A stretch of 64,000 nt of DNA from Burkholderia ambifaria AMMD (GTDB lineage Bacteria; Pseudomonadota; Gammaproteobacteria; Burkholderiales; Burkholderiaceae). The DNA lies in assembly GCF_000203915.1 (NCBI RefSeq), contig NC_008391.1, positions 186,001 to 250,000 of the forward strand, written 5' to 3'. Made by a program: the position numbers and the translations under genes. Numbering within the stretch: the stretch's first letter is position 1; the number at the start of each line of letters is the position of its first letter. Shown one piece after another: positions 1 to 64,000 of this stretch. The notes beneath the pieces are model-generated. The model was not told where the DNA came from and did not search any database. It saw only the letters and a list, made by a program, of their open reading frames with translations.

Positions 1-445
1 TCATCCGCGTGCGCACCGGTCCCGGCGGGAACGCAAGCGTGAGCAGGCTCAGCGAACTCGGCATGAAGAGCGCCGCGCCGACACCCTGTGCGAGGCGCGC
101 CGCGACAAGTGCGGCGCTGGACTGCGCGGCCGCGCACAGCACCGACGCGCCGACGAATAGCACGAGCCCGGCGACGTAGACGGATTTCGACCCGTAGCGG
201 TTCGCGAGTGCGCCGCCGAGCAGCAGCAGCGCGGCGAAGCTGAGCGTATAGGCATCGACGACCCACACCAGCGCGGTCAGCGACATCGACAGGCTGGTTT
301 CCATGGCCTTCAGCGCGACGTTGACGATCGTCACATCGAGCATGGCCATCACGAAGCCGCACGCGAGCGCGACCATCACGAGCACGGGGCGCGCGGCCGC
401 GGATGCGTACGCGCCGGTGGCCGGCGTGGCGCTCCCGCCGTTCAT
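1..445 (-). CDS. MFS exporter, DHA2 (EmrB/QacA-like) family, N-terminal part
   Basis: Partial gene: the ATG is at 445 and the reading frame runs off the left window edge after about 148 codons. After a short alanine-rich N-terminus the protein shows TM1 ending in the DHA2-type signature (MAMLDVTIVNVAL, about residues 33-45). It continues with WVVDAYTLSFAALLLLGG (TM2), the cytoplasmic loop NRYGSKS and a third and fourth membrane segment. Proteins of this family are proton-driven drug or metabolite exporters of 14 TM segments. Its start codon overlaps the livF stop (ATGA at 445-442), so it is the sixth cistron of the liv-type operon. The substrate is unknown; coupling to an amino-acid importer suggests export of an amino acid, analogue or overflow product. 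Confidence 0.85.
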   Translation of the reverse strand, partial: MNGGSATPATGAYASAAARPVLVMVALACGFVMAMLDVTIVNVALKAMETSLSMSLTALVWVVDAYTLSFAALLLLGGALANRYGSKSVYVAGLVLFVGASVLCAAAQSSAALVAARLAQGVGAALFMPSSLSLLTLAFPPGPVRTRM

Positions 446-1161
446 GCGGCCCTCCCGCCGAGGTACAGGCGCCGCATCTCAGCGCTGTCGAGCAGCTCGG
501 CCGCGGGACCGTCGAGCGCAACGCGCCCCATCGTCAGCACGATGCCGCGGTCCGCGATGCGCAGCGCCTCGATCGCATTCTGCTCGACCATCAGCACGCC
601 GATATGCTCGGTGTCGCGCATCCGGACGATCGCGTCGAACACCTCGTCGACCATCTTCGGCGACAGGCCCGCCGACGGCTCGTCGAGCAGCAACAATACC
701 GGGCGCGGCATCAGCGCGCGCGCGAGCGACACGATTTGCCGCTCGCCGCCGGACAAGGCGCCCGCCAGCGACCGGTAGCGACGCCGGAGGACCGGATACT
801 GCTCGCACAGCTCGTCGATCCGCGCCTCGCGCGGAAACGCGGACATCGACTGGCCGCCGAGCATCAGGTTTTCCCGCACGGTCAGCGACGCGAACACGTT
901 GTCGGTCTGCGGCACGAAGCCGATGCCGTACTCGCGGATCTTCCGATGGACCGGCACGCGCGCCACGTCGGTGCCCTGGATCGTCACGCTGCCCGCACGC
1001 GGCAGCAGGAAGCCGGCGATCGATTTCAGCAGCGTCGATTTTCCGCAGCCGTTCGGGCCGAGGATCGTCACGATGTCGGTGGCGCCGACCGTGAGCGACA
1101 CGCGATGCAGGATGTCGACTTCGGGTGTGTAGCCGGCGACGAGTTCGCGCACGTCGATCAT
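442..1161 (-). CDS. livF: Branched-chain-type amino-acid ABC transporter ATPase LivF
   Basis: Protein of 239 aa, the usual LivF length. Walker A is GPNGCGKST at residues 35-43; the ABC signature LSGGERQ and Walker B (LLLLDEPS) follow in the expected order. It powers import together with LivG, LivH, LivM and the periplasmic binding protein encoded upstream. The ATG at 1161 gives the canonical LivF N-terminus (MIDVRELVAGY) and overlaps the livG stop by four bases. The open frame extends further upstream, but that extension is arginine-rich shadow of livG. Downstream it overlaps the MFS gene in the same ATGA manner. Confidence 0.93.
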   Translation of the reverse strand: MIDVRELVAGYTPEVDILHRVSLTVGATDIVTILGPNGCGKSTLLKSIAGFLLPRAGSVTIQGTDVARVPVHRKIREYGIGFVPQTDNVFASLTVRENLMLGGQSMSAFPREARIDELCEQYPVLRRRYRSLAGALSGGERQIVSLARALMPRPVLLLLDEPSAGLSPKMVDEVFDAIVRMRDTEHIGVLMVEQNAIEALRIADRGIVLTMGRVALDGPAAELLDSAEMRRLYLGGRAA

Positions 1162-1943
1162 GATGCCTCCAGCGGGCGACCGGCGGCATGCGCGCGGCCG
1201 AGATAGGCGTCGAGTACGCGGCGGTCGCGTTCCAGCTCGGTCGGACGGCAGTTCGCGATCGCCACGCCGCGGTCCAGTACGACGCAGCGGTCGCATAGCT
1301 CGCGGATGAAATGCATGTCGTGTTCGATGACGACCAGCGTGACGCCCTGCTTGCGAATCCGTTGCAGCGCGTCGATCAATTCGCCGCGCAGGTTCGGGTG
1401 CACGCCGGCGGTTGGCTCGTCGAGCAGCAGCAGTTTGGGCTCGGTCATCATCGCGCACGCAATGCCCAGCAGCTTCTTCTGGCCGCCGGAGATCGACGCG
1501 GCTGCAAGGTGCGCGACGCCGGACAGTTTCAGTTCGTCCAGCAGCTCGGCGGCGCGCGCACGGGTATCGGCATCGAGCGCGCGCGTCGCGCGGCCGCGCC
1601 AGAGCGCGGCGCCGATTCCGTGGCGCGCGGACGAAGCCGCCATCGCGAGTTCGAGCACCGACATTCGCGCGGGCATCGACGGCAACTGGAATGTGCGGCG
1701 TATGCCCAGTCGGGCGATCCTGTGCGGCGAGAGCGCGTCGATCCGCTGACCGTCGAAGCGGATGGCGCCCGCCGCGAGCGGCGCGAAGCCGGTGACCGCG
1801 TTGAGCGCGGTGCTCTTGCCGGAGCCGTTCGGGCCGAGCAGTCCGACGATCTCGCCGCCGTCGACCGACAGCGTGACCCCGGACAGGACGACGTTCTCGC
1901 CGTAGCGGATCGTCACGCCATCGAGATCGAGCAGCGCACTCAT
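1158..1943 (-). CDS. livG: Branched-chain-type amino-acid ABC transporter ATPase LivG
   Basis: Protein of 261 aa. Walker A GPNGSGKST lies at residues 37-45, the signature is ISGGQKK, and Walker B is followed by the DEPTAGVHP stretch typical of LivG. The C-terminal extension that separates LivG from LivF is present. The start at 1943 (MSALLDLDGV) overlaps the livM stop (ATGA at 1943-1940), which fixes the start despite a longer open frame. It pairs with LivF as the second ATPase of the importer. HAAT-family specificity cannot be read from the ATPase; the adjoining amino-acid dehydrogenase and racemase-fold genes suggest an amino acid, possibly a D-isomer. Confidence 0.93.
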   Translation of the reverse strand: MSALLDLDGVTIRYGENVVLSGVTLSVDGGEIVGLLGPNGSGKSTALNAVTGFAPLAAGAIRFDGQRIDALSPHRIARLGIRRTFQLPSMPARMSVLELAMAASSARHGIGAALWRGRATRALDADTRARAAELLDELKLSGVAHLAAASISGGQKKLLGIACAMMTEPKLLLLDEPTAGVHPNLRGELIDALQRIRKQGVTLVVIEHDMHFIRELCDRCVVLDRGVAIANCRPTELERDRRVLDAYLGRAHAAGRPLEAS

Positions 1944-2827
1944 GGCCGCACCTCCAGGCGCTCGGGCACGAGCCCGTGCGGGCGCCAGATCACGCATGCG
2001 AGCAGCATCAGGCCGACCAGGCCGAGCCGCACCGCGCCGGTCAGGTCGCTGCCGACCCCGAGCCAGTCCTTGAGAAACGGCGCCAGCGCGTAGACGGCCT
2101 GCACGATCAGTGTGCCCACCAGCACGCCTGCGTGGCTGCCGAGGCCGCCGACCATCACGACGGTCCAGAGCGCGAAGGTCTCGGACGCGATCATCGCGTC
2201 CGGCCCGACATAGCCGATGTACCAGGTGGCGAGCGCCCCGGCGACCGCCGCAGGGAGCGCGCCGGCGATGCACGCACGCGTTTTCAGCGCGAGCGGATCG
2301 TAGCCGAAGCAGACCGCGAGCGCGGGTTCCTCGCGCATCACCTTCAGCGCGCGGCCGAAGCGGCTTGCGGTCAGGCGCCGGTACGTCGCGTAGGTGAGCG
2401 CGAGGCAGCCGGCCGTGACCGCGAGGAAGGCGAGGTCGGCCCACGGCGCCCGCAGCCCGGGGAACAGCGGCGCGATGCCGCCGATTCCTTGCGCGCCGCC
2501 GGTGAGCCAGCTTTCGTTGAGCGCGGTCGTGCGCAGGATCTCCGCGATTGCGAGCGTCGCGATCCCCCAATAGTCGGCGGCGAGCTGCCGTCCCAACCGT
2601 GCGACGACGAGCGCCAGCGCACCGGCCGCGGCCACGGCGAGCGCCAGCGCCGACAACAACGGCCAGCCGAGCTGCGACGCGATGCCGGCCGCGTACGCGC
2701 CGAGCCCGGCGAACGCGATGAAGCCGAAGTTGACGAGCCCCGCATAGCCGGCCTGCAGGTTCAGCCCGAGCGCCATCGTCGCGTACAGGCAGCCGATGGT
2801 CAGCAGATGGATGACGAAGCTAGACAC
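1940..2827 (-). CDS. livM: Branched-chain-type amino-acid ABC transporter permease LivM
   Basis: Protein of 295 aa with about eight to nine hydrophobic segments. It has the LivM hallmarks NLQAGYAGLVNFGFIAF (about residues 23-39) and, near the C-terminus, the conserved GGLGSHAGVLVG loop that contacts the ATPases. It forms the membrane channel with LivH. It overlaps livG by four bases and livH by eight bases, so the operon is tightly coupled in the order binding protein, H, M, G, F. At 295 aa it is shorter than the E. coli LivM but normal for proteobacterial HAAT-family members. Confidence 0.93.
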   Translation of the reverse strand: MSSFVIHLLTIGCLYATMALGLNLQAGYAGLVNFGFIAFAGLGAYAAGIASQLGWPLLSALALAVAAAGALALVVARLGRQLAADYWGIATLAIAEILRTTALNESWLTGGAQGIGGIAPLFPGLRAPWADLAFLAVTAGCLALTYATYRRLTASRFGRALKVMREEPALAVCFGYDPLALKTRACIAGALPAAVAGALATWYIGYVGPDAMIASETFALWTVVMVGGLGSHAGVLVGTLIVQAVYALAPFLKDWLGVGSDLTGAVRLGLVGLMLLACVIWRPHGLVPERLEVRP

Positions 2828-3713
2828 GCCGCACCTCCCGATCGAAGATTCCGTAGGGCCGGAAGATCAGCGCGACGAGCAGGATCGCGAACGACACTGC
2901 GCCGACATACTCGACCGGAAAGAACTGCATCGGCCGATCGACGAGCGTGCCGAAATCGACGTTCAACGCGACGGTTTCGGCGAGCGCGATCAGCAGCGCG
3001 CCCGCCGCGGCGCCGAGCGGGTTGCCGAGACCACCCAGGATCGCCGCGGAGAACACCGGAATCAGCAGCCCGTAGCCGAGATTCACGTGCACGCTCTCGG
3101 TGGCGCCGAGCATCGTGCCGCCGAGCGCCGCCAGCACGCCGCTCGCGAACGTGATCACGTTCGTCACGCGCGTCGCGTCGATACCGGTCGCGAGCGCCAG
3201 TGCGCGATTCGATGCGAGCGCACGCATCGCCCGCCCAAGGCCGGTGCGGTACAGCAGCGCCGCGAACAGGGCGAGCGCGCCGGCGCCGCATGCGATCGAG
3301 CCCAACTGCGGCACGGACAGCGCGACGCCGGCGATCACCATCGGCGGATGCACGTCCTGCGCATACTGCTGCGGCCGCGAGCCGGCGATGCCGAGCACCA
3401 GCGCGACCGCCAGCATCGAGATCGCGAGCGAGCCGATCATCGCCACCGCGCTGCCGGAGCGCAGCAGCCGCGCAAACACGAACAGGTTCAGAAGCGTCGC
3501 GACGGTGCCGATCAGCACGCAGGACACGGCCGTCGCGAGCGCGAACGGCAGCCCCGCGCGTTCCAGCCAGAGCGTCGCGAATGCGCCGAGCATCGCGTAC
3601 TGGACGTGCGCGATGTTGGGAAAGCGGATCAGCGAATAGAGCGTCGACAGGCCGACCGACACAAGCATCAGATCGGCGGTGCGGATCAGTACGTCGACAA
3701 TGAATGACAGCAT
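2820..3713 (-). CDS. livH: Branched-chain-type amino-acid ABC transporter permease LivH
   Basis: Protein of 297 aa with eight or more membrane segments. Family landmarks are the N-terminal SVGLSTLYSLIRFPNIAHVQYAML region, the central ALASNRALALATGID stretch and GGLGNPLGAAAGA near residue 230. It is the second membrane subunit of the importer. The gene lies 35 bp downstream of the binding-protein gene and overlaps livM by eight bases. Confidence 0.93.
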   Translation of the reverse strand: MLSFIVDVLIRTADLMLVSVGLSTLYSLIRFPNIAHVQYAMLGAFATLWLERAGLPFALATAVSCVLIGTVATLLNLFVFARLLRSGSAVAMIGSLAISMLAVALVLGIAGSRPQQYAQDVHPPMVIAGVALSVPQLGSIACGAGALALFAALLYRTGLGRAMRALASNRALALATGIDATRVTNVITFASGVLAALGGTMLGATESVHVNLGYGLLIPVFSAAILGGLGNPLGAAAGALLIALAETVALNVDFGTLVDRPMQFFPVEYVGAVSFAILLVALIFRPYGIFDREVRRV

Positions 3714-3748
3714 GGCGATGTCCTCGGTTCATCCAGGCGGGCGGTCGC

Positions 3749-4849
3749 TCACTGCTGCGCGACGACCGATTGGCGGTAGACCACCTTCTCGTAGGGCTGG
3801 ACTTCCCGCTGGCCGTCGGCATCGAACGCGATCGCGCCGGTCACGCCGGTATACGACTTGCCCAATGCCGCGAGCGCCGTACGAATCTTCGCCGGGTCGA
3901 TGGATTGCGCGCGGCCGATCGCCGCGGCGGACAACAGCGTCGCGTCGTACGCATAGCTGCCGAACGCCGATCGCGGGGCCTCGTTGTACGCGGCTTGATA
4001 GGCGCTCGCATACGCTTTCGCGCCCGCGCCGAGCGCGGCGACCTCCAGGCCGATCTGGCCTTGCGCGATCTGCGCAGGCGTGTCGCTCGTGCACATCGTC
4101 AGATAGATGCCGTACCACGGATGCTGGTTGAGCCGCATCTCGAATGCCTGCCGGTTCAGCGTCGCGGCCTCCTGGCCGTATGCGCTGTAGACATACGCGT
4201 CGGGCTGCGCGCGCGACGCCTGCTCCAGTTCGCGGCGATAGGTCGATTGTCCTTCCGTGTAGAGCACCGTCGACACCACCGTGCCGCCGAGCGCCTCGAA
4301 ACGCTTCCTGAACTCGCCCGCGATGCCCTGGCCATAGCCGTTGTTCGGCGCGATCAGCGCGATGCGGCGCAGCTTGCGGGCGTACACGTCCTGAGCGGCG
4401 AAGCGCGCGGACAGGTCGTCCAGCCCGATCACGCTGAACGAGCCTGCGCCGATCTTGCGCACTTGCTGACTCGACGAGCCGATGTTGATGTGCACGTCGC
4501 CCTGGCGTACCAGGAACTGTCCGACGGGAATCGTCACCGACGACGAGAATTCGCCGAGCACGACCGGCACGTGCTCGACGGTCGCGAGCTTGCGCGCCGC
4601 GTCGAGGGCGGTGTTGGCCGAGCCGCCCGAATCCTCGATTCGCACGGCGAGCTTCTGGCCCAGCACGCCGCCTTTCGCATTGATCTGCGCGACGGCGAGC
4701 TCGATGCCGCGGCGCTGGTCTTCGCCGATCGACGCACTCGCGCCGGTCAGCGGCAGCACCGCGCCCACGCTGACGTCGGCCTGCGTAGCGCCAGAGGCAA
4801 CCGCCCCGAGCGCGATCCAGATACCGACACTCCATTGACTTGCCTTCAT
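3749..4849 (-). CDS. Periplasmic amino-acid-binding protein, LivJ/LivK-like
   Basis: Protein of 366 aa with a Sec signal peptide (hydrophobic stretch VGIWIALGAVASGATQA, cleavage probably after residue 24). A Peripla_BP_6 type I binding fold follows, starting VSVGAVLPLTGASASIGED. It delivers the substrate to LivHMGF. The ATG at 4849 is chosen because it has a GGGAG Shine-Dalgarno at the right distance and starts directly at the signal peptide; a longer frame to 4924 has neither. The mature protein lacks anything that would let me assign the ligand. Linkage to RidA, a DadA-like dehydrogenase and a racemase-fold enzyme argues for an amino acid. Confidence 0.88.
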   Translation of the reverse strand: MKASQWSVGIWIALGAVASGATQADVSVGAVLPLTGASASIGEDQRRGIELAVAQINAKGGVLGQKLAVRIEDSGGSANTALDAARKLATVEHVPVVLGEFSSSVTIPVGQFLVRQGDVHINIGSSSQQVRKIGAGSFSVIGLDDLSARFAAQDVYARKLRRIALIAPNNGYGQGIAGEFRKRFEALGGTVVSTVLYTEGQSTYRRELEQASRAQPDAYVYSAYGQEAATLNRQAFEMRLNQHPWYGIYLTMCTSDTPAQIAQGQIGLEVAALGAGAKAYASAYQAAYNEAPRSAFGSYAYDATLLSAAAIGRAQSIDPAKIRTALAALGKSYTGVTGAIAFDADGQREVQPYEKVVYRQSVVAQQ

Positions 4850-5167
4850 CTTCGTTCTCCCGTCGCATGGTCGGCCGCGTGAAAGGCGGCGTGGTTTGAT
4901 ATACAGAAGTGTCGACAGAATCACAGATCAAAAATCGTTTGCAAATAAATTTTCGAGTCGCTGTGAAGAATCGAGAAAGCCTCGGAGATGATAGAAAAAT
5001 CGCCCTGTTTTCATGCATTTATGCACGCAGATAAAGATCGTGGATAGCCGTGGTGCACACTCGCGCCACGATTGGGCAATGGAGAATATTTCTGAAAAAA
5101 GTGTATACAGAGGTGAATTGCAGTGCTTAAATCTGCCCAACTCGACACGACATCGGAGGGTAGTCAG
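4850..5167. promoter_or_regulatory. Divergent control region between liv operon and ridA-dadA operon
   Basis: This 318-bp gene-free stretch separates two divergent operons and is clearly more AT-rich than its surroundings. It contains two copies of the same 12-base element, TATACAGARGTG, at 4900-4911 and 5104-5115. One lies near each operon start, and both embed the TATAC half of a GTATAC palindrome. FadR-type GntR regulators commonly bind short TGTATACA-like palindromes, and such a regulator is encoded at 7742-8443. Operator function is inferred from repetition and position only. Confidence 0.5.
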
Positions 5168-5518
5168 ATGCTGGAGATCAAGCGATATGGCGTGGGTGAA
5201 CGGATGAGCCAGCTGGTCGTCGCGGGCGGGCTGGCATTCGTCTCTGGGCAGGTGGCGGACGACACGTCGCTCGACGTTGCCGGGCAGACCCGTCAGATTC
5301 TCGACAAGATCGATCAACTGCTCGACAGCGCGGGGCTCGACAAGCGCCGGATCGTGTCCGCGAGCATCTGGCTTGCCGACTATCGCAGCTTCGCCGAGAT
5401 GAACAGCGTATGGGACGCGTGGGTACCGCAGGGCGAAGCGCCGGCACGCGCGTGCGTCGAATCGAAGCTCGCGTTTCCCCAGTACACGGTCGAGATCGCG
5501 GCGATTGCCGCGAGCTAG
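5168..5518 (+). CDS. RidA/YjgF family protein (enamine/imine deaminase)
   Basis: Protein of 116 aa with the RidA fold signature: VVAGGLAFVSGQVADD near residues 18-33 and the C-terminal ACVESKLAFPQYTVEIAAIAAS. The arginine of the canonical active-site motif R(V)xxxxL is replaced here (ACVESKLAFP), so it belongs to a Rid subfamily other than archetypal RidA. Its start is fixed by a GGAGG site six bases upstream of the ATG. RidA proteins hydrolyse reactive imines released by amino-acid oxidases and dehydratases. That fits the FAD amino-acid dehydrogenase encoded immediately downstream. Confidence 0.85.
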   Translation: MLEIKRYGVGERMSQLVVAGGLAFVSGQVADDTSLDVAGQTRQILDKIDQLLDSAGLDKRRIVSASIWLADYRSFAEMNSVWDAWVPQGEAPARACVESKLAFPQYTVEIAAIAAS

Positions 5519-5581
5519 GGTCTGTTCATGAACTTTTTAATTCGTGGCAACGCATGCGCGTTCCATATGTAAACAGACCCT
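5517..5581. repeat. 65-bp element bounded by perfect 10-bp inverted repeats
   Basis: AGGGTCTGTT at 5517-5526 is exactly repeated in inverse as AACAGACCCT at 5572-5581. The element starts inside the ridA TAG codon and ends 14 bases before the dadA-like ATG, filling the whole intergenic gap. It could form a long stem in the mRNA, act as an operator, or be a tiny non-autonomous insertion. I cannot decide between these. Confidence 0.6.
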
Positions 5582-5595
5582 GGGAGAACCGAACG

Positions 5596-6840
5596 ATGAA
5601 GACGATCGTGCTCGGCGGCGGCATCGTCGGCGTGACAACCGCGTATTTTCTCGCGAAGGCGGGCGACGAGGTGACGGTGATCGAACGTCGCGGCGGCGTC
5701 GCGCTCGAGACGAGCTTCGCGAACGCGGGGTTGATCGCCCCCGGTCATTCGTACACGTGGGCGTCGCCGCGCGCGCCGAAGATTCTCTTCAAGTCGCTGT
5801 TTGCCGACGGCCAGGCGCTGCGGCTCAAATGGACGCCCGACTGGCGAATGTGGGCATGGTGCGGGCTGTTCCTGCAGAACTGCACGGCCGAGCGCTCGCG
5901 ACGAAACACGTCGATCAAGGTGCGGCTGTGTCGTTATTCGCAGCAGCGGCTTCAGCAGGCGACGCACGACGAACTGCTCGAGTACGACCGGACGAGTGGA
6001 GGACTGTTGTACCTGTATCGGGATCCGGCGTCGTTCGACCGCGGCGTCGCGAACATGCGGATTCTGACCGACAACGGTCTGCCGCTCGATATCCTGGACG
6101 CGCGGGCCACCGTCGAACGCGAGCCCGCGCTGCGCCATGCGGCGGGCGGGATCGCGGGTGCGATTCATTGCCCGACCGACGAGAGCGGCGACGCGCATCT
6201 CTTCACGCGCGCACTCGCCGAGCGCTGCCGTGCGCTCGGTGTCGAATTCCGCTTCGACACGTCGATCGACGGCGTGCGCGCAAGCGCCGATGCGATCGAC
6301 TACGTCGAGACGTCGCACGGCCGCGTGACCGGCGATAGATACGTGCTCGCGCTCGGCTCGTATTCGCCGATCGTCGCTCGCGCGCTCGGTTACCGGTTGC
6401 CGATCTATCCGGTCAAGGGGTACTCGGTCACGCTGCCGATCCACGACACGCACGAGCCGCCCGCGCTCGGTGGCGTCGAAGAGAACCAATTGGTTGCATG
6501 GGCCCGCTTCGGCGACCGGCTGCGCCTGACCGCGACGGCCGAGTTCAGCGGCTACGACACCACGCATTCGCCGGGCGATTTCGCGCACATGCTGGCGACC
6601 GCACAGGCACTGTTCCCGAACGGCGCCGACTACTCGACACCGTCGTACTGGGCCGGGCTGCGGCCGATGACGCCGGAGGGCACGCCGATCATCGGCGCAT
6701 CCCGGCACCGCAACCTGTTTTTCAACACCGGCCACGGCCATATGGGCTGGACCATGTCGTGCGGCACCGCGCAGATCGTGGCGGATCTGATCCACGGCAA
6801 GCGGCCCGATATCGACATCACCGGGATGACACTGCAATGA
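5596..6840 (+). CDS. FAD-dependent D-amino-acid dehydrogenase-like oxidoreductase (DadA family)
   Basis: Protein of 414 aa, the DadA length. The N-terminal Rossmann motif VLGGGIVGVTTAYFLAKAGDEV (GxGxxG near residues 6-11) binds FAD. The C-terminus has the DAO-family signature GLRPMTPEGTPIIGASRHRNLFFNTGHGHMGWT. DadA oxidatively deaminates D-amino acids to 2-oxoacids and passes electrons to the respiratory chain at the inner membrane face. The ATG at 5596 has a GGGAG site upstream. It is cotranscribed with ridA and overlaps the next gene by ATGA, so imine production, imine hydrolysis and a racemase-type enzyme are encoded together. Substrate range is unknown. Confidence 0.87.
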   Translation: MKTIVLGGGIVGVTTAYFLAKAGDEVTVIERRGGVALETSFANAGLIAPGHSYTWASPRAPKILFKSLFADGQALRLKWTPDWRMWAWCGLFLQNCTAERSRRNTSIKVRLCRYSQQRLQQATHDELLEYDRTSGGLLYLYRDPASFDRGVANMRILTDNGLPLDILDARATVEREPALRHAAGGIAGAIHCPTDESGDAHLFTRALAERCRALGVEFRFDTSIDGVRASADAIDYVETSHGRVTGDRYVLALGSYSPIVARALGYRLPIYPVKGYSVTLPIHDTHEPPALGGVEENQLVAWARFGDRLRLTATAEFSGYDTTHSPGDFAHMLATAQALFPNGADYSTPSYWAGLRPMTPEGTPIIGASRHRNLFFNTGHGHMGWTMSCGTAQIVADLIHGKRPDIDITGMTLQ

Positions 6841-7652
6841 GCGAACTTCTCTCTTCCTCCCAGGCGCTCGGTCCGGGCGTCGGAGCCGGCGCGGTGCGCG
6901 ACGCCTACGCCCGCTTCGATTTCTCGCTCGACGCCGGCATCGCGCGGCGTGCGGCGATCGGCCTCGTCGTGCTTGCGACCGATCACACGATCGAATACGA
7001 GTGGCGGCGTCTGCTCGCCATCGATGGGGTCGCTTTCTACGAAAGCCGGATCGCGAATTCGGCCGAGATCACGGCCGAGACGCTCGCGCAGATGGACGGC
7101 GGGATTTGCGCTGCGGTCGAATTGATCCGGCCGGGCGAGCGCCTCGACGTCGTCGCGTTCGGCTGCACGTCGGCGTCGATGGTGCTCGGCGAAGAGCGTG
7201 TATTCGAGCGCATCCGCGAGGCGCGGCCCGGCGTCGCGTGCACCACGCCGATTACCGCGGCACGCGTCGCGCTCGCGGCGCTCGGCGCGCGTGGCGTCGC
7301 GCTGCTGACGCCGTACGAGCGCGCGATCAACGATGCGATGGCCACGTATCTGCGCGCGCGCGGCGTCGATATCGTGCGGGTGGGATCGTTCGAGCACCGC
7401 GACGACAACGAGGTCGCCCGGATCGAGCGCGCGTCGATCGAGCATGCGGTGCTGACGCTCGCCGCCGATCCGGCCGTCGATGCGGTATTCGTGTCGTGCA
7501 CGAGCCTTCGCATCGTCGACGCGCTGGCCGAAATCGAAGCGCGTGCGGGCAAGCCCGTGCTGTCGAGCAATCATGCGCTTGCGTGGCACGCGCTGCGGCT
7601 CGCGGGTATCGACGATCCCGTGCCGGGCTTTGGCAGCCTGCTGATGCGATGA
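6837..7652 (+). CDS. Asp/Glu/hydantoin racemase superfamily protein (maleate isomerase / arylmalonate decarboxylase-like)
   Basis: Protein of 271 aa. Two catalytic-cysteine motifs are visible, FGCTSASM (about residue 106) and VSCTSLRIV (about residue 223). This spacing is seen in maleate cis-trans isomerases and EutA-like proteins; racemases of the same fold use the same cysteine pair. The start overlaps the DadA-like stop (ATGA at 6837-6840), implying translational coupling. The role is probably isomerisation or racemisation of the acid handled by the operon. The sequence alone does not tell racemase from cis-trans isomerase. Confidence 0.75.
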   Translation: MSELLSSSQALGPGVGAGAVRDAYARFDFSLDAGIARRAAIGLVVLATDHTIEYEWRRLLAIDGVAFYESRIANSAEITAETLAQMDGGICAAVELIRPGERLDVVAFGCTSASMVLGEERVFERIREARPGVACTTPITAARVALAALGARGVALLTPYERAINDAMATYLRARGVDIVRVGSFEHRDDNEVARIERASIEHAVLTLAADPAVDAVFVSCTSLRIVDALAEIEARAGKPVLSSNHALAWHALRLAGIDDPVPGFGSLLMR

Positions 7653-7741
7653 CGCGTGGCGTGTTCATGTAAAAAGACGCGTGCCGGCGGATCGCCGATG
7701 GATAATGACGCGCGTGACAACAGGTGGAACCAGGAGACGAG

Positions 7742-8443
7742 ATGTCGACTTCCGTTATGGCCGGCCGGGAGACCGCGGCGCCGATGCGCACGGGCCTCAC
7801 GGTCAACGAGATTTACGAGCAGCTGAAACAGATGGCTGTGCTCTACAAGATTCGACCGGGCGAGCGGTTCAACGAGCTGGAACTCGCCGAGCGCTTCAAC
7901 GTGAGTCGCACGCCGATTCGCGAGGCACTGAACCGGCTCGTGGCCGAAAACCTGCTGGTGTTCGTGCCGAACCGCGGTTTCTTCATTCGGCAACTGGAGG
8001 GGAAGGATGTGTTCGATCTGTTCGAATTGCGCCGCTCGATCGAGTCGACCGCGGTGACGCTCGCATGCGAGCGCGCGTCGGACAACGACATCAAGGCGCT
8101 GCGGCGCTTCTGGAAGCAGGTGATGAAGAATGCCGCGCGAATGCCGTCGTCCGAGCTGGTCGTCAAGGACGAGCAGTTTCATCTGGAGCTTGCCGCGTTG
8201 TCGGGCAATGCCGAGATCGGCCGGGTGCTTCAAGGGATCAACGCGCGGATTCACTACGTGCGGTGGGTCGATGTCGATCAGCGGCGCAACGAGGCGTTCA
8301 CCGAGCATCTCGAGATTCTCGACGCGCTTGCCGAACGCGATGCGGCGCGTTGCGCGGCGCTGACCGACACGCATATCCGCTGGCGGATGGAGGAGATCAC
8401 GCGCGTCGTTCAGGCGAGCGTCGTCAAGCTGTACGCAAAATAG
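7742..8443 (+). CDS. GntR-family transcriptional regulator, FadR/FCD type
   Basis: Protein of 233 aa. The N-terminal winged helix-turn-helix spans about residues 20-85 (ELAERFNVSRTPIREALNRLVAENL is the recognition helix plus wing). An alpha-helical FCD domain follows (FDLFELRRSIESTAV, then DEQFHLELAALSGN with the metal-binding D and H). FCD domains bind small carboxylic acids. The ATG at 7742 is preceded by AGGAG; an in-frame GTG at 7724 would include the ribosome site and is rejected. It sits 89 bp after the racemase-fold gene and probably controls the ridA/liv pair, the rhamnose cluster, or both. Confidence 0.9.
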   Translation: MSTSVMAGRETAAPMRTGLTVNEIYEQLKQMAVLYKIRPGERFNELELAERFNVSRTPIREALNRLVAENLLVFVPNRGFFIRQLEGKDVFDLFELRRSIESTAVTLACERASDNDIKALRRFWKQVMKNAARMPSSELVVKDEQFHLELAALSGNAEIGRVLQGINARIHYVRWVDVDQRRNEAFTEHLEILDALAERDAARCAALTDTHIRWRMEEITRVVQASVVKLYAK

Positions 8444-8597
8444 AGAAAGACCGGCTGCAGCGCGTGAGATGACCGCGTGCGGCACGAGAACGGGCAGGAA
8501 CGGCCGGTCGACGAGACAAGCAGTCGTGCAAAGGAGGACGGGCCGCCCGGATCGACCGGCGCGGCGCATCGCTACTTGATCGTCACGAGGTGCCGTC

Positions 8598-9482
8598 ATG
8601 ACACACGGTACGTTGGTCACGCTGTACAAGCCGTCCGCGGCGCAGATCGCGCATTTGCTGACCTTGCCCGCGAAAAGCCCCGTCGTCGTCGCGGTCGATA
8701 ATTCGCCCGTTGCCGATCGCGCGCTGTACGCACGGCTCGCCGAAGGCGGCGTCGACGTGATCGCGAATCACAATCGCGGCGGAATCGCCGGTGCGTTCAA
8801 CGCCGGCGTCGAATTCCTGATCGGCCGCGGCTGCGACGTCTTCTTCATCTTCGATCAGGATTCGCACGTTCCGGACGACTATTTCGATCGAATGCTGTCC
8901 GGCTGCGCGCGGGTGGGCGACAGCCGCTTCCTGGTCGGCCCGCGGATCTTCAACCGCAATTTTCAGCGCGATCTGCCGTTGTTCACGGTGCGCCGCTGGT
9001 CGGCGCAGATCACGCCGATCCACGGCGGCGCGCATGGCCTGCTGTCGTGCTCGGTCATCATCTCGTCGGGCACCGCGATTTCGCTCGACGCGTATCGCGC
9101 GCTTGGCCGCTTCCGCGAGGACTTCTTCATCGACCACGTCGACGCGGAATACTGCATGCGCGCGCAGGCGCACGGCGTGCCGGTGCGCGTCAACGCCGAC
9201 GTGTCGCTGCCTCACGAGCTCGGCAGTCCGTCCGCGCAGCAGCACTGGCCGCGCGTCGAGATATTCGATCAGAGCGCGCTGCGCCACTACTATGCGGCGC
9301 GCAACTGCATCCTGGTTGCCCGCGACTACTGGCGGCGCTATCCGGCCATGCTGCTGATCAATCTCATTACGCTCAAGCACGTCGCGTTCGTGCTGCTGCA
9401 TGCGCGCAACAAGCGCGTGAAGCTGAAGGCGATCTATTGCGGCGTGACGGACGGGCTGCGGGGCCGGTACGGCCGGGTGTGA
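8598..9482 (+). CDS. Glycosyltransferase family 2, rhamnosyltransferase-like
   Basis: Protein of 294 aa, GT-A fold. Motifs: VVAVDNSP (about residues 29-36), ANHNRGGIAGAFNAGVE and FIFDQDSHVPDDYFDRM. The DQDS replaces the usual DDD nucleotide-sugar motif and is characteristic of dTDP-L-rhamnose-using transferases such as RhlC and O-antigen rhamnosyltransferases. The C-terminal half ends in basic, weakly hydrophobic helices. It stands between the GntR gene (154 bp away) and the sugar-catabolic operon (78 bp away), all on the plus strand. The acceptor is unknown; no other lipopolysaccharide or rhamnolipid genes are adjacent. Confidence 0.78.
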   Translation: MTHGTLVTLYKPSAAQIAHLLTLPAKSPVVVAVDNSPVADRALYARLAEGGVDVIANHNRGGIAGAFNAGVEFLIGRGCDVFFIFDQDSHVPDDYFDRMLSGCARVGDSRFLVGPRIFNRNFQRDLPLFTVRRWSAQITPIHGGAHGLLSCSVIISSGTAISLDAYRALGRFREDFFIDHVDAEYCMRAQAHGVPVRVNADVSLPHELGSPSAQQHWPRVEIFDQSALRHYYAARNCILVARDYWRRYPAMLLINLITLKHVAFVLLHARNKRVKLKAIYCGVTDGLRGRYGRV

Positions 9483-9560
9483 CGTGTGCTTTATAGCGGT
9501 ATCGGCGCACGAGCGCCGCGCCATACAGTTTGGATAACTTATCATAAACAGGAATTCGAG

Positions 9561-10496
9561 ATGAGCCTGCCTACGCCGATTCACCGCCGTTATACGGGCG
9601 CGTTTTCCGTCGCGCCGACGATCTTCACCGAGTCGGGCGAGATCGATATGCCGGGCCAGAAGCGCTGTATCGACTTCATCATCGATGCGGGAGCGGACGG
9701 CCTTTGCATCCTGGCGAACTACTCGGAGCAGTTTTCGTTGACCGACGAAGAGCGCGAGCGGCTCATCGCGGCGATCCTCGAACACGTGGCGGGACGCGTA
9801 CCGGTGATCGTGACGACCACGCATTTCAATCCGACAATCTGCGCGGCGCGCAGTCGCGCCGCGCAGGCGGCCGGTGCGGCGATGGTGATGGTGATGCCGC
9901 CGTACCACGGCGCGACGATTCGTTGCGGCGAAGCCGCGATCGAGCAGTTCTACGCGGAGCTCTCGGACGCGATCGCGATCCCGATCATGTATCAGGACGC
10001 GCCGATGAGCGGCACGCAGGTATCGGCCGCGTTTCTGGCACGCATCGCTCACACGATTCCGAATCTGCGCTATTTCAAGATAGAGGTGCCGCAGTCGGCG
10101 TCGAAGCTGCGCGAGCTGATCGCGCTCGGCGGCGACGCGATCGAGGGGCCATTCGACGGCGAGGAAGCGATCACGCTGCTCGCCGATCTCGATGCGGGGG
10201 CGACCGGCAGCATCCTCGGCGGCGGTTATCCGGACGGGCTGCGGCCGATTCTCGCCGCGTATCTTGCCGGGCGGCGCGACGAGGCGGTCGCCGGGTACGA
10301 GCGATGGCTGCCGTTGATCAATTACGAGAACCGTCAGGCCGGCCTGCTGGCGGCGAAGGCGCTGATGAAGGAGGGCGGCGTGATCGCGTCGGACGCGCCG
10401 CGCCGTCCGCTCGCGCCGCTGCATCCGGCGACGCGCGCGGGCCTGATCGAAATTGCGCGACGGCTCGATGCGCTGGTGCTGCGCTGGGCACGCTGA
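9561..10496 (+). CDS. DHDPS/NAL-superfamily enzyme, 2-keto-3-deoxy-L-arabinonate dehydratase-like
   Basis: Protein of 311 aa with the (beta/alpha)8 class I lyase fold. The Schiff-base lysine is K173 (YFKIEVP) and the catalytic tyrosine is Y144 (IMYQDAP). Instead of the GTTGE loop of true DapA, the protein has LCILANYSEQFSLTDEE at about 48-64. That loop, the GPFDGEEAITLLADLDAGATG stretch and the C-terminus RRLDALVLRWAR match my recollection of 2-keto-3-deoxy-L-arabinonate dehydratases. Those enzymes convert a 2-keto-3-deoxy-pentonate to 2-oxoglutarate semialdehyde. In this cluster its substrate would be the RhmD product; an aldolase reaction cannot be excluded. The ATG at 9561 has a GGAAT site. 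Confidence 0.75.
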   Translation: MSLPTPIHRRYTGAFSVAPTIFTESGEIDMPGQKRCIDFIIDAGADGLCILANYSEQFSLTDEERERLIAAILEHVAGRVPVIVTTTHFNPTICAARSRAAQAAGAAMVMVMPPYHGATIRCGEAAIEQFYAELSDAIAIPIMYQDAPMSGTQVSAAFLARIAHTIPNLRYFKIEVPQSASKLRELIALGGDAIEGPFDGEEAITLLADLDAGATGSILGGGYPDGLRPILAAYLAGRRDEAVAGYERWLPLINYENRQAGLLAAKALMKEGGVIASDAPRRPLAPLHPATRAGLIEIARRLDALVLRWAR

Positions 10497-10601
10497 CGCT
10501 ACCACCGCGCGGAACGACGTTGCGATTTTCCGCCGCCATCCGTGCGCATGACGCGCACGAGCGGCCTCCGCACTCGATGACCCAACCAAGGAACCCGAAG
10601 A

Positions 10602-11780
10602 ATGAGCATGCCGACGATACGCGCAGTCCGCGCGCTGACGGTGCGTGGTGGCGGTGCCGACTACCACGATCAGGATGCCGGTCACTGGATCGACGACCAC
10701 ATTGCGACGCCGATGTCGCGCTATCCCGAATACCGGCAGAGCCGCCAGTCGTTCGGCATCAACGTGCTCGGCACGCTCGTGATCGAAATCGAGGCCAGTG
10801 ATGGAACGGTCGGCTTTGCCGTGACGACCGGCGGCGAGATCGGCGCGTTCATCGTCGAGCGGCATCTCGCGCGCTTCATCGAAGGGCAGCGCGTGACCGA
10901 TATCGAAAAGATGTGGGATCAGATGTTCTACGCGACGCTGTACTACGGGCGCAAGGGTGTCGTGCTCAATGCGATTTCCGGCGTCGATCTTGCGCTGTGG
11001 GATCTGCTCGGCAAAGTGCGGCAAGAGCCCGTGCACCAGTTGCTCGGCGGCAAGGTGCGCGATGAGCTCGAGTTTTACGCAACCGGCGCACGGCCGGATC
11101 TCGCGAAGGAAATGGGCTTCATCGGCGGCAAGCTGCCGCTGCATCACGGCCCTGCCGAGGGGGACGCCGGTCTGCGCCGCAATCTCGATGCGCTCGCCGA
11201 CATGCGCTCGCGCGTCGGCGACGATTTCTGGCTGATGCTCGACTGCTGGATGAGTCTCGACGTGCCGTATGCGACACGGCTCGCGCACGGTGCGCACGCG
11301 CTCGGTCTGAAATGGATCGAGGAATGCCTGCCGCCGGACGACTACTGGGGCTATGCGAAGCTGCGCCGCGATGTGCCGCGCGGCATGCTCGTCACGACCG
11401 GCGAGCACGAGGCGACCCGCTGGGGCTTCCGGATGCTGCTGGAGATGGAGTGCTGCGACATCATTCAGCCGGACGTGGGCTGGTGCGGCGGGCTCACCGA
11501 GCTAATGCGCATCTCGGCGCTCGCCGACGCGCGCGGCGTGCTGGTGATTCCGCACGGGTCGTCGGTCTACAGCTATCACTTCGTCGCGACGCGGCACAAC
11601 AGCCCGTTCGCCGAATTCCTGATGATGGCGCCGCAGGCGGACCGCGTCGTGCCGATGTTCGATCCGCTGCTGCTCGACGAACCGGTGCCGGTCGGCGGGC
11701 GGATGAAGGTGCCGGACACCGCCGGCTTCGGCGTGCGCCTGAACCCGGACGTGCGCATGCAACGCCCGTATGAACACTGA
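10602..11780 (+). CDS. rhmD: L-rhamnonate dehydratase (enolase superfamily)
   Basis: Protein of 392 aa that closely follows E. coli RhmD in family-specific stretches ([20 protein letters not shown] near residue 33, [20 protein letters not shown] near 158). Enolase-superfamily magnesium ligands are D214 (MLDCW), E240 (WIEECLPP) and E268 (TTGEHE). The D291/H318 (QPDVGW, IPHGSS) dyad supplies the general base. It dehydrates L-rhamnonate to 2-keto-3-deoxy-L-rhamnonate; the family is also known to accept L-lyxonate and L-mannonate. It lies 18 bp before the dehydrogenase gene. An AAGGA site precedes the ATG. Confidence 0.9.
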
Positions 11781-11798
11781 GCGTACGGAGGGGGCGTA

Positions 11799-12587
11799 AT
11801 GACGAAGTTGCTTGAAGACAGGATCGTCGTCGTGACGGGCGGATCGCGCGGGATCGGCCGCGCGATCGCGCTGGCGTCTGCGCGGCATGGCGCCGACATC
11901 GTGATCAACTACTGGACGAACCCGCTGCTGCCCGCGCAGGCCGATCACGAGATCGACGCGCTCGTCGACGCGATCCGCGCGACGGGGCGCGACGCGCTCG
12001 CCGTGTCGGGCGACATCGCGCAGCCGGACACGGCGCACGCACTGGTCGCGGCGGCGGTGGAACGATTCGGCCGGATCGACGTGCTGGCGAGCAACGCCGG
12101 AATCTGTCCGTTCCACGGATTCCTGGACTTGCCGCCCGATCTGCTGCAAAGAACGATGGAAGTGAACCTGCACGGCACGTTCTACATGACGCAGGCCGCC
12201 GCACGACAAATGGCCGCGCAAGGGCACGGCGGTGCGATCGTCGCGACCAGCTCGATCAGCGCGCTGGTCGGCGGCGGCATGCAGACGCACTACACGCCGA
12301 CCAAGGCCGGCGTCCATGCGCTGATGCAATCGTGCGCGGTCGCGCTCGCTCCGCATCGGATCCGCTGCAATTCGGTGCTGCCGGGCACGATCCGGACCGA
12401 GATCAACGACAGCGATCTCGCGGCGCCCGGCAAGACCGAGTATTTCGAGCGCCGGATTCCGCTCGGTCGCCTGGGCGAGCCTGACGACGTCGCCGACTGT
12501 GTCGTGTTTCTCGCGTCCGACATGGCGCGCTACGTGAATGGCGCCGCGCTGCTCGTCGACGGCGGCATGTACGTGAACCTGCAGTGA
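11799..12587 (+). CDS. L-rhamnose 1-dehydrogenase-like SDR
   Basis: Protein of 262 aa, classical short-chain dehydrogenase. The cofactor motif TGGSRGIG is at residues 13-20, NAG at 99-101, and the catalytic serine, Y165 and K169 (YTPTK) follow. The insert INYWTNPLLPAQADHE (residues 36-51), the SNAGICPFHGFLDLPPDLL stretch and overall length fit L-rhamnose 1-dehydrogenases, which oxidise L-rhamnose (and L-lyxose) to the lactone. Genes before and after encode the dehydratase and mutarotase, so the assignment rests on both family and context. A GGAGGGG site lies upstream of the ATG. Confidence 0.82.
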   Translation: MTKLLEDRIVVVTGGSRGIGRAIALASARHGADIVINYWTNPLLPAQADHEIDALVDAIRATGRDALAVSGDIAQPDTAHALVAAAVERFGRIDVLASNAGICPFHGFLDLPPDLLQRTMEVNLHGTFYMTQAAARQMAAQGHGGAIVATSSISALVGGGMQTHYTPTKAGVHALMQSCAVALAPHRIRCNSVLPGTIRTEINDSDLAAPGKTEYFERRIPLGRLGEPDDVADCVVFLASDMARYVNGAALLVDGGMYVNLQ

Positions 12588-12604
12588 AACAACAAGGCAT
12601 GGTC

Positions 12605-12919
12605 ATGGAAACGATCGCCTTCAGGATGCGCCTGCACCCGGGCAAGCGAGACGAATATCGGCGCCGGCACGATGCGATCTGGCCGGAACTGGCCGACGCG
12701 CTTCGTGCAGCGGGCATATCGGACTACTGGATCTTTCTCGACGAAGACACCCATCATCTGTTCGCCGTGCTCAAGCGACCGATAGGTCATCGGATTGCGC
12801 AACTGGCCGAAACGGACGTGATGCGTCGCTGGTGGGCGTACATGGCCGACCTGATGGCGACCGGGCCGGACGGGCGTCCGGTCGAGAAATCGCTGGAGCC
12901 GATGTTTCATCTGGAATGA
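12605..12919 (+). CDS. rhaM: L-rhamnose mutarotase
   Basis: Protein of 104 aa with the RhaM signatures RRRHDAIWPEL (catalytic H22) and MRRWWAYMADLM, ending KSLEPMFHLE. It interconverts the anomers of L-rhamnose, supplying the pyranose form used by the dehydrogenase. Start is uncertain: in-frame ATG codons at 12599 and 12605 and a GTG at 12584 all follow the dehydrogenase stop. The 12605 start aligns best with known family N-termini. Presence of a mutarotase makes L-rhamnose or a 2,3-matching sugar such as L-lyxose the likely entry substrate. Confidence 0.9.
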   Translation: METIAFRMRLHPGKRDEYRRRHDAIWPELADALRAAGISDYWIFLDEDTHHLFAVLKRPIGHRIAQLAETDVMRRWWAYMADLMATGPDGRPVEKSLEPMFHLE

Positions 12920-13037
12920 GCCCGGCGCTTTTTGGGGCGCAGCGCGCACTATGCCGAGCGACGTCGATCGACGAACGCGCGGCGTGCGGCCGACCGTTGC
13001 GGCCCATCACCGATTCGCATGAACTCACGGAGCCACC

Positions 13038-13934
13038 ATGCAGATTGTCGATCCCCACGTCCATTTCTGGGATGCGGACATGCTCAGCTACAGCTGGCTC
13101 GATCGTGCACAGCCGGCGTTCTCCGGCGCGGTCGCGGATTTGCCGCGGCGGTACGGGCCTGCGGAGTTGCGCGCCGACGCCGGTGCGGATATCGACGTGC
13201 TGAAGGTCGTGCACGTGGAGGCGATCCACGATGCCTGGACGACACCGAGCGAAGTCGAGTGGCTACAGGCGCTTGCCGATGCGCCGGCGAGCGGCGGGAT
13301 GCCGGACGGCATCGTGGCGGGCGTCGACCTGTTTGCGCCGGACGCGCGCATCCGGCTCGCCGGCGCGGCGGCACATCGGAACGTGCGCGGCATCCGGCAG
13401 GTATTGAACCGGCATCCGGACCCCTGGTACAACTACGTCGACGTCGACTATCTAGCCGAACCGCGCTGGCGCGAAAACTTCGGAATGCTGGACGAATTCC
13501 GGTTGTCGTTCGACCTGCAACTGTACCCGGCTCAGGTCGGTGCGGCGCTCGCCGTGATCGATGCGCATCCGGACACGCCCGTGATCGTCAATCACACGGG
13601 CATGTTCGTCGATCGAACCAGCGTGCACGGCTGGCGCGAATGGCGCGACGGACTGCGCGGGCTCGCGCGGCGTGCGAACGTGACGATGAAGCTCTCCGGA
13701 CTCGCGATGTTCGACCATCGCTGGACGGTCGAAAGCTTCCGTCCGTACGTGCTGGAGGCGATCGACGTATTCGGCGCGACACGCTGCATGTTCGCATCCA
13801 ATTTCCCGGTCGACCGGCTCCATGCCGACTACGGGGCGCTCTGGCGCGCGTATGCGGCGATCGTCGCCGGCGCCGGCGAGGACGAGCGCGACGCGCTTTT
13901 CGCCGGCACTGCGATGCGGGTTTATCGGTTGTGA
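13038..13934 (+). CDS. Amidohydrolase-family sugar lactonase (L-rhamnono-1,4-lactonase-like)
   Basis: Protein of 298 aa of the amidohydrolase-2 / fuconolactonase group. The N-terminal metal motif is DPHVHFWD (H7, H9). Later VNHTGMF and ASNFPVDRL supply the histidine and aspartate expected of this fold. In the non-phosphorylative pathway it would hydrolyse L-rhamnono-lactone formed by the SDR to L-rhamnonate for RhmD. It is the last gene of the plus-strand operon, ending 35 bp before a strong terminator hairpin. Exact lactone specificity is inferred from context. Confidence 0.82.
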   Translation: MQIVDPHVHFWDADMLSYSWLDRAQPAFSGAVADLPRRYGPAELRADAGADIDVLKVVHVEAIHDAWTTPSEVEWLQALADAPASGGMPDGIVAGVDLFAPDARIRLAGAAAHRNVRGIRQVLNRHPDPWYNYVDVDYLAEPRWRENFGMLDEFRLSFDLQLYPAQVGAALAVIDAHPDTPVIVNHTGMFVDRTSVHGWREWRDGLRGLARRANVTMKLSGLAMFDHRWTVESFRPYVLEAIDVFGATRCMFASNFPVDRLHADYGALWRAYAAIVAGAGEDERDALFAGTAMRVYRL

Positions 13935-13969
13935 GCCGTGTGGCCTGACCGGCGTCAACACCACGAAAA

Positions 13970-13990
13970 AGGCCCGCTTTCCGCGGGCCT
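13970..13990. terminator. Terminator hairpin after the sugar-catabolic operon
   Basis: AGGCCCGC and GCGGGCCT form a perfect 8-bp stem around a five-base loop. It is preceded by a run of A residues, so it can act as a Rho-independent terminator for the minus-strand lipoprotein gene that ends at 13998 (A-run becomes U-run). It may also insulate the plus-strand operon. Confidence 0.75.
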
Positions 13991-13997
13991 CATACAC

Positions 13998-14159
13998 TCA
14001 GCAATTGCCTTTCTTCGCCTGTCCGGGCGGGCAGAACCCGTTGCCCGGGCCGCCCTGCGGTGCGACGACGACCGGCGGACCCGGAACGTATGCGACGCAT
14101 CCACCGAGTGCGCCCACCACGCTCGCCGCGGCGAGCAGTGCGATCACCCCTTTCTTCAC
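13998..14159 (-). CDS. Small lipoprotein, GTG start
   Basis: A 53-aa protein. Its GTG codon at 14159 is preceded by GGGAGAACGAAG, the same ribosome-site context as the LivJ-like gene. The N-terminus has two lysines, a hydrophobic core (GVIALLAAASVVGAL) and a lipobox GALGGC. The remaining short, proline- and glycine-rich mature part ends in GFCPPGQAKKGNC with two cysteines. It is probably anchored in the outer membrane. It is flanked on both sides by terminator hairpins (13970-13990, 14181-14200), so it is a single-gene unit. Function unknown. Confidence 0.75.
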   Translation of the reverse strand: MKKGVIALLAAASVVGALGGCVAYVPGPPVVVAPQGGPGNGFCPPGQAKKGNC

Positions 14160-14180
14160 TTCGTTCTCCCGTTATTAAGG

Positions 14181-14200
14181 AAAGGGCCGCGAGGCCCTTT
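14181..14200. terminator. Terminator hairpin after the DUF4382 lipoprotein gene
   Basis: AAAGGGCC and GGCCCTTT form a perfect 8-bp stem with a GCGA loop, immediately downstream (on the minus strand) of the gene ending at 14225. The A/T-rich base of the stem supplies the U-tract. Confidence 0.75.
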
Positions 14201-14224
14201 CGTTGAATGCTGCCGACGTGTGCG

Positions 14225-15382
14225 TCAGAAGCTGAAGTTGATGTTCGGCTGGCTCGTCGTGGCGTTCACGTTCGTCGATTGCGTTGCGCCCGATGCCGCG
14301 TCCGCCTCGATCGTATATTGTGCCGCGGCAGCCGGCGACGCAGCCAGCGCGACCGGCAGCGAGCCCGAGTACGTACCGACGATCGGTGCGGCCGTGGGCA
14401 CGTTCAGCGCATAGGCGCCCGTGTCCATGTTCGCGTTGATCGACGTGATCTCGTACGCGCGGGCATCGACCGTCTGCAATGCACGCACCAACGCGTCGGC
14501 GCTTGCCGTCACCGTGCCGCTGACCGAGCTCATCGTCGAGGCCGGCAGCGTGATCGGCGCGTTCGACGCCGACACGGCGGTGGTCGTGTTCACCACGACC
14601 GGCACCGTGCGCACGATGCCCGACGCGAAGTTGTTCTGCACGATCACGACGTCGTAGTTACCTTGCGTCGAACTCTGGATCAACGGCGACAGCACGAACT
14701 TCCCGGTGCTGTCGGCAACGGTGCCCCTGACCACCTTGCCACCCTGTTCCGCATACACGGTCGCGCCAGCTTCGGCCGGTGCGACATAGCCGGAGATCGC
14801 GCCGCTCACGACGGTCGGGATCGCGGTGACGACCGGCTTCAGCGCATACGTGCCGTTGCCGCGCTGAACGATCGACTTGCACGCGTTGAAGTCGAGCACG
14901 AGGTCGACGAGCGTGTTCGCTTGCACCGTGAATGGCTGGATGATCTTGTAGCCGCTTTGCGTCGCGCTCGGCGTTGCAAGCGCCTGCTCGGTGCCGCCGG
15001 TCGGAACGACCGAGTTCGCGAGGCTGTTGCCCTGGTTCGGCGCGAGAACGAGGCGGATCTGCTGATACTGGCCGGCCGGCAGCGCGGTCTGGCCGATATC
15101 GGCGAGCACGCCATTGGTCAGCGACAGCAGGTCGATCTTGCGCGGTGTCGCCAGCGTGATCGTCGACCAGCCGGCATCGTTATCGGAAGCATTCGTATTC
15201 GCATTGACGCGAACCTGCGAGACGGTCACGTAGACGTGGTCGAATCCGCATGAAGGTGCATCGGTCATCGCGACATGCAGCGTGCCGGTCTGCGCGCCGC
15301 CATCGTCGCCGCCGCCGCAACCTGCCAGCGCGAACGGCACCATGGCCGCACACAGTGCGGCCTTCCAGAAATGGTTGTTCAT
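14225..15382 (-). CDS. DUF4382-family lipoprotein
   Basis: Protein of 385 aa. The signal peptide ends in the lipobox FALAGC, followed by GGGDDGG, a flexible glycine linker. The region starting GTLHVAMTDAPSCGFDHVYVTVSQVRVN is the typical DUF4382 opening, and a C-terminal Ig-like or carboxypeptidase-regulatory-like repeat region (GAISGYVAPAEAGATVYAEQGGKVV) follows. The ATG at 15382 has a GGAGGGGG site and starts the lipoprotein signal; the longer frame to 15526 is rejected. The protein is presumably exposed on the outer membrane; function unknown. Confidence 0.85.
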   Translation of the reverse strand: MNNHFWKAALCAAMVPFALAGCGGGDDGGAQTGTLHVAMTDAPSCGFDHVYVTVSQVRVNANTNASDNDAGWSTITLATPRKIDLLSLTNGVLADIGQTALPAGQYQQIRLVLAPNQGNSLANSVVPTGGTEQALATPSATQSGYKIIQPFTVQANTLVDLVLDFNACKSIVQRGNGTYALKPVVTAIPTVVSGAISGYVAPAEAGATVYAEQGGKVVRGTVADSTGKFVLSPLIQSSTQGNYDVVIVQNNFASGIVRTVPVVVNTTTAVSASNAPITLPASTMSSVSGTVTASADALVRALQTVDARAYEITSINANMDTGAYALNVPTAAPIVGTYSGSLPVALAASPAAAAQYTIEADAASGATQSTNVNATTSQPNINFSF

Positions 15383-15751
15383 GATTTTGCCCCCTCCAAT
15401 CTGATTGTGGATGCAACGAAGCATAGCGGCCGGGAATGCCCAAAGTGTGGACAGGTTTGAAACGAACCGTAAATTGTGCGTCGGAGCGTAAGGAGTGCTG
15501 CCGGCCGGTTGCGAATGGCGATGCAACGGGCGGAAAGCCCTTCGAGAGCGGCCGAATTTTCGCTATTCATCTGACGAACCGGAGCGAGCCGCGACGCCGC
15601 GCGACGCCGCCCGAATGCCTCCGCGAAAAACTTGATGGGGAAAAGCACCGAACCCGTTTGAATTTTTTCCTCGCTATAGTCTAGGCACGGACGGTAGGCG
15701 CACGTGCGATGCGCCGACACCGTTCAGGCAATAACCGTAGACGGGTGCTGT
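15383..15751. other. Gene-free divergent interval
   Basis: 369 bp between the divergent DUF4382 lipoprotein and a small membrane protein. A TATAGT box lies near 15674 with T-rich sequence upstream but no well-spaced -35 box. I see no other convincing element. Confidence 0.4.
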
Positions 15752-15964
15752 ATGAAAAACACAATCGAAAAAACCACCGGACCGGTGTGGGGTGTGGCGG
15801 CAGGGGTGCTCCTGGCGGCCGCGGGACTGAGTCTCGGCATCTTCCCGAAATCGCTGAACAGCGCGGGAACCGCAAACGACTTCGTTGCATCCGGCGTCGC
15901 GATGCTGGGTATCTTCCTCGTCGTCTATTCCACGCACGAACTGCGAAGAAAGCGCCTGCACTGA
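15752..15964 (+). CDS. Small two-TM membrane protein
   Basis: Protein of 70 aa. Two hydrophobic segments (about residues 12-29 and 45-59) are separated by a short loop, and the C-terminus is basic (HELRRKRLH). No family recognised. The ATG at 15752 yields a lysine-containing N-terminus typical of inner-membrane proteins. It appears to be a single gene with its own AT-rich upstream region. An alternative start at 15704 would add an unlikely cysteine-rich N-terminus. Confidence 0.6.
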   Translation: MKNTIEKTTGPVWGVAAGVLLAAAGLSLGIFPKSLNSAGTANDFVASGVAMLGIFLVVYSTHELRRKRLH

Positions 15965-16015
15965 GCGCCGGCACGCCGGCCGACCCACCCGGCACGTTCG
16001 AGGCCGATCACCGGC

Positions 16016-16318
16016 TTAGGAACGCGCGCGCCCGTCGGCAGGGCCGCAATCGACCAACAGATCGTCGACGATGATTTCGCCGGCCGCCCGGCCTGCGCGC
16101 AACGCATTGAGCGTGTTGTCGAACAGGCGGCCGCCATCGTCCGCGAGGCGGACCGGCGCGAGCAGACGCGGCGCGCGGCCGGCCGTGCGCACCTGCACGA
16201 CCGCGACGAACCCGAACCGGAGCGTGTCGGGCGGTGGCGCGTGGTCGCGCGGTTCGTCGAGCCGGAATTCGCAGCGGACGTCGATGGTGTATCCGCGATA
16301 GGTGTACGCACTGTTCAT
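16016..16318 (-). CDS. Conserved hypothetical protein
   Basis: Protein of 100 aa beginning MNSAYTYRGYTIDVRCEF. It is predicted to be soluble and mostly beta-stranded in its first half (alternating hydrophobics FGFVAVVQVRT), with a helical part LFDNTLNALRAGRAAGEIIVDDLLVD. The YTYRGYxIxV opening recalls small Burkholderia proteins of unknown role. No catalytic motif is visible. It is 86 bp from the NUDIX gene on the same strand but with no evident shared function. Confidence 0.6.
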   Translation of the reverse strand: MNSAYTYRGYTIDVRCEFRLDEPRDHAPPPDTLRFGFVAVVQVRTAGRAPRLLAPVRLADDGGRLFDNTLNALRAGRAAGEIIVDDLLVDCGPADGRARS

Positions 16319-16404
16319 CTGCAGCTGGCTCGGAAGGGAACGCGACGACGGACCGTGGGCGCATCATATCGGCTCGTGCGAGCCGTTGGGGGTGGGGTGT
16401 CTAC

Positions 16405-16827
16405 CTACTTGAGGAGTTCGTGCCGGTAGACGAGCTCGACGATGCGCTTCGTCGGGATGCTCGCGCGCACGCCGTCGACGCTGTCGATGCGAAACCACTT
16501 GCACTTCCGAATCTCGTTGCTCGCTTGCGGCGTCTGGTCCGGGCCGACTTCGGCGAAGAACACGTGATGGACCTTCGCGAGCCCGGTGAACTGCATCGAG
16601 TAGACGAGATCCTGGCCGGTGATGCCGGTCTCTTCCTGCAGTTCCCGATGCGCGGCTTCGAGCGGCGTTTCTCCGCGCTTGATGGTGCCGCCCGGCAGCG
16701 CCCAGCGCGACGTCGCGCGCGCCACGAGCAGGACCTGTTCATCGCGATAGCAGACGATCGTCGCCCGTTCCTTGATCGGGACGGCACTGCCTTCCGGCGG
16801 CTTCGTGGAGAGGGGAGCTTGGGGCAT
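16405..16827 (-). CDS. NUDIX hydrolase
   Basis: Protein of 140 aa. The NUDIX box GX5EX7REUXEEXGU is complete at residues 47-69 (G47, E53, R61, E62, E65, E66, G68), so the enzyme should hydrolyse a nucleoside diphosphate linked to another moiety using magnesium. The N-terminal strand (ERATIVCYRDEQVLLVAR) and short C-terminal helix fit the compact housecleaning members of the family. The substrate cannot be deduced. It is next to, but not coupled with, a nucleobase permease on the same strand. Confidence 0.88.
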   Translation of the reverse strand: MPQAPLSTKPPEGSAVPIKERATIVCYRDEQVLLVARATSRWALPGGTIKRGETPLEAAHRELQEETGITGQDLVYSMQFTGLAKVHHVFFAEVGPDQTPQASNEIRKCKWFRIDSVDGVRASIPTKRIVELVYRHELLK

Positions 16828-16924
16828 GGACCGATTCTAGCGAGTGTCTAGCGCCCGGCCAAGCCGGAGCGTCGAGCGCGACGCGGCCCGCCCGCCGGGT
16901 CGCGTCTTCATGGAGCCGCCAGCG

Positions 16925-18313
16925 TTACTTCTGTTCCGGCAGGAACCAGTTCATCACGAGCGCACAGATGCCGCCCGTGGCGACGCCCGATTCCAGCACG
17001 TTCTTCAGTGCATGCGGCAGGCTGTTCAGAATGTCCGGCACTTGAGATACGCCGAGGCCGAGCGCGAGCGACACCGCGATGATCAGCAGCGCGCGGCGAT
17101 CGAGGTGGATGCCGGACAGGATGTTGATGCCCGACGCGGCCACCGCGCCGAACATCACCATCGCCGCACCGCCGAGCACGGGCTCCGGCACGGCCTGCAG
17201 CGCGCCCGCGACGACCGGGAACAGGCCGAGCACCACGAGCATGCCGGCGATCCAGATGCCGACGTGGCGGCTCGCGACGCCGGTGATCTGGATCACGCCG
17301 TTGTTCTGCGCGAACACGGAGCTCGGGAACGTGTTGAACACGCCGGCCAGCAGCGAGTTCGCGCCGTTCACGAGCACGCCGCCCTTGATCCGGCGCATCC
17401 ACACCGGCCCTTCGACTGGCTCCTTCGAAATCTTGCTGGTGGCGGTGACGTCCCCGATCGCTTCGAGCGACGTGACGAGGTAGATGATCAGCATCGGCAC
17501 GAACAGCGACCACGAGAAGCCGATGCCGAAGTGCAGCGGCGTCGGGACCTGGAACAGCGCAGCCTGATGCACGCCGGTGAAGTCGAGGCGGCCGAGCACG
17601 GCGGCCGCGGCATAGCCGATCACGAGTGCGATCACGAGCGCGGTGCTGCGCACCCACACGATCGGCACGCGGTTCAGCAGGATGATCGTGCCGAGCACGA
17701 CGCACGACAGCGTCAGGTTCTGCGCGCTCGCGAACGTGCCGTTGGCCATCGCGCCGTAGCCGCCGCCCATGCTGATGAGGCCGACCTTGATCAGCGTGAG
17801 GCCGATCAGCAGCACGACGATGCCGGTGACGAGCGGCGTGATCAGGCGCTTCACGAACGGCAGGATGCGCGACACGGCCATCTCGACGAACGAACCGGCG
17901 ATCACGACGCCGAAGATCGCGGCCATCACGGTCTCGACCGGCGTGCCCTGCTTGACCATCACGCTGCCGCCGGCGATCAGCGGGCCGACGAAGTTGAAAC
18001 TGGTGCCCTGCACGATCAGCAGGCCGGCGCCCAGCGGGCCGAAGCGCTTGCACTGCACGAAGGTGGCGATGCCGGAAATCACGAGCGACATCGACACGAT
18101 GAGCGTGGTGTCCCGGCTCGATACGCCGAGCGCCTGGCAGATCAGCAGGCCGGGCGTGACGATCGGCACGATGATCGCCAGCAGGTGCTGCAGCGCGGCG
18201 ACGAAGGCGACCATCGGCGCGGGCCGGTCATTGGGGCCATAGACGAGGTCGTGCGACGGATCGGTGTCGGCGGCGCCGTGGGCGGCGGATCGGGCGGGGG
18301 AAGCGGGTTGCAT
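16925..18313 (-). CDS. Nucleobase:cation symporter-2 family xanthine/uracil permease
   Basis: Protein of 462 aa with about 12-14 membrane segments. It carries family signatures at the first substrate helix (ALQHLLAIIVPIVTPGL), the QGTSFNFVGPL stretch and the TSLEAIGDVTATS motif in the TM8 region, plus FNTFPSSVFAQNNGVIQITGV. NCS2 permeases import xanthine, urate or uracil with protons. The TSLEAIGD signature and length favour a xanthine or urate carrier of the XanQ/UacT branch over UraA. The ATG at 18313 is preferred over a TTG at 18331; neither has a good ribosome site. Confidence 0.87.
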   Translation of the reverse strand: MQPASPARSAAHGAADTDPSHDLVYGPNDRPAPMVAFVAALQHLLAIIVPIVTPGLLICQALGVSSRDTTLIVSMSLVISGIATFVQCKRFGPLGAGLLIVQGTSFNFVGPLIAGGSVMVKQGTPVETVMAAIFGVVIAGSFVEMAVSRILPFVKRLITPLVTGIVVLLIGLTLIKVGLISMGGGYGAMANGTFASAQNLTLSCVVLGTIILLNRVPIVWVRSTALVIALVIGYAAAAVLGRLDFTGVHQAALFQVPTPLHFGIGFSWSLFVPMLIIYLVTSLEAIGDVTATSKISKEPVEGPVWMRRIKGGVLVNGANSLLAGVFNTFPSSVFAQNNGVIQITGVASRHVGIWIAGMLVVLGLFPVVAGALQAVPEPVLGGAAMVMFGAVAASGINILSGIHLDRRALLIIAVSLALGLGVSQVPDILNSLPHALKNVLESGVATGGICALVMNWFLPEQK

Positions 18314-18508
18314 GGCGAGCGGGCCGGACAAGGTGGAAAGTGCGGCATTTTAGCCGATGGGCCCTGCGGCGCGGCCCGCGCGCGATGCAGGGGCGGGAGG
18401 CCGGGAACGCGGCGCCGGATGCGTGCCGCCGAGTGCGCGGCGGCGAGCTTGTGGATCGTCGGCTGGCCGCTGCCTGCGTCGCGAGCGTTTCGCGCGGCTC
18501 GCGACGCT

Positions 18509-19486
18509 TCAGCCGGCGGTGCGAGGCTTCGTGCCGCGCGCCGGCGCGCGTGGTGCGCGGGCCGCCGGATACGCGCGCCGGCACACGTCGATGACGGCAT
18601 CGCGCAGACGGCGATGGACGGGGTCGCCGTGCATGCGCGGATGCCATAGCGCGGAGATCAGAATTTCGGGCAGCCGGACCGGTATCGCGAAGCTGCGCAG
18701 CCCGAGCGCGTCCACGAGCCCCGGCGTGAACGCGTTGCCGAGGCTCGAGCGCGGCACGAGCGCAATCAGGTCGGTGCCGGCCGCGACGCGCATCGCATCG
18801 GGATAGCCGGGCACCACGACCTGCACGGTATGGGTGACGGCGGGCGTGTCGGCCGTATCGTTGGTCGGGCCGCCGAAGTCGCCGAGTTGCGCTGCGATCA
18901 CATGACGGCAGGCCGCGTAGCGCGCGGGCGTGATTCTGGCCGCCGCGAACAGCGGATGCCCGGCGCGCGCCACCGCGACGTGCCCGTCGTGAAAGAGCTC
19001 GCGCGTGTGCAGTTCGGGCGCGTCGTCGCCGCGCTTGCCGATTTCCAGGTCGACCGTGCCGTCGCGCAGCGGCCCCGGATCGCGGTCAGGCTTGGAGACG
19101 AAACGCACGCGCACGCCGGGGGCGATGTCGCCGATCGCGGCGACCACCGGGCCGGCGAGCATGTCCATGAACGATGCGGCCGCGCGGATGGTGAACGTGG
19201 ACGACAGCGTCGTCATGTCGATGTCGGCCGTCGCCGGCCGCAGCACGGCACGCGCATCGACCGCGATGGCATGCACGCGATCGCGCAGTGCCGCCGCGTG
19301 CGGCGTCGGCACGAGCTTGCGTCCGGCGCGCACGAGCAGTGGATCGCCGGTCGCGGTGCGCAGGCGCGTGAGCGTGCGGCTCATCGCGGAGGTGCTCAGT
19401 CCGAGCCGGCGCGCGGCGCCGGTCACGCTCCCTTCGGTGAGCAGCACGTCGAGCGCGGTGACGAGGTTCAGGTCGATGTCTTCCAT
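18509..19486 (-). CDS. LysR-family transcriptional regulator
   Basis: Protein of 325 aa. The helix-turn-helix is at about residues 17-46 (GSVTGAARRLGLSTSAMSRTLTRL), followed by a LysR substrate domain with low-complexity basic C-terminus. It is divergent from an SDR gene (19619), with 132 bp between, the usual arrangement in which the regulator controls its neighbour. The ATG at 19486 places the HTH at the canonical position. A much longer open frame upstream is antisense shadow of the SDR. Confidence 0.88.
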   Translation of the reverse strand: MEDIDLNLVTALDVLLTEGSVTGAARRLGLSTSAMSRTLTRLRTATGDPLLVRAGRKLVPTPHAAALRDRVHAIAVDARAVLRPATADIDMTTLSSTFTIRAAASFMDMLAGPVVAAIGDIAPGVRVRFVSKPDRDPGPLRDGTVDLEIGKRGDDAPELHTRELFHDGHVAVARAGHPLFAAARITPARYAACRHVIAAQLGDFGGPTNDTADTPAVTHTVQVVVPGYPDAMRVAAGTDLIALVPRSSLGNAFTPGLVDALGLRSFAIPVRLPEILISALWHPRMHGDPVHRRLRDAVIDVCRRAYPAARAPRAPARGTKPRTAG

Positions 19487-19618
19487 CCGGACAGCATACG
19501 ACATCGCGCGCGGTAACATGGCGTTCGATGCAACTATCGATTGAATTCGGTGCGTCTGGTGCATGCGAGAGTGCGCGCCTATAGTGGCCGGATCACGAAC
19601 TTCGGCAAAGGTGGAACC

Positions 19619-20335
19619 ATGCAATCGACTGTATCGAACGCCAGCACACCCTCGATCCTGCTCATCGCGGCCTCGCGCGGCCTCGGGCTCGCGATGGCGG
19701 AGCACTTCCTGAACAAGGGCTGGCATGTCACCGGCACCGTCCGCGCCGGGTCGGGGCGCACGAAGCTGCATGAACTCGCCGAGCGCTTCGGCGAACGGCT
19801 CGAAATCGACACGCTCGACATCTGCGCGCCGGACCAACTGGCTGCGTTGCGCGCACGCCTGTCGGGCCGGCGCTTCGACATGCTGTTCGTGAATGCCGGC
19901 ACGACCAACGATCCGAACGAAACGATCGGCGAAGTCACGACGGACGAGTTCGTGCGCGTGATGATCACGAACGCGCTGGCGCCGATGCGCGTGATCGAGG
20001 CGTTGCACGATCTCGTGCCCGAAGGCGGCCTGATCGGCGCGATGTCGTCGGGGCAGGGCAGTGTCGCGAACAACGTGAGCGGCATGCGCGAGGTCTACCG
20101 CGGCAGCAAGGCCGCGCTGAACCAGTTCATGCGCAGCTTCGCGGCGCGCCAGGCCGCTACGCCGCGCGCGATGGTGCTGATGGCGCCGGGCTGGGTTCGG
20201 ACGGAACTCGGCGGCCCCGATGCGCGACTGACGATCGACGAAAGCGTGCCGAGCCTCGTGAACGTGCTGATCGGCAAGCAGCGGCGCGCGGGGCTCGAAT
20301 ACCTCGATTACCAGGGGCGCACGGTGCCGTGGTAG
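19619..20335 (+). CDS. Short-chain dehydrogenase/reductase
   Basis: Protein of 238 aa. The cofactor loop is ASRGLGLAMAEHF (shortened relative to TGxxxGIG). NAG is followed by TTNDPNETIGE, a catalytic serine lies in MSSGQGS, and the YRGSKAALNQFMRS motif holds the Y and K pair. The protein belongs to the atypical SDRs seen next to LysR regulators. The substrate is not inferable. A GGTGGAACC stretch precedes the ATG. Confidence 0.85.
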   Translation: MQSTVSNASTPSILLIAASRGLGLAMAEHFLNKGWHVTGTVRAGSGRTKLHELAERFGERLEIDTLDICAPDQLAALRARLSGRRFDMLFVNAGTTNDPNETIGEVTTDEFVRVMITNALAPMRVIEALHDLVPEGGLIGAMSSGQGSVANNVSGMREVYRGSKAALNQFMRSFAARQAATPRAMVLMAPGWVRTELGGPDARLTIDESVPSLVNVLIGKQRRAGLEYLDYQGRTVPW

Positions 20336-20524
20336 TGGCCGGGGCAGCGGGGCGCGTGACGACGCGCTGCGCATGCCGCGCCGATTCAATACAATGCGAC
20401 GTCGAGGTGCTGGCGCCGTGTCGGGCAGCCGGGCGCCCCGTTCGATGAGCGGTATCGACCGGCGACCGCGCATCGTGGAATGACGTCCCGCCCTGACGGG
20501 CCGCTGGCGAATACGGAGCGCAGC

Positions 20525-20860
20525 ATGAACGAACCCTACCTGCAGGTCATCGCCCATTTCTTCGCGAAACCCGGCAACGGCGACCGCGTGATCGAACTGC
20601 TCGCGGAACTCGCGCCGCTCACGCGCGCCGAGCCGCAAAACCTCGACTACGCGTACTTCCGCTCGCCGGTCGAGCCTGACCACATCGTGATCCTCGAGCG
20701 TTACCGCGAAGCCGACGGCCTCGACGTGCATCGGGAAACGCCGCATTTCCAGCGGATCGGTGTCGGCGCGATCATTCCGTTGCTCGATCGCCGCGACGTG
20801 ACGTGCTACATGGTGCAGCCGGACACCGGCACGGCGACGCCACCGGGAGGCACCCGATGA
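20525..20860 (+). CDS. Antibiotic biosynthesis monooxygenase (ABM) domain protein
   Basis: Protein of 111 aa with the ABM ferredoxin-like fold of YgiN/quinol monooxygenases: YLQVIAHFFAKPGNGDRVIELL, then LDYAYFRSPVEPDHIVILERYRE and the HRETPHFQRI helix. These small cofactor-free enzymes act on quinol-like or reactive aromatic compounds. The stop overlaps the iron-ADH start (ATGA at 20857), so the two are translationally coupled. ATG at 20525 is preferred over 20480 because it begins at the first beta strand. Confidence 0.82.
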   Translation: MNEPYLQVIAHFFAKPGNGDRVIELLAELAPLTRAEPQNLDYAYFRSPVEPDHIVILERYREADGLDVHRETPHFQRIGVGAIIPLLDRRDVTCYMVQPDTGTATPPGGTR

Positions 20861-22014
20861 ACCCGTTTCAATTCCGTACCGTTCCGACGCAGATCGTCGA
20901 ATTCGGCGCCGCGCGCCGGCTCGGCGCGTTGTTGCGCGAACGCTTTCCGACGCTCGCGCGACTGTGCGTCGTCACCGACGCGTTCCTGCATCGCAGCGGC
21001 GTGCTCGCGCCCGCGCTGGCGAGCCTCGCCGCGCACGGCTGGCAGGTGACGGTGATCGACGACGTGATCGCCGATCCGCCCGAACACGTGGTGCTGGACG
21101 CGACCGCGCGGGCGGTGGCGGCCGACGCCGAGATCGTGCTCGGCCTCGGCGGCGGTTCGTCGATGGACGTCGCGAAGCTGATCGCCGCGCTCGCGCCGGG
21201 GCGGCAGGCGCTGGCCGACATGTACGGCGTCGACAAGGTCGCAACGTCGCGGCTGCCGCTCGTGCAGATGCCGACCACGGCCGGCACCGGCTCCGAAGTG
21301 ACGGCCGTGTCGATCGTCACGGTCGGCGAGGCGCGCAAGATGGGCGTCGTGTCGCCGCACCTGTTCGCGGACGTCGCGATCCTCGACGCCGAGCTGACGC
21401 TCGGGCTGCCGCGCGCGGCAACGGCCGCGACGGGCATCGACGCGATGGTGCATGCGATCGAGGCCTATACGTCGTCGCGGCTGAAGAATCCGGTGTCCGA
21501 CATGCTGGCCGTGCAGGCGTTGACGCTGCTGTCGCGCAACCTGCTGAAGGCGTGCGACGACGGCGGCGATCGCCACGCGCGCGAGGCGATGCTGGTCGGC
21601 GCGATGTTCGCCGGCCAGGCCTTCGCGAACGCGCCGGTCGCGGCCGTGCATGCGCTGGCCTATCCGGTCGGCGGCATTTTTCATGTGCCGCACGGGTTGT
21701 CGAACGCGCTCGTGCTGCCGCATGTGCTGCGCTTCAACGCATCGGCCGCCGCGCCGCTGTATGCGCAGCTCGCGGCGATCGTCGCGCCGTCGGCGACGGG
21801 CAGCGACGAAGCGAGGACGCACGCGCTGATCGACGAGATCGATCGGCTGATCGTCGCGACGGGCATCCCGCGCACGCTGCGCGAGGTCGGCATCGGCGAG
21901 AGCGACCTGCCGCGCATGGCGTCGGATGCGATGTTGCAGACGCGCCTGCTCGTGAACAATCCGCGCGAGGTGACGGAAGCCGATGCGCTGACGATCTATC
22001 GGCACGCGTGGTGA
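20857..22014 (+). CDS. Iron-containing (group III) alcohol dehydrogenase
   Basis: Protein of 385 aa. It shows the NAD-binding GGGSSMDVAK, the family signature PTTAGTGSEVTAVSIVT, and the metal-ligand regions GIDAMVHAIEAYTS and AVHALAYPVGGIFHVPHGLSNAL with conserved D, H, H and H. This family reduces aldehydes or oxidises alcohols such as 1,2-propanediol/lactaldehyde. Its coupling to an ABM protein suggests a role in an unknown catabolic or detoxification step. GGGAGG lies seven bases before the ATG. Confidence 0.9.
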   Translation: MNPFQFRTVPTQIVEFGAARRLGALLRERFPTLARLCVVTDAFLHRSGVLAPALASLAAHGWQVTVIDDVIADPPEHVVLDATARAVAADAEIVLGLGGGSSMDVAKLIAALAPGRQALADMYGVDKVATSRLPLVQMPTTAGTGSEVTAVSIVTVGEARKMGVVSPHLFADVAILDAELTLGLPRAATAATGIDAMVHAIEAYTSSRLKNPVSDMLAVQALTLLSRNLLKACDDGGDRHAREAMLVGAMFAGQAFANAPVAAVHALAYPVGGIFHVPHGLSNALVLPHVLRFNASAAAPLYAQLAAIVAPSATGSDEARTHALIDEIDRLIVATGIPRTLREVGIGESDLPRMASDAMLQTRLLVNNPREVTEADALTIYRHAW

Positions 22015-22186
22015 TGCGGCGCGCGTGATTGGGCGACGGTCGGCGGCGTAACGCCGCCGGCCGCTGCTGTTTCTGATCGCGATCCTTGCAGGTCGATTCG
22101 AGTTCGCCGTCGGGCTTGCGAGGTGGCACGTGCGCGCATCGGCGGCATGAATGGAAATCGCCTTCGCTCGCTCGACAGGAGACGAC

Positions 22187-22771
22187 ATGACGCAACGGGA
22201 CGAAGCGGCGCGCACGCGATGCGTCGCATGGCAGATCGCGCAGACCTGGCAGGCGGGCGAATGGTGCCGGCTCGTCGAGACGCGTGACGGCGTCGATCTG
22301 TCAGGGGCGGTCGCGGGCGCGATCGACGGCACGCCGTTTCGCGTCGACTATGCGATCGCGTGCGGCGCCGACTGGCTGACGCGTTCCGTGCGCGTGACGC
22401 ACTGGCTCGGCGCGGCGCCGCCAACGCAGCTCGAGATCGAATGCGACGCGGGGCGCTGGACGATCAACGGCGCCGACGTGCCGGCACTCGCGGGCGCGAC
22501 CGACATCGATCTCGGCTTCAGTCCATCGACCAATACGCTGCCGATCCGGCGTCTGGGGCTGGCGGTCGGCGCGTCGGCCGTCATCCACACCGCATGGCTG
22601 CGCTTCCCGGCGTTCGAGCTCGTGCGCGGCGAGCAGCGCTATGCGCGCACGGCGGAACGCGTGTACCGCTACGAGAGCGGCACGTATGCGGCCGACATCG
22701 CGGTGGACGAGGCGGGCCTCGTCACCGATTACGACGAATGGCGGCGGATCGGCGCGACGCGTTCGCCGTAA
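22187..22771 (+). CDS. Putative glycolipid-binding family protein (DUF1089-like)
   Basis: Protein of 194 aa. The sequence pattern (RTRCVAWQ; DYAIACGADWLTRSVRV; NTLPIRRLGLAVG; RFPAFELVRGEQRYART) fits the PF06475 putative glycolipid-binding proteins, cytosolic beta-rich proteins named from a structure. ATG at 22187 is chosen for its AGGAG site; an ATG at 22151 lacks one. The true ligand is not established for the family. Confidence 0.75.
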   Translation: MTQRDEAARTRCVAWQIAQTWQAGEWCRLVETRDGVDLSGAVAGAIDGTPFRVDYAIACGADWLTRSVRVTHWLGAAPPTQLEIECDAGRWTINGADVPALAGATDIDLGFSPSTNTLPIRRLGLAVGASAVIHTAWLRFPAFELVRGEQRYARTAERVYRYESGTYAADIAVDEAGLVTDYDEWRRIGATRSP

Positions 22772-22791
22772 CGCGTCGCAGCGGCGGGGCG

Positions 22792-23784
22792 TCAGCGCGC
22801 GTTGGCGACCGTCACCTTGCCGGGAATCAGCTTCAGCGTGCTGAACGCATCGGCGATCTTCTGCTGATACGCGAGCGTCGCATCGGTGATGGGCTGCACG
22901 CCGTAGCCGGCCCGCTTGAGCGCGATTTCGAGCGTCGGCGCGTCGAGGCCGACGAGCGGCGACAATTGCGCGGCGACTTCCGGAACATTGTCGCGTCCCC
23001 AGCGGTCGACCGCGTCGACTTCGTCGAGCAGCGTGCGCAGCACCTGCGGTTGCGCGGCCGCATACTTGCGCGCGGCGAGGTAGTACTGCGTGTTGCGCAC
23101 GAGCCCGTCGCCGTTCGCGACCACGCGCGCGCCGAGCTGCCGCTCAGCGGCCGCCAGATACGGATCCCAGATCACCCACGCGTCGACGCTGCGCTGCACG
23201 AACGCGGCGCGGGCATCGGCGGGCGTCAGATAGACCGGCTGGATGTCGGCATACGTGAGGCCCGCGTGTTCGAGCGCCTTCACGAGCAGGTAGTGGACGT
23301 TCGAACCCTTGTTGAACGCGACCTTCTTGCCGCGCAGCTGCGCGACGCCGCGGATCGGGGAATCGGGCAGCACGACGATCGCCTCGCCGTGCGGCGCGGG
23401 CGGTTCGTTGCCGATATAGACGAAATCGACCCCGGCGGCCTGCGCGAAGATCGGCGGCGTCTCGCCGACGGTGCCGACGTCGATCGCGCCGGCGTTCAGC
23501 CCCTCGAGCAATTGCGGGCCGGCCGGGAATTCGAGCCACTGCACCGCCACGCCCTGGCTCGCGAGCCGTTTCTCGAGCGTGCCGCGCGCCTTGAGCACGA
23601 CGAAGTTGCCGTATTTCTGGAAGCCGATGCGCAGCCGCTTGTCGCTGCCCTGGGCCCGTGCGGGCAGGCCCGCGAGCGGGCCGAGCGCCAGTCCGGCCAG
23701 CCCGGCGGCCGCGCCGTGCAGCCAGTGGCGGCGGCGCGGATTGGCCGGGGCAGTTTCAAGTTCTGCGTGCGGTGTGTCGTTCAT
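22792..23784 (-). CDS. ABC substrate-binding protein, aliphatic sulfonate (SsuA) type, orphan
   Basis: Protein of 330 aa. The N-terminus PRRRHWLHGAAAGLAGLALG looks like a twin-arginine-type signal. The mature part opens LRIGFQKYGNFVVLKARGTLE, the SsuA hallmark, and has ALDEG-type substrate-pocket stretches (GAIDVGTVGETPPIFAQAAG, WVIWDPYLAAAE). SsuA delivers alkanesulfonates to an SsuBC importer when sulfate is scarce. No permease or ATPase gene accompanies it here, so it must share a transporter encoded elsewhere. It converges with the DUF1089-like gene. Confidence 0.87.
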   Translation of the reverse strand: MNDTPHAELETAPANPRRRHWLHGAAAGLAGLALGPLAGLPARAQGSDKRLRIGFQKYGNFVVLKARGTLEKRLASQGVAVQWLEFPAGPQLLEGLNAGAIDVGTVGETPPIFAQAAGVDFVYIGNEPPAPHGEAIVVLPDSPIRGVAQLRGKKVAFNKGSNVHYLLVKALEHAGLTYADIQPVYLTPADARAAFVQRSVDAWVIWDPYLAAAERQLGARVVANGDGLVRNTQYYLAARKYAAAQPQVLRTLLDEVDAVDRWGRDNVPEVAAQLSPLVGLDAPTLEIALKRAGYGVQPITDATLAYQQKIADAFSTLKLIPGKVTVANAR

Positions 23785-24002
23785 CGAGGCGTCCTGATGG
23801 CGGGTTCACGGGGCGCGCGGGCGGGCGGCGCGATCGGCACGGGAGCACGGGACGCAGCCGTTTGCGGGCGATGCGCACGGCCGACCCGCGCCGGATTCAG
23901 GACGATACGGCCGCGCGGGCCGGCGGCCAACCAACGAATCCGCATATGCAAATCAGCGGCCGGACGATACGTGAACGACGGGGCGGCAGCACGCCGCCGC
24001 GC

Positions 24003-24410
24003 TCAATCGGTGCCGAGCGGGCTTTCCTCGATCGCGTCGACGCGGTCCGGATAGAACGCGAGGTGCGCGCGAATCGATTCGACGGCCGGATTCGGATGCT
24101 CGTACGTCCACACCGCGTTGGTCGCGCGTTCGCCGCCGGCGGGGATCGAGTAGTACGCACAATCGCCCTTGTATGGGCAGTACGTCGCATGGTCGGTCCG
24201 TTGCAGCAGCGACATGTCGGCATCCTCGCGCGGAATGTAGAGCACGGCCGGATAGCTGGCCTCGCGCAGCGCCAGCGCGCGGCGCGTGTCGGCGACGGTC
24301 TTGCCGGCCACCCTGACCACGACGCGCGACGGATGCGGCTCGATCGTGATCGGATGATCGGGGCCCGGCGACTTCACGGGACGAGAGGGCGTATCGGGGC
24401 TGATCGACAT
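24003..24410 (-). CDS. DUF427-family protein
   Basis: Protein of 135 aa with the DUF427 core: HPSRVVVRVAGKTVADTRRAL, YPAVLYIPREDADMSLLQRTDHATYCPYKGDCAYYSI and AVWTYEHPNPAVESIRAHLAFYPDRVD. The conserved H-x-T-x-C-P-x-K-G motif is present. The biochemical role of this beta-tent-like family is not established. GGAGGACCC before the ATG at 24410 sets the start. Confidence 0.85.
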   Translation of the reverse strand: MSISPDTPSRPVKSPGPDHPITIEPHPSRVVVRVAGKTVADTRRALALREASYPAVLYIPREDADMSLLQRTDHATYCPYKGDCAYYSIPAGGERATNAVWTYEHPNPAVESIRAHLAFYPDRVDAIEESPLGTD

Positions 24411-24775
24411 CGTGGGTCCTCCAGGAAGGGGCGGCGCGCCGGCAGCGCGCCGTGCCGGAGCGTGCGCGCCGGGCGGATCCCCGCGCGCCGGTGCCGGCGT
24501 CGGCCAACCGATACGATGCGCCAATTCCGCAGAACCTGCACGGGGCCGGAAGGCGGCGCGCGGCGGTGCAGGAACTGTGGTGACGCACGGCGTGGCGTGG
24601 GCCGTCGCTGCGAGGTTCGCTGAAACGTGCGCGGCGCTCGCATGGACGATCCGATGCAGCGGCAGCGGGATGCATCAGCCGCGATAAGCAACGCGGAATT
24701 AATTGGTAAGCGATCGGCGGGCGGCGCGCGAAGATCGGCGGTCGTCATTCGCATGACCGTCCTGTCCGAGCCACC
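24411..24775. other. Gene-free divergent interval
   Basis: 365 bp between the DUF427 gene and the divergent peptide-binding-protein gene. A short AT-rich patch (GGAATTAATTGGTAA near 24694-24708) is the only promoter-like region; no clear boxes, repeats or hairpins were recognised. Confidence 0.4.
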
Positions 24776-26437
24776 ATGAAGATTCCATTCGCCTCATCCG
24801 CCGCGCGTCGTGCGCGGCATCCATCCGTTGCCGTCGTGACGTTGCGCGCCATGGCCGCGTCACTGCTGCTCGCCGGCGGATTCACGCACGCGTTCGCCGC
24901 GCCGGCCGGCAAGACGCTCGTGTACTGCAGCGAAGGCAGCCCGGCCGGCTTCGATCCGGGCCAGCACACGACCAGCACCGATTTCGACGCGAGCACGTAC
25001 ACGATCTACAACGGGCTCGTGCAGTTCAAGCGCGGCACGCTCGATCTCGTCCCGTCGCTCGCGACGAGCTGGGACGTGTCGTCCGACCAGCGCGTCTACA
25101 CGTTCCATCTGCGGCGCGGCGTGAAGTTCCAGACGACCGCGTGGTTCAAGCCGACGCGTCCGTTCCAGGCCGACGACGTCGTGTTCACGTTTGGCCGGAT
25201 GCTCGACGCCGACAGTCCGTTTCGCAAGGCCTATCCGGTCAGCTTCCCGTACTTCAGCGATCTCGGTTTCGACCGCAACATCGAGCGCATCGAAAAGGTC
25301 GACGACGACACGGTGCGCTTCGTGCTGAAGTCGCCCGACGTCGTGTTCGTGCGCAATCTCGCGATGGCGTTCGCGTCGATCCTGTCAGCCGAATATGCGT
25401 CGCAGCTGGCCGCACGCCACCGCGAGGCCGACATCAACCAGCTTCCGGTCGGCACCGGGCCGTTCCAGCTGCGTGCGTACCAGAAGGACGCGGTGATCCG
25501 CTACGACGCGAACCCCGACTACTGGAAGCCGGACGACGTGAAGCTCGCGCATCTCGTGTTCGCGATCACGCCCGACCCGGCCGCGCGCCTGCAGAAGCTC
25601 ACGGCCGGCGAGTGCCAGGTGTCGGTGTTCCCGCGGCCGGCCGATCTGGAGACGGTGCGGCGCGATCCGAAGCTGACGCTGTTTTCGGGGACCGGTTTCA
25701 ACGTCGGCTTCGTCGCATACAACACGCAGCATCCGCCGCTCGATCGCGTCGACGTGCGGCGCGCGCTCGACATCGCGATCGACAAGACGGCGATCATCAA
25801 GACTGTGTTCAACGGCGACGCGACGATCGCGACGAACCCGATGCCGCCCGCGCAATGGTCGTACAACCCGCGGCTGAAGGACGCGCCGCGCGATCCGGCG
25901 GCCGCGAAGGCGCTTCTCGCGCAGGCGGGATTCCCGAACGGCTTCGACCTGACGCTGTGGGCGATGCCGGTGCAGCGGCCGTACAACCCGAACGCGCAGC
26001 TGATGGCGCAACTGATCCAGCAGGACTGGGCGAAGATCGGCGTGCGCGCGAAGATCGTCAGCTACGAATGGGGCGAATACAACCGCCGCGCGAAACGCGA
26101 CGGGCAGCACGACGCGATCCTGTACGGCTGGTCGGGCGACAACGGCGACCCCGACAACTGGCTCGGCACGCTGCTCGGTTGCGACGCGGTGCACGGCAGC
26201 AATCTCGCGAAGTGGTGCAATGCGGATTTCGAGCGGCTCGTCGGCGCGGCGCGCACGAACGCGGACGTCGCGAAACGCACGTCGCTTTACGAGCAGGCGC
26301 AGGTCGTGTTCAAGGATCAGGTGCCGTTCACGCCGATCGCGACGTCGATCGTGTCGCTGCCGATTTCGAAGCGCGTGCACGGGGTGACGTTCTCGCCGCT
26401 CGGTGGGCATCGGTTCGATGGGGTGTGGCTGGAGTGA
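24776..26437 (+). CDS. Peptide/dipeptide-binding protein, DppA family, orphan
   Basis: Protein of 553 aa with a Sec signal peptide (VTLRAMAASLLLAGGFTHAFAAPA, cleavage near residue 42). The mature start KTLVYCSEGSPAGFDPGQHTT, the VYTFHLRRGVKFQTT stretch and YNPNAQLMAQLIQQDWAKIGV are hallmarks of cluster-5 (DppA/OppA) binding proteins. It captures short peptides or related cationic ligands in the periplasm. No permease or ATPase genes follow, so a shared Dpp transporter must lie elsewhere. Confidence 0.9.
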   Translation: MKIPFASSAARRARHPSVAVVTLRAMAASLLLAGGFTHAFAAPAGKTLVYCSEGSPAGFDPGQHTTSTDFDASTYTIYNGLVQFKRGTLDLVPSLATSWDVSSDQRVYTFHLRRGVKFQTTAWFKPTRPFQADDVVFTFGRMLDADSPFRKAYPVSFPYFSDLGFDRNIERIEKVDDDTVRFVLKSPDVVFVRNLAMAFASILSAEYASQLAARHREADINQLPVGTGPFQLRAYQKDAVIRYDANPDYWKPDDVKLAHLVFAITPDPAARLQKLTAGECQVSVFPRPADLETVRRDPKLTLFSGTGFNVGFVAYNTQHPPLDRVDVRRALDIAIDKTAIIKTVFNGDATIATNPMPPAQWSYNPRLKDAPRDPAAAKALLAQAGFPNGFDLTLWAMPVQRPYNPNAQLMAQLIQQDWAKIGVRAKIVSYEWGEYNRRAKRDGQHDAILYGWSGDNGDPDNWLGTLLGCDAVHGSNLAKWCNADFERLVGAARTNADVAKRTSLYEQAQVVFKDQVPFTPIATSIVSLPISKRVHGVTFSPLGGHRFDGVWLE

Positions 26438-26570
26438 AGCGGGGGAGCCGGCGCGTGTGGGGCGCGTCGGCCCGTGGCGGGAGGCGCGTAGCCGGATTGT
26501 CCTGTCAGAAATGCAGGAATGCCGAAAGCCGCGCCAGACACCGCAGGCCGCGCACGGCGCGCAGCGCCCG

Positions 26571-27527
26571 TCACTGCAACGCCACCCCCGGCCCCTTCAG
26601 CAAGACGCTGCGGCGGCCGTCGATGCCCACCGGCACATCGCCGTGAACCGTCGCGCGGCGCACGACGCGACGCGCATCGCCGTAATCGTTGATCGCATAG
26701 TGCTGCGTCGCGCGGTTGTCCCAGATCGCGACGTCGCCTTGCTGCCAGCGCCAGCGCACGGTGTTCTCGAGGCGCGTCACGTGTTCGTGCAGCACCTGCA
26801 GCAGATGCGCGGAATCCTGCGACGACAGCCCCTTGATCTTCTGCACGAAATGCCCGAGCACGAGCGTGCGCTCGCCGGTCTCCGGATGCACGCGCACGAC
26901 GGGGTGTTCTGTTTCGTAGACGGTCGACGTGAACACTTCGCGGTAGCGTTTCAGTTGCGTGTCGTCGGCGTGCACATGGGTCGACGCGTAGTCGTAGGCG
27001 TTCGTGTGCAGCGCCCACAGCGTGTCGGCGAGTGCGCGCAGCGGCTCCGGCAGGTGCGCATACGCGGTCGCCGTGTTGGCCCACACCGTGTCGCCGCCGA
27101 ACGGCGGAATCACGACCGCGCGCAGGATCGACACCTTCGGGTACGCGTCGACGAACGTCACGTCGGTGTGCCACGAGTTGGCGCGCGCGCCATGCGCGGA
27201 ATCGAGTTCGAGCAGCTGCGCGCTGCCGTCCGCCGGCGGCACGGTCGGATGCGCGACGGTGTCGCCGAAGCGACGCGCGAATGCTTCCTGCGCGGCGTCG
27301 TCGAGATGCTCCTGGTTGCGGAAGAACAGCACCTTGTGGCGCAGCAGCGCGGCCTGGATCGCGTCGAACGTCGCGTCGTCGAGCGTGTTCGATAGCCGGA
27401 CGCCGGCGATCTCGGCGCCGATCCGGCCGGCGACCTGGCGCAGCTGAAGCGGGGCGGCGGCCGTGTGCGGCGCAACGGCGTGCGAAGCATGCGATGACGG
27501 GTGAGCGGCATGCTGGACGTCGGACAT
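26571..27527 (-). CDS. TauD/AtsK-type Fe(II)/2-oxoglutarate-dependent dioxygenase
   Basis: Protein of 318 aa. The facial triad is visible: HTD in NSWHTDVTF (about residue 150) and the distal His in RRATVHGD, followed by an arginine-rich stretch that would bind 2-oxoglutarate. The N-terminal PLQLRQVAGRIGAEIAGVRLS is typical. Members cleave taurine or alkyl sulfate esters to sulfite or sulfate plus aldehyde. The motif set (NTATAYAHLPEPLRALADTLWALH, QWQQGDVAIWDNRATQHYA-like) suits AtsK-type alkylsulfatases as well as TauD. The ATG at 27527 has an AGGAGA site. It may work with the SsuA-type protein at 22792 in sulfur starvation. Confidence 0.87.
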   Translation of the reverse strand: MSDVQHAAHPSSHASHAVAPHTAAAPLQLRQVAGRIGAEIAGVRLSNTLDDATFDAIQAALLRHKVLFFRNQEHLDDAAQEAFARRFGDTVAHPTVPPADGSAQLLELDSAHGARANSWHTDVTFVDAYPKVSILRAVVIPPFGGDTVWANTATAYAHLPEPLRALADTLWALHTNAYDYASTHVHADDTQLKRYREVFTSTVYETEHPVVRVHPETGERTLVLGHFVQKIKGLSSQDSAHLLQVLHEHVTRLENTVRWRWQQGDVAIWDNRATQHYAINDYGDARRVVRRATVHGDVPVGIDGRRSVLLKGPGVALQ

Positions 27528-27973
27528 CGGGAGTCTCCTGGGTCGGGTCGGTCGGGTCTCCATTCAAGCAGGGGCCGCGCAAAACCGGAACCGATGAATC
27601 GTCACAACCTTAGTGCGCATCATGACGATCGATATGTGTCGTCGTGCTGAGCGACTCCTCCGCGGTATCCGGCAATCCGATCGGCACGCGAAATACGGAA
27701 TATTTTCCCTGTTAAATCGACGGACACGAAAAGATTGCCGAAAAGCGAGCGTGAATGGCCGTTTTAAAATTTGCCGAGGCGACTGCCGTGAATTTGGAAA
27801 AAATGGCAAAAAAATATCGAATCATCCGCCAACGCAATGATGCCCGCCATCGTTGACATTCTTACGCCGCGCCCCGATAGGCCTTGCTTGGCGGGCGGGA
27901 AAGCGGTAAGCGGTGTGCCTGAATTTCATTGTTGAAGGGTGCTGTCCATAAATACACTCCGACGCTAAATAAT

Positions 27974-28002
27974 TTGAAATCCGCGAAAAAATTGTCTATA
28001 CC
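27974..28002 (+). promoter_or_regulatory. Sigma70-like promoter of the flp/tad operon
   Basis: TTGAAA at 27974-27979 is followed after exactly 17 bp by TATACC at 27997-28002. This is a good -35 and an acceptable -10, in the most AT-rich stretch of the region. Transcription would begin near 28009, giving a leader of about 240 nt before flp. Confidence 0.6.
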
Positions 28003-28119
28003 CTAGACGAATCGGTGTGATCCGCATCATCTCAAATGCGGCTACGCAACAAAACGCGCGAAATGCGGCAAATCAGTTGCCATACACGCGCGTTGCAGCG
28101 ATCGAAAGGATTCCGGGGG

Positions 28120-28151
28120 ATGCGGGCGGCCCGACGCACGGGCCGCCGCAT
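28120..28151 (+). promoter_or_regulatory. Leader stem-loop in the flp mRNA
   Basis: ATGCGGGCGGCCCG (28120-28133) pairs with CGGGCCGCCGCAT (28139-28151) around a five-base loop, with one bulged base. It is a very GC-rich stem with no U-tract, about 95 nt before the flp start. It could be an attenuator, a transcript stabiliser or a protein target. Confidence 0.6.
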
Positions 28152-28247
28152 GAATCGTGAATGGGCGAACGCCATGCGCCGCCACCGAAGCAACGCAGCG
28201 TCTTTACATTCAAGGTCGATCACCGGCCCCGTCACACGGAGGGAGTC

Positions 28248-28427
28248 ATGCTGCAATACGTCAAGTCCTTGTTGCGCGATGAACGGGGCGTCAGTTCGCT
28301 CGAATACGCGGTGCTGGCCGGCATCATCGTCGTCGCACTCGCGGCGGTCGGCACGTACCTGAGCGGTACATCAGGCCTGCAGGCCATCTTCACATCGCTG
28401 ATCAACAAGGTCAGCTCACTGATCTGA
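28248..28427 (+). CDS. flp: Flp-type pilin (type IVb)
   Basis: Protein of 59 aa. The class IVb prepilin signal is visible: basic leader ending in G14, then VSSLEYAVLAGIIVVALAAVG with the obligatory E19 (+5) and adjacent Y20 of the Flp motif. It is cleaved and methylated by the prepilin peptidase encoded next and assembled by the tad machinery into adhesive fimbriae used in surface attachment. GGAGGGAG precedes the ATG. Only one flp copy is present, which is normal. Confidence 0.95.
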   Translation: MLQYVKSLLRDERGVSSLEYAVLAGIIVVALAAVGTYLSGTSGLQAIFTSLINKVSSLI

Positions 28428-28515
28428 TCTCCTGAACCCGCGCGCCGCCGACGAATACACGGATCCGCAGCGGTACGACGTATCCAGCCGGGGCGCATCG
28501 ACGGACGGCTCTCCG

Positions 28516-28995
28516 ATGCTCTATCTCGTACAGCTGACGGCCACGCTCGTGCTGGTGTCGATCGCGATGCAGGACCTGCGCGAGCGGCGCGTGTCCAATC
28601 GCGCGGTGCTGGCGTTCGCGATGCTGTACTTGATCGCGGCGGCGCTCGTGCGCGAAGGGCTTGCGCCATTCGCCGGCCACGTCGCGACCGCCGCGGCGAT
28701 GCTGGTGGTGTTCGGCGCGCTGCGTCACGCGGGCTGGCTCGGCGGCGGCGACGTGAAGCTGGCCGCGGCTGTGTTCCTGTGGGCCGGCCCGCCGCTCGCG
28801 TTGCCGGTGCTCACGATCGTCGGCGCGAGCGGCGCCGCGTGCGGCCTTGCGATGCTCGCTGGCCTCGCACGGCAGCGTCGCGTCGCGCCTGCGCACCCGA
28901 TGGCGACGCGCGGCGTGCCGTACGGCGTCGCGCTGGCGTTCGGCGGCGCGCTGGCCGTCTGGGCGCCGTTTCCTCACGCACTTTCGCTTACCTAG
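28516..28995 (+). CDS. cpaA: Prepilin peptidase CpaA/TadV
   Basis: Protein of 159 aa, six hydrophobic segments. The two catalytic aspartates of aspartic prepilin peptidases are at D20 (AMQDLRERRVSN) and D79 (GGGDVKLAAA). It lacks the N-terminal methylase domain of PilD, as expected for TadV/CpaA. It cleaves Flp and the TadE/TadG pseudopilins in the inner membrane. It lies 88 bp downstream of flp, leaving room for differential expression of pilin and machinery. Confidence 0.93.
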   Translation: MLYLVQLTATLVLVSIAMQDLRERRVSNRAVLAFAMLYLIAAALVREGLAPFAGHVATAAAMLVVFGALRHAGWLGGGDVKLAAAVFLWAGPPLALPVLTIVGASGAACGLAMLAGLARQRRVAPAHPMATRGVPYGVALAFGGALAVWAPFPHALSLT

Positions 28996-29015
28996 CCAGG
29001 GGGACGCGCGCCGCC

Positions 29016-30044
29016 ATGCCCAAACCCCTGAGAATGGCCGTGCTGATCATCGCTGCCGGCATCGGTGCGTTCATCCTGCGCCAACTGTATGTTTCCGCGT
29101 CGACACCGCCGCCGCCCGGTAACACGGCCGACGTACGCGTGCGGGTCGCCGCGGCGGACCTTCCTGAAGGGCTGCTGCTGCGCGACAACGATCTCGCGTG
29201 GAAGCCCATGGCGCGCGCGCAGGTGCCGGCCGGCGCGTTCGTCGAATCGCAACCGGGCGCGGACCTGAAGGGCGCGCTGCTGCGCAGCCGCGTCGAAGCG
29301 GGCGCGCCGATCCGCGCGGACAACGTGATTTCGGCGGGCGCGCCGGATTTTCTCGCCGCCGCGCTGCAGCCCGGCATGCGCGCGATCTCGGTGCCGGTCG
29401 ACGACGTGTCGGGCAACGCGGGGCTGATCCAGCCGGGCGACTTCGTCGACGTGGTGCTCACGCAGCAGATCGGCGGCTCCGCGACGACGCCCGGCACGTT
29501 CGAAGCGGAGACGGTCGTGCGGCGCGCGCGCGTGCTCGCGGTCGGCTCGGAATTCCAGCGCGCGAAGGGGCCGGCGAGCGCGCCGGACGCGCCGGTCCGC
29601 GCGCGCACGGTCACGCTCGAGGTCGCGCCGCGCACCGCGCAGGTCGTGCTGGTCGCGACGCGCCTCGGTTCGCTGTCGCTCGCGCTGCGCAGCTTCGCGA
29701 CGAGCGACCGCCGCCAGGCGGCCGGCGGCGACGAACAGGAGCCCGATACGCCGCCGGTATGGGCCGGCGACGTATCGCGCGCGGCCCGCGAAGCGGCGCG
29801 TGCGCCGGCTGCGCGCACGGATACTGGCACGCGCCCGTCGCAAGGCAACACGGTCGTGATCTATCGCGGCTCGTCGGTCGACGATGGATCGCGCGCCGGC
29901 GGCACCGGCACGCCGGGCGTGCCGCCGCTGCCGGCCGGTTGGCCGGGCACGCCTGTTGCACCGGTTGCGCCGGCCGCACCCGTGGGCGGCAATGCGACGG
30001 CGGACGCGGCGACGCAAGCGCCGCGGACCACGACGGTGCAGTGA
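29016..30044 (+). CDS. cpaB: Flp pilus assembly protein CpaB/RcpC
   Basis: Protein of 342 aa: N-terminal membrane anchor (MAVLIIAAGIGAFILRQLYV), a SAF-like domain (VRVRVAAADLPEGLLLRDNDLAWKPM) and the RcpC/CpaB domain (GMRAISVPVDDVSGNAGLIQPGDFVDVVL). It has a long disordered proline- and glycine-rich C-terminus of about 100 residues. It is periplasmic and works with the secretin. The low-complexity tail is longer than in most CpaB proteins. Confidence 0.93.
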   Translation: MPKPLRMAVLIIAAGIGAFILRQLYVSASTPPPPGNTADVRVRVAAADLPEGLLLRDNDLAWKPMARAQVPAGAFVESQPGADLKGALLRSRVEAGAPIRADNVISAGAPDFLAAALQPGMRAISVPVDDVSGNAGLIQPGDFVDVVLTQQIGGSATTPGTFEAETVVRRARVLAVGSEFQRAKGPASAPDAPVRARTVTLEVAPRTAQVVLVATRLGSLSLALRSFATSDRRQAAGGDEQEPDTPPVWAGDVSRAAREAARAPAARTDTGTRPSQGNTVVIYRGSSVDDGSRAGGTGTPGVPPLPAGWPGTPVAPVAPAAPVGGNATADAATQAPRTTTVQ

Positions 30045-30098
30045 TGCAGTGAAGAATCGGGCCGGCCGCCCGGCGGCCGGCAACTGACGGGAAAACGC

Positions 30099-31481
30099 AT
30101 GGTGCGCATGGTTCGTTGGATCGCTTTCTGGTGTCTGGCCTGCATCGTCGCGCCGGGCGTCGCGCTCGCGCAGCGCGCGCACGCGGTCGAAGCCGGCGCG
30201 ACGTTGTCGATCGCGACCGGCAAGGGCGAGATGCTGTCGCTGTCCGAACCAGCGACCGCGATGTTCGTCGCGGATCCGAGCATCGCCGACATCCAGGTGC
30301 CGTCGCCGCGCACCGTGTTCGTGTTCGGCAAGAAGGCCGGCACCACCACGCTGATCGCGCTCGGCGCGAACCATCGTCCGATCCTGCGCAAGACGGTGAT
30401 CGTGCAGGTCGACACCGTATCGCTGCAGGCGGTGCTCGACAGCCGCTTTCCGCAATTGAAGCTGTCGGTGTCCGGCGCGCCGGGCTCGCTGATGGTGTCG
30501 GGCAAGGTGCCGAGCGCGGCCGACGCGGACGCCGTGATGCAGTCGCTCGCGCCCTACCTGAACGACAAGGAAAGGATCGTCAACCGGCTCACCCTGTCGC
30601 GCCCGATCCAGGTGAACCTGCGCGTGCGCGTGACCGAAGTGAGCCGCAACGTCACGCAGCAGCTCGGCATCAACTGGAGCTCGCTCGGCGCGGCCGGCAA
30701 CTTCATCGGCGGGCTGTTCAACGGGCGCACGCTGATGGATCCGACGAACAGGCTGTTCAACCTGTCGCCGACCGGCGCGTACTCGGTGCTCGGCGGCTTC
30801 CACACAGGGCGCTGGTCGATCGACGTCGTGCTCGACGCGCTCGACCAGGAAGGGCTGATCACGATGCTCGCGGAGCCGAACCTCACCGCGATGTCCGGCC
30901 AGACCGCGAGCTTCCTCGCGGGTGGCGAGATTCCGATTCCGGTCGCGCAGGCCGGCAACACGACCGGCGCGATCACGGTCGAGTTCAAGCCGTTCGGCGT
31001 GTCGCTCGATTTCACGCCGACCGTGCTCGCCGACAACCGGATCAGCCTGAAGGTGCGTCCGGAAGTGAGCGAGGTCGACGCGAACAACAGCGTGACGACC
31101 GGCGGCGTGACGGTGCCGGGGCTCACCGTGCGGCGCGTCGAGACGACGGTCGAACTGTCCAGCGGGCAGAGCTTCGCGATCGGCGGGCTGCTGCAGAGCC
31201 AGACGGCCAATACCGTGTCGCAGATTCCGGGGCTCGGCCGGCTGCCGATCATCGGCCGGCTGTTTTCGTCGAAGAACTTCCAGGACAACAAGACCGAGGT
31301 CGTCGTGATCGTGACGCCGTACATCGTGCAGCCGACCGGCCCCGGCCAGCTCGAACAGGCGCTCGACACCGTCGCCCGGCCGAGCAGCGATCTCGAGTTC
31401 GCGGTGCAGCGCAATCTCGGGCTCGATCTGATGTCGGGCGAAACGCCGCGCCCCGTCGGCGCCGCGGGCTTCGTGTATTGA
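30099..31481 (+). CDS. cpaC: Flp pilus secretin CpaC/RcpA
   Basis: Protein of 460 aa with a signal peptide (VRWIAFWCLACIVAPGVALA). The N-terminal pilus-secretin domain carries the VADPSIADIQVPSPRTVFVFGKKAGTTTL motif and a BON-like domain follows. The type II/III secretin domain contains QEGLITMLAEPNLTAMSGQTASFLAGGEIPIPV and ends GLGRLPIIGRLFSSKNFQ. It forms the outer-membrane channel for the pilus. ATG at 30099 lies 54 bp after cpaB. Confidence 0.95.
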   Translation: MVRMVRWIAFWCLACIVAPGVALAQRAHAVEAGATLSIATGKGEMLSLSEPATAMFVADPSIADIQVPSPRTVFVFGKKAGTTTLIALGANHRPILRKTVIVQVDTVSLQAVLDSRFPQLKLSVSGAPGSLMVSGKVPSAADADAVMQSLAPYLNDKERIVNRLTLSRPIQVNLRVRVTEVSRNVTQQLGINWSSLGAAGNFIGGLFNGRTLMDPTNRLFNLSPTGAYSVLGGFHTGRWSIDVVLDALDQEGLITMLAEPNLTAMSGQTASFLAGGEIPIPVAQAGNTTGAITVEFKPFGVSLDFTPTVLADNRISLKVRPEVSEVDANNSVTTGGVTVPGLTVRRVETTVELSSGQSFAIGGLLQSQTANTVSQIPGLGRLPIIGRLFSSKNFQDNKTEVVVIVTPYIVQPTGPGQLEQALDTVARPSSDLEFAVQRNLGLDLMSGETPRPVGAAGFVY

Positions 31482-31495
31482 CCGGAGGAGCGCGC

Positions 31496-31879
31496 ATGCG
31501 GGTTCGAACCATCGTCTTCGCTCTGCTGGCGCCCGCGCTTGCAGGCTGCCTGTCGGCGCCGCCGCCGATCAACCTGCCGGATGCACGCGCGATCGGCTTC
31601 GACGGCGTGCGCGCGGTGCCGCCCGACTGCGCGGCGCTGATGCAGCCGTCGCATCTCGTCGACGCGGGCTTCGGGCGGCCCGGCGTGCCGTTCGGCTGCG
31701 CGACCTACACGAATCTCGCGACGATGCTCGCGCGGCCGGAAGACCTCGTCGCGCCCATCCCGTACGGCGGCGCGGACGCGCAAGTCGCGGCCGACGCGGT
31801 GCGCCGCTACGTGGAGGATCGCGTGAAGCAGCCGACCCCCGGCAAGACGCTGACGACGACCGGCTCGCCCGGCCATTGA
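31496..31879 (+). CDS. cpaD: CpaD-like pilus-assembly lipoprotein
   Basis: Protein of 127 aa. A signal peptide ends in the lipobox ALAGC, followed by a CpaD-type region (GVPFGCATYTNLATMLARPEDLVAP) with a conserved FGCATxxNLAxM motif and a short RRYVEDRVKQPTP helix. It is an outer-membrane lipoprotein associated with the secretin. It is shorter than Caulobacter CpaD, retaining mainly the conserved C-terminal half. GGAGG before the ATG sets the start. Confidence 0.85.
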   Translation: MRVRTIVFALLAPALAGCLSAPPPINLPDARAIGFDGVRAVPPDCAALMQPSHLVDAGFGRPGVPFGCATYTNLATMLARPEDLVAPIPYGGADAQVAADAVRRYVEDRVKQPTPGKTLTTTGSPGH

Positions 31880-31900
31880 CCCGCTCCGGATGACATCGCG

Positions 31901-33124
31901 ATGCCGACCATGAACGTCCTCGATCGCCAGAACGCCAAGCGCGCCGCCTCCGCCGGGGCGGCGGATCTCATCGCGGTCGTGTCGGACGCGGGCAGCGAAG
32001 ACGTGATCCGCCGCGTCGCGCAGGATCTGTCGATCACGCGCGCCCACGTGCAGGCGGGCAACTGCGACGACGCGATCCGCCTGCTGCAGCAGCACGAGCG
32101 TTCGCCGCGCCAGCTGATCGTCGACGTGTCGGATTCGGTGCTGCCGGTGTCCGACCTGATGCGGCTCGCCGAGATGTGCGATCCGTCCGTGCGGGTCATC
32201 GCGATCGGCACGCAGAACGACGTCGGGCTGTTCCGCAACCTGCTCGGCATCGGCGTGCAGGACTACATCGTGAAGCCGCTGACCGTCGAGCTGATGCGGC
32301 GCGCGCTGACCGCGACGGAATCGATCGTGCAGGCGCGCACCGGCAAGATCGTCAGCTTCGTCGGCGCCCGCGGCGGCGTCGGCGCGACGACGGTCGCGGT
32401 GAGTCTCGCGCGCTGTCTGGCGGGCGAGAAGCGCCGCCGTGTCGCGTATGCCGATCTGAACCTTCATGGCGGCGGCGCGAACTCGATGCTCGGGCTGTCG
32501 AGCAACAACGGGCTGATCGAATTGCTGAACATGGAGCAGCGCCCCGACGATGCGTTGTTCGATCGCATGTTCGTCACGAAGGGCGACCGCCTGCACGTGC
32601 TGTCGGCCGAGCTGGCGTACGGCGAGGACGCGCCGCTGCGCGACGATGCGATCGCGCAGCTCGTCGACATGCTGAGGGACCGCTTCCATTACGTGCTGTT
32701 CGACGTGGGCAACCGTGCCGGCAAACTGTTCGAGGACGCGCTGGCGGCGTCCGATCTCGTCTATATCGTCGCCGACCGCTCAGTGCACGCCGCATACGAA
32801 GCCGCGCGGCTCGCGCGCTTCGTGAAGGAGCTGCCCGGCGAGCGGCTGCTGTCGATGGTGCTGAACAATCCGCTCGAGCCGGTCAAGGGGCGCGTCGCGC
32901 AGACCGATTTCGAGGATGCGTTCGGCGGCGTGAAGCTGCGCGAGCTGCCGCACGAGCCGCAGCCGCTCGCGGTCGCCGAGAACCTCGGCGAGCCGATCGA
33001 AGGCGGGAAGCGTCATGGCTTCCTGGACGAGATCCGGCGGCTCGCGAACGGCATCACCGGCGAATCGATGGCCGTCGCCGAGCCGTGGTACGCGCGCTTC
33101 GTCAAGTGGAGGAAAGGATCGTGA
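31901..33124 (+). CDS. cpaE: Pilus-localising ATPase CpaE/TadZ
   Basis: Protein of 407 aa. The N-terminal receiver-like domain (DLIAVVSDAGSEDVIRRV ... IGVQDYIVKPL, about residues 22-130) is followed by a MinD/ParA-like ATPase domain. Its deviant Walker A is FVGARGGVGATTVAVSLARC, with the lysines of ParA replaced by R and A as usual in CpaE. TadZ/CpaE marks the pole or site of pilus assembly. The stop overlaps the cpaF start by GTGA. Confidence 0.92.
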   Translation: MPTMNVLDRQNAKRAASAGAADLIAVVSDAGSEDVIRRVAQDLSITRAHVQAGNCDDAIRLLQQHERSPRQLIVDVSDSVLPVSDLMRLAEMCDPSVRVIAIGTQNDVGLFRNLLGIGVQDYIVKPLTVELMRRALTATESIVQARTGKIVSFVGARGGVGATTVAVSLARCLAGEKRRRVAYADLNLHGGGANSMLGLSSNNGLIELLNMEQRPDDALFDRMFVTKGDRLHVLSAELAYGEDAPLRDDAIAQLVDMLRDRFHYVLFDVGNRAGKLFEDALAASDLVYIVADRSVHAAYEAARLARFVKELPGERLLSMVLNNPLEPVKGRVAQTDFEDAFGGVKLRELPHEPQPLAVAENLGEPIEGGKRHGFLDEIRRLANGITGESMAVAEPWYARFVKWRKGS

Positions 33125-34539
33125 CGTTCGGTACCCGCAAACGGTCGACGCCGGAGCCTGCACCGGCAGTGGCCCCGGCCGCGCCGCGCGACGACGCGCC
33201 CGCGCCGGCGCCGGCACCGATCGCGAGCCACGCGCCGCCGCCGCTGCGCGGGGCCGCGGCGGCCGACACGCAGGAGTCGCTGATCCGCTCCGGCAAGTTC
33301 GATGCGATTCGCACCGCGGTGTTCTCGTCGATGAACATGTCGGCGGCATTGATGAAGACGCGCGACGAAGTGCGCGCGGGCATCGAGCAGGTGGCCGCGC
33401 ACACCGTCGAGCGCGAGCGCCTGAAGATCACGGCGGGCGAGCAGGTGCTGATCGTCGACGCGATCCTGAATGACATGTTCGGCGTCGGGCCGATCGAGCC
33501 GCTGCTCGCCGACGACACCGTGTCCGACATCCTCGTGAACGGCCCCGACCAGGTGTACGTCGAGCGCGCGGGGCGGCTTGAACTCACGTCGCTGAAGTTT
33601 CGCGACAACGCGCACGTGACGAGCGTCGCGCAGCGGATCGCGGCGGCGGTCGGGCGCCGTGTCGACGAGAGCAGCCCGATGGTCGACGCGCGCCTGGCCG
33701 ACGGCAGCCGCGTGAACGTGGTGCTGCCGCCGATCGCGATGCGCGGCGCGTCGATCTCGATCCGCAAGTTCGCGAAGCGCGACATTACGCTCGCGCGGAT
33801 GGCGCACCAGGGCAACATCTCGCACGGGATGCTGCAAGTGCTGAAGATCGCCTGCGCGTGCCGGCTGAACATCGTGATCTCGGGCGGTACCGGCTCGGGC
33901 AAGACGACGCTGCTGAACGCGCTGTCGCAGCACATCGAGGAGCACGAGCGGATCGTGACGATCGAGGATGCGGCCGAGCTGCAACTGCTGCAGCCGCATG
34001 TCGTGAGTCTCGAGACGCGCCCGGAGAATACCGAAGGGCTCGGCGGAATCTCGCAGCGCGACCTCGTGCGCAATGCGCTGCGGATGCGGCCCGATCGCAT
34101 CATCCTCGGCGAAATCCGCGGCGCGGAGGCATTCGACGTGCTGCAGGCGATGAATACGGGCCACGACGGCTCGATGACGACGATCCATGCGAACACGCCG
34201 CGCGACGCGATCAGCCGGCTCGAAAGCATGGTGATGATGGCGAACGCGAACCTGCAGCTGCTGTCGATCCGGCGCCAGATCGCGAGCGCCGTGCACCTGT
34301 TCGTGCAGATCGAGCGAATGCGCGACGGCGTGCGTCGCGTGACGCGGATCACCGAGATCGTCGGGATGGAAGGCGAGGTCGTGATCACGCAGGATCTGTT
34401 CACGTTCCGCCAGGACAGCGACACGACGCGCGACGTGGTGAAAGGGGTGTTCGAGGCGTCGTCGCTGCGCCCCGCGTTCGCCCCGCGTGCCGCGTACTAC
34501 GGCATGGAGGACGCGCTCTCCGAGGTATTCCGGCAATGA
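33121..34539 (+). CDS. cpaF: Flp pilus assembly ATPase CpaF/TadA
   Basis: Protein of 472 aa, GTG start with GAGGAAAGG upstream and a four-base overlap with cpaE. After a proline/alanine-rich linker (residues 10-50), the N-terminal ring domain leads to the Walker A ISGGTGSGKTT (about residues 253-263). Next come the Asp box, Walker B (RMRPDRIILGEIRGAEAFD) and the His box (GHDGSMTTIHANTPRDAISRLE). It is the secretion-ATPase motor that polymerises the pilus. An open frame reaching back to 32176 is an artefact of cpaE. Confidence 0.95.
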   Translation: MTFGTRKRSTPEPAPAVAPAAPRDDAPAPAPAPIASHAPPPLRGAAAADTQESLIRSGKFDAIRTAVFSSMNMSAALMKTRDEVRAGIEQVAAHTVERERLKITAGEQVLIVDAILNDMFGVGPIEPLLADDTVSDILVNGPDQVYVERAGRLELTSLKFRDNAHVTSVAQRIAAAVGRRVDESSPMVDARLADGSRVNVVLPPIAMRGASISIRKFAKRDITLARMAHQGNISHGMLQVLKIACACRLNIVISGGTGSGKTTLLNALSQHIEEHERIVTIEDAAELQLLQPHVVSLETRPENTEGLGGISQRDLVRNALRMRPDRIILGEIRGAEAFDVLQAMNTGHDGSMTTIHANTPRDAISRLESMVMMANANLQLLSIRRQIASAVHLFVQIERMRDGVRRVTRITEIVGMEGEVVITQDLFTFRQDSDTTRDVVKGVFEASSLRPAFAPRAAYYGMEDALSEVFRQ

Positions 34540-35513
34540 GGCCCGCCGACCTGTTCGCGCTCGGCGCGTTCGTCGTGATCCTCGTGATCGGCCTCATGCT
34601 GTCCGCGCTGCTCGATCGCGCGCGGCAGGCGCCGGAGCAGCGCATTCGCGAGCGGATGCGGCGCCTCGCGCCGTCGCTGGCGGGCCGCGAGGCCGGTGCC
34701 AACGCCACGCCCGGCGTCGCGCTGTTCAACCTGCCGCGCCGGCAGGGCCGCGTGCGTGCGTGGCTGCAGCGCTACGTGACGCGCGTGCGCGCGGTCGGCG
34801 GCGAGCGCGGGATGCGGATCGTCATCGCCAGCGCGATCGTCGGCGAGATCGCGGCGATCGTCGCGATGAAGCTCGTCGCGCTGCCGAGCGTCCTGCATCC
34901 ACTGATCTACGTCGGGTTGCCGCTGCTGGCGATGCGCACCAGCTATCGCGCGCTGGTCGAGCGCTTCCGGCTGCGCTTTCTCGAAGCGTTCCCCGACGCG
35001 ATCGACCTGATCGTGCGTGCGGTGCGCGCGGGCATTCCGGTCACGCAGGCGATCAGCACGGTCGGCGACAGCGCGGCGGAGCCGGTGCGCTCGACCTTCC
35101 GCACGATGGGCGACAGCCTGCGCGTGGGCGTGGATCTGAAGGACGTGCTGACGCAGGCGTCTGACCGGCTGATGATCGCGGACTTCTCGTTCTTCACCGT
35201 CTACCTGCTGCTGCAGCGCGAGACCGGCGGCAGCCTCGGCGAAACGCTCGACGAGTTGTCGAGCATCATCCGCACGCGCCGCGACATCCGCCTGAAAACG
35301 CGTGCGTTGACCGCCGAAGGGCGGATCACGACGAAGATCATTTCGGCCGTGCCGTTCGTGATGATCGGCGCGCTGTTCCTCGTGAACCGCTCGTACGTGA
35401 TGCTGCTGTTCGACACGCACGCGGGCCACGTGATGCTGACGATCGCCGCCGTGCTGCTGACGATCGGACTGCTGACGATCAACAAGATCTCGAAACTGGA
35501 TACCGCGCGATGA
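34536..35513 (+). CDS. tadB: Flp pilus inner-membrane platform protein TadB
   Basis: Protein of 325 aa with N-terminal TM (FALGAFVVILVIGLMLSALL), two central TMs and a C-terminal pair. It carries the T2SSF domain FPDAIDLIVRAVRAGIPVTQAISTVGDS ... LQRETGGSLGETLDELSSIIR. It forms the platform with TadC. It overlaps cpaF and tadC by ATGA each. Confidence 0.94.
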   Translation: MRPADLFALGAFVVILVIGLMLSALLDRARQAPEQRIRERMRRLAPSLAGREAGANATPGVALFNLPRRQGRVRAWLQRYVTRVRAVGGERGMRIVIASAIVGEIAAIVAMKLVALPSVLHPLIYVGLPLLAMRTSYRALVERFRLRFLEAFPDAIDLIVRAVRAGIPVTQAISTVGDSAAEPVRSTFRTMGDSLRVGVDLKDVLTQASDRLMIADFSFFTVYLLLQRETGGSLGETLDELSSIIRTRRDIRLKTRALTAEGRITTKIISAVPFVMIGALFLVNRSYVMLLFDTHAGHVMLTIAAVLLTIGLLTINKISKLDTAR

Positions 35514-36454
35514 CGATGTCGATGCTGGCCGCCCGCGGCCTCGAACTGCTGCTGTTGATCGCGTGCGTCGCCGCGGCGCTCGCGACGCCCGGCGGCGGCA
35601 CGCGCCGGCGCATCGCCGCGCGCGTGCAGCAGGCGGCCGGACAGCGCTCGCTGTCGCTGGCGGCGGGGCGGCTGCAGCCGGGCGAGGTGCGCCAGGACCT
35701 GACGCGGCGGCTCGCGCAGCTCGGCGAGCGGCTGCCAGTGCTCGACCCGATGCAGCGTGTGAAGCTCGGGCTGCAGCTCACGCGCGCCGGCTTTCGCGAG
35801 CGCCGCGCGGTGTCGGCGATGATCGGCATCAAGCTGAGCTGCGGCGTGCTGTTCGCGGGCTTCGCGATCGTGTTCAGCCCGTACATTCCGCGGCTCGGCG
35901 AATTCTTCGTGATCCGTGCGGTGGCGATGGTCGGCGCGTTCGTGATCGGCGTGATCGTGCCCGAGTACGTGCTCGGCGCGATGATCCGGCGGCGCCGGCG
36001 CACCATCGCCGCGTGCTTTCCGGATGCGCTCGACCTGCTCGTGATCTGCACGATGGCCGGCAACAGTCTCGCATCGGGCGTGCGGCGCGTCGCCCGCGAA
36101 CTCCAGCGCATCTGCCCGCCGCTCGCCGACGAGCTGACCGTGTGCGCGGACGAGCTGACGCTGAGCGGCAATGTCTCGGAGGCGCTCGCGCATTTCGCGC
36201 TGCGCGTCAATTTTTCGTCGGCGCGCTCGCTCGCCACGACGCTCACGCAATCGCAGCGATTCGGCACGCCGATCACGCAGGCACTGCGCACGCTGTCGCG
36301 CAGCGAGCGCACCGAGCAGGTCGTCGCGCTCGAGGAAAAGGCCGCGAAGCTCGCGCCGAAGATCACCGTGCCGATGATGCTGTTCATCCTGCCGACGGTC
36401 GGCCTGATCGCGGCGGGCCCGGCGGCGATCCGCCTGATCGAGGTATTCAAATGA
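35510..36454 (+). CDS. tadC: Flp pilus inner-membrane platform protein TadC
   Basis: Protein of 314 aa with four TM segments and the T2SSF domain CFPDALDLLVICTMAGNSLASGVRRVAREL ... LTQSQRFGTPITQALRTLSRSER. It is the partner of TadB. The start codon (35510) overlaps the tadB stop; a second in-frame ATG is at 35516. Confidence 0.94.
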   Translation: MTMSMLAARGLELLLLIACVAAALATPGGGTRRRIAARVQQAAGQRSLSLAAGRLQPGEVRQDLTRRLAQLGERLPVLDPMQRVKLGLQLTRAGFRERRAVSAMIGIKLSCGVLFAGFAIVFSPYIPRLGEFFVIRAVAMVGAFVIGVIVPEYVLGAMIRRRRRTIAACFPDALDLLVICTMAGNSLASGVRRVARELQRICPPLADELTVCADELTLSGNVSEALAHFALRVNFSSARSLATTLTQSQRFGTPITQALRTLSRSERTEQVVALEEKAAKLAPKITVPMMLFILPTVGLIAAGPAAIRLIEVFK

Positions 36455-37308
36455 CACGATCCGTCATCCGCGCGCTGGCGTTCGCGGCCGTGCTGCCCGT
36501 GCTGGCCGGCGGCTGCGCGCCGGGCATCCAGACGAGAGCAGCGCTGTCGCACAAGAGCGACGACCCGCAGGCCGAATTGCGCATTGCCGACAGCGCGCTC
36601 TCCGGCGGCAACGTCGAGCTTGCGTCGACGCTGTACGGAAAGGTGCTCGCGCGGCATCCAGATTCGCTCGCGGCGCAGCTGGGCCTCGGCGACGTCAACT
36701 ACCGGGCCGGCGATCTGGAGCGCGCGCGAATTCTCTATGAGCAGGCACGGCAACAGGCGCCGGCGGATCTCGGGCCGCAGCTGGGGCTCGCGCGCGTCGC
36801 GTTGCGCCAGCGCCGGCTCGACGAGGCCGCGCAGCGCTACCGCGACCTGCTGGCCGCGCAGCCGAACCTGCCGCTCGCGGCGCAAGGGCTCGGCACGGTG
36901 CTCGACCTGCAAGGCCGCCATGCCGACGCGCAAGCCGTGTATCGCGACGCGCTCAACGCGCATCCGGACGCGCAGGGGCTGCGCATCGACCTCGGGCTGT
37001 CGCTCGTGCTGAGCAACCGGCCGCGCGAAGGCGTGAACGTGCTGCTCGACGTGGCCGGCTTGCCCGACGCGCCGTGGCAGGCGCGCCAGAACCTCGCGTT
37101 CGCGTACGGCGTGCTCGGCAACACGGATTCGGCGAAAAAGCTGTTGTCTGCCGACCTGCCTGCGTCGGCGGTGGCCGACAACCTGCGCTTCTACCAGGCG
37201 GTGCGCGCGCAGCTCGCGGCGCGCCCGGCGGCGGCCGCCGCGCGGCCGTTGACGGGCGCGGCGCTCGAGCGGAGCGTCGTGCCTCCCGCTGCGGGGACCA
37301 CAAAATGA
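36451..37308 (+). CDS. tadD: TPR lipoprotein TadD
   Basis: Protein of 285 aa: signal peptide with lipobox VLAGGC and at least five tetratricopeptide units (for example SLAAQLGLGDVNYRAGDLERARILYEQA and LPLAAQGLGTVLDLQGRHADAQAVYRDAL). TadD-type lipoproteins act like pilotins for the secretin. ATGA overlaps with tadC and with the following pseudopilin gene keep the operon coupled. The C-terminal 30 residues are alanine-rich. Confidence 0.9.
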   Translation: MTRSVIRALAFAAVLPVLAGGCAPGIQTRAALSHKSDDPQAELRIADSALSGGNVELASTLYGKVLARHPDSLAAQLGLGDVNYRAGDLERARILYEQARQQAPADLGPQLGLARVALRQRRLDEAAQRYRDLLAAQPNLPLAAQGLGTVLDLQGRHADAQAVYRDALNAHPDAQGLRIDLGLSLVLSNRPREGVNVLLDVAGLPDAPWQARQNLAFAYGVLGNTDSAKKLLSADLPASAVADNLRFYQAVRAQLAARPAAAAARPLTGAALERSVVPPAAGTTK

Positions 37309-37733
37309 CACGCGGGGCGAGGGGCGCGCGCCACGCGCGCGGCGTCGTATCCCTCGAGTTCGCGCTGATGCTGCCGTTCCTGTTGATGGTGCTGATCGGC
37401 ATCATCGACGTGAGCCTGCTGCTGTGCGACAAGGCCGTCATCACGAACGCGAGCCGCGAAGCCGCGCGGGCCGGCGTCGTGCTGCGCGTGCCGATGCTGA
37501 CCCCGACGCAGATCGCCAACGTCGCGTTGAGCTACACGCAGAACAGCCTGGTCAGCGGCGGCACCGGGACGGTCCCGACCGTGGCCGTGACGCAGGCGAA
37601 CGGCACGACGGCGGGCACCGCGCTGACGGTGACGGTGACCTACACGTATTCCGGGCTGGTGCTGGGTACGGCGTTGAGCGTGCTTACCGGCCCGATTACG
37701 ATCTCGGCCAGCTCGGTGATGCTCTATGAATGA
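37305..37733 (+). CDS. tadE: TadE-like pseudopilin
   Basis: Protein of 142 aa. After a basic leader (ARGARHARG) the pseudopilin motif VVSLEFALMLPFLLMVLIGIIDVSLLL shows the +5 glutamate. The extracytoplasmic part is rich in T, V and G. It is processed by the CpaA peptidase and primes pilus assembly. It overlaps tadD by four bases and the next gene by eight. Confidence 0.9.
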   Translation: MTRGARGARHARGVVSLEFALMLPFLLMVLIGIIDVSLLLCDKAVITNASREAARAGVVLRVPMLTPTQIANVALSYTQNSLVSGGTGTVPTVAVTQANGTTAGTALTVTVTYTYSGLVLGTALSVLTGPITISASSVMLYE

Positions 37734-38766
37734 CGCAGCCGACACGCGATGCACCGGCCCCGCGTCCGAGCGAGGCTCCGTCGCGCTGTTCTTCCTGATG
37801 TTCCTGATTCCGCTGCTGTCGTTCGGCGCGCTGGCGATCGACATCGCGTGGGTCGCCACCGTGCGCAACCAGCTTCAGAACGCCGCCGACGCGGCCGCGC
37901 TCGCGGCGGCCGATGCGATGATGTCGCCGACCGGCGGCCCGCTGAACTGGTCGCAGGCCGCGCCGGCGGCGAACGGCGTGATCGCGCGGAATTCGGCGGC
38001 GGGCGCGGCGCTGGCGACGGGCACGGTGACGACCGGGTACTGGAACGTGACGCGCAACCCGGCGTCGATGCAGCCGACCACGATCACGCCCGGCGCGTAC
38101 GACGTGCCGGCGGTGCAGGTCACGGTGTCGCGCGCGCCGGGCGTCAACGGCGGCTCGATCCCGTTGCTGCTCGGCGGGCTGCTCGGTGTGCCCGGCACAT
38201 CCGGCAGCGCGACCGCGATCGCGGTGCTGGCCGCGCCCGGCGGGGTGGCGGCGGGCGGCCTCTTTCCGATCGCGATCGACCAGTGCGTGTACAACCAGTA
38301 CTGGAATGCGGCGACCAACCAGCCGCTGATCAATCCGCTGACGGGCCAGCCGTACGAGTTCTCGATCACCAACGGCCAGACCTATGGCGCGCTGTGCATG
38401 GGCGGTCAGTGGACGTCGTTCCAGTCGACCGCGACCGACACGACGACGATGGGCGGGCTGATGGTGACCGGCAACCCGACGACGCTCAATATCGGCGACA
38501 CCATCAATCTCGCCACCGGCGTGAAGGCGACGCTCTACACGTCGGTGCCGGTCGGCGCGACGGTCGTGCTGCCGGTCGTCACGCAGACCTCGAGCAGCAC
38601 CTCCGTGCCGATCGTCGCGTTCGCCGCGTTCCACATCGACGTGTCGCTCGGCGGCACGTACAAGTACATCCAGGGCCACTTCGTTGCCGGCGTGAAGCTC
38701 ACGGGTGTCGCGACCGGCGTCGGGCCGTACTACGGCGTGTACGTGCCGCCGCGGCTCGCGTTGTGA
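37726..38766 (+). CDS. tadG: TadG-like protein with Flp-associated Tad domain
   Basis: Protein of 346 aa. The N-terminal Tad domain (RGSVALFFLMFLIPLLSFGALAIDIAWVATVRNQLQNAADAAALAAADAM) has a membrane anchor. A long beta-rich, serine/threonine- and glycine-rich extracytoplasmic region follows, without an obvious von Willebrand A MIDAS motif. TadG is part of the envelope-spanning complex. The last 37 bp overlap the 3' end of the convergent GT87 gene. Confidence 0.88.
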   Translation: MNDAADTRCTGPASERGSVALFFLMFLIPLLSFGALAIDIAWVATVRNQLQNAADAAALAAADAMMSPTGGPLNWSQAAPAANGVIARNSAAGAALATGTVTTGYWNVTRNPASMQPTTITPGAYDVPAVQVTVSRAPGVNGGSIPLLLGGLLGVPGTSGSATAIAVLAAPGGVAAGGLFPIAIDQCVYNQYWNAATNQPLINPLTGQPYEFSITNGQTYGALCMGGQWTSFQSTATDTTTMGGLMVTGNPTTLNIGDTINLATGVKATLYTSVPVGATVVLPVVTQTSSSTSVPIVAFAAFHIDVSLGGTYKYIQGHFVAGVKLTGVATGVGPYYGVYVPPRLAL

Positions 38767-40004
38767 GCGTCGTGAACGTGGTGAACGTCGTGCCGCGCGC
38801 GCCGCAGCAGCACGAGCAGCGCGAAGAGGGTCACGGCCGGGCCGATCTGCGGCCACTCCAGCCACGGGTTCAGGTATTCGACGATCGGCAGCGCCCACAG
38901 CAGCGCGATCGCGGTCTGTTCGCCACGCAGCCAACCGTCGCGCCAGCCGATCGCCAGCATGCACGCGATCGCGACCGCGAGCCACGCGAGTTCGTAGTGC
39001 CAAACGTACGGGTTGGCCGCGAGCGTCGCGACCGTCAGCACGGCCGCACGCACGCGGGTATCGCGTGACCGTGCCCACGCGACGCAGGCGGCTGCGATCG
39101 CGATCACGGCGATACACGCGTGTGCGGCATAGGCGGCGGCGAGCGGGACGCCCGCGAGGCGGAACGTCGCGAACGGCGTCGGCGACACGAGCCAGAACAC
39201 GACACCGTGTTCGAGGACGATCGAGCGCGCGAGCCCCGTGCTGGCGACGAACAGGCGCAGCGACTCGACCCCGCAGACCAGGATGCTCAACGCGACGAAC
39301 GTGCCCGTGGCGAGCGCGGCCCATGCGATCGTGCGCCACGCGCGCGCCGCGATCAGCACGAACGGGAACAGCAACGCCATCTGCGGCTTGACCGACAGCA
39401 GGCCGATGCAGAGGCCGGCCCACATCGGCCTGCGGGCGGCCCAGTGGACGGCCAGCGCCGCGCAGGAGGCGGTCAGGAATGCGTTCTGCCCGAGCGTCGC
39501 GGTGACGAACACGCACGGTGCGGCGGCCAGTGCGAGCGTCGCGGCGCGCCCTGCGGCGGCCATCGAGCCGAGGCCGGATACGCGCGATGCCGCGAGGCCG
39601 AGCACGACCACGCCGAACGCGACGAACAGCGGATAGCCGAGCGCAAAGGGCAGCAGCGCCAGCGGCGTCACGAGCAGCAGATAGGTGGGCGGGTACAGCC
39701 ACGGCGCGAAGCTGTCACGACGAAAGTGGGTGAACAGCTCGGCCGTCAGCCGCGAGAACGACGAGAAATCGTAAGCCTGCGCAGGCGTACCGTGCAGCAT
39801 CACGTACGACGCGGACCAGAACACCGAGAAGTCGGCGCCGGGGCGCGCCACGGCGCCGCCGTGCCGAACGACGGTCGTCCAGACCGCGATGAACAGCGCG
39901 TAGAACACCAGCATCATTGCGCTGTACAGGACGAGGCGCCGCGGCGTGAGCCACTCGCCGACGGCGCGCGGCGCCGAGCGTAGCGATTGGCTGGAAATGT
40001 CCAA
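38730..40004 (-). CDS. GT87-type polytopic membrane glycosyltransferase (DUF2029)
   Basis: Protein of about 424 aa with ten or more membrane helices. It has the early periplasmic loop GADFSVFWSASYVMLHGTPAQAYD (acidic D in TM1-2 loop), the LYPPTYLLLVTPLALLPF motif and SVKPQMALLFP typical of GT87/DUF2029. These use polyprenyl-phosphate sugars outside the membrane. Start is uncertain: TTG at 40004 follows the GtrB-like stop (40019) closely; ATG codons at 39917 and 39914 would still leave TM1. It is encoded directly after the enzyme likely to make its lipid-linked donor. It converges on tadG with a 37-bp overlap. Confidence 0.82.
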   Translation of the reverse strand: MDISSQSLRSAPRAVGEWLTPRRLVLYSAMMLVFYALFIAVWTTVVRHGGAVARPGADFSVFWSASYVMLHGTPAQAYDFSSFSRLTAELFTHFRRDSFAPWLYPPTYLLLVTPLALLPFALGYPLFVAFGVVVLGLAASRVSGLGSMAAAGRAATLALAAAPCVFVTATLGQNAFLTASCAALAVHWAARRPMWAGLCIGLLSVKPQMALLFPFVLIAARAWRTIAWAALATGTFVALSILVCGVESLRLFVASTGLARSIVLEHGVVFWLVSPTPFATFRLAGVPLAAAYAAHACIAVIAIAAACVAWARSRDTRVRAAVLTVATLAANPYVWHYELAWLAVAIACMLAIGWRDGWLRGEQTAIALLWALPIVEYLNPWLEWPQIGPAVTLFALLVLLRRARHDVHHVHDAHNASRGGTYTP

Positions 40005-40018
40005 TGCCGCGGCCCGGC

Positions 40019-41095
40019 TTACTTGAACGACGCCTTGCGGGCGGCGAGGCCGGCGGCGGCCGGTATCGTCGTCCGGCGGCGGGCCGCGTGCGTGCGCTTG
40101 AGCGGGAACTGCAGCAGCTTCGATGCGGGCTGCGCGGCGGCGTCCCGCTCGGCCCGATAGCGCCGTCTGACGAGATAGACGGGACGCTGCTTCGACTCGT
40201 GATAGATCCGGCCGAGGTATTCGCCGATCACGCCGATGCCGATCAGCTGGATGCCGCCGACGAACAGCACGACGGAAATCAGCGACGGGTAGCCGTGCAC
40301 CGGATTGCCGAACAACAGCGTGCGCACGACGATGAACGCGCCGTACACGAGCGACAGCATCGCGAACGTGATGCCGACGTAGGTCCACACGCGCAGCGGC
40401 ACCGTGCTGAAGCTCGTGATGCCTTCCAGCGCGAAATTCCAGCGCCGCCACCCGGAGAACTTCGAGCGGCCGCCGCTGCGCGGCGCACGCGTGTATTCGA
40501 TGATCTCGGTGCGAAAGCCGACCCACGCGAACAGCCCCTTCATGAACCGCCGCCGCTCAGGCAGCGCGCGCAACGCGTCGACGACCTCGCGATCCATCAG
40601 GCGGAAATCGCCGACGTTTTCCGGCATCTCCACCTCGGACAGCGCGTTGTGCACGCGATAGTAGAGCGCCGCCGCCGCGCGCTGCAGGTAGGGATCGCAC
40701 AGCCGGTCGGTGCGTTTCGCGGCGACGACCTCGGCGCCGCCGCGCCAGCGTTCGATCATCGCGGGAATCAGCGCGGGCGGGTCCTGCAGGTCGGCGTCGA
40801 TCAGGATCACCGCGGCGCCGGCCGCCTCGTCGAGGCCCGCGGTGAGCGCCGCTTCCTTGCCGAAGCGGCGCGTGAGATCCACGACGTGCACGCGCGCGTC
40901 GCCGGCGGCGATCGCGAGCAGCCGGTCGAGCGTGCGATCGCGGCTGCCGTCGTTGATGCAGACGATCTCGAAGCGCACCACGGCGACCGACTCCAGAATG
41001 GGCAGCGTTTCGGCAAAGAACGCGTCGATCGTTTCCTCTTCGTCATGAAACGGCACGACGAGCGAGATCAGCGGCTTCCTGGCTTGCGTGGACAT
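40019..41095 (-). CDS. GtrB/ArnC-like polyprenyl-phosphate glycosyltransferase
   Basis: Protein of 358 aa. The GT2 domain has SLVVPFHDEEETIDAF, the DDG-equivalent CINDGSRD and the catalytic DADLQDPP. Two C-terminal TM helices (VWTYVGITFAMLSLVYGAFIV and SLISVVLFVGGIQLIGIGVIGEYLGRIYHE) end in the GtrB signature. Such enzymes transfer a sugar from UDP-sugar to undecaprenyl phosphate. A basic, disordered tail of about 50 residues after RRYR is unusually long. The ATG at 41095 is used. It forms a two-gene unit with the GT87 gene 14 bp downstream. Confidence 0.88.
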   Translation of the reverse strand: MSTQARKPLISLVVPFHDEEETIDAFFAETLPILESVAVVRFEIVCINDGSRDRTLDRLLAIAAGDARVHVVDLTRRFGKEAALTAGLDEAAGAAVILIDADLQDPPALIPAMIERWRGGAEVVAAKRTDRLCDPYLQRAAAALYYRVHNALSEVEMPENVGDFRLMDREVVDALRALPERRRFMKGLFAWVGFRTEIIEYTRAPRSGGRSKFSGWRRWNFALEGITSFSTVPLRVWTYVGITFAMLSLVYGAFIVVRTLLFGNPVHGYPSLISVVLFVGGIQLIGIGVIGEYLGRIYHESKQRPVYLVRRRYRAERDAAAQPASKLLQFPLKRTHAARRRTTIPAAAGLAARKASFK

Positions 41096-41386
41096 GCTGC
41101 GGGCTCCCGAGAGATCCGGCCTGCGCTGCACCGTGTGATTCCGGTTGTTTTCCGCCGAACGGGCGTGGCCGGGTTCGGCGCGATGTCGGTTCCGGCCTGC
41201 TTGTCCACCGCGGACCGGACATAGGTGTTGTGTCCATTGTATGCAGGGAATCGCCGATTCGTAACACGTATCGGCGGATTTGCATGGCATGGCGAAGGGC
41301 TTGCCGGGGAAACACCGGGCGGCGCCTGGCGGCGAAGCGTACGCGGCGGCGCTAGGATGGCGTTTTCAATGCCGAAGGAGCGCGCG

Positions 41387-41761
41387 GTGCAAGTTCACGA
41401 TCTGACAGGTGCGCCGCTCGATTTCTGGGTGGCGATGGCGGAAGACCTCGGCGCGCCGCGCGTCGACGCCGGTGGCTGCACGATCATTCGCGAGCCGGAC
41501 GGCACGCCGGTGCCGTACGCGCCGTCGTCTTCATGGGCAGACGGCGGCCCGCTCGTCGAGCGTGTGCCGTTCGGCGCGTTCGAACGCGACGGCGGGCACG
41601 GCGCATGGCGCGCGGTGCTGCATCGCGCGGTGCCGGCGGCGGGCGAGCGCTGCACGTTCAACCAGTCGGGGCCGACGCTGCTGATCGCCGCGATGCGCAC
41701 GCTGGTCGCGTCGACGTTCGGCGACGACGTGCCCGATCTCGACATGTCGAAGCCGCGCTGA
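41387..41761 (+). CDS. NinX-like (DUF2591) protein
   Basis: Protein of 124 aa with the lambdoid-phage NinX pattern: [19 protein letters not shown] at the N-terminus and later [29 protein letters not shown] plus [22 protein letters not shown]. The GTG at 41387 is chosen because an AAGGAG site sits eight bases upstream and the family begins at this strand. ATG codons at 41357 and 41369 lie on or before that site. No other phage gene is nearby, so it is a domesticated or chromosomal relative. Function unknown. Confidence 0.72.
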
Positions 41762-41777
41762 GTGTGCGCGCAACCGG

Positions 41778-42767
41778 TTACGCGGCCGACAGGTTGCGTA
41801 CCGCGATCGACGCGACGTCGACGCGCTTCGGCAGGATCGTATCCGCGGCCGCGCGATCGGCGACGCGTTGCAGCACGTCGATGTCCGCGGCGGTGACGCC
41901 GCGCTGCGCGAGCGCCGCCCGGCGCGCGATATCGGCGGCCGCGTCGCGCGGCAGGCGCGTGAGCGATGCGTAGACGGTCGCGTAGTCAGCCGGATGCGCG
42001 AGCGCCCACTGGCCGGCACGCGTGAGCCGCGCGAGCACGTCCGATAGCGCCGCGCGCTTCGATCGATCGTCGAGCGTGTCGACCGGCGACGTGAGGAACG
42101 CGAGCCCCGAATTGATCCCGCTGCCGTCGCGAACGATGCGCGCGCCGCGTCGCACGACGTTGCCGTAGTAAGGATCGAAGGTCGCCCAGATGCCGATCTG
42201 CTTCGCCTCGAATGCGGCGAACGCGTCGACCGGCAGCACGAAGCGCACGTCAACATCGCCCGGTGCGAGGCCGTGTTCGCGCAGCGCGCCGTACAGCTGA
42301 TATTGCGAGATGCTGCCGCGCGCCGACGACACGACGACGGTGCGCCCCTTCAGGTCGGCGACCGTGCGCACCGGCGAATCGGGCTGCACGACGATGCCGA
42401 GCGACGTGGGTGAGCCCACGCGCGTCGCGACGATCCGCAGCGCCGGATCGCCGAGCGCGGCCGTCAGCACGGGCAGGTCGCCGGCCGGCGCGAGATCGAT
42501 CGCGCCCGCGCGCTGCGCTTCGAACAGCGGCGCGGCACCCTGGAAATTCGCCCAGCGAAACCGGTACGGCACGCCGTCGAGCACACGCGCGGCCTCGGCC
42601 AGCGCACGCAGGCCGCCGGCCTGATCGCCGAGCACCAGCGTGACGTTCGACAGGTCGGGGCCGGCCGCGCGGGCGGGCAGGGCGGCGGCGCCCGCAAGCG
42701 GTGCGGCGGCGAGGGCGGCCACACGCAGCAACGCGCGGCGGCGGGCAGGGGCGGAGGGCGAAGTCAT
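41778..42767 (-). CDS. ABC substrate-binding protein, sulfonate/nitrate (SsuA/TauA) type, orphan
   Basis: Protein of 329 aa. An arginine-rich signal (ARRRALLRVAALAAAPLAGAAAL) may be Tat- or Sec-type. The mature protein has an NMT1/SsuA-like fold: QGAAPLFEAQRAGAIDLAPAGDLPVLTAA, VQPDSPVRTVADLKGRTVVV and IWATFDPYYGNVVRRGARIV. The binding protein would feed an importer for sulfonates or similar compounds. As with the gene at 22792, no transporter membrane genes adjoin. It lies 140 bp downstream of a LysR gene on the same strand, which may control it. Confidence 0.83.
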   Translation of the reverse strand: MTSPSAPARRRALLRVAALAAAPLAGAAALPARAAGPDLSNVTLVLGDQAGGLRALAEAARVLDGVPYRFRWANFQGAAPLFEAQRAGAIDLAPAGDLPVLTAALGDPALRIVATRVGSPTSLGIVVQPDSPVRTVADLKGRTVVVSSARGSISQYQLYGALREHGLAPGDVDVRFVLPVDAFAAFEAKQIGIWATFDPYYGNVVRRGARIVRDGSGINSGLAFLTSPVDTLDDRSKRAALSDVLARLTRAGQWALAHPADYATVYASLTRLPRDAAADIARRAALAQRGVTAADIDVLQRVADRAAADTILPKRVDVASIAVRNLSAA

Positions 42768-42907
42768 CGATGGCGGTCCTCGGTGATCCGCGCGCGGGCC
42801 GCGCGGCTGCCCGGCAGATTACGGAATCGGTTTCGCGCCGGCAAACATCGAATCGCGCAATGCTTATTCGCGTGAGAGTGGAATGGCGGCTGGGGAAGAT
42901 ACGGGCG

Positions 42908-43786
42908 CTAGGCTCGCGCGGGGACGGTGCGCAGGAACGCGCGTACCGCGGGCGCCTTCTCGAAGCGCCGGTGCGCGAGCGCGAGTTCGGACGTGATCGG
43001 CTTGCCGGCGATCGGCCGGTACACGACGCCCGGCAACGACACGCAGCCGGCGAGCGCATCCGGAATCACGGCGACCCAGCCGTTGACCGACACGCACGCG
43101 AGCACCGCGAGCAAGCCGCCCGGCCGCGCGGCGATCACGGGCGCGAAGCGGCCGCGGCGTGCGACTTCGAGCGTGCCGCGCTCCTGCTCGGGCACCGCGA
43201 AGCGTGCGTCGGCGAGATCGGCGGCGCGCACGGCAGTCATCGACGCGTAGCGCGAATCGGCCGGCACGGCCGCGACGAACACGTCGCGCTGCAGCGTGAC
43301 GATCCGCAGCGCGCCCGGCAGCGGCAACGGCGGGCGCACGTATGCGAGATCGAGCCGGCCCGCGTCGAGCTGCTTCGCGACGTCGTCCATCGGCACTTCC
43401 CGCAGGTTCAGGTCGATGCGCGGATGCGCGGCGCGAAACGCACCGACCGTGCGTTGCAGCGCGCCCGAATAGACGGCCGACGACACATAGCCGATTTCGA
43501 TCCGGCCGAGTTCGCCGCGCTCGGCCAGCATCGCGAGTTCGCGGCCGCGCTGCAGATGCTCGAACGCGGCGCTCGCCTCCGCGAGAAACGCAACGCCTGC
43601 CGCCGTCAGCGTGACCGCGCGGCGCGAGCGCTGGAACAGCCGCACGCCGAGCAGCCGCTCGGCCTCCTGGATCTGCCGCGTGAGCGCAGGCGGCGCCATG
43701 TCGAGCGCGTCGGCCGCGCGAGCGAAATGCAGATGCTGCGCGACGCTCAGGAACGCGCGCACATGACGGAATTCGAGCGGATTCAT
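42908..43786 (-). CDS. LysR-family transcriptional regulator
   Basis: Protein of 292 aa with intact HTH (FARAADALDMAPPALTRQIQEAERLLGVRLFQR, about residues 18-53) and a CbnR/BenM-like effector domain (FRAAHPRIDLNLREVP ... DLAYVRPPLPLP). A TnpB insertion element begins within about 15 bp upstream of its ATG, separating it from the divergent MFS gene at 45076. A GGAG lies 11 bases upstream of the ATG, so translation should survive. Its native promoter and the shared operator may be displaced. Confidence 0.9.
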   Translation of the reverse strand: MNPLEFRHVRAFLSVAQHLHFARAADALDMAPPALTRQIQEAERLLGVRLFQRSRRAVTLTAAGVAFLAEASAAFEHLQRGRELAMLAERGELGRIEIGYVSSAVYSGALQRTVGAFRAAHPRIDLNLREVPMDDVAKQLDAGRLDLAYVRPPLPLPGALRIVTLQRDVFVAAVPADSRYASMTAVRAADLADARFAVPEQERGTLEVARRGRFAPVIAARPGGLLAVLACVSVNGWVAVIPDALAGCVSLPGVVYRPIAGKPITSELALAHRRFEKAPAVRAFLRTVPARA

Positions 43787-43905
43787 CAGAATTTGCTCCG
43801 AGAAACCCCGCCATTTCCCCCAATGGGACTTCCTTCGGGGCGGATGGCGGGAAGGAAAGGCGTGCTGTTGACAGGCAGCTTCTTCCACGGGTTAGGATCA
43901 CCGGC

Positions 43906-44958
43906 ATGATTCTTGTCTACCGCTACCGGGTGAAGTCGTTCAACGGACTGCTCAACAAGCAGAGCCGTGCGGTGAACTACGTCTGGAACTTCTGCAATGA
44001 CACGCAGAAGCACGCGCTCAAGTGGAGCAAAAAGTGGCCGACCGGCTTTGATCTGAACGTGCTGACGACGGGGAGCAGCAAGGAACTCGGCATCCACTCC
44101 GGCACGATCAACGCGACGTGCGAGCAATACGCGAAGTCGCGCAGTCAGCATCGTCGGCCCTACCTGCGCTATCGGGGCAAAAAGTCTCTTGGCTGGGTGC
44201 CGCTGAAGGGGCGTGACCTGAAGCGCGAAGGTGATGCGTTTCGCTTCGCTGGCAACACCTTTCGCGTGTTCAACAGCCGCCCACTTCCCGAAGGCAAGAT
44301 CAAGGATGGGAGCAACTTTGCGCAGGATGCGCGTGGCAACTGGTTTCTCAACATCGTGATCGAGATGCCCGATGTGCAGGCCCGCCCAATCCGTTCCGGC
44401 GTCGGCATCGATCTCGGCCTGAAAGACTTCGCCACACTTTCGACCGGCGAGAAGCTGCCCAATGACCGATTCGGTCGACGAGCGGCGGAAAAGCTGGCGA
44501 AAGCGCAACGGGCGCGCAAGCACAAGCGGCATATCGCGAAGTTGCACGCCAAGGTCGCGAATGCCCGTGCCGATTTCCAGCATAAGCTCGCGCTCGATCT
44601 GGTGCGGCGTTTCGATTACATCGCGGTCGGCAACGTGTCGGCCGTAAAACTCGCCAGAACCAGGATGGCGAAGAGCGTCTACGACGCATCCTGGTCGTCC
44701 TTCCGAAACAAGCTCCGTTACAAAGCGATCGCGCACGGGGCCACGTTCGAGGAAGTGGACGAAAGCGGTTCTACCCAGTCCTGTTCGTCGTGCGGATCGA
44801 AAGACAGCACGACGCGGCCGAAAGGTATCGCGGGACTGCGAATAAGAGAATGGGCCTGCAGTGATTGTGGTGTCGAGCATGATCGTGATACCAACGCTGC
44901 GCTGAACATTCTCCGATGCGGACGTGCATCGCCAGGTGTGGGAATCACCTGCCTTTAG
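43906..44958 (+). CDS. tnpB: TnpB RNA-guided endonuclease (IS605 OrfB family)
   Basis: Protein of 350 aa, somewhat shorter than typical TnpB because the N-terminal segment is compact. The RuvC active site looks complete: D169 (GVGIDLGLKDFATLS), E282/E283 (FEEVDESGSTQSCSSCG) and D328 (EHDRDTNAALNI). The zinc ribbon is C293, C296, C318, C321. TnpB cleaves DNA next to a target-adjacent motif guided by an omega RNA made from the element's right end. With no TnpA, transposition would need one in trans. Lower GC third positions than neighbours support recent acquisition. Confidence 0.92.
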   Translation: MILVYRYRVKSFNGLLNKQSRAVNYVWNFCNDTQKHALKWSKKWPTGFDLNVLTTGSSKELGIHSGTINATCEQYAKSRSQHRRPYLRYRGKKSLGWVPLKGRDLKREGDAFRFAGNTFRVFNSRPLPEGKIKDGSNFAQDARGNWFLNIVIEMPDVQARPIRSGVGIDLGLKDFATLSTGEKLPNDRFGRRAAEKLAKAQRARKHKRHIAKLHAKVANARADFQHKLALDLVRRFDYIAVGNVSAVKLARTRMAKSVYDASWSSFRNKLRYKAIAHGATFEEVDESGSTQSCSSCGSKDSTTRPKGIAGLRIREWACSDCGVEHDRDTNAALNILRCGRASPGVGITCL

Positions 44959-44975
44959 GCGGGTGAGGACGTCAA
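44880..44975 (+). ncRNA. Probable omega RNA scaffold 3' end
   Basis: In TnpB elements the guide RNA overlaps the tnpB 3' end and terminates at the right end, with the guide read from flanking DNA. Here CACCTG at 44946-44951 can pair either with CAGGTG at 44933-44938 or, within CACCTGCC, with GGCGGGTG at 44958-44965. That gives the pseudoknot-capable arrangement typical of these RNAs. The guide would begin after about 44975. The 5' limit is arbitrary. Confidence 0.5.
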
Positions 44976-45075
44976 GATTGCAATTTTCGTCAATAAAACT
45001 GCATAGACGTATCAATGACAGGCAATACGGCTCGAGCCTAGCATACGGCTCGTTCCTCCTGCTCCGGAGCTGTCG

Positions 45076-46632
45076 ATGTCCCTGCCTTCCCCCGCCTCGC
45101 GCGCCGCCGCGCCCGCGAACCCGCGCCTGCCGGCCGCCGCGACGCTCGCGGTCGCGTCGGCGACGTGCTCGCTGATCGTGCTCGACACGAACGTCGTCGC
45201 GGTGTCGCTGCCGAGCATCGCGCGCGGCTTCCATGCGAGCTTCGCCGACATCGAATGGGTCGTGAGCGCCTACATGACCGCGTTCGCCGCGTGCTTGCTG
45301 CCGGCCGGCGGGCTCGCCGACCGTTTCGGCCGCAAGCGCATGCTCGGCGCGGGGCTCGCGCTGTTTTCGCTTGCGTCGCTCGGTTGCGGACTCGCGCCGT
45401 CGGCCGGCTGGCTGATCGCCGCGCGCGCGGTGAAGGGCGGCGGGGCCGCGCTGCTGCTGACGGCCGCGCTCGCGGTCATCGCGAACCGCTTTCCGGACGG
45501 GCGCGAACGGGCCCGCGCGTGGGCGATCTGGGGGATGTGCATGGGGATCGCGACGGCCGTCGCGCCGCTCGTTGGCGGCGCGATCACGCATTGGATCGGC
45601 TGGCGCTGGGTGTTCCTGCTGAATCTGCCGGTGTGTGCGCTGCTCGCGGCCGGCGCTCGCGTCGCGATCGACGAGTCGCGCGATCCGCACGCGAAACGGG
45701 TGGACGCCGCCGGCAGCCTGCTGTTCGGCGCGGCGCTCGCGTGCGCGATCGCGGCGCTGATCGGTGCGCCGTCGCACGGCTGGCTGTCGGGCGCGACGCT
45801 CGGCCGGTTTGCGTTCGCCGCCGCGCTGCTGGCCGCGTTCGTCGGCGCGGAGCGCTGGCAGGCGCGGCCGATGATCGATCTCGCGCTGTTTCGCCAGCCG
45901 CGCTTCGTCGGCGCGGTGCTCGCGATGTTCGGCTATGCGGCGTGCGCGCAGGTGATGATGACGTTTCTGCCGCTGTACCTGCAGAACGCGTTCGGGATGT
46001 CGGCGATCGACGCGGGGCTCGGGATGCTGCCGTTCGCGGTCGCGATGATCGGCGGGCCGTCGCTCGGTGGCATGCTCGCCGCGCGCGTGTCGCCCGGCGG
46101 CGTGCTGGCGGGCGGGCTCGCACTGATCGGCGCGGGCAATCTCGCGACCGCCGCGCTGACGGCCGGCGGCGACTACCGGCTCGTCGCGCTCGGCATGTTC
46201 GTGACGGGGTGCGGCGCCGGCATCATGAACGGCGACACGCAGAAGGCGATCATGGCGTGCGTGCCGCCGAACCGCACCGGGATGGCGTCTGGCATCAGCA
46301 CGACGACCCGCTTCTCGGCGATCGTGACGGCCGTCGGCGTGCTCGGCGCGGTGCTGGCCGCCAGTACGCACGCGCAGCTCGACCGGCTGCTGTCGGCCGC
46401 ACCGGGCGTGCGGGCATTCGTCGATGCGCCGTTCATGTCGAGCCTGCTGGCCGGCGATCTCGCGCAGGCGCTCGCGCACGTGCCGCCGTCGTCCGCGCGC
46501 ACGCTCGCGGAAGCGGCGCCCGCGGCGTTCGCGAGTGGATTCGCCGACGCGTTGACGGTGAGCGGTGTGCTTGCGCTTGCTGCCGCCGTCGTTGCGTACA
46601 AGTTGCTTGCGCAACCGATGCGTGACGCGTGA
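45076..46632 (+). CDS. MFS transporter, DHA2 (14-TM) family
   Basis: Protein of 518 aa, full length for DHA2. Signature elements: LIVLDTNVVAVSLPSIARGF in TM1, EWVVSAYMTAFAACLLPAGGLADRFGRKRML around motif A, and WAIWGMCMGIATAVAPLVGGAI (motif C) in TM5. Such proteins expel toxic compounds with protons. It is divergent from the LysR gene at 42908-43786, now separated by an insertion element. A CCGGAG site precedes the ATG. Confidence 0.9.
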   Translation: MSLPSPASRAAAPANPRLPAAATLAVASATCSLIVLDTNVVAVSLPSIARGFHASFADIEWVVSAYMTAFAACLLPAGGLADRFGRKRMLGAGLALFSLASLGCGLAPSAGWLIAARAVKGGGAALLLTAALAVIANRFPDGRERARAWAIWGMCMGIATAVAPLVGGAITHWIGWRWVFLLNLPVCALLAAGARVAIDESRDPHAKRVDAAGSLLFGAALACAIAALIGAPSHGWLSGATLGRFAFAAALLAAFVGAERWQARPMIDLALFRQPRFVGAVLAMFGYAACAQVMMTFLPLYLQNAFGMSAIDAGLGMLPFAVAMIGGPSLGGMLAARVSPGGVLAGGLALIGAGNLATAALTAGGDYRLVALGMFVTGCGAGIMNGDTQKAIMACVPPNRTGMASGISTTTRFSAIVTAVGVLGAVLAASTHAQLDRLLSAAPGVRAFVDAPFMSSLLAGDLAQALAHVPPSSARTLAEAAPAAFASGFADALTVSGVLALAAAVVAYKLLAQPMRDA

Positions 46633-46691
46633 GGTGGGTGGTGGTGCTGGCGACACCGCGCCCTGCGCAGCGCGCGCGATTTCAGCGGGAC

Positions 46692-47864
46692 TCAGTGCGA
46701 CTTCGTCGCGATGCGATGGATGCGCGCCGCGCGCGCGGGGTGCGGCCGCTGCGAGCTGCCGCAATGCGTCGCCTGCCGCCGGCGGGTGCGTCGCGCGGGT
46801 TCGGGCGGCTCGTCGGCCACCGGCGCAGCCGTTCGCGCGTCCGCGCCCACGTTCGCGGCCACCGCCGTGACGTCCGGCAGCGCAGCCTCCGCATCGAGCC
46901 AGCCGTGCGTCGCTTCGGCAATCAGCGCGCGCAGCCACCGCACGCCGTCGACGCACGGCCCCGACTCGTTCCACGTCATCCGGTACACGATGTCGGGCGG
47001 CTCGGCCGGCAGCGCGACCGCGCCGAGCGGCAGCAGCTTCGCGTAGTGGCGCGCGAGTCGATACGTGGTGGTCAGGATCAGATCGGAGCGCACGAGCGCA
47101 TGCGCGGCGAGCTCGAAATGCGGAAGCGTGACGACGATCCGCCGCTGCAGGCCGACGCGTTCGAGCTGCAGATCGATCGCGCCGGACGCTTCGAGCCACG
47201 ACGGCGTCGGGCACAGCTGCGCCGCCTGCGCGAATTCGGCGGCCGTCATCGCGCCGCGCCGCGCGAGCGGATGCGTCGCGCGCATCAGGCACACGATGCG
47301 ATCGTCGAACAGATCGTCCTGCCGGAACCGCGACGAACGGGCAGGGCGATTGTCGATCACGATGTCGAGCTCGCCATCAGCGAGCGCACGTTCGTCGTCG
47401 TAGCCGTCGCCGAGCGGATGGAACACGAGCTGCGCATTCGGCGCGCGTGCGCGGAACAGCGCGACGAGCTTCGGCACGAACAGCACGTTCAGATAATCGG
47501 GGCAGCCGATCCGGTAGGTGCGCACGGAGGTGCGCGCGTCGAAGGTCGGTTGCTGGATGCGGATGAAGTCGATCACGCGCAGCGCATTGCGCAGCGGGTC
47601 GATCAGCCGCGCGCCGAACTCGGTCGGCACCATGCCGTAGCGGCTGCGCACCAGCAGCGGATCGCCGAGCAGCGTGCGCAGCCGCTTGAGCGCCGCGCTC
47701 GTCGCCGGCTGCGACATGTTCAGCCGCACGGCCGCGCGCGACACGGTGCGCTCGGTGAGCAGCACGAGCAGGATGCGCATCAGCCGCGCGTCCAGTACGT
47801 CGAGCGCGCCCGTGGCGTCGGGCGCGTCGACGGGCAGGCCGTGCGGCTCCGGTGCGTCCCGCAT
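46692..47864 (-). CDS. LysR-family regulator, NodD/SyrM-like, with C-terminal extension
   Basis: Protein of 390 aa, about 70 residues longer than usual. The HTH is at about residues 40-70 (RTVSRAAVRLNMSQPATSAALKRLRTLLGDPLLVR), as in the LeuO/NodD branch. The effector domain has YRIGCPDYLNVLFVPKLVALF and ends near ALIAEATHGWL. The remaining tail is alanine-, arginine- and proline-rich without structure and runs to SH at 46692. It converges with the MFS gene, 59 bp apart. The tail may reflect a frameshift past the original stop. Confidence 0.85.
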   Translation of the reverse strand: MRDAPEPHGLPVDAPDATGALDVLDARLMRILLVLLTERTVSRAAVRLNMSQPATSAALKRLRTLLGDPLLVRSRYGMVPTEFGARLIDPLRNALRVIDFIRIQQPTFDARTSVRTYRIGCPDYLNVLFVPKLVALFRARAPNAQLVFHPLGDGYDDERALADGELDIVIDNRPARSSRFRQDDLFDDRIVCLMRATHPLARRGAMTAAEFAQAAQLCPTPSWLEASGAIDLQLERVGLQRRIVVTLPHFELAAHALVRSDLILTTTYRLARHYAKLLPLGAVALPAEPPDIVYRMTWNESGPCVDGVRWLRALIAEATHGWLDAEAALPDVTAVAANVGADARTAAPVADEPPEPARRTRRRQATHCGSSQRPHPARAARIHRIATKSH

Positions 47865-48229
47865 GTCGCTACGCGCGCCCGCGGCCCGTCATTTGACGAA
47901 GGTGCCCGACGATCCGTCTCGGACGCGGCGGGCCTCCGCGCCGATCGATCCCAGGCCGATGGATGGCTTCCAGTCGCACGCGTTGTCTCCTTCCATGTTC
48001 GGCGGCGCGAACCGGCAGCGTGTGCACGCAGCGCAGGCCCGGCTACCGTGGGCGTTATGTGTCGGATTTGCTGGCGAGTATGGGTCGGCGCCGCGACGAT
48101 GGGAAATTAAATATTCGGCTGGGCGTCAGTTGGAAAATGAATGGGGCGGGACGAGTATCGGCGCGCCGGCGCCCGGCACGCGGATTGCGCGCCCCCCGCT
48201 TCCATTCAATCGACATCAGCGGAGGTGTC
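47865..48229. other. Gene-free interval
   Basis: 365 bp between the divergent LysR gene and a small lipoprotein gene. AT-richer sequence around 48100-48145 (AAATTAAATATTCGG) could hold the lipoprotein promoter. No repeats or structured RNA were recognised. Confidence 0.4.
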
Positions 48230-48493
48230 ATGCAGCGATATTCCATTCGTTACGTATCGCGAGCCGTCTTCGCCGGCATCCTGATCGCCGGCCTGGCGGC
48301 AGGTGCGGGCTGTCAGAAGAAGAGCGAGACCGACACCGGCACCGGTGCGAGTTCGAGCGCCACGGGCGGCATGGCGCCGGCGCCGTCCACCGCGCCGTCG
48401 GGCATGCCGAGCAGCGGCACGGCCGGCAGCGGCGTCGACGCGGCGAGCATGCCGGGCGCGGCATCCGCGCCGGCGGGCGCGAGCGGCGGCTGA
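48230..48493 (+). CDS. Small serine/alanine/glycine-rich lipoprotein
   Basis: Protein of 87 aa. A signal peptide with hydrophobic core AVFAGILIAGLAAG ends in the lipobox AAGAGC. The mature part is QKKSETDTGTG followed by a low-complexity S/A/G/P-rich stretch without predicted structure. GGAGGTGTC precedes the ATG at 48230. It is likely an envelope lipoprotein with a disordered tail. Function unknown. Confidence 0.75.
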   Translation: MQRYSIRYVSRAVFAGILIAGLAAGAGCQKKSETDTGTGASSSATGGMAPAPSTAPSGMPSSGTAGSGVDAASMPGAASAPAGASGG

Positions 48494-48672
48494 CACGCGA
48501 CAGCGGGCGTCGTCCGGCCCTGCCGCGGCGACGTGCCGGCTCGGCACGTGCGCCGCACGGCGCACGCGTGCGACGCCCTGCGCGTGAAAGATTTGCAAGG
48601 ACCGTTGTAGTGATTCCCGGACCGGCGCCGCTCGTATCACGCCGGCGCACGCCGTCCGGAACAGGAGGTGCG

Positions 48673-49227
48673 ATGCAGAACGCGGAATCGAATTCAACCC
48701 CCGAAAAGCAGCGCGAACAGATCGCGAAGAGCCCCGTGAAGACGCCGGCGGCCGGCGACATGCCCGATGCGTCGACCCAGGCTGCGGAAGTGGCGAAGCG
48801 GCCGCTGACGCCCGAGACGGTCGCGGCGAAAATGCCGACCGGCCTGCCGCCGATCGACGTCGATGCCCATGCGGTCGACAGCGGCGACCCGGTGCGGCGC
48901 GCCGCCGGCCGGATCGTCACGCTCGACAACGCGAACATGGCGAGGACGGACAACACGGTCGACGTGGACGGCAAGGGCCAGGAGGCCGCCGCCGGCGCGA
49001 CCGAGTGGCACGACAACGTGATTTACTCGAATGCGTCGCTCGACGACGCTGTCATGACGCCCGATGAAGGGCTCGGCGGCATCGAGAGCCGGCCGGGCGG
49101 CAATGTGCCGCTGATCGGGACGCGGCCGGGTTGGCGCGTCCGGTATGTCGGCGACGTGGAGGTGGAGGTCCAGCATGGCGTCGGCGCGCGGGCCGAACAT
49201 GTGATCTGTTTCGAGCGGATCGGCTGA
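48673..49227 (+). CDS. Hypothetical protein
   Basis: Protein of 184 aa, no signal or membrane segment. The N-terminal half is disordered and proline/alanine/lysine-rich (residues 1-50), followed by a compact C-terminal half (GGNVPLIGTRPGWRVRYVGDVEVEVQHGVGARAEHVICFERIG) that looks beta-stranded. GGAGGTGCG sets the start. No known family recognised. Position after the small lipoprotein, 179 bp downstream on the same strand, does not reveal a role. Confidence 0.65.
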   Translation: MQNAESNSTPEKQREQIAKSPVKTPAAGDMPDASTQAAEVAKRPLTPETVAAKMPTGLPPIDVDAHAVDSGDPVRRAAGRIVTLDNANMARTDNTVDVDGKGQEAAAGATEWHDNVIYSNASLDDAVMTPDEGLGGIESRPGGNVPLIGTRPGWRVRYVGDVEVEVQHGVGARAEHVICFERIG

Positions 49228-49245
49228 CGTCGCGATCGTTGCTTC

Positions 49246-49271
49246 GGCGGACCGCCAGGAGGCGGTCCGCC
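49246..49271. terminator. Bidirectional terminator hairpin
   Basis: GGCGGACCGCC and GGCGGTCCGCC form a perfect 11-bp stem around a four-base loop, placed between two convergent genes (stops at 49227 and 49291). There is no clear U-tract, so it may depend on stem strength or Rho. Confidence 0.75.
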
Positions 49272-49290
49272 GTGAGCTTACCGCATGCCC

Positions 49291-50052
49291 TTACTGCGGG
49301 CCGAGTTCCTGCGCGGACGTGTCCGCATCGTTGCCTTGCGCAACGAGCACGTGAACGTCGTTGGGTATCACGTCGCTAATACCGCCGGCCGGAATCGTCA
49401 GCAGCAGCCAGTCGGCGTTGTTGTTGAGCGCGACGGGCGGGGTCTTCAGGATCGGCGTCTTGCTGCCTGCCGTCGTGACGATCACCTGGTACGTGCCGCC
49501 GTTCAGGTAGACGGAATCCTGTCCGGATGCCGGCACCGCATTCTGGTAGGCCGCACCGGCCAGCGTCGGGCTTTGTGCCGTGATGTCGGTGCCCGGAGGG
49601 ACCACGTAGACGTCGACGTTCTGCGCGTTCGGCGACGCGTTGAAGCTACGCACGCGCGCCTTGTCGGACAGCAGCTTCTTGTCGAAGGGATCGTCGATCA
49701 CCGAAATCGCCGACGACGTGCTCGGCAATGCAATGGTCGTGTAGTGATGACCGTTCGCCGCGCTGAACGACTGCGACGCGATGGTCCTGGTCGTTCCCGA
49801 TACGTCGTAGCTGGCGGTCTGCGTGCCGGAGTCGATGTCGTGATAGCGGGTCACGCCCTTGTAGGCGATGCCTGACGCGTCGACTTTCGCGTTCAGGTAG
49901 TAGTCGAGATTCGGGCCGGCCGGCACTGCGTTGATGAAACGTGCCTGCGGTTTGGAGATGCCGAGTTCGGTGCCGACGTCGTCGCCGCCGCCGCATGCCG
50001 CGAGTACGGAAATGACCGAGCACAGGGCCACTATCGTTCGAATGGATTTCAT
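49291..50052 (-). CDS. DUF4397-like lipoprotein
   Basis: Protein of 253 aa. The signal peptide carries the lipobox VLAAC followed by GGGDD, the same linker style as the DUF4382 protein at 14225. Two repeats of a DUF4397-type unit are visible: ARFINAVPAGPNLDYYLNAK near residue 37 and ARVRSFNASPNAQNVDVYVVPPG near residue 132. It is probably an exported beta-sandwich protein on the cell surface. GAGAGGACG precedes the ATG. Confidence 0.85.
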   Translation of the reverse strand: MKSIRTIVALCSVISVLAACGGGDDVGTELGISKPQARFINAVPAGPNLDYYLNAKVDASGIAYKGVTRYHDIDSGTQTASYDVSGTTRTIASQSFSAANGHHYTTIALPSTSSAISVIDDPFDKKLLSDKARVRSFNASPNAQNVDVYVVPPGTDITAQSPTLAGAAYQNAVPASGQDSVYLNGGTYQVIVTTAGSKTPILKTPPVALNNNADWLLLTIPAGGISDVIPNDVHVLVAQGNDADTSAQELGPQ

Positions 50053-50594
50053 TATCGTCCTCTCGTTCAGGGAATCTGCTTGCGATGCGGCGCCGCCGCA
50101 CGAAGAGAGTCGTGCGGGGCGCAGCGCCGATTGAGCAAGGATTGCCGTCCGCCGGGGCGGCGGGCGCCTTGATGTCGCAAGGGATGTGCCTGCACGGTTT
50201 TGGAGCGCGGTGGCGTCGGTGCGGCGGTTGTTGTGCGGCGGTTGCGCGGCGCGCGGATGCAGTTGCATGCCGGGCGTGATTGCCGAGGCGGGCGGCGCCG
50301 TGCTTGTAAAAAACGGCAGCTTGGTGGCGCAACGTGCGGATGCTGGCGTCGACGCGTGTTTGCTGGAAAAGCGTTTGGCGCGCCGTGGCCCGAAACCGAG
50401 GGCGGCGATCGGGAAAAGCGACACACCGGCCAACGCCGAGCGCCCCAGGCGCCGTAAAACTTGCCGCCAGCGGCACATAGTTTAACCATTCGAAACAATG
50501 TGTTCACTGAAAAGGGCATGATCTCCGGCGATCGGGCAGGCATACTGTCGGCTATGTTGCTCAATGCCGTCGAACCGACGTGCGCTTGCCCCCC
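50053..50594. other. Gene-free interval
   Basis: 542 bp between the divergent DUF4397 and small lipoprotein genes. The section near 50476-50515 (GTTTAACCATTCGAAACAATGTGTTCACTG) is AT-richer and may hold the rightward promoter. Several open frames cross the interval on both strands, but their composition is shadow-like (arginine- and alanine-rich). A short repeated GTGCGGCGGTTG occurs at 50219-50246. Confidence 0.4.
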
Positions 50595-50927
50595 ATGCCC
50601 ATTCCCGTACCTTTTCGATCCCTCCGATGGTTGACCATCGCGGCTGCTTCATGCTTGCTCGCCGCGTGTTCGACCGCTTCCGACGTGACCACGACGTCGA
50701 ACCCGAATGTCTTCACCGTGACGACCCGCACGCTCGGCGTGTCGACGACGTGGGCCGACGCCCATGAAAAAGCGGTCAGCGAAGCGACCAACTACTGCAC
50801 GCAGCGCGGCATGCGCGCGAGCCTGCGGCAAGAGCAGCTGACCGCCGGCCGCCGCGTCGACGCGCGCTCCGAACTCGCGTTCGAGTGCCATCCGACCTTC
50901 GAGACCGCGTCGAACCCGCGCGGGTAA
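50595..50927 (+). CDS. Small lipoprotein
   Basis: Protein of 110 aa. The signal peptide ends LLAAC, and the mature part starts STASDVTTTSNPNVFTVTTRTLGVSTTWADAHEKAVSEATNYC. The latter half has a DUF-like helical, cysteine-containing motif with a second cysteine near the end (FECHP). It is similar in layout to Burkholderia lipoproteins of unknown function. ATG at 50595 is taken over a GTG at 50580; neither has a clear ribosome site. Confidence 0.7.
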   Translation: MPIPVPFRSLRWLTIAAASCLLAACSTASDVTTTSNPNVFTVTTRTLGVSTTWADAHEKAVSEATNYCTQRGMRASLRQEQLTAGRRVDARSELAFECHPTFETASNPRG

Positions 50928-50961
50928 GCGCCACAACGCCAGCGTTGCTCCCAATGTGAAA

Positions 50962-50996
50962 CGACCCGCGATGCCGTTGACGGGCATCGCGGGTCG
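50962..50996. terminator. Bidirectional terminator hairpin
   Basis: CGACCCGCGATGCC (50962-50975) pairs perfectly with GGCATCGCGGGTCG (50983-50996) with a seven-base loop. It lies between the converging lipoprotein gene and mmsB. It lacks a U-tract but is a 14-bp perfect stem. Confidence 0.8.
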
Positions 50997-51016
50997 ACGC
51001 ACGTCCGTCGGTCGCG

Positions 51017-51907
51017 TTACGCGGGTTTTGCCTCGTACAGCTTCACGCACGCGGAGAAGTCGAGCGCGCCGAGCCCCTGCTGGCTCATCGACTGATAGAG
51101 CTGCTGCGCGAGCGCGCCCATCCACACCGGCTGCCGTGCGCTGCGCGCGGCTTCGGTCGCGAGCCCGAGATCCTTCAGCATCAGGTTCGCGGCGAAACCG
51201 CCGGCATAGCCGCGCGCGGCGGGCGCCGCGTCGTTCACGCCCGGGTACGGGTTGTACGTATCCGAGCTCCAGCAGCGGCCGGTCGACGTGTTGATGATGC
51301 CGGCCAGCACGGCCGGATCGATGCCGAGCGCGGCGCCGAGCGCCATCGCTTCGGACACGCCCATCATCGAGATCCCGAGCAGCAGGTTGTTGCAGATCTT
51401 CGCGATCTGCCCGGTGCCCGTGCCGCCGCAGTGCACGACGTTCTTGCCCATGTCGAGCAGCACCGGACGGATGCGCTCGAACAGCGCGGCCGGCGCGCCG
51501 ACCATGAAGGTCAGCGTGCCGGCCTGCGCGCCGCCGGTGCCGCCCGACACCGGTGCGTCGGCGAGCGGAAAGTCGCGCTGCGCGGCGGCGTCGGCCACCG
51601 CGCGCACGGTGTCCGGGTCGATCGTGCTGCAGTCGACGAAGGTTGCGCCGGCGCGCGCGCCGGCCAGCACGCCGTCGTCGCCGAGATAGACCGCGCGCAC
51701 GTGCTGCGCGGCCGGCAGCATCGTGATGACCAGCGACGCGCGTGCGGCCGCGTCACGCGGCGACGCGGCCGCCGTCGCGCCCGCGCGCACCGCGGCGTCG
51801 ACCCCGTGCGCGTCGAGGTCGAACACCGTCAGCGCGTGGCCGGCCTTGAGCAGGTTGGCGGCCATCGGGCCGCCCATGTTGCCGAGTCCGATGAATGCGA
51901 TTTCCAT
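51017..51907 (-). CDS. mmsB: 3-hydroxyisobutyrate dehydrogenase
   Basis: Protein of 296 aa. The NAD site is FIGLGNMGGPMAANLLKAG (GxGxxG at about residues 7-12) and the substrate motif DAPVSGGTGGAQAGTLTFM and catalytic lysine region GTGQIAKICNNLLLGISM follow. It oxidises 3-hydroxyisobutyrate to methylmalonate semialdehyde in valine catabolism. It is encoded 14 bp after mmsA in the classic mmsAB order, so the products act in consecutive steps. Confidence 0.95.
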   Translation of the reverse strand: MEIAFIGLGNMGGPMAANLLKAGHALTVFDLDAHGVDAAVRAGATAAASPRDAAARASLVITMLPAAQHVRAVYLGDDGVLAGARAGATFVDCSTIDPDTVRAVADAAAQRDFPLADAPVSGGTGGAQAGTLTFMVGAPAALFERIRPVLLDMGKNVVHCGGTGTGQIAKICNNLLLGISMMGVSEAMALGAALGIDPAVLAGIINTSTGRCWSSDTYNPYPGVNDAAPAARGYAGGFAANLMLKDLGLATEAARSARQPVWMGALAQQLYQSMSQQGLGALDFSACVKLYEAKPA

Positions 51908-51921
51908 GTGCGGGCTCCTGC

Positions 51922-53448
51922 TCAGCGCAGCGCGATGGTCGTGTTCACGCCACCGGCCGTCGCGTCGTCGTCGAACCAGCGCGCGGTGACCGTCTTCGTC
52001 TGCGTGTAGAACTGCACGACCTGCTTGCCGTACGGGCCGAGATCGCCGAGCTTCGAGCCGCGCGAGCCGGTGAAGCTGAAGTAGGGCACCGGCACCGGGA
52101 TCGGAATGTTGATGCCGACCTGGCCGACGTCGATCTCGCTCTGGAACTTGCGCGCGGCCGCGCCGCTCTGCGTGAACAGGCCGACGCCATTGCCCATCGG
52201 GTTCGCGTTGACGAGCGCGATCGCGTCGTCGAGCGTGTCGGCTTCGAGCACGACCACCACCGGCCCGAAGATTTCCTCCTGATAGATCGACATGTCGGTC
52301 GTCACGCCCGAGAAGATCGTCGGGCCGACGAAGTTGCCCTGCTCGTAGCCCGGCACCTTCACGTCGCGGCCGTCGAGCAACAACGTCGCGCCTTCCTTCA
52401 CGCCGGCGTCGATCAGCGACAGGACGCGCGCCTTCGCCGCCTTCGACACGACCGGCCCGACGTCCGTGCCGGCTTCGGCGCCCGCGTTCACCTTCAGCGC
52501 CTTCGCCTTTTCGACCAGATCGGGTAGCCAGTCGCGCGCGCGGCCGACCAGCACGACGACCGAGGTCGCCATGCAGCGCTGGCCCGCCGCGCCGAAGCCC
52601 GCGCCGACCAGCGCGTTGATCGCCTGCTCGCGGTGCGCATCGGGCAGCACGACCGCGTGGTTCTTCGCGCCCATCATCGACTGCACGCGCTTGCCGTGCT
52701 GGCTGCCGAGGTTGTACACGTGCGTGCCGACGCGCGTCGAGCCGACGAACGAGATCGCCTTGATGTCCCGGTGCGTGCAGAGACGGTCGACCACCGTCTT
52801 GCCGCCGTGCACGACGTTCAGCACGCCCTGCGGCACGCCGGCCTCGATCGCGAGTTCGACGAGCTGCATCGTCGACAGCGGGTCCTGTTCGGACGGCTTC
52901 AGCACGAACGTGTTGCCGCATACGATCGCCATCGGGAACATCCACAGCGGGATCATTGCGGGAAAGTTGAACGGCGTGATGCCCGCGCACACGCCGATCG
53001 GCTGGCGCAGCGTGTAGGTGTCGACGCCGCCCGCGACGTTTTCCGCGAATTCGCCTTGCTGCAGCGTGCCGATCGAGCATGCGTGCTCGACCACTTCGAG
53101 GCCGCGGAAAATGTCGCCCTGCGCGTCGGGCAGCGTCTTGCCTTGCTCGGCCGTCAGCGTGTGCGCGATCCGTTCGAGATTGCGGCGCACCAGGTCCTGG
53201 AATTTCAGCATGATGCGCAGCCGCGCGCCGATCGGCGTGGTCTTCCACGTCTGGAACGCGCGCTGCGCGGACGCGATCGCGGCGTCGACCTCGTCGAGCG
53301 TCGCGTACGGCACGCGGCCGATCACTTCCTGCGTCGCGGGGTTGACGATGTCGCCCCATTCGGCGCTTTGCGAATCGACGAACGCGCCGTCGATCAGCAG
53401 CTTGGCGGTGGGCAGGGCGAGGGTGGTCTGGGGAACTGCGGCGTTCAT
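51922..53448 (-). CDS. mmsA: Methylmalonate-semialdehyde dehydrogenase (acylating)
   Basis: Protein of 508 aa, ALDH fold. Catalytic cysteine in [18 protein letters not shown]-binding [10 protein letters not shown] and [17 protein letters not shown] motifs fit MmsA, which converts (methyl)malonate semialdehyde to propionyl- or acetyl-CoA without the usual glutamate. The ATG at 53448 has CGGAG; upstream frame extension is rejected. First gene of the mmsA-mmsB unit in valine and thymine breakdown. Confidence 0.95.
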
Positions 53449-53569
53449 GGAATTCTCCGGGAAACGATGATGCGAGGAAAAAGGGTGGCTCGCGTCCGTC
53501 GCGCGTGCAGCCGCGGCGGACGACAGGTCGAACAGGAATCGGGTCAATGCGGGCGGTGTTTCGATGAAC

Positions 53570-54889
53570 TCACGCGCGTGCCGGACGCATCAGCGCGGTA
53601 CACGCGAGGGCGAACACGCCGAAGCCGACGAGGTAGGCGATCACGTAGTGCGGCTGGCCGCCGCCGGCCTTCAGCAGCGACGTCGCGATCATCGGCGCGA
53701 AGCCGCCGCCGATCACGCCGGCGAGCTGCACCGACAGCGAGATGCCGCTGTAGCGGATTTCCGCCGGGAACTGCTGCGCGAACAGCAGCGCCTCCGGCGC
53801 ATAAAGAATCGGGAACACGACGCCGAGGCCGAGCACGATCGCCCACCATGCGGTCGACGTCTGCTGCGTGCCGAGCATCATGAAGAACGGCGCGGCGAAC
53901 GCACACATCAGCACGAGGCCGATCGCGAACATCCGGCGCTGGCCGATGCGGTCGCTGAGATGCCCGCACAGCGGCATCGTGACGAGCGACAGCGCCGCGC
54001 CGGCCGTGATCGCGTGCAGCATCTCGGCCTTCGGCAGATGCAGCTGCTGCGTCGCATACGCGAGCGCGAACGTGACGACCATGTAGAACCAGGTGTTCTC
54101 GGCGGCGCGCGCGCCGACGATCGTCAGCACTTCGCGCGGATGGCGGCGCAGCGCGGCCGTCACCGGCGACTTCTCGGCCTTGCCCTGGCGCTGGATCTTC
54201 TCGAAGTCCGGCGACTCCGGCACCTTCGCGCGGATGAACCAGCCGAGGCCGACCAGTGCGATGCTCGCGAGGAACGGCACGCGCCAGCCCCACGACAGCA
54301 TGTCGGCGTCCGGCAGCGCGGCCACCGCGGCCATCGCGACCGACGACAGGATCAGCCCGAGCCCGACGCCCGTCTGCGGCAGGCTGCCGAACAGCCCCTT
54401 GCGGCCCTTCGGCGCATGCTCGACGGCCATCAGCACCGCGCCGCCCCATTCGCCGCCGACCGCCATCCCCTGCAGGAAGCGCATTGCGATCAGCAGCGCG
54501 GCGGCCCAGTAGCCGATGCTGTCGTACGACGGGATCAGCCCGATGATCATGCTCGGCACGCCCATCAGCAGCAGCGTGATCATCAGCATCGACTTGCGCC
54601 CGATGCGGTCGCCGAAGTGGCCGAACACGATGCCGCCCATCGGCCGGCCGATGAAGCCGACCGCGAACGTGCCGAACGCGGCGAGCGTGCCGACGACGGG
54701 GTCCAGCGACGGAAAGAAGATGCGGTTGAATACCAGCGCGGCGGCGGTGCCGTAGAGGAAGAAGTCGTACCACTCGATCGTCGTGCCGGCCATGCTGGCC
54801 CAGCCGGCCAGCAGGTAATGCCGCGCGGTGCGGGCGGGCGCCGGCGTCGCGACGCTTGCATGCTCATCGAGGGTGGATCGGGTCTGCAT
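53570..54889 (-). CDS. MFS transporter, metabolite:H+ symporter (MHS) family
   Basis: Protein of 439 aa, 12 TM. MHS signatures: [20 protein letters not shown] in TM1, [22 protein letters not shown] (motif A) and [24 protein letters not shown]. It probably imports a carboxylate related to the valine pathway, being upstream of and on the same strand as mmsAB (121 bp away). Divergent from the LysR gene at 55034. Confidence 0.88.
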
Positions 54890-54987
54890 GGTGTCTCCGT
54901 ATTGGATGCCCGCGGCTCATGGTCCGCAGGTCACGGTCGAGTATAGTTATGCGCTGATCCATGATGTACCGACAAGAAAACCGGTTG

Positions 54988-55007
54988 GATATGCATTTCT
55001 GCATATC
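54988..55007. promoter_or_regulatory. Perfect palindrome, LysR operator candidate
   Basis: GATATGCA (54988-54995) and TGCATATC (55000-55007) form an 8-bp perfect inverted repeat separated by TTTC. It is 26 bp upstream of the lysR start and 98 bp upstream of the divergent transporter start, where a shared LysR site is expected. Confidence 0.65.
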
Positions 55008-55033
55008 GACGGCCGGCCTGGAGACGCCTGCCG

Positions 55034-56005
55034 ATGCGACACACCCCCGAGCCGGTTTCCGGCAACCTGAACTGGGACGACCTGCGCTTCTTCCTCGAGG
55101 TCGCGCGCACGCAGCGTGCGAGCGGCGCGGCGAAGCGGCTCGGCGTCGACTACACGACCGTCGCGCGGCGCATTCGCGCGCTCGAGGCCGCGATGGGCAC
55201 GCTGCTGTTCGACAAGTCGCGCTCCGGCGGCTTCACGCTGACGGCCGAGGGGCAGCGACTCGTCGCGTATGCGGACGCGATGGAGACGACCGTGCAATCC
55301 GCGTGCGACCAGGTCGCGAACACCGGCGGCGCGCTGTCGGGCCACGTGCGGATCGGGTCGACCGAAGGGTTCGGCTGCTTCTTTCTTGCGCCGCAGCTCG
55401 CGCGGTTTCGCGTTGCGCATCCGCATGTGACGGTCGACCTGCTGCCCGTCCCGCATTTCGTCAATCTGCCGAAGCGCGAGGCCGATCTGGCGATCACGCT
55501 CGAGCGGCCCGAACGCGGGCCTTACGTGGTCACGAAGCTGTGCGACTACCAGTTGCGGCTCTACGCGACGCGCGACTATCTGGCGAACCATGCGCCGATC
55601 ACCTGCACCGACGATCTCGCGCGGCATGCGTTCGTCAGCTACGTCGACGATCTCGCGTTCAGCAGCGAGCTGCTGTATCTGGAGCGGGCGGTGCCCGGCG
55701 CGACGGCCGGGTTGCGCACGACGAGCGTGATCGCGCAGGTGTTCGCCGCGCTGCAGGGCGGCGCGCTCGCGATCCTGCCGTGCTTCATGGCGGCCACGCA
55801 GCCGGCGCTGGTGCCGGTGCTGCCGGACGACGTGGTGGTCACGCGCTGTTTCTGGCTGACCTGTCGCGAGGATCTGCGCAAGCTGCGGCGGGTGACGGCG
55901 CTATGGGATTACCTGCGCGCGGCGGCGGATGCGAATCGGGCGTTGCTGATGGGGGAGTCGGGGGTGTTGCGGTTTGTCGGGGAACGCGCGGACGGCACGC
56001 CGTAA
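55034..56005 (+). CDS. LysR-family regulator of the adjacent mms/MHS genes
   Basis: Protein of 323 aa. The HTH is RASGAAKRLGVDYTTVARRIRALEAAMGTLLFDKS (about residues 28-62), with the acidic N-terminal LNWDDLRFFLEVART. The effector domain contains GHVRIGSTEGFGCFFLAPQLARFRVAHPHVTVDLLPVP. Divergent arrangement to MHS-mmsA-mmsB suggests that it activates valine intermediates catabolism. The palindrome at 54988-55007 lies just upstream. Confidence 0.9.
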   Translation: MRHTPEPVSGNLNWDDLRFFLEVARTQRASGAAKRLGVDYTTVARRIRALEAAMGTLLFDKSRSGGFTLTAEGQRLVAYADAMETTVQSACDQVANTGGALSGHVRIGSTEGFGCFFLAPQLARFRVAHPHVTVDLLPVPHFVNLPKREADLAITLERPERGPYVVTKLCDYQLRLYATRDYLANHAPITCTDDLARHAFVSYVDDLAFSSELLYLERAVPGATAGLRTTSVIAQVFAALQGGALAILPCFMAATQPALVPVLPDDVVVTRCFWLTCREDLRKLRRVTALWDYLRAAADANRALLMGESGVLRFVGERADGTP

Positions 56006-56148
56006 GCGAATCGATGCGTCACGGGCGTTTCGTCCTGTGTCGATCGATGGATTTCGCGCCGCGTACCGGTTTGACATAGTGGCTTCGCGGGGCGGGCGCG
56101 CATCTGGCGTCCCGGCGTCCCGCATGTCCTGTCATCCGGAGGTGTGCA

Positions 56149-56424
56149 ATGAAGAAGAAAACAGCAATCCTGATCGTCGCGGCGAACGCCGATCCGACGG
56201 GGCTCGCGGTCGGGCAGATCATCACCGGCAGCGGCAGCATGGGCCGCGTCAGCATGAAGATCACGAGCGTCAAGCAACAGACCGCGTTTGCCGACCAGCC
56301 CTTCGTGCTCGAAGTCGCGACACGCGAACCGACGTGGTTCGACGACGCCAATCCGATCACGACGATCAGCTACAACAACGAACGCAACCGGGCCGAAGTG
56401 ACGACCTGCACGTTCACGTCGTGA
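56149..56424 (+). CDS. Small hypothetical protein
   Basis: Protein of 91 aa beginning MKKKTAILIVAANADP. No membrane segment long enough to anchor it; the sequence alternates polar and hydrophobic residues (TGLAVGQIITGSGSMGRVSMKITSV) like a small beta-sandwich. CGGAGGTG precedes the ATG at 56149. No family recognised. It converges with the HAD-like dehalogenase gene, 25 bp between stops. Confidence 0.62.
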   Translation: MKKKTAILIVAANADPTGLAVGQIITGSGSMGRVSMKITSVKQQTAFADQPFVLEVATREPTWFDDANPITTISYNNERNRAEVTTCTFTS

Positions 56425-56449
56425 CTGCCCGTTCGGGCGCGCGTGGGCG

Positions 56450-57172
56450 TCAACCAGGGCACCCGAGCCGGTCCGCGAGTTCGTTCAGGTCCCTGACGTC
56501 GAAGTCCCACGCGTCGTCCGCTTGCAGGTCGGTCGTCTGGTTCGGCCCGTGTTCGGCCGGCCGCAGCACGAACGCGGTCGCCAGCCCCAGTTGCCGCGCG
56601 GCGGCGAGATCGCCGTTGTGCGCGGCGACCAGGCACACCTCGGCCGGCGCGACGCCGAGGATCTCGACCGCATCGGTATAGACCTTCGGCGACGGCTTGT
56701 ACGCGTGCGCGACTTCCGCGCCGAGAATCGCGTCCCACGGCAGGCCGCCGTGCTTCGCGACGTCGATCATCAGCCGGATGTTGCCGTTCGACAGCGGCGC
56801 GATCACGTAGCGCTGCTTCAGCCGCTGCAGCGCCGCGACCGAATCGGGCCACGGATCGAGCCGGTGCCACGCGAGGTTCAGCGCGTCGATCTCGTCATCG
56901 GGCGCGCCGTCGATGCCGTAGCGGTCGAGGGTGCGCACGAGGTTCTCGCGATGCAGCACGTCGAGCCGCACGTAGCGGCGGCGGCCGCTGCGGATTTCCT
57001 CCATCGACGGTGAATATTCGGCGCGCCACGCGTCGGCGAATTCGAACGGGTCGAGATCCGCCGCATGGCGCGCCAGGAACGCCGCGGCTTCGCGCGCGAC
57101 GCCGCTTCTCCAGTCGACGATCGTTCCGAACACGTCGAAAACGAGCGCCTTGATGTCGGCAGGGTTCGTCAT
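56450..57172 (-). CDS. Haloacid dehalogenase, type II (HAD superfamily)
   Basis: Protein of 240 aa. Motif I is LVFDVFGTIVDWRSGV with the catalytic Asp near residue 12; motif II SNGNIRLMI, motif III lysine in AHAYKPSPKVY, and motif IV VAAHNGDLAAARQLGL (as in L-2-haloacid dehalogenases). It would hydrolyse 2-haloacids or act as a related phosphatase. The C-terminal region lacks the FGVWHR-type landmark, so chlorinated substrate is uncertain. ATG at 57172 is preferred over the longer frame to 57250. Confidence 0.85.
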   Translation of the reverse strand: MTNPADIKALVFDVFGTIVDWRSGVAREAAAFLARHAADLDPFEFADAWRAEYSPSMEEIRSGRRRYVRLDVLHRENLVRTLDRYGIDGAPDDEIDALNLAWHRLDPWPDSVAALQRLKQRYVIAPLSNGNIRLMIDVAKHGGLPWDAILGAEVAHAYKPSPKVYTDAVEILGVAPAEVCLVAAHNGDLAAARQLGLATAFVLRPAEHGPNQTTDLQADDAWDFDVRDLNELADRLGCPG

Positions 57173-57333
57173 GGTGATCCAGTGAAGGTCGATCGATGAG
57201 AGGGCGCATCTCCGTGCCGCCGGATTGCGCGGCGCCGGTTCGATCGACATTGAATCACGGATACGGAAAGGCGGTTGGGCATGGCCTCATGCGGAACCGC
57301 CCGGCAGCGTGGCGCGCGATTTGCTTGCCGCCA
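57173..57333. other. Start of a mostly non-coding interval
   Basis: Together with 57505-57730 this makes a 558-bp gap between the dehalogenase and GGDEF-EAL genes, broken only by the weak small frame at 57334-57504. Nothing was recognised in this first 161-bp part. Confidence 0.35.
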
Positions 57334-57504
57334 TCAATGCCACTTCCTGATCCGCACCTGCACCTTCCCGTCGCGAATCGGCATCACGTCCGGGCTGTGG
57401 TCGCCGACTTCGCTTGCAATCAGGACGTTCCGGCGGCTGATCATCGCGACCAGCAGTTCGCAGTGTGACCGTTCGTTGTCAAAGCAACCGAGCGTATCCT
57501 TCAT
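57334..57504 (-). CDS. Possible 56-aa protein
   Basis: ATG at 57504 starts a frame MKDTLGCFDNERSHCELLVAMISRRNVLIASEVGDHSPDV, ending at TGA 57334. The composition is balanced, unlike nearby antisense shadows. A GAAAGG lies 13-18 bases upstream of the ATG, farther than ideal. The start might be a TTG at 57516. No known family; treat as tentative. Confidence 0.4.
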   Translation of the reverse strand: MKDTLGCFDNERSHCELLVAMISRRNVLIASEVGDHSPDVMPIRDGKVQVRIRKWH

Positions 57505-57602
57505 GCGCTGCAGCAACCTTTCGGCGAACCGGTGGCCAACCGAGCGTAACCCCTGATGAAAGGGGTGCGCCGATTGTCACGGATTGGTGTTAAATGTACT
57601 TT

Positions 57603-57709
57603 GGTGCGCGTTCCGGCGCGCGCCCATGGGGACGCCCCGGGTTCACGTAAACCCGGAGCGATAAACGGCACGAAGGACCGCTAACGAATCGGGCGCATCA
57701 GAACCCGAT
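57603..57709 (+). promoter_or_regulatory. Four-hairpin leader upstream of the GGDEF-EAL gene
   Basis: Four stems follow one another within 107 nt: GGTGCGCG/CGCGCGCC (57603-57624), GGGG/CCCC (57628-57638), CCGGGTT/AACCCGG (57637-57656) and ATCGGG/CCCGAT (57688-57709). The last ends 21 nt before the TTG start. It looks like a regulatory leader. It does not contain the conserved GEMM core, so it is not an evident c-di-GMP-I riboswitch. Confidence 0.55.
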
Positions 57710-57730
57710 CGAACTGACGGCAGGATTCAC

Positions 57731-59980
57731 TTGAATACCGAACCGCAAAGTTCTCGATACAGTCTCGGCCTCGCGGCGGAAGTCCTCGCGTCCGAGCAAA
57801 GCGTGCTGAGGCTGATCACGCGCAACACACCGCTGCCGGAACTGCTCGTCGAGGTCTGCCGGCGCGCCGAGGCGCTGCTCGGCGAAGGCGCGTCGTGCAC
57901 GATCCTGCTGCTCGACGCGGACGGCGTGCATGTGCACGTCGGCGCCGCGCCGTCGCTGCCGGCCCAGTACAGCGCCGCGATCGAAGGCGCAACCATTGGG
58001 CCCGCCGCGGGCTCGTGCGGCACCGCGATGTACGAGCGCCGGATGATCGCCGTCGAAGACATCGAAACCGATCCGTTGTGGGCCGACTATCGGGCGTTCG
58101 CGCTGCCGCTCGGCCTGCGCGCGTGCTGGTCGGTGCCGTTCCTGGACGAGACGGGCACCGTGCTCGGCGCGTTCGCCGTCTATCACCGCGCGCCGCGGCG
58201 GCCGAGCGACACGGAAACCGACCTGCTGCGCGATATCGGCAACAGCGTCGGTCTCGCGGTGCACCAGGACTCGATCGCTCGTCAGCTCGTGCACAGCGAG
58301 GAGCAACACCGTCTCGTCGTCAACAGCCTGAACGAAGGGATTCTCATGTTGTCGCCCGACGGCGTGGTGATCGCGAGCAATCCGAGCGCGAACCGGATGA
58401 TGCGCGTGAAGGGCGAGCTCGTCGGGCGCCGGCTGTCGAGCGTGATCCTGTACAAGCTGCGCGAGGACGGCACGCCGATCGCGCCCGACGATTGGCCGAG
58501 CCGGCTCGCGTTCACCACGGCCACGCCGCTGCTCGACTATTCGGTCGGCTTCGGGCTCGCGGACGGCGACATCATCTGGGTGCGCGGCAACGCGGTGCCG
58601 ATCGTGAAGCCGGGCGAGACGCGGCCCGAGTCGGTGCTCGTGTCGTTTCACGACATCGGCCCCGTGCGCGAAGCGCAGCAGCAACTGCGCTACCTGGCGA
58701 CGCGCGACGCGCTCACGGGCCTCTACAACCGGCGCTGGCTCTCCGAGCGGATGCGCGAGCTGTTCGGCACGCACGATGCGGCGGCCGGGCCCGCGCGCGT
58801 CGCGATCCTGTTCATCGATCTCGTCGGGTTCAAGAAGGTCAACGACACGGCCGGCCACGACGCCGGCGACGCGCTGCTGCGCAGCGTCGCGGCGCGCCTC
58901 GCGGCCTGCGCGGGCGGGCGCCACGCGCTCACGCGCGTCGGCGGCGACGAGTTCGTGATCCTCGTCGACCAATGCGACGATCCCGACGAACTGTCCGCGC
59001 TCGCGCGCGAGGTGATCGACACGATCGCGAAGCCGTTCGCGATCGCGAACAACGAGTACTGGCTCGGCGTGTCGATCGGGATCAGCGTCGCGCCGCGCGA
59101 CGGCGACGATGCGGTCACGCTGATGCGCAACGCCGATTCCGCGATGTACGACGCGAAGCAGCGCGGCCGCAATCATTTCACGTTCTTCACCGCGCAACTG
59201 AATCTGCGCCTGCAGCGCCGCTTCGCGATCGAGCAGTCGCTGCGCCGCGCGATTTTGTCGGACGCGCTGCGGCTCGCCTACCAGCCGGTCGTCGACGCGC
59301 GCAGCGGCCGCACCGTCGGCGCCGAAGCGCTGCTGCGCTGGACGAGCCCCGAGCTCGGGCCGATGTCGCCGACGGAATTCATCCCGGTCGCGGAAGATAC
59401 GGGGCTGATCGTGGCGATCGGCCAGTGGGTGCTCGAAACGGCCTGCCGGCAGGCCGCCGAATGGCGGCGCACGATCGCGCCCGACCTGATGCTGGCGGTC
59501 AACCTGTCGCCGCGGCAGTTCCACGAGGGCCTCGTCGAGTCCGTCGGCCGCTGCCTCGCGCAGACGCAGCTCGACCCGGGCGCGCTCGAGCTGGAGATTA
59601 CCGAAGGACTGCTGATGAACGACACGGACACCGTGCTGCCGATGCTCGAGGCGCTCACGGACATGAACGTGCGGATCTCGGTCGACGATTTCGGCACCGG
59701 CTATTCGTCGCTCGCGTACCTGAAGCGGTTTCCGCTGCATAACCTGAAGGTCGACCGTTCGTTCGTGTCGGGCGTGCCCGATCATCGCGACTCGGTCGCG
59801 ATCACGCAGGCCGTCGTCGCGATGGCGCATTCGCTCGGGATGAAGGTCACCGCGGAAGGTGTCGAGACTGAGGCGCAGTCGTGGTTCCTGCAGCAGATCG
59901 GCTGCGACATGCAGCAGGGCTACCTGTTCGGCCGGCCGCTCGATCCGGCCGACTACGCACGCCGGCTCGTCACCGTATAG
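57731..59980 (+). CDS. GAF-PAS-GGDEF-EAL cyclic-di-GMP enzyme
   Basis: Protein of 749 aa, cytoplasmic. N-terminal GAF domain (about residues 30-190, GPAAGSCGTAMYERRMIAVEDIETDPLW), then PAS (about 195-310), GGDEF (about 325-480; GGDEF in TRVGGDEFVIL intact) and EAL (about 490-745; EALLRW, NLSPRQF, ELEITE, DDFGTGYSSLAYL, KVDRSF, AEGVET). Both active sites look complete, so it could make or break c-di-GMP. The RxxD inhibitory site is absent (G and H at those positions). A TTG start at 57731 with a CAGG site is likely. It converges with wspR, four bases between stops. Confidence 0.88.
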   Translation: MNTEPQSSRYSLGLAAEVLASEQSVLRLITRNTPLPELLVEVCRRAEALLGEGASCTILLLDADGVHVHVGAAPSLPAQYSAAIEGATIGPAAGSCGTAMYERRMIAVEDIETDPLWADYRAFALPLGLRACWSVPFLDETGTVLGAFAVYHRAPRRPSDTETDLLRDIGNSVGLAVHQDSIARQLVHSEEQHRLVVNSLNEGILMLSPDGVVIASNPSANRMMRVKGELVGRRLSSVILYKLREDGTPIAPDDWPSRLAFTTATPLLDYSVGFGLADGDIIWVRGNAVPIVKPGETRPESVLVSFHDIGPVREAQQQLRYLATRDALTGLYNRRWLSERMRELFGTHDAAAGPARVAILFIDLVGFKKVNDTAGHDAGDALLRSVAARLAACAGGRHALTRVGGDEFVILVDQCDDPDELSALAREVIDTIAKPFAIANNEYWLGVSIGISVAPRDGDDAVTLMRNADSAMYDAKQRGRNHFTFFTAQLNLRLQRRFAIEQSLRRAILSDALRLAYQPVVDARSGRTVGAEALLRWTSPELGPMSPTEFIPVAEDTGLIVAIGQWVLETACRQAAEWRRTIAPDLMLAVNLSPRQFHEGLVESVGRCLAQTQLDPGALELEITEGLLMNDTDTVLPMLEALTDMNVRISVDDFGTGYSSLAYLKRFPLHNLKVDRSFVSGVPDHRDSVAITQAVVAMAHSLGMKVTAEGVETEAQSWFLQQIGCDMQQGYLFGRPLDPADYARRLVTV

Positions 59981-59984
59981 GCGT

Positions 59985-61058
59985 TCAAGCGACACCGCCG
60001 CCGGGCGGACGCGCAGGCGGCGCATCGATCTCGACGCGATTCTTGCCGTCGTGCTTCGCGCGATACAGCGCGCGATCGGCCGCCTCGATCAGCGACGTCG
60101 TCGGCACGCCGGCGGCCGGCACGATGCTCGCGCCGCCGATGCTGATCGTCACGTAGCGGCCCGTCGACGAGTGCGCGTGTTCGAGCCGCAGCCCTTCGAT
60201 CGCGAGGCGGATCTTCTCGCCGAGCAGCCGCGCGGCGCCCGGCGACGTGGCCGGCATCACGACCGCGAACTCCTCGCCGCCGAAGCGCGCGGCGAGATCG
60301 CCGGACTGCCCGAGACAGCGCTCGATGGTCGACGCGACCTGCTTGAGCACGCTGTCGCCCGATACGTGGCCGTACGTGTCGTTGTACAGCTTGAAGTTGT
60401 CGACGTCGATCATCAGCAGTGACAGCTCGCTGCGCTCGCGCGCGCCGCGCCGCCATTCGGCCGCCAGATATTCGTCGAGATAGCGCCGGTTCGACAGCCC
60501 GGTCAGGCCGTCCGAATGCGTGAGGCGCCGCAGTTCGAGATTGGCCTCGAGCAGTTGCTGCTGCGATTGCCGCAGCGCGCGATAGGCCTCGTCGCGCTGC
60601 AGCAGGCTCATGTACGAACGCGAGTGATAGCGGATCCGCGCGACCAGCTCGATGCGGTCGGGCAGTTTCACGAGGTAGTCGTTCGCGCCGGCCGCGAACG
60701 CGGCGCTCTTCACCACCGGCTCTTCCTGCGTCGACAGCACGATGATCGGCACGTCGCGCATCGCCGGATTCGCACGGTATGCCTTCACGAGGGTCAGCCC
60801 GTCGGTGCCGGGCATCACGAGATCCTGCAGGATCACCGTCGGCCGCGTCTCGAGCGCGGTCGCCAGCGCGTCGTCCGAGCGCGGGCAGTAGTGGAAGTCG
60901 ATGCCGTCCTCGTCGACGAGCGCGCGGCGGATGGCTTCCGCGACGATCGTCTGGTCGTCGACCAGCAGGACCATCGCGGGAGCGTCGGCGTGCGGCGTGG
61001 GGCCGGCGTCGAACGCCGCGTGCAGGCCGCCGGGCGGGCGGGAGAGGTCGCTGGTCAT
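59985..61058 (-). CDS. wspR: WspR-like diguanylate cyclase response regulator
   Basis: Protein of 357 aa: receiver domain with phosphoacceptor D79 (LQDLVMPGTDG), a helical linker and a GGDEF domain carrying GGEEF at residues 260-264. The layout and sequence match WspR of the Wsp surface-sensing system. At the expected inhibitory site, nine residues before GGEEF, the usual RSSD reads QSGD (residues 251-254), so product inhibition may be lost. Located 55 bp downstream of wspF in the usual order. Confidence 0.92.
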   Translation of the reverse strand: MTSDLSRPPGGLHAAFDAGPTPHADAPAMVLLVDDQTIVAEAIRRALVDEDGIDFHYCPRSDDALATALETRPTVILQDLVMPGTDGLTLVKAYRANPAMRDVPIIVLSTQEEPVVKSAAFAAGANDYLVKLPDRIELVARIRYHSRSYMSLLQRDEAYRALRQSQQQLLEANLELRRLTHSDGLTGLSNRRYLDEYLAAEWRRGARERSELSLLMIDVDNFKLYNDTYGHVSGDSVLKQVASTIERCLGQSGDLAARFGGEEFAVVMPATSPGAARLLGEKIRLAIEGLRLEHAHSSTGRYVTISIGGASIVPAAGVPTTSLIEAADRALYRAKHDGKNRVEIDAPPARPPGGGVA

Positions 61059-61113
61059 GATGGATGCCGGGTTGCGCCCTGGCCGCGTGGGGTGTGACGG
61101 GAGTTCATCGGGC

Positions 61114-62118
61114 TCAGATCCGCGCGAGTGCCGCCAGCTCGCCCGCGATGCGCTCGAGCGGCAGGATCGCGCGTGCCGCGCCGAGCGTCGCGGCCGCTTT
61201 CGGCATCCCGTAGACGGCGCTGGTCGCCTCGTCCTGCGCGATCGTGTGGTAGCCCTTCATGCGCAGTGCCTTCAGGCCGATCGCGCCGTCGCGTCCCATG
61301 CCGGTCAGCAGCACGCCGATCACGCGGCCCGGCCAGTGCTCGGTCAGGCTGTTGAAGAACACGTCGACCGACGGCCGGTACGGCGTGGCGGCCGGTTCGC
61401 GCGTGTATTCCAGCGTGCCGGCGCGCGTGATGCGCAGGTGATCGTCGGTCGCCGCGAGCAGCGCGACGCCCGGCTGCGGGCGGTCGCCTTCGCGCGCGAC
61501 GCGCACGGTCAGCGGCGTCTGGCCGTCGAGCCATTGCGCCATCCCTTCGGCGAACGCGCGATCGACGTGCTGGACGATCACGATCGGCGCGCTGAAGTTG
61601 GCCGGCAAGCCGCCGAGGATCGACGCGAGCGCGCCGGGGCCGCCGGCGGACGCGCCGATCGCGATCAGCGGGCCGCCGCTCGCTCGCGTGGTCGTGCCGG
61701 CCGTGCGGACGCCGCCGGGCGCGTCGAGCAGCCGGCCGATCTGGTCGATTTTTGCGAGCAGGAGCCGGGCGGTGTCGCCGGCCGCGCCTTCGCCGAGGCG
61801 GGGCGTGTCGACCGCGTCGAGCGCGCCGGCGCCCATCGCTTCGAACACGCGCCACGCGTTCGCGCCGATGCAGCTCGTCACGATCAGGATCGCGCATGGG
61901 CGGTCGGAGCGCATGATCCGCCGCGTCGCCTCGATCCCGTCGAACTTCGGCATGATCAGGTCCATCAGCACCACGTCGGGCGGTTGCGCGGCGCACATGT
62001 CGACGGCCTGCGCGCCGTCGGTCGCGACCCACAGCACGCGATGCTCGGGCCGGCGCGCGAGCGCACGGCGCATCGCCTCGACGGCAAGCGGGAGGTCGTT
62101 GACGATGCCGATGTTCAC
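61114..62118 (-). CDS. wspF: CheB-like chemoreceptor methylesterase WspF
   Basis: Protein of 334 aa. The receiver (D53 in VLMDLIMPKFDG) is joined to a CheB methylesterase domain with the triad S157 (IGASAGGPGAL), H184 (IVQHVD) and D277 (GMGRDGAIG). The N-terminus MNIGIVNDLPLAVEAMRRAL and VFEAMGAGALDAVDTP match WspF. It demethylates the receptor WspA and is the classic target of loss-of-function mutations that hyperactivate WspR. No wspA-E genes precede it in this window. Confidence 0.9.
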   Translation of the reverse strand: MNIGIVNDLPLAVEAMRRALARRPEHRVLWVATDGAQAVDMCAAQPPDVVLMDLIMPKFDGIEATRRIMRSDRPCAILIVTSCIGANAWRVFEAMGAGALDAVDTPRLGEGAAGDTARLLLAKIDQIGRLLDAPGGVRTAGTTTRASGGPLIAIGASAGGPGALASILGGLPANFSAPIVIVQHVDRAFAEGMAQWLDGQTPLTVRVAREGDRPQPGVALLAATDDHLRITRAGTLEYTREPAATPYRPSVDVFFNSLTEHWPGRVIGVLLTGMGRDGAIGLKALRMKGYHTIAQDEATSAVYGMPKAAATLGAARAILPLERIAGELAALARI

Positions 62119-62508
62119 AAGCGGGATACTCCGGTCGGTTCGTAGTGTTGGAGATGGGCCGGGTTCATGGAAGGCAGTGTCGGGTCGGCGCCGCCGAACG
62201 GTATCGGCGGGCGAACGGCACGGAATTCTTTTCGATTGGCAACGCCCCGCATGCTGTCATGCGGCGCGAGCGGCGGCAATCGAAAAAATTGCGCATTGCG
62301 TCGTTCTGACCCTTTCCTCTAGGGCGGGAGGCCATTTTTTGGCGTCTGTGCGGCGGAAAGACGACGGGGCGCGAGGGCTGGGTGCGGACCGGATCGACGG
62401 CTCGAGAGCGGGCGCGCGTTGTCTACCGCAAGTTTGCAGCTGGTACCGATGCCGACGCAGTGCGCATGCGGCGCGACGCCGCCACGCGCCGAAGACGCGG
62501 CTGCCCCG
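62119..62508. other. Gene-free interval with long hairpin
   Basis: 390 bp between the small gene ending at 62509 and the wspF start at 62118, both on the minus strand. It contains the nested inverted repeat at 62229-62286 described separately and T- or A-rich patches (62229-62232, 62283-62288, 62333-62340). No coding frame is convincing. Confidence 0.5.
62229..62286. repeat. 58-bp nested inverted repeat upstream of wspF
   Basis: TTTTCGATTG (62229-62238) is the perfect inverse of CAATCGAAAA (62277-62286). Inside, CCGCATG (62247-62253) pairs with CATGCGG (62258-62264) around CTGT. The outer arm extends further with one mismatch (AATT...AATT). Position is 111-168 bp before the wspF ATG. It could be an operator, a leader structure or a relic of a small mobile repeat. 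Confidence 0.65.
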
Positions 62509-62733
62509 TCAATGGCTGCGCGCGTACCCCTGGATCAGCGCGCGCATCATCCCTTCGACGGTCGCGTCGAGCAGGTCGGCTTCCTGCTCGGATTCTTCCA
62601 CGAGCGCGGCATAGGCGGTCGCGAGCGTCACACGGTCGACTTCATGGCGTTGTTCCATCAGCGTCACCATCCCGTCCTTCGCCAGATGAGCGGAGAACTC
62701 ACGGCTGCCGATGGTCTGGAATACGTCAATCAT
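62509..62733 (-). CDS. Small conserved-looking hypothetical protein
   Basis: Protein of 74 aa, no membrane segment. Amphipathic helices (SREFSAHLAKDGMVTLMEQRHEVDRV; TLATAYAALVEESEQEADLLDATVEGMMRAL) fill the whole length and may form a helical hairpin. The ATG at 62733 has GGGAGAG upstream. It is on the same strand as wspF but 390 bp away. No family recognised; balanced acidic composition supports it as real. Confidence 0.6.
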   Translation of the reverse strand: MIDVFQTIGSREFSAHLAKDGMVTLMEQRHEVDRVTLATAYAALVEESEQEADLLDATVEGMMRALIQGYARSH

Positions 62734-62921
62734 GGCGGCTCTCCCAACGTTGCCAATGCCTTCCAGTGTAGTCGGCGTGCCGGCGCTCCGCTATGCGCGA
62801 CGGGAGCGCGGCGCGCGGCGCGGGCCGTTCCGAGTCGACATCGCCGTGACCCCGCCGATACATGGCCGCCCCACCGTCGTACCGGTTTCAACGTTTACCC
62901 GAAGCGCCAAATTGTCGACTT

Positions 62922-62933
62922 TTTATCGATAAA
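62922..62933. promoter_or_regulatory. Perfect palindrome upstream of DUF969 gene
   Basis: TTTATCGATAAA is a 12-bp perfect palindrome inside the longer GACTTTTTATCGATAAAGTC. It lies in a short AT-rich region about 93 bp before the ATG at 63026. Likely a regulator-binding site; the regulator is not in the window. Confidence 0.55.
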
Positions 62934-63025
62934 GTCTCGTGCTAGATTTTGCGACCTGAAACCGGTCGAAACCGGGCGGGGCGGCGCATCTTCACGGCGT
63001 CGCGCATTCATCACAAGGAGGAGCA

Positions 63026-63715
63026 ATGCTGGTGCTGATTGGGGTGCCGATCGTCGTGATCGGTTTCGCGCTGCGCTTCAACGCGCTGCTGGTGGTCACG
63101 ATCGCGGGCCTCGCGACGGGGCTGGCGGGCGGGATGAATCTTGTCGACATCGTCAGTGCATTCGGCAAGGCGTTCACGGACAACCGCTACATGGGGCTGA
63201 TCTGGCTGACGCTGCCGGTGATCGCGCTGCTCGAGCGCAATGGCCTGAAGGAGCAGGCGAAGCGAATGATCTCGCGCGTGCAGGCGGCCACCACCGGCCG
63301 CGTGCTGATGCTGTATTTCGTGCTGCGCCAGGCGACCGCCGCGCTCGGCCTCACGTCGCTCGGCGGGCACGCGCAGATGGTGCGGCCGCTGATCGCGCCG
63401 ATGGCCGAGGCCGCCGCCGTCAGCCAGCACGGTGAGCTGCCCGAGTCGGTGCGCCAGCAGATCCGCGCGCACGCATCGGCCGCCGACAACGTCGCCGTGT
63501 TCTTCGGCGAGGACATCTTCATCGCGATCCAGTCGATCCTGCTGATCAAGGGCTTTCTCGAACAGAACGGCATCGCGATCGAGCCGCTGCACCTGTCGGT
63601 CTGGGCGATCCCGACCGCGATCGCCGCGCTGCTGATCCACTGCACGCGGCTCGCGCTGCTCGACCGCCGGCTGTCGCGCAGCTTCGGCGCGTTCGGGCGG
63701 GAGGGCGCGCGATGA
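63026..63715 (+). CDS. DUF969 family inner-membrane protein
   Basis: Protein of 229 aa with about five to six hydrophobic segments and the DUF969 pattern: NALLVVTIAGLATGLAGGMNLVDIVSAFGKAFTDNRYMGLIWLTLPVIALLERNGLKEQA and RQATAALGLTSLGGHAQMVRPLIAPMAEAAA. DUF969 and DUF979 proteins are found as pairs, often near pyrrolidone-carboxylate peptidase, and look like subunits of a transporter. GGAGGAGC precedes the ATG. It overlaps the next gene by ATGA. Confidence 0.88.
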   Translation: MLVLIGVPIVVIGFALRFNALLVVTIAGLATGLAGGMNLVDIVSAFGKAFTDNRYMGLIWLTLPVIALLERNGLKEQAKRMISRVQAATTGRVLMLYFVLRQATAALGLTSLGGHAQMVRPLIAPMAEAAAVSQHGELPESVRQQIRAHASAADNVAVFFGEDIFIAIQSILLIKGFLEQNGIAIEPLHLSVWAIPTAIAALLIHCTRLALLDRRLSRSFGAFGREGAR

Positions 63716-64000
63716 TCGGCCTCGAACCACTCTATACGCTCGCCGGGCTGATGTTCGCCGCGTTCGCGTGCTTCAATTTGATGGACCGCACGAACCCGCG
63801 TCGCGTGTTCAATTTCGCGTTCTGGGCGATCTACGCGCTCACGTTCCTGTTCGGCGCGCTGCTGCCGCACTTCGTGATGGGCTGCCTCGCGATCGCGCTC
63901 GCGCTGATCGCGGGCTCGGGCAAGCTCGGACGCGGCAAGTCGGACGAAGCCGGCGACGCGGCGGCCGCGCGGCGCGACGCGAAGGCGCTGCGCTTCGGCA
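63712..64000 (+). CDS. DUF979 family inner-membrane protein, N-terminal part
   Basis: Partial: the frame begins at ATG 63712 and continues beyond the window edge after about 96 codons. The opening LEPLYTLAGLMFAAFACFNLMDRTNPRRVFNFAFWAIYALTFLFGALLPHFVMG contains two membrane segments and is typical of DUF979. It is translationally coupled to the DUF969 gene (ATGA), with which it presumably forms a membrane complex. Confidence 0.85.
   Translation, partial: MIGLEPLYTLAGLMFAAFACFNLMDRTNPRRVFNFAFWAIYALTFLFGALLPHFVMGCLAIALALIAGSGKLGRGKSDEAGDAAAARRDAKALRFG

Follow-up and report, generated by a model that had tools for sequence, protein, structure and literature searches.

Non-phosphorylative breakdown of L-rhamnose is described with an aldolase ending (LRA4 or RhmA) in Route I and with the LRA5 dehydrogenase and LRA6 hydrolase in Route III, and a dehydratase ending is described for L-arabinose (Route II), as in the 2-keto-3-deoxy-L-pentonate (L-KDP) dehydratase of A. 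brasilense (3fkk, 7c0c–7c0e). The L-lyxonate pathway of P. aeruginosa, reportedly described by Ghasempur in 2014, is said to employ an enolase-type dehydratase followed by a keto-deoxy-acid dehydratase. According to a passage of a 2024 paper (PMC11199699), route 2 serves pentoses only. Likewise, the passages of PMC7374468 compare only D- and L-KDP and contain no rhamnose data, and PMC8231600 does not mention rhamnose; B. paludis does not use rhamnose according to a passage of PMC5174137. Among the literature matches listed, comprising titles, abstracts and some passages of mostly non-subscription literature, neither a dehydratase of 2-keto-3-deoxy-L-rhamnonate (L-KDR) nor 2,5-dioxohexanoate in this setting was found, the "dioxohexanoate" of PMC11961710 being 3,5-dioxohexanoate.

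We analyzed a window of 64,000 nucleotides of Burkholderia ambifaria AMMD, in which the five genes placed by an earlier note at positions 9561–13934 were all present on the plus strand. The first encodes a 2-keto-3-deoxy-sugar-acid dehydratase of the DHDPS/NAL family (9561–10496; 311 amino acids), termed KDAd, assigned to an RhmD-linked clade from PDB relatives, alignment and tree. It is followed by the L-rhamnonate dehydratase RhmD of the enolase superfamily (10602–11780; NF011968, 775 bits, cut-off 393; PDB relatives 2oz3 and 2i5q), an SDR corresponding to L-rhamnose 1-dehydrogenase of the Lra1 type (11799–12587; NF053807, 434.5 bits, cut-off 400; best PDB match 7b81, identical in sequence to 7do5) and the L-rhamnose mutarotase RhaM (12584–12919; TIGR02625, 107.1, cut-off 99.6; PF05336), each of these three members of the non-phosphorylative L-rhamnose set scoring above the cut-off of its curated model. 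The earlier observation was confirmed. The fifth gene (13038–13934) encodes an amidohydrolase (PF04909), probably an aldonolactonase; because it reached 88 bits in the L-fucono-1,5-lactonase model, far below the cut-off of 400, we only infer a lactonase here, the gene being in place as the earlier note had it and the family match being weak. The spacings between the five genes are 105, 18, −4 and 118 bp. Their common strand and order, together with conservation, point to the single operon proposed before; a promoter and terminator scan of the cluster gave no signal above chance.

The best solved relatives of KDAd were the A. brasilense L-2-keto-3-deoxyarabonate (L-KDA) dehydratase entries 7c0c and 3fkk (E-values of 2e-136 and 5e-136), whose fold it shares at 67–68% identity, with the next chain following only at 7e-22. 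KDAd exceeded no NCBIfam cut-off, the DapA model TIGR00674 giving 69.6 bits against a cut-off of 206. In a tree of family members without aldolases and DapA, KDAd and 18 others formed a 19-member sister clade separate from 72 ordinary relatives. The alignment indicated that K173, Q145, E175 and E202, equivalent to Lys171, Gln143, Glu173 and Glu200 of the A. brasilense enzyme, are conserved in 19/19 clade rows and 72/72 ordinary rows. These data support the previous assignment of KDAd to the KDA-dehydratase family rather than to DapA or the aldolases.

The clade is marked by fixed changes, among them P16S, I/V144Y and T219L, and KDAd carries S16, Y54, Y144 and L219; where the A. brasilense enzyme has P, M, S, F, V, L and T, KDAd has S16, I40, A45, Y54, Y144, V154 and L219, respectively. 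The loop LANYSEQF, formerly taken as a mark of the family, is present in KDAd, but its Y is atypical, as 70 of the 72 ordinary members have F instead. Y54 also occurs in one ordinary row, the enzyme's own paralogue in the window's genome (L055), and is therefore not unique to the clade. Where residue 219 stands with respect to the substrate we infer from its location at the end of strand 8, and the clade's substitutions at the mouth of the barrel, foremost T219L, may accommodate the methyl-bearing C5–C6 end.

Known endings were searched for by tblastn (E 1e-5), the queries being LRA5 and single references for LRA6, RhmA aldolase (E. coli) and ALDH; the search covered the window and, at the 18 other clade loci, stretches of 12–21 kb. 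The LRA6, RhmA and ALDH queries gave no match in any of these 19 loci, E. coli RhmA being the sole aldolase query for Route I, and LRA5 matched nothing but the rhamnose dehydrogenase, intact or as a remnant (30–33%), and a 146-aa piece at the edge of one locus (L196), in agreement with the earlier statement that the cluster holds no known rhamnose ending. The locus resembles Route I in the steps up to L-KDR, and Route III in RhmD, the L-rhamnose dehydrogenase, RhaM and the lactonase-like gene, but it differs from the former by the lack of an RhmA match and from the latter by having KDAd in the cluster and neither LRA5 nor LRA6. In 18 of the 20 ordinary rhamnose clusters examined from the family, a KDR 4-dehydrogenase takes the place of KDAd. 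Unlike the A. brasilense dehydratase, KDAd is accompanied by rhamnose enzymes.

Our preferred reading, held tentatively and at slightly below an even chance, is that the operon encodes a non-phosphorylative L-rhamnose pathway, in which KDAd would convert L-KDR to 2,5-dioxohexanoate. RhaM, the SDR, the amidohydrolase and RhmD would lead from L-rhamnose via L-rhamnonate to L-KDR, steps predicted from the curated family models and, for the lactonase, from the weak match. KDAd would then treat L-KDR as its family treats L-KDP, where a Schiff base on Lys173 and proton removal by Glu175 and Glu202, as assigned by alignment, would result in loss of the C4 hydroxyl and, upon ketonisation, in 2,5-dioxohexanoate. 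The pathway of a deoxyhexose would then have a Weimberg-like ending of the "Route II" type. Oxidative decarboxylation to levulinyl-CoA as the next step is a guess only; the cluster has no visible enzyme for 2,5-dioxohexanoate, and we know of none acting on it. As the catalytic set is that of the pentonate dehydratases, L-KDP may still be the substrate.

KDAd is further linked to an amino-acid module lying upstream (5123–8443), which the earlier note missed and which changes the interpretation. On the plus strand it comprises a RidA family protein (PF01042; 5123–5518), an FAD-dependent D-amino-acid dehydrogenase-like oxidase (DadA; PF01266; 5596–6840), a racemase-like protein (PF17645, EutA/arylmalonate-decarboxylase-like; 6837–7652) and a GntR/FCD regulator, the candidate regulator of the cluster (7724–8443). 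An LIV-type ABC transporter substrate-binding protein of the conserved module is encoded divergently (3749–4924, minus strand), alongside two LIV-type permease-like ORFs (1940–2827 and 2820–3713, minus strand) named by place and letters only. In the 17 loci from Burkholderiaceae, GntR and KDAd are separated by a GT2 family glycosyltransferase gene (8598–9482 in the window, plus strand), which is rhamnosyltransferase-like although under that model's cut-off.

An intact RhmD adjoins KDAd in 12/19 clade loci, with pairs in Burkholderia, Caballeronia, one Pseudomonas and one Enterobacterales MAG, the latter locus carrying RhaT as well; the pairing is genuine and present in several families. Locus L142 combines RhaT with the full rhamnose set, and the Pseudomonas locus L105 contains KDAd, RhmD and an MFS protein 58% like that of the rhamnose clusters, without SDR, RhaM and amidohydrolase. 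A single clade of the RhmDs from KDAd loci was rejected (AU p 0.0004), indicating repeated pairing or RhmD replacement. Counting against the L-KDR reading, intact RhmD is missing from 7/19 loci, where KDAd is under purifying selection (dN/dS of 0.03–0.07 in five pairs from such loci; 0.08–0.10 in two RhmD-linked pairs). Recent arrival of the rhamnose genes beside KDAd was dropped after decayed pieces in L196 and after L105 and L142. Movement of all linked genes as one block was rejected for RhmD and for the racemase-like gene (p 0.003), and was not rejected for DadA (support 93), RidA (support 0) and GntR (p 0.37).

The main rival to L-rhamnose is L-lyxose, or imported L-lyxonate, which we consider rather unlikely: RhmD would yield 2-keto-3-deoxy-L-pentonate and KDAd 2-oxoglutarate semialdehyde, which a dehydrogenase encoded elsewhere would oxidise. 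Every step would be known chemistry, KDAd keeps all known L-KDP dehydratase catalytic residues, and RhmD, L-rhamnose dehydrogenase and RhaM accept L-lyxose-series substrates; the gene content of L105 is as expected of an aldonate user, and an L-arabinose-type KDAd cluster in the genome makes a semialdehyde dehydrogenase likely somewhere, with none near that cluster. On the other hand, another dehydratase, paired with a KDAd paralogue of its own, occurs in the same genome, the barrel-mouth changes are specific to the clade, L142 argues for rhamnose, and ALDH neighbours occur in 0/19 clade loci versus 15/70 ordinary loci, a contrast too weak to decide the product. The P. aeruginosa pathway shares the succession of enolase-type and keto-deoxy-acid dehydratases, but uses another dehydratase subgroup without sugar dehydrogenase or mutarotase. 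Since that L-lyxonate pathway is already published, with a growth statement (as cited in a passage of PMC6336799), the L-lyxose proposal is less new than the earlier note had thought. Very unlikely, in our estimate, is that KDAd is a leftover or backup paired without shared chemistry, LRA5/LRA6-like enzymes elsewhere handling L-KDR. The window's genome does encode LRA6 homologues at other places (71% and 68% identity), as does that of the Pseudomonas (68%, same contig, 46 kb from KDAd, beside an LRA5 match of only 33%), which also counts against the L-KDR reading. Their presence does not discriminate, however, since some homologue was found in 21/21 genomes searched, including the RhmD-less Burkholderia G011 and G032 at similar identity and an Enterobacterales genome (G448) whose matches reach only 36% over the full length and 41% over a part; moreover, the best LRA5 match around the two homologues of the window's genome was 31% among the matches listed, and KDAd is strongly conserved.

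Alternatively, the amino-acid module may come first: as happens when 4-hydroxyproline is degraded, the FAD oxidase would supply a cyclic imine or a 2-oxo acid, and KDAd would dehydrate or deaminate this product, with the rhamnose genes a mere neighbour. We regard this as unlikely, even though all 19 clade loci combine KDAd with RidA, the oxidase, the racemase-like protein, GntR and the LIV binding protein. Hydroxyproline clusters similarly contain GntR, an ABC transporter, an oxidase and a DHDPS-family deaminase. Paraburkholderia without intact rhamnose genes there still keep the module and an intact KDAd under purifying selection, so that an amino-acid role is possible too, and KDAd-linked DadA proteins, unlike the RhmDs, form one group (support 93, not significant), so that KDAd may belong to this module. 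Of six KDAd-free plasmid loci, three have in its place a gene of the indolepyruvate:ferredoxin oxidoreductase family, and three (L218, L219, L222) were searched by tblastn with no KDAd match, which speaks against this role, whereas a dapA-annotated gene ~10 kb off in L219 speaks for it. Further against it are the identity of KDAd to a characterised L-KDA dehydratase, the RhmD pairing across families and the rejection of one clade for the racemase-like proteins of KDAd clusters (p_AU 0.003). That it is an L-KDR dehydratase and a shared node, receiving material from L-rhamnose via RhmD as well as from a 4,5-dihydroxy-2-amino acid via the FAD oxidase and RidA, seems decidedly unlikely, but would explain why the module is constant and the RhmD lineages with KDAd are separate.

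If the preferred L-rhamnose reading is true, a dehydratase ending would alter the pentose-only view of route 2 and add a new branch to a known pathway via an enzyme type borrowed from the L-arabinose route. It would also provide a natural source of 2,5-dioxohexanoate, with a missing next enzyme to seek, and a sharper annotation for genes now labelled only "dihydrodipicolinate synthase family protein".

A rapid phylogeny of 96 KDAd sequences, made up of 19 clade, 73 ordinary and 4 outgroup members, placed the KDAd homologue (L-2-keto-3-deoxypentonate dehydratase homologue; 9561–10496, 311 aa) of the rhamnose operon at 9561–13934 (+) inside a group of 19 with an SH-aLRT of 99. This clade comprises nine Burkholderia, one Caballeronia and seven Paraburkholderia members; the other two, the proteins of L105 (Pseudomonas) and L142 (an Enterobacterales MAG), form a sister pair within it. 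By alignment, residues 173, 145, 175 and 202 are the equivalents of the known dehydratase catalytic residues and are invariant in all 19 clade and all 72 ordinary rows. Because of this conservation, KDAd is predicted to remove water from, and not to cleave, a 2-keto-3-deoxy acid that bears a hydroxyl at C4 and a proton at C5.

The clade is marked by six residues fixed in 19/19 members and found in 0/72 ordinary rows, the counts leaving out the four Pseudomonas outgroup rows (54% identical): S16 (ordinary P, 72/72), I40 (M 71, L 1), A45 (S 70, V 2), Y144 (I 59, V 13), V154 (L 67, M 5) and L219 (T, 72/72). Y54 is likewise present in 19/19 clade members and in 1/72 ordinary rows, the exception being the paralogue from the window's own genome (L055); both outgroup rows inspected, of four in total, carry Y54 and A219. 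Structural modeling places site 16 on strand 1, site 54 just past strand 2, site 144 on strand 5 adjoining Gln145 and site 219 where strand 8 ends, all four putatively on the catalytic face of such barrels. The clade is rare: at E 1e-155 it was detected in 9/65 genomes of the window's genus and in 7/144 and 1/58 genomes of two related genera. The genus sample around L105 (1/378) and the order sample around L142 (1/247) each yielded that locus alone, three further genomes of the former containing relatives at 53–54% only.

Intact RhmD (L-rhamnonate dehydratase) adjoins KDAd at 12 of the 19 clade loci. The L142 locus also encodes RhaM, the amidohydrolase, a dehydrogenase and, above cut-off, RhaT; the L105 locus has RhmD and an MFS protein 58% like that of the rhamnose clusters, with SDR, RhaM and amidohydrolase absent there. 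Among 80 GTDB KDAd loci, ten were clade members, mostly on the same contigs as among the 19, and RhmD accompanied six of these; the other 70 loci, some on short contigs, gave no RhmD match above 36%. RhmD itself occurs at E 1e-110 in 93/299 genomes of the family. In 20 RhmD loci hand-picked from 85 outside the window's genus, relatives of LRA5 (KDR dehydrogenase; 73–87%) lay near RhmD in 18 and relatives of the hydrolase LRA6 (77–85%) in five; one LRA6-type protein (L170) scored 443.6 bits against the NF053535 cut-off of 500. In six named plasmid records, RhmD was found with a fumarylacetoacetate-hydrolase family gene plus SDR in four, with the RhmA aldolase in one and with neither in one. The window cluster therefore departs from its relatives at the last pathway step. 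The B. cenocepacia plasmid pBcn842-1, typed conjugative, bears a Route III type rhamnose cluster adjoining TniB/TniQ transposition genes (L230, 5953–12400).

The linked genes do not all share one history. A single clade was rejected for the KDAd-linked RhmDs (p_AU 0.0004; 0.0025 without L142) and racemase-like proteins (p_AU 0.003). With four to six unlinked rows each, linked DadA and RidA fell on one side of a branch (support 93 and 0, respectively; not significant), and the GntR single-clade test gave p 0.37. Seven Paraburkholderia clade loci lack intact RhmD, and their rhamnose genes were probably lost, since L196 (7518–9190) retains broken RhmD, L-rhamnose dehydrogenase and amidohydrolase pieces downstream of intact KDAd, and the Caballeronia KDAd, from a locus with intact RhmD, nests beside L196 in the tree. 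KDAd is intact at these RhmD-less loci, with a dN/dS of 0.03–0.07 (five pairs), and 0.08–0.10 in two RhmD-linked pairs. Three of the seven genomes, those that the RhmD sample took in (G171, G075, G265), have a separate rhamnose cluster with LRA5.

We give L-rhamnose close to an even chance of being the substrate, based on the curated family models of the operon enzymes, the T219L change to a hydrophobic residue, the RhaT gene at L142, the separate KDAd paralogue beside another dehydratase in the window's own genome and, weakly, the lack of ALDH in clade loci. That second sugar-acid cluster (L055, 6563–13053) encodes an enolase-superfamily dehydratase (642 bits to 3stp), the paralogue (66%), an amidohydrolase (35%), an MFS and a PdxA-like protein. 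L-lyxose, at about a quarter, is favored by the unchanged catalytic residues, a product with known use and the known promiscuity of rhamnose-pathway enzymes. LRA6 homologues elsewhere in every genome searched, in Pseudomonas L105 46 kb from KDAd on the same contig, count against a clear-cut answer. KDAd may also, or first, serve an amino acid, because all 19 loci carry beside it a module of RidA, a DadA-like oxidase, a racemase-like (EutA/arylmalonate-decarboxylase-like) protein, a GntR regulator and a LIV-type binding protein, and the module has plasmid versions. Of six annotated plasmid loci encoding a racemase-like relative, most have parts of the module and three (L218, L219, L222) have an indolepyruvate:ferredoxin oxidoreductase family gene; tblastn of these three detected no KDAd, and L219 has a dapA-annotated gene ~10 kb off. 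Such KDAd-free RidA/oxidase/racemase-like/GntR modules suggest a pathway from D-amino acid to 2-oxo acid.

A GT2 rhamnosyltransferase-like gene (8598–9482) between GntR and KDAd is shared by 17 Burkholderiaceae loci at 82–99% identity, with no counterpart found in L105 or L142. These two gammaproteobacterial loci have an MFS-like ORF between the LIV transporter and KDAd (L105, 8032–9342; L142, 7883–9064), a candidate exporter of some pathway product; the L142 ORF scores 163.7 bits against the Bcr/CflA efflux model (cut-off 200.9).

PMC11199699 describes route 2 as pentose-specific and the L-rhamnose route as dehydrogenase plus hydrolase, PMC6336799 gives the same three routes, and section 15 of PMC3870299 treats mainly phosphorylating routes without naming a dehydratase ending. 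No KDR dehydratase was found in the open-access literature searched. The kind of pathway is already known and, if the L-rhamnose assignment is right, its dehydratase ending for this sugar would be new.
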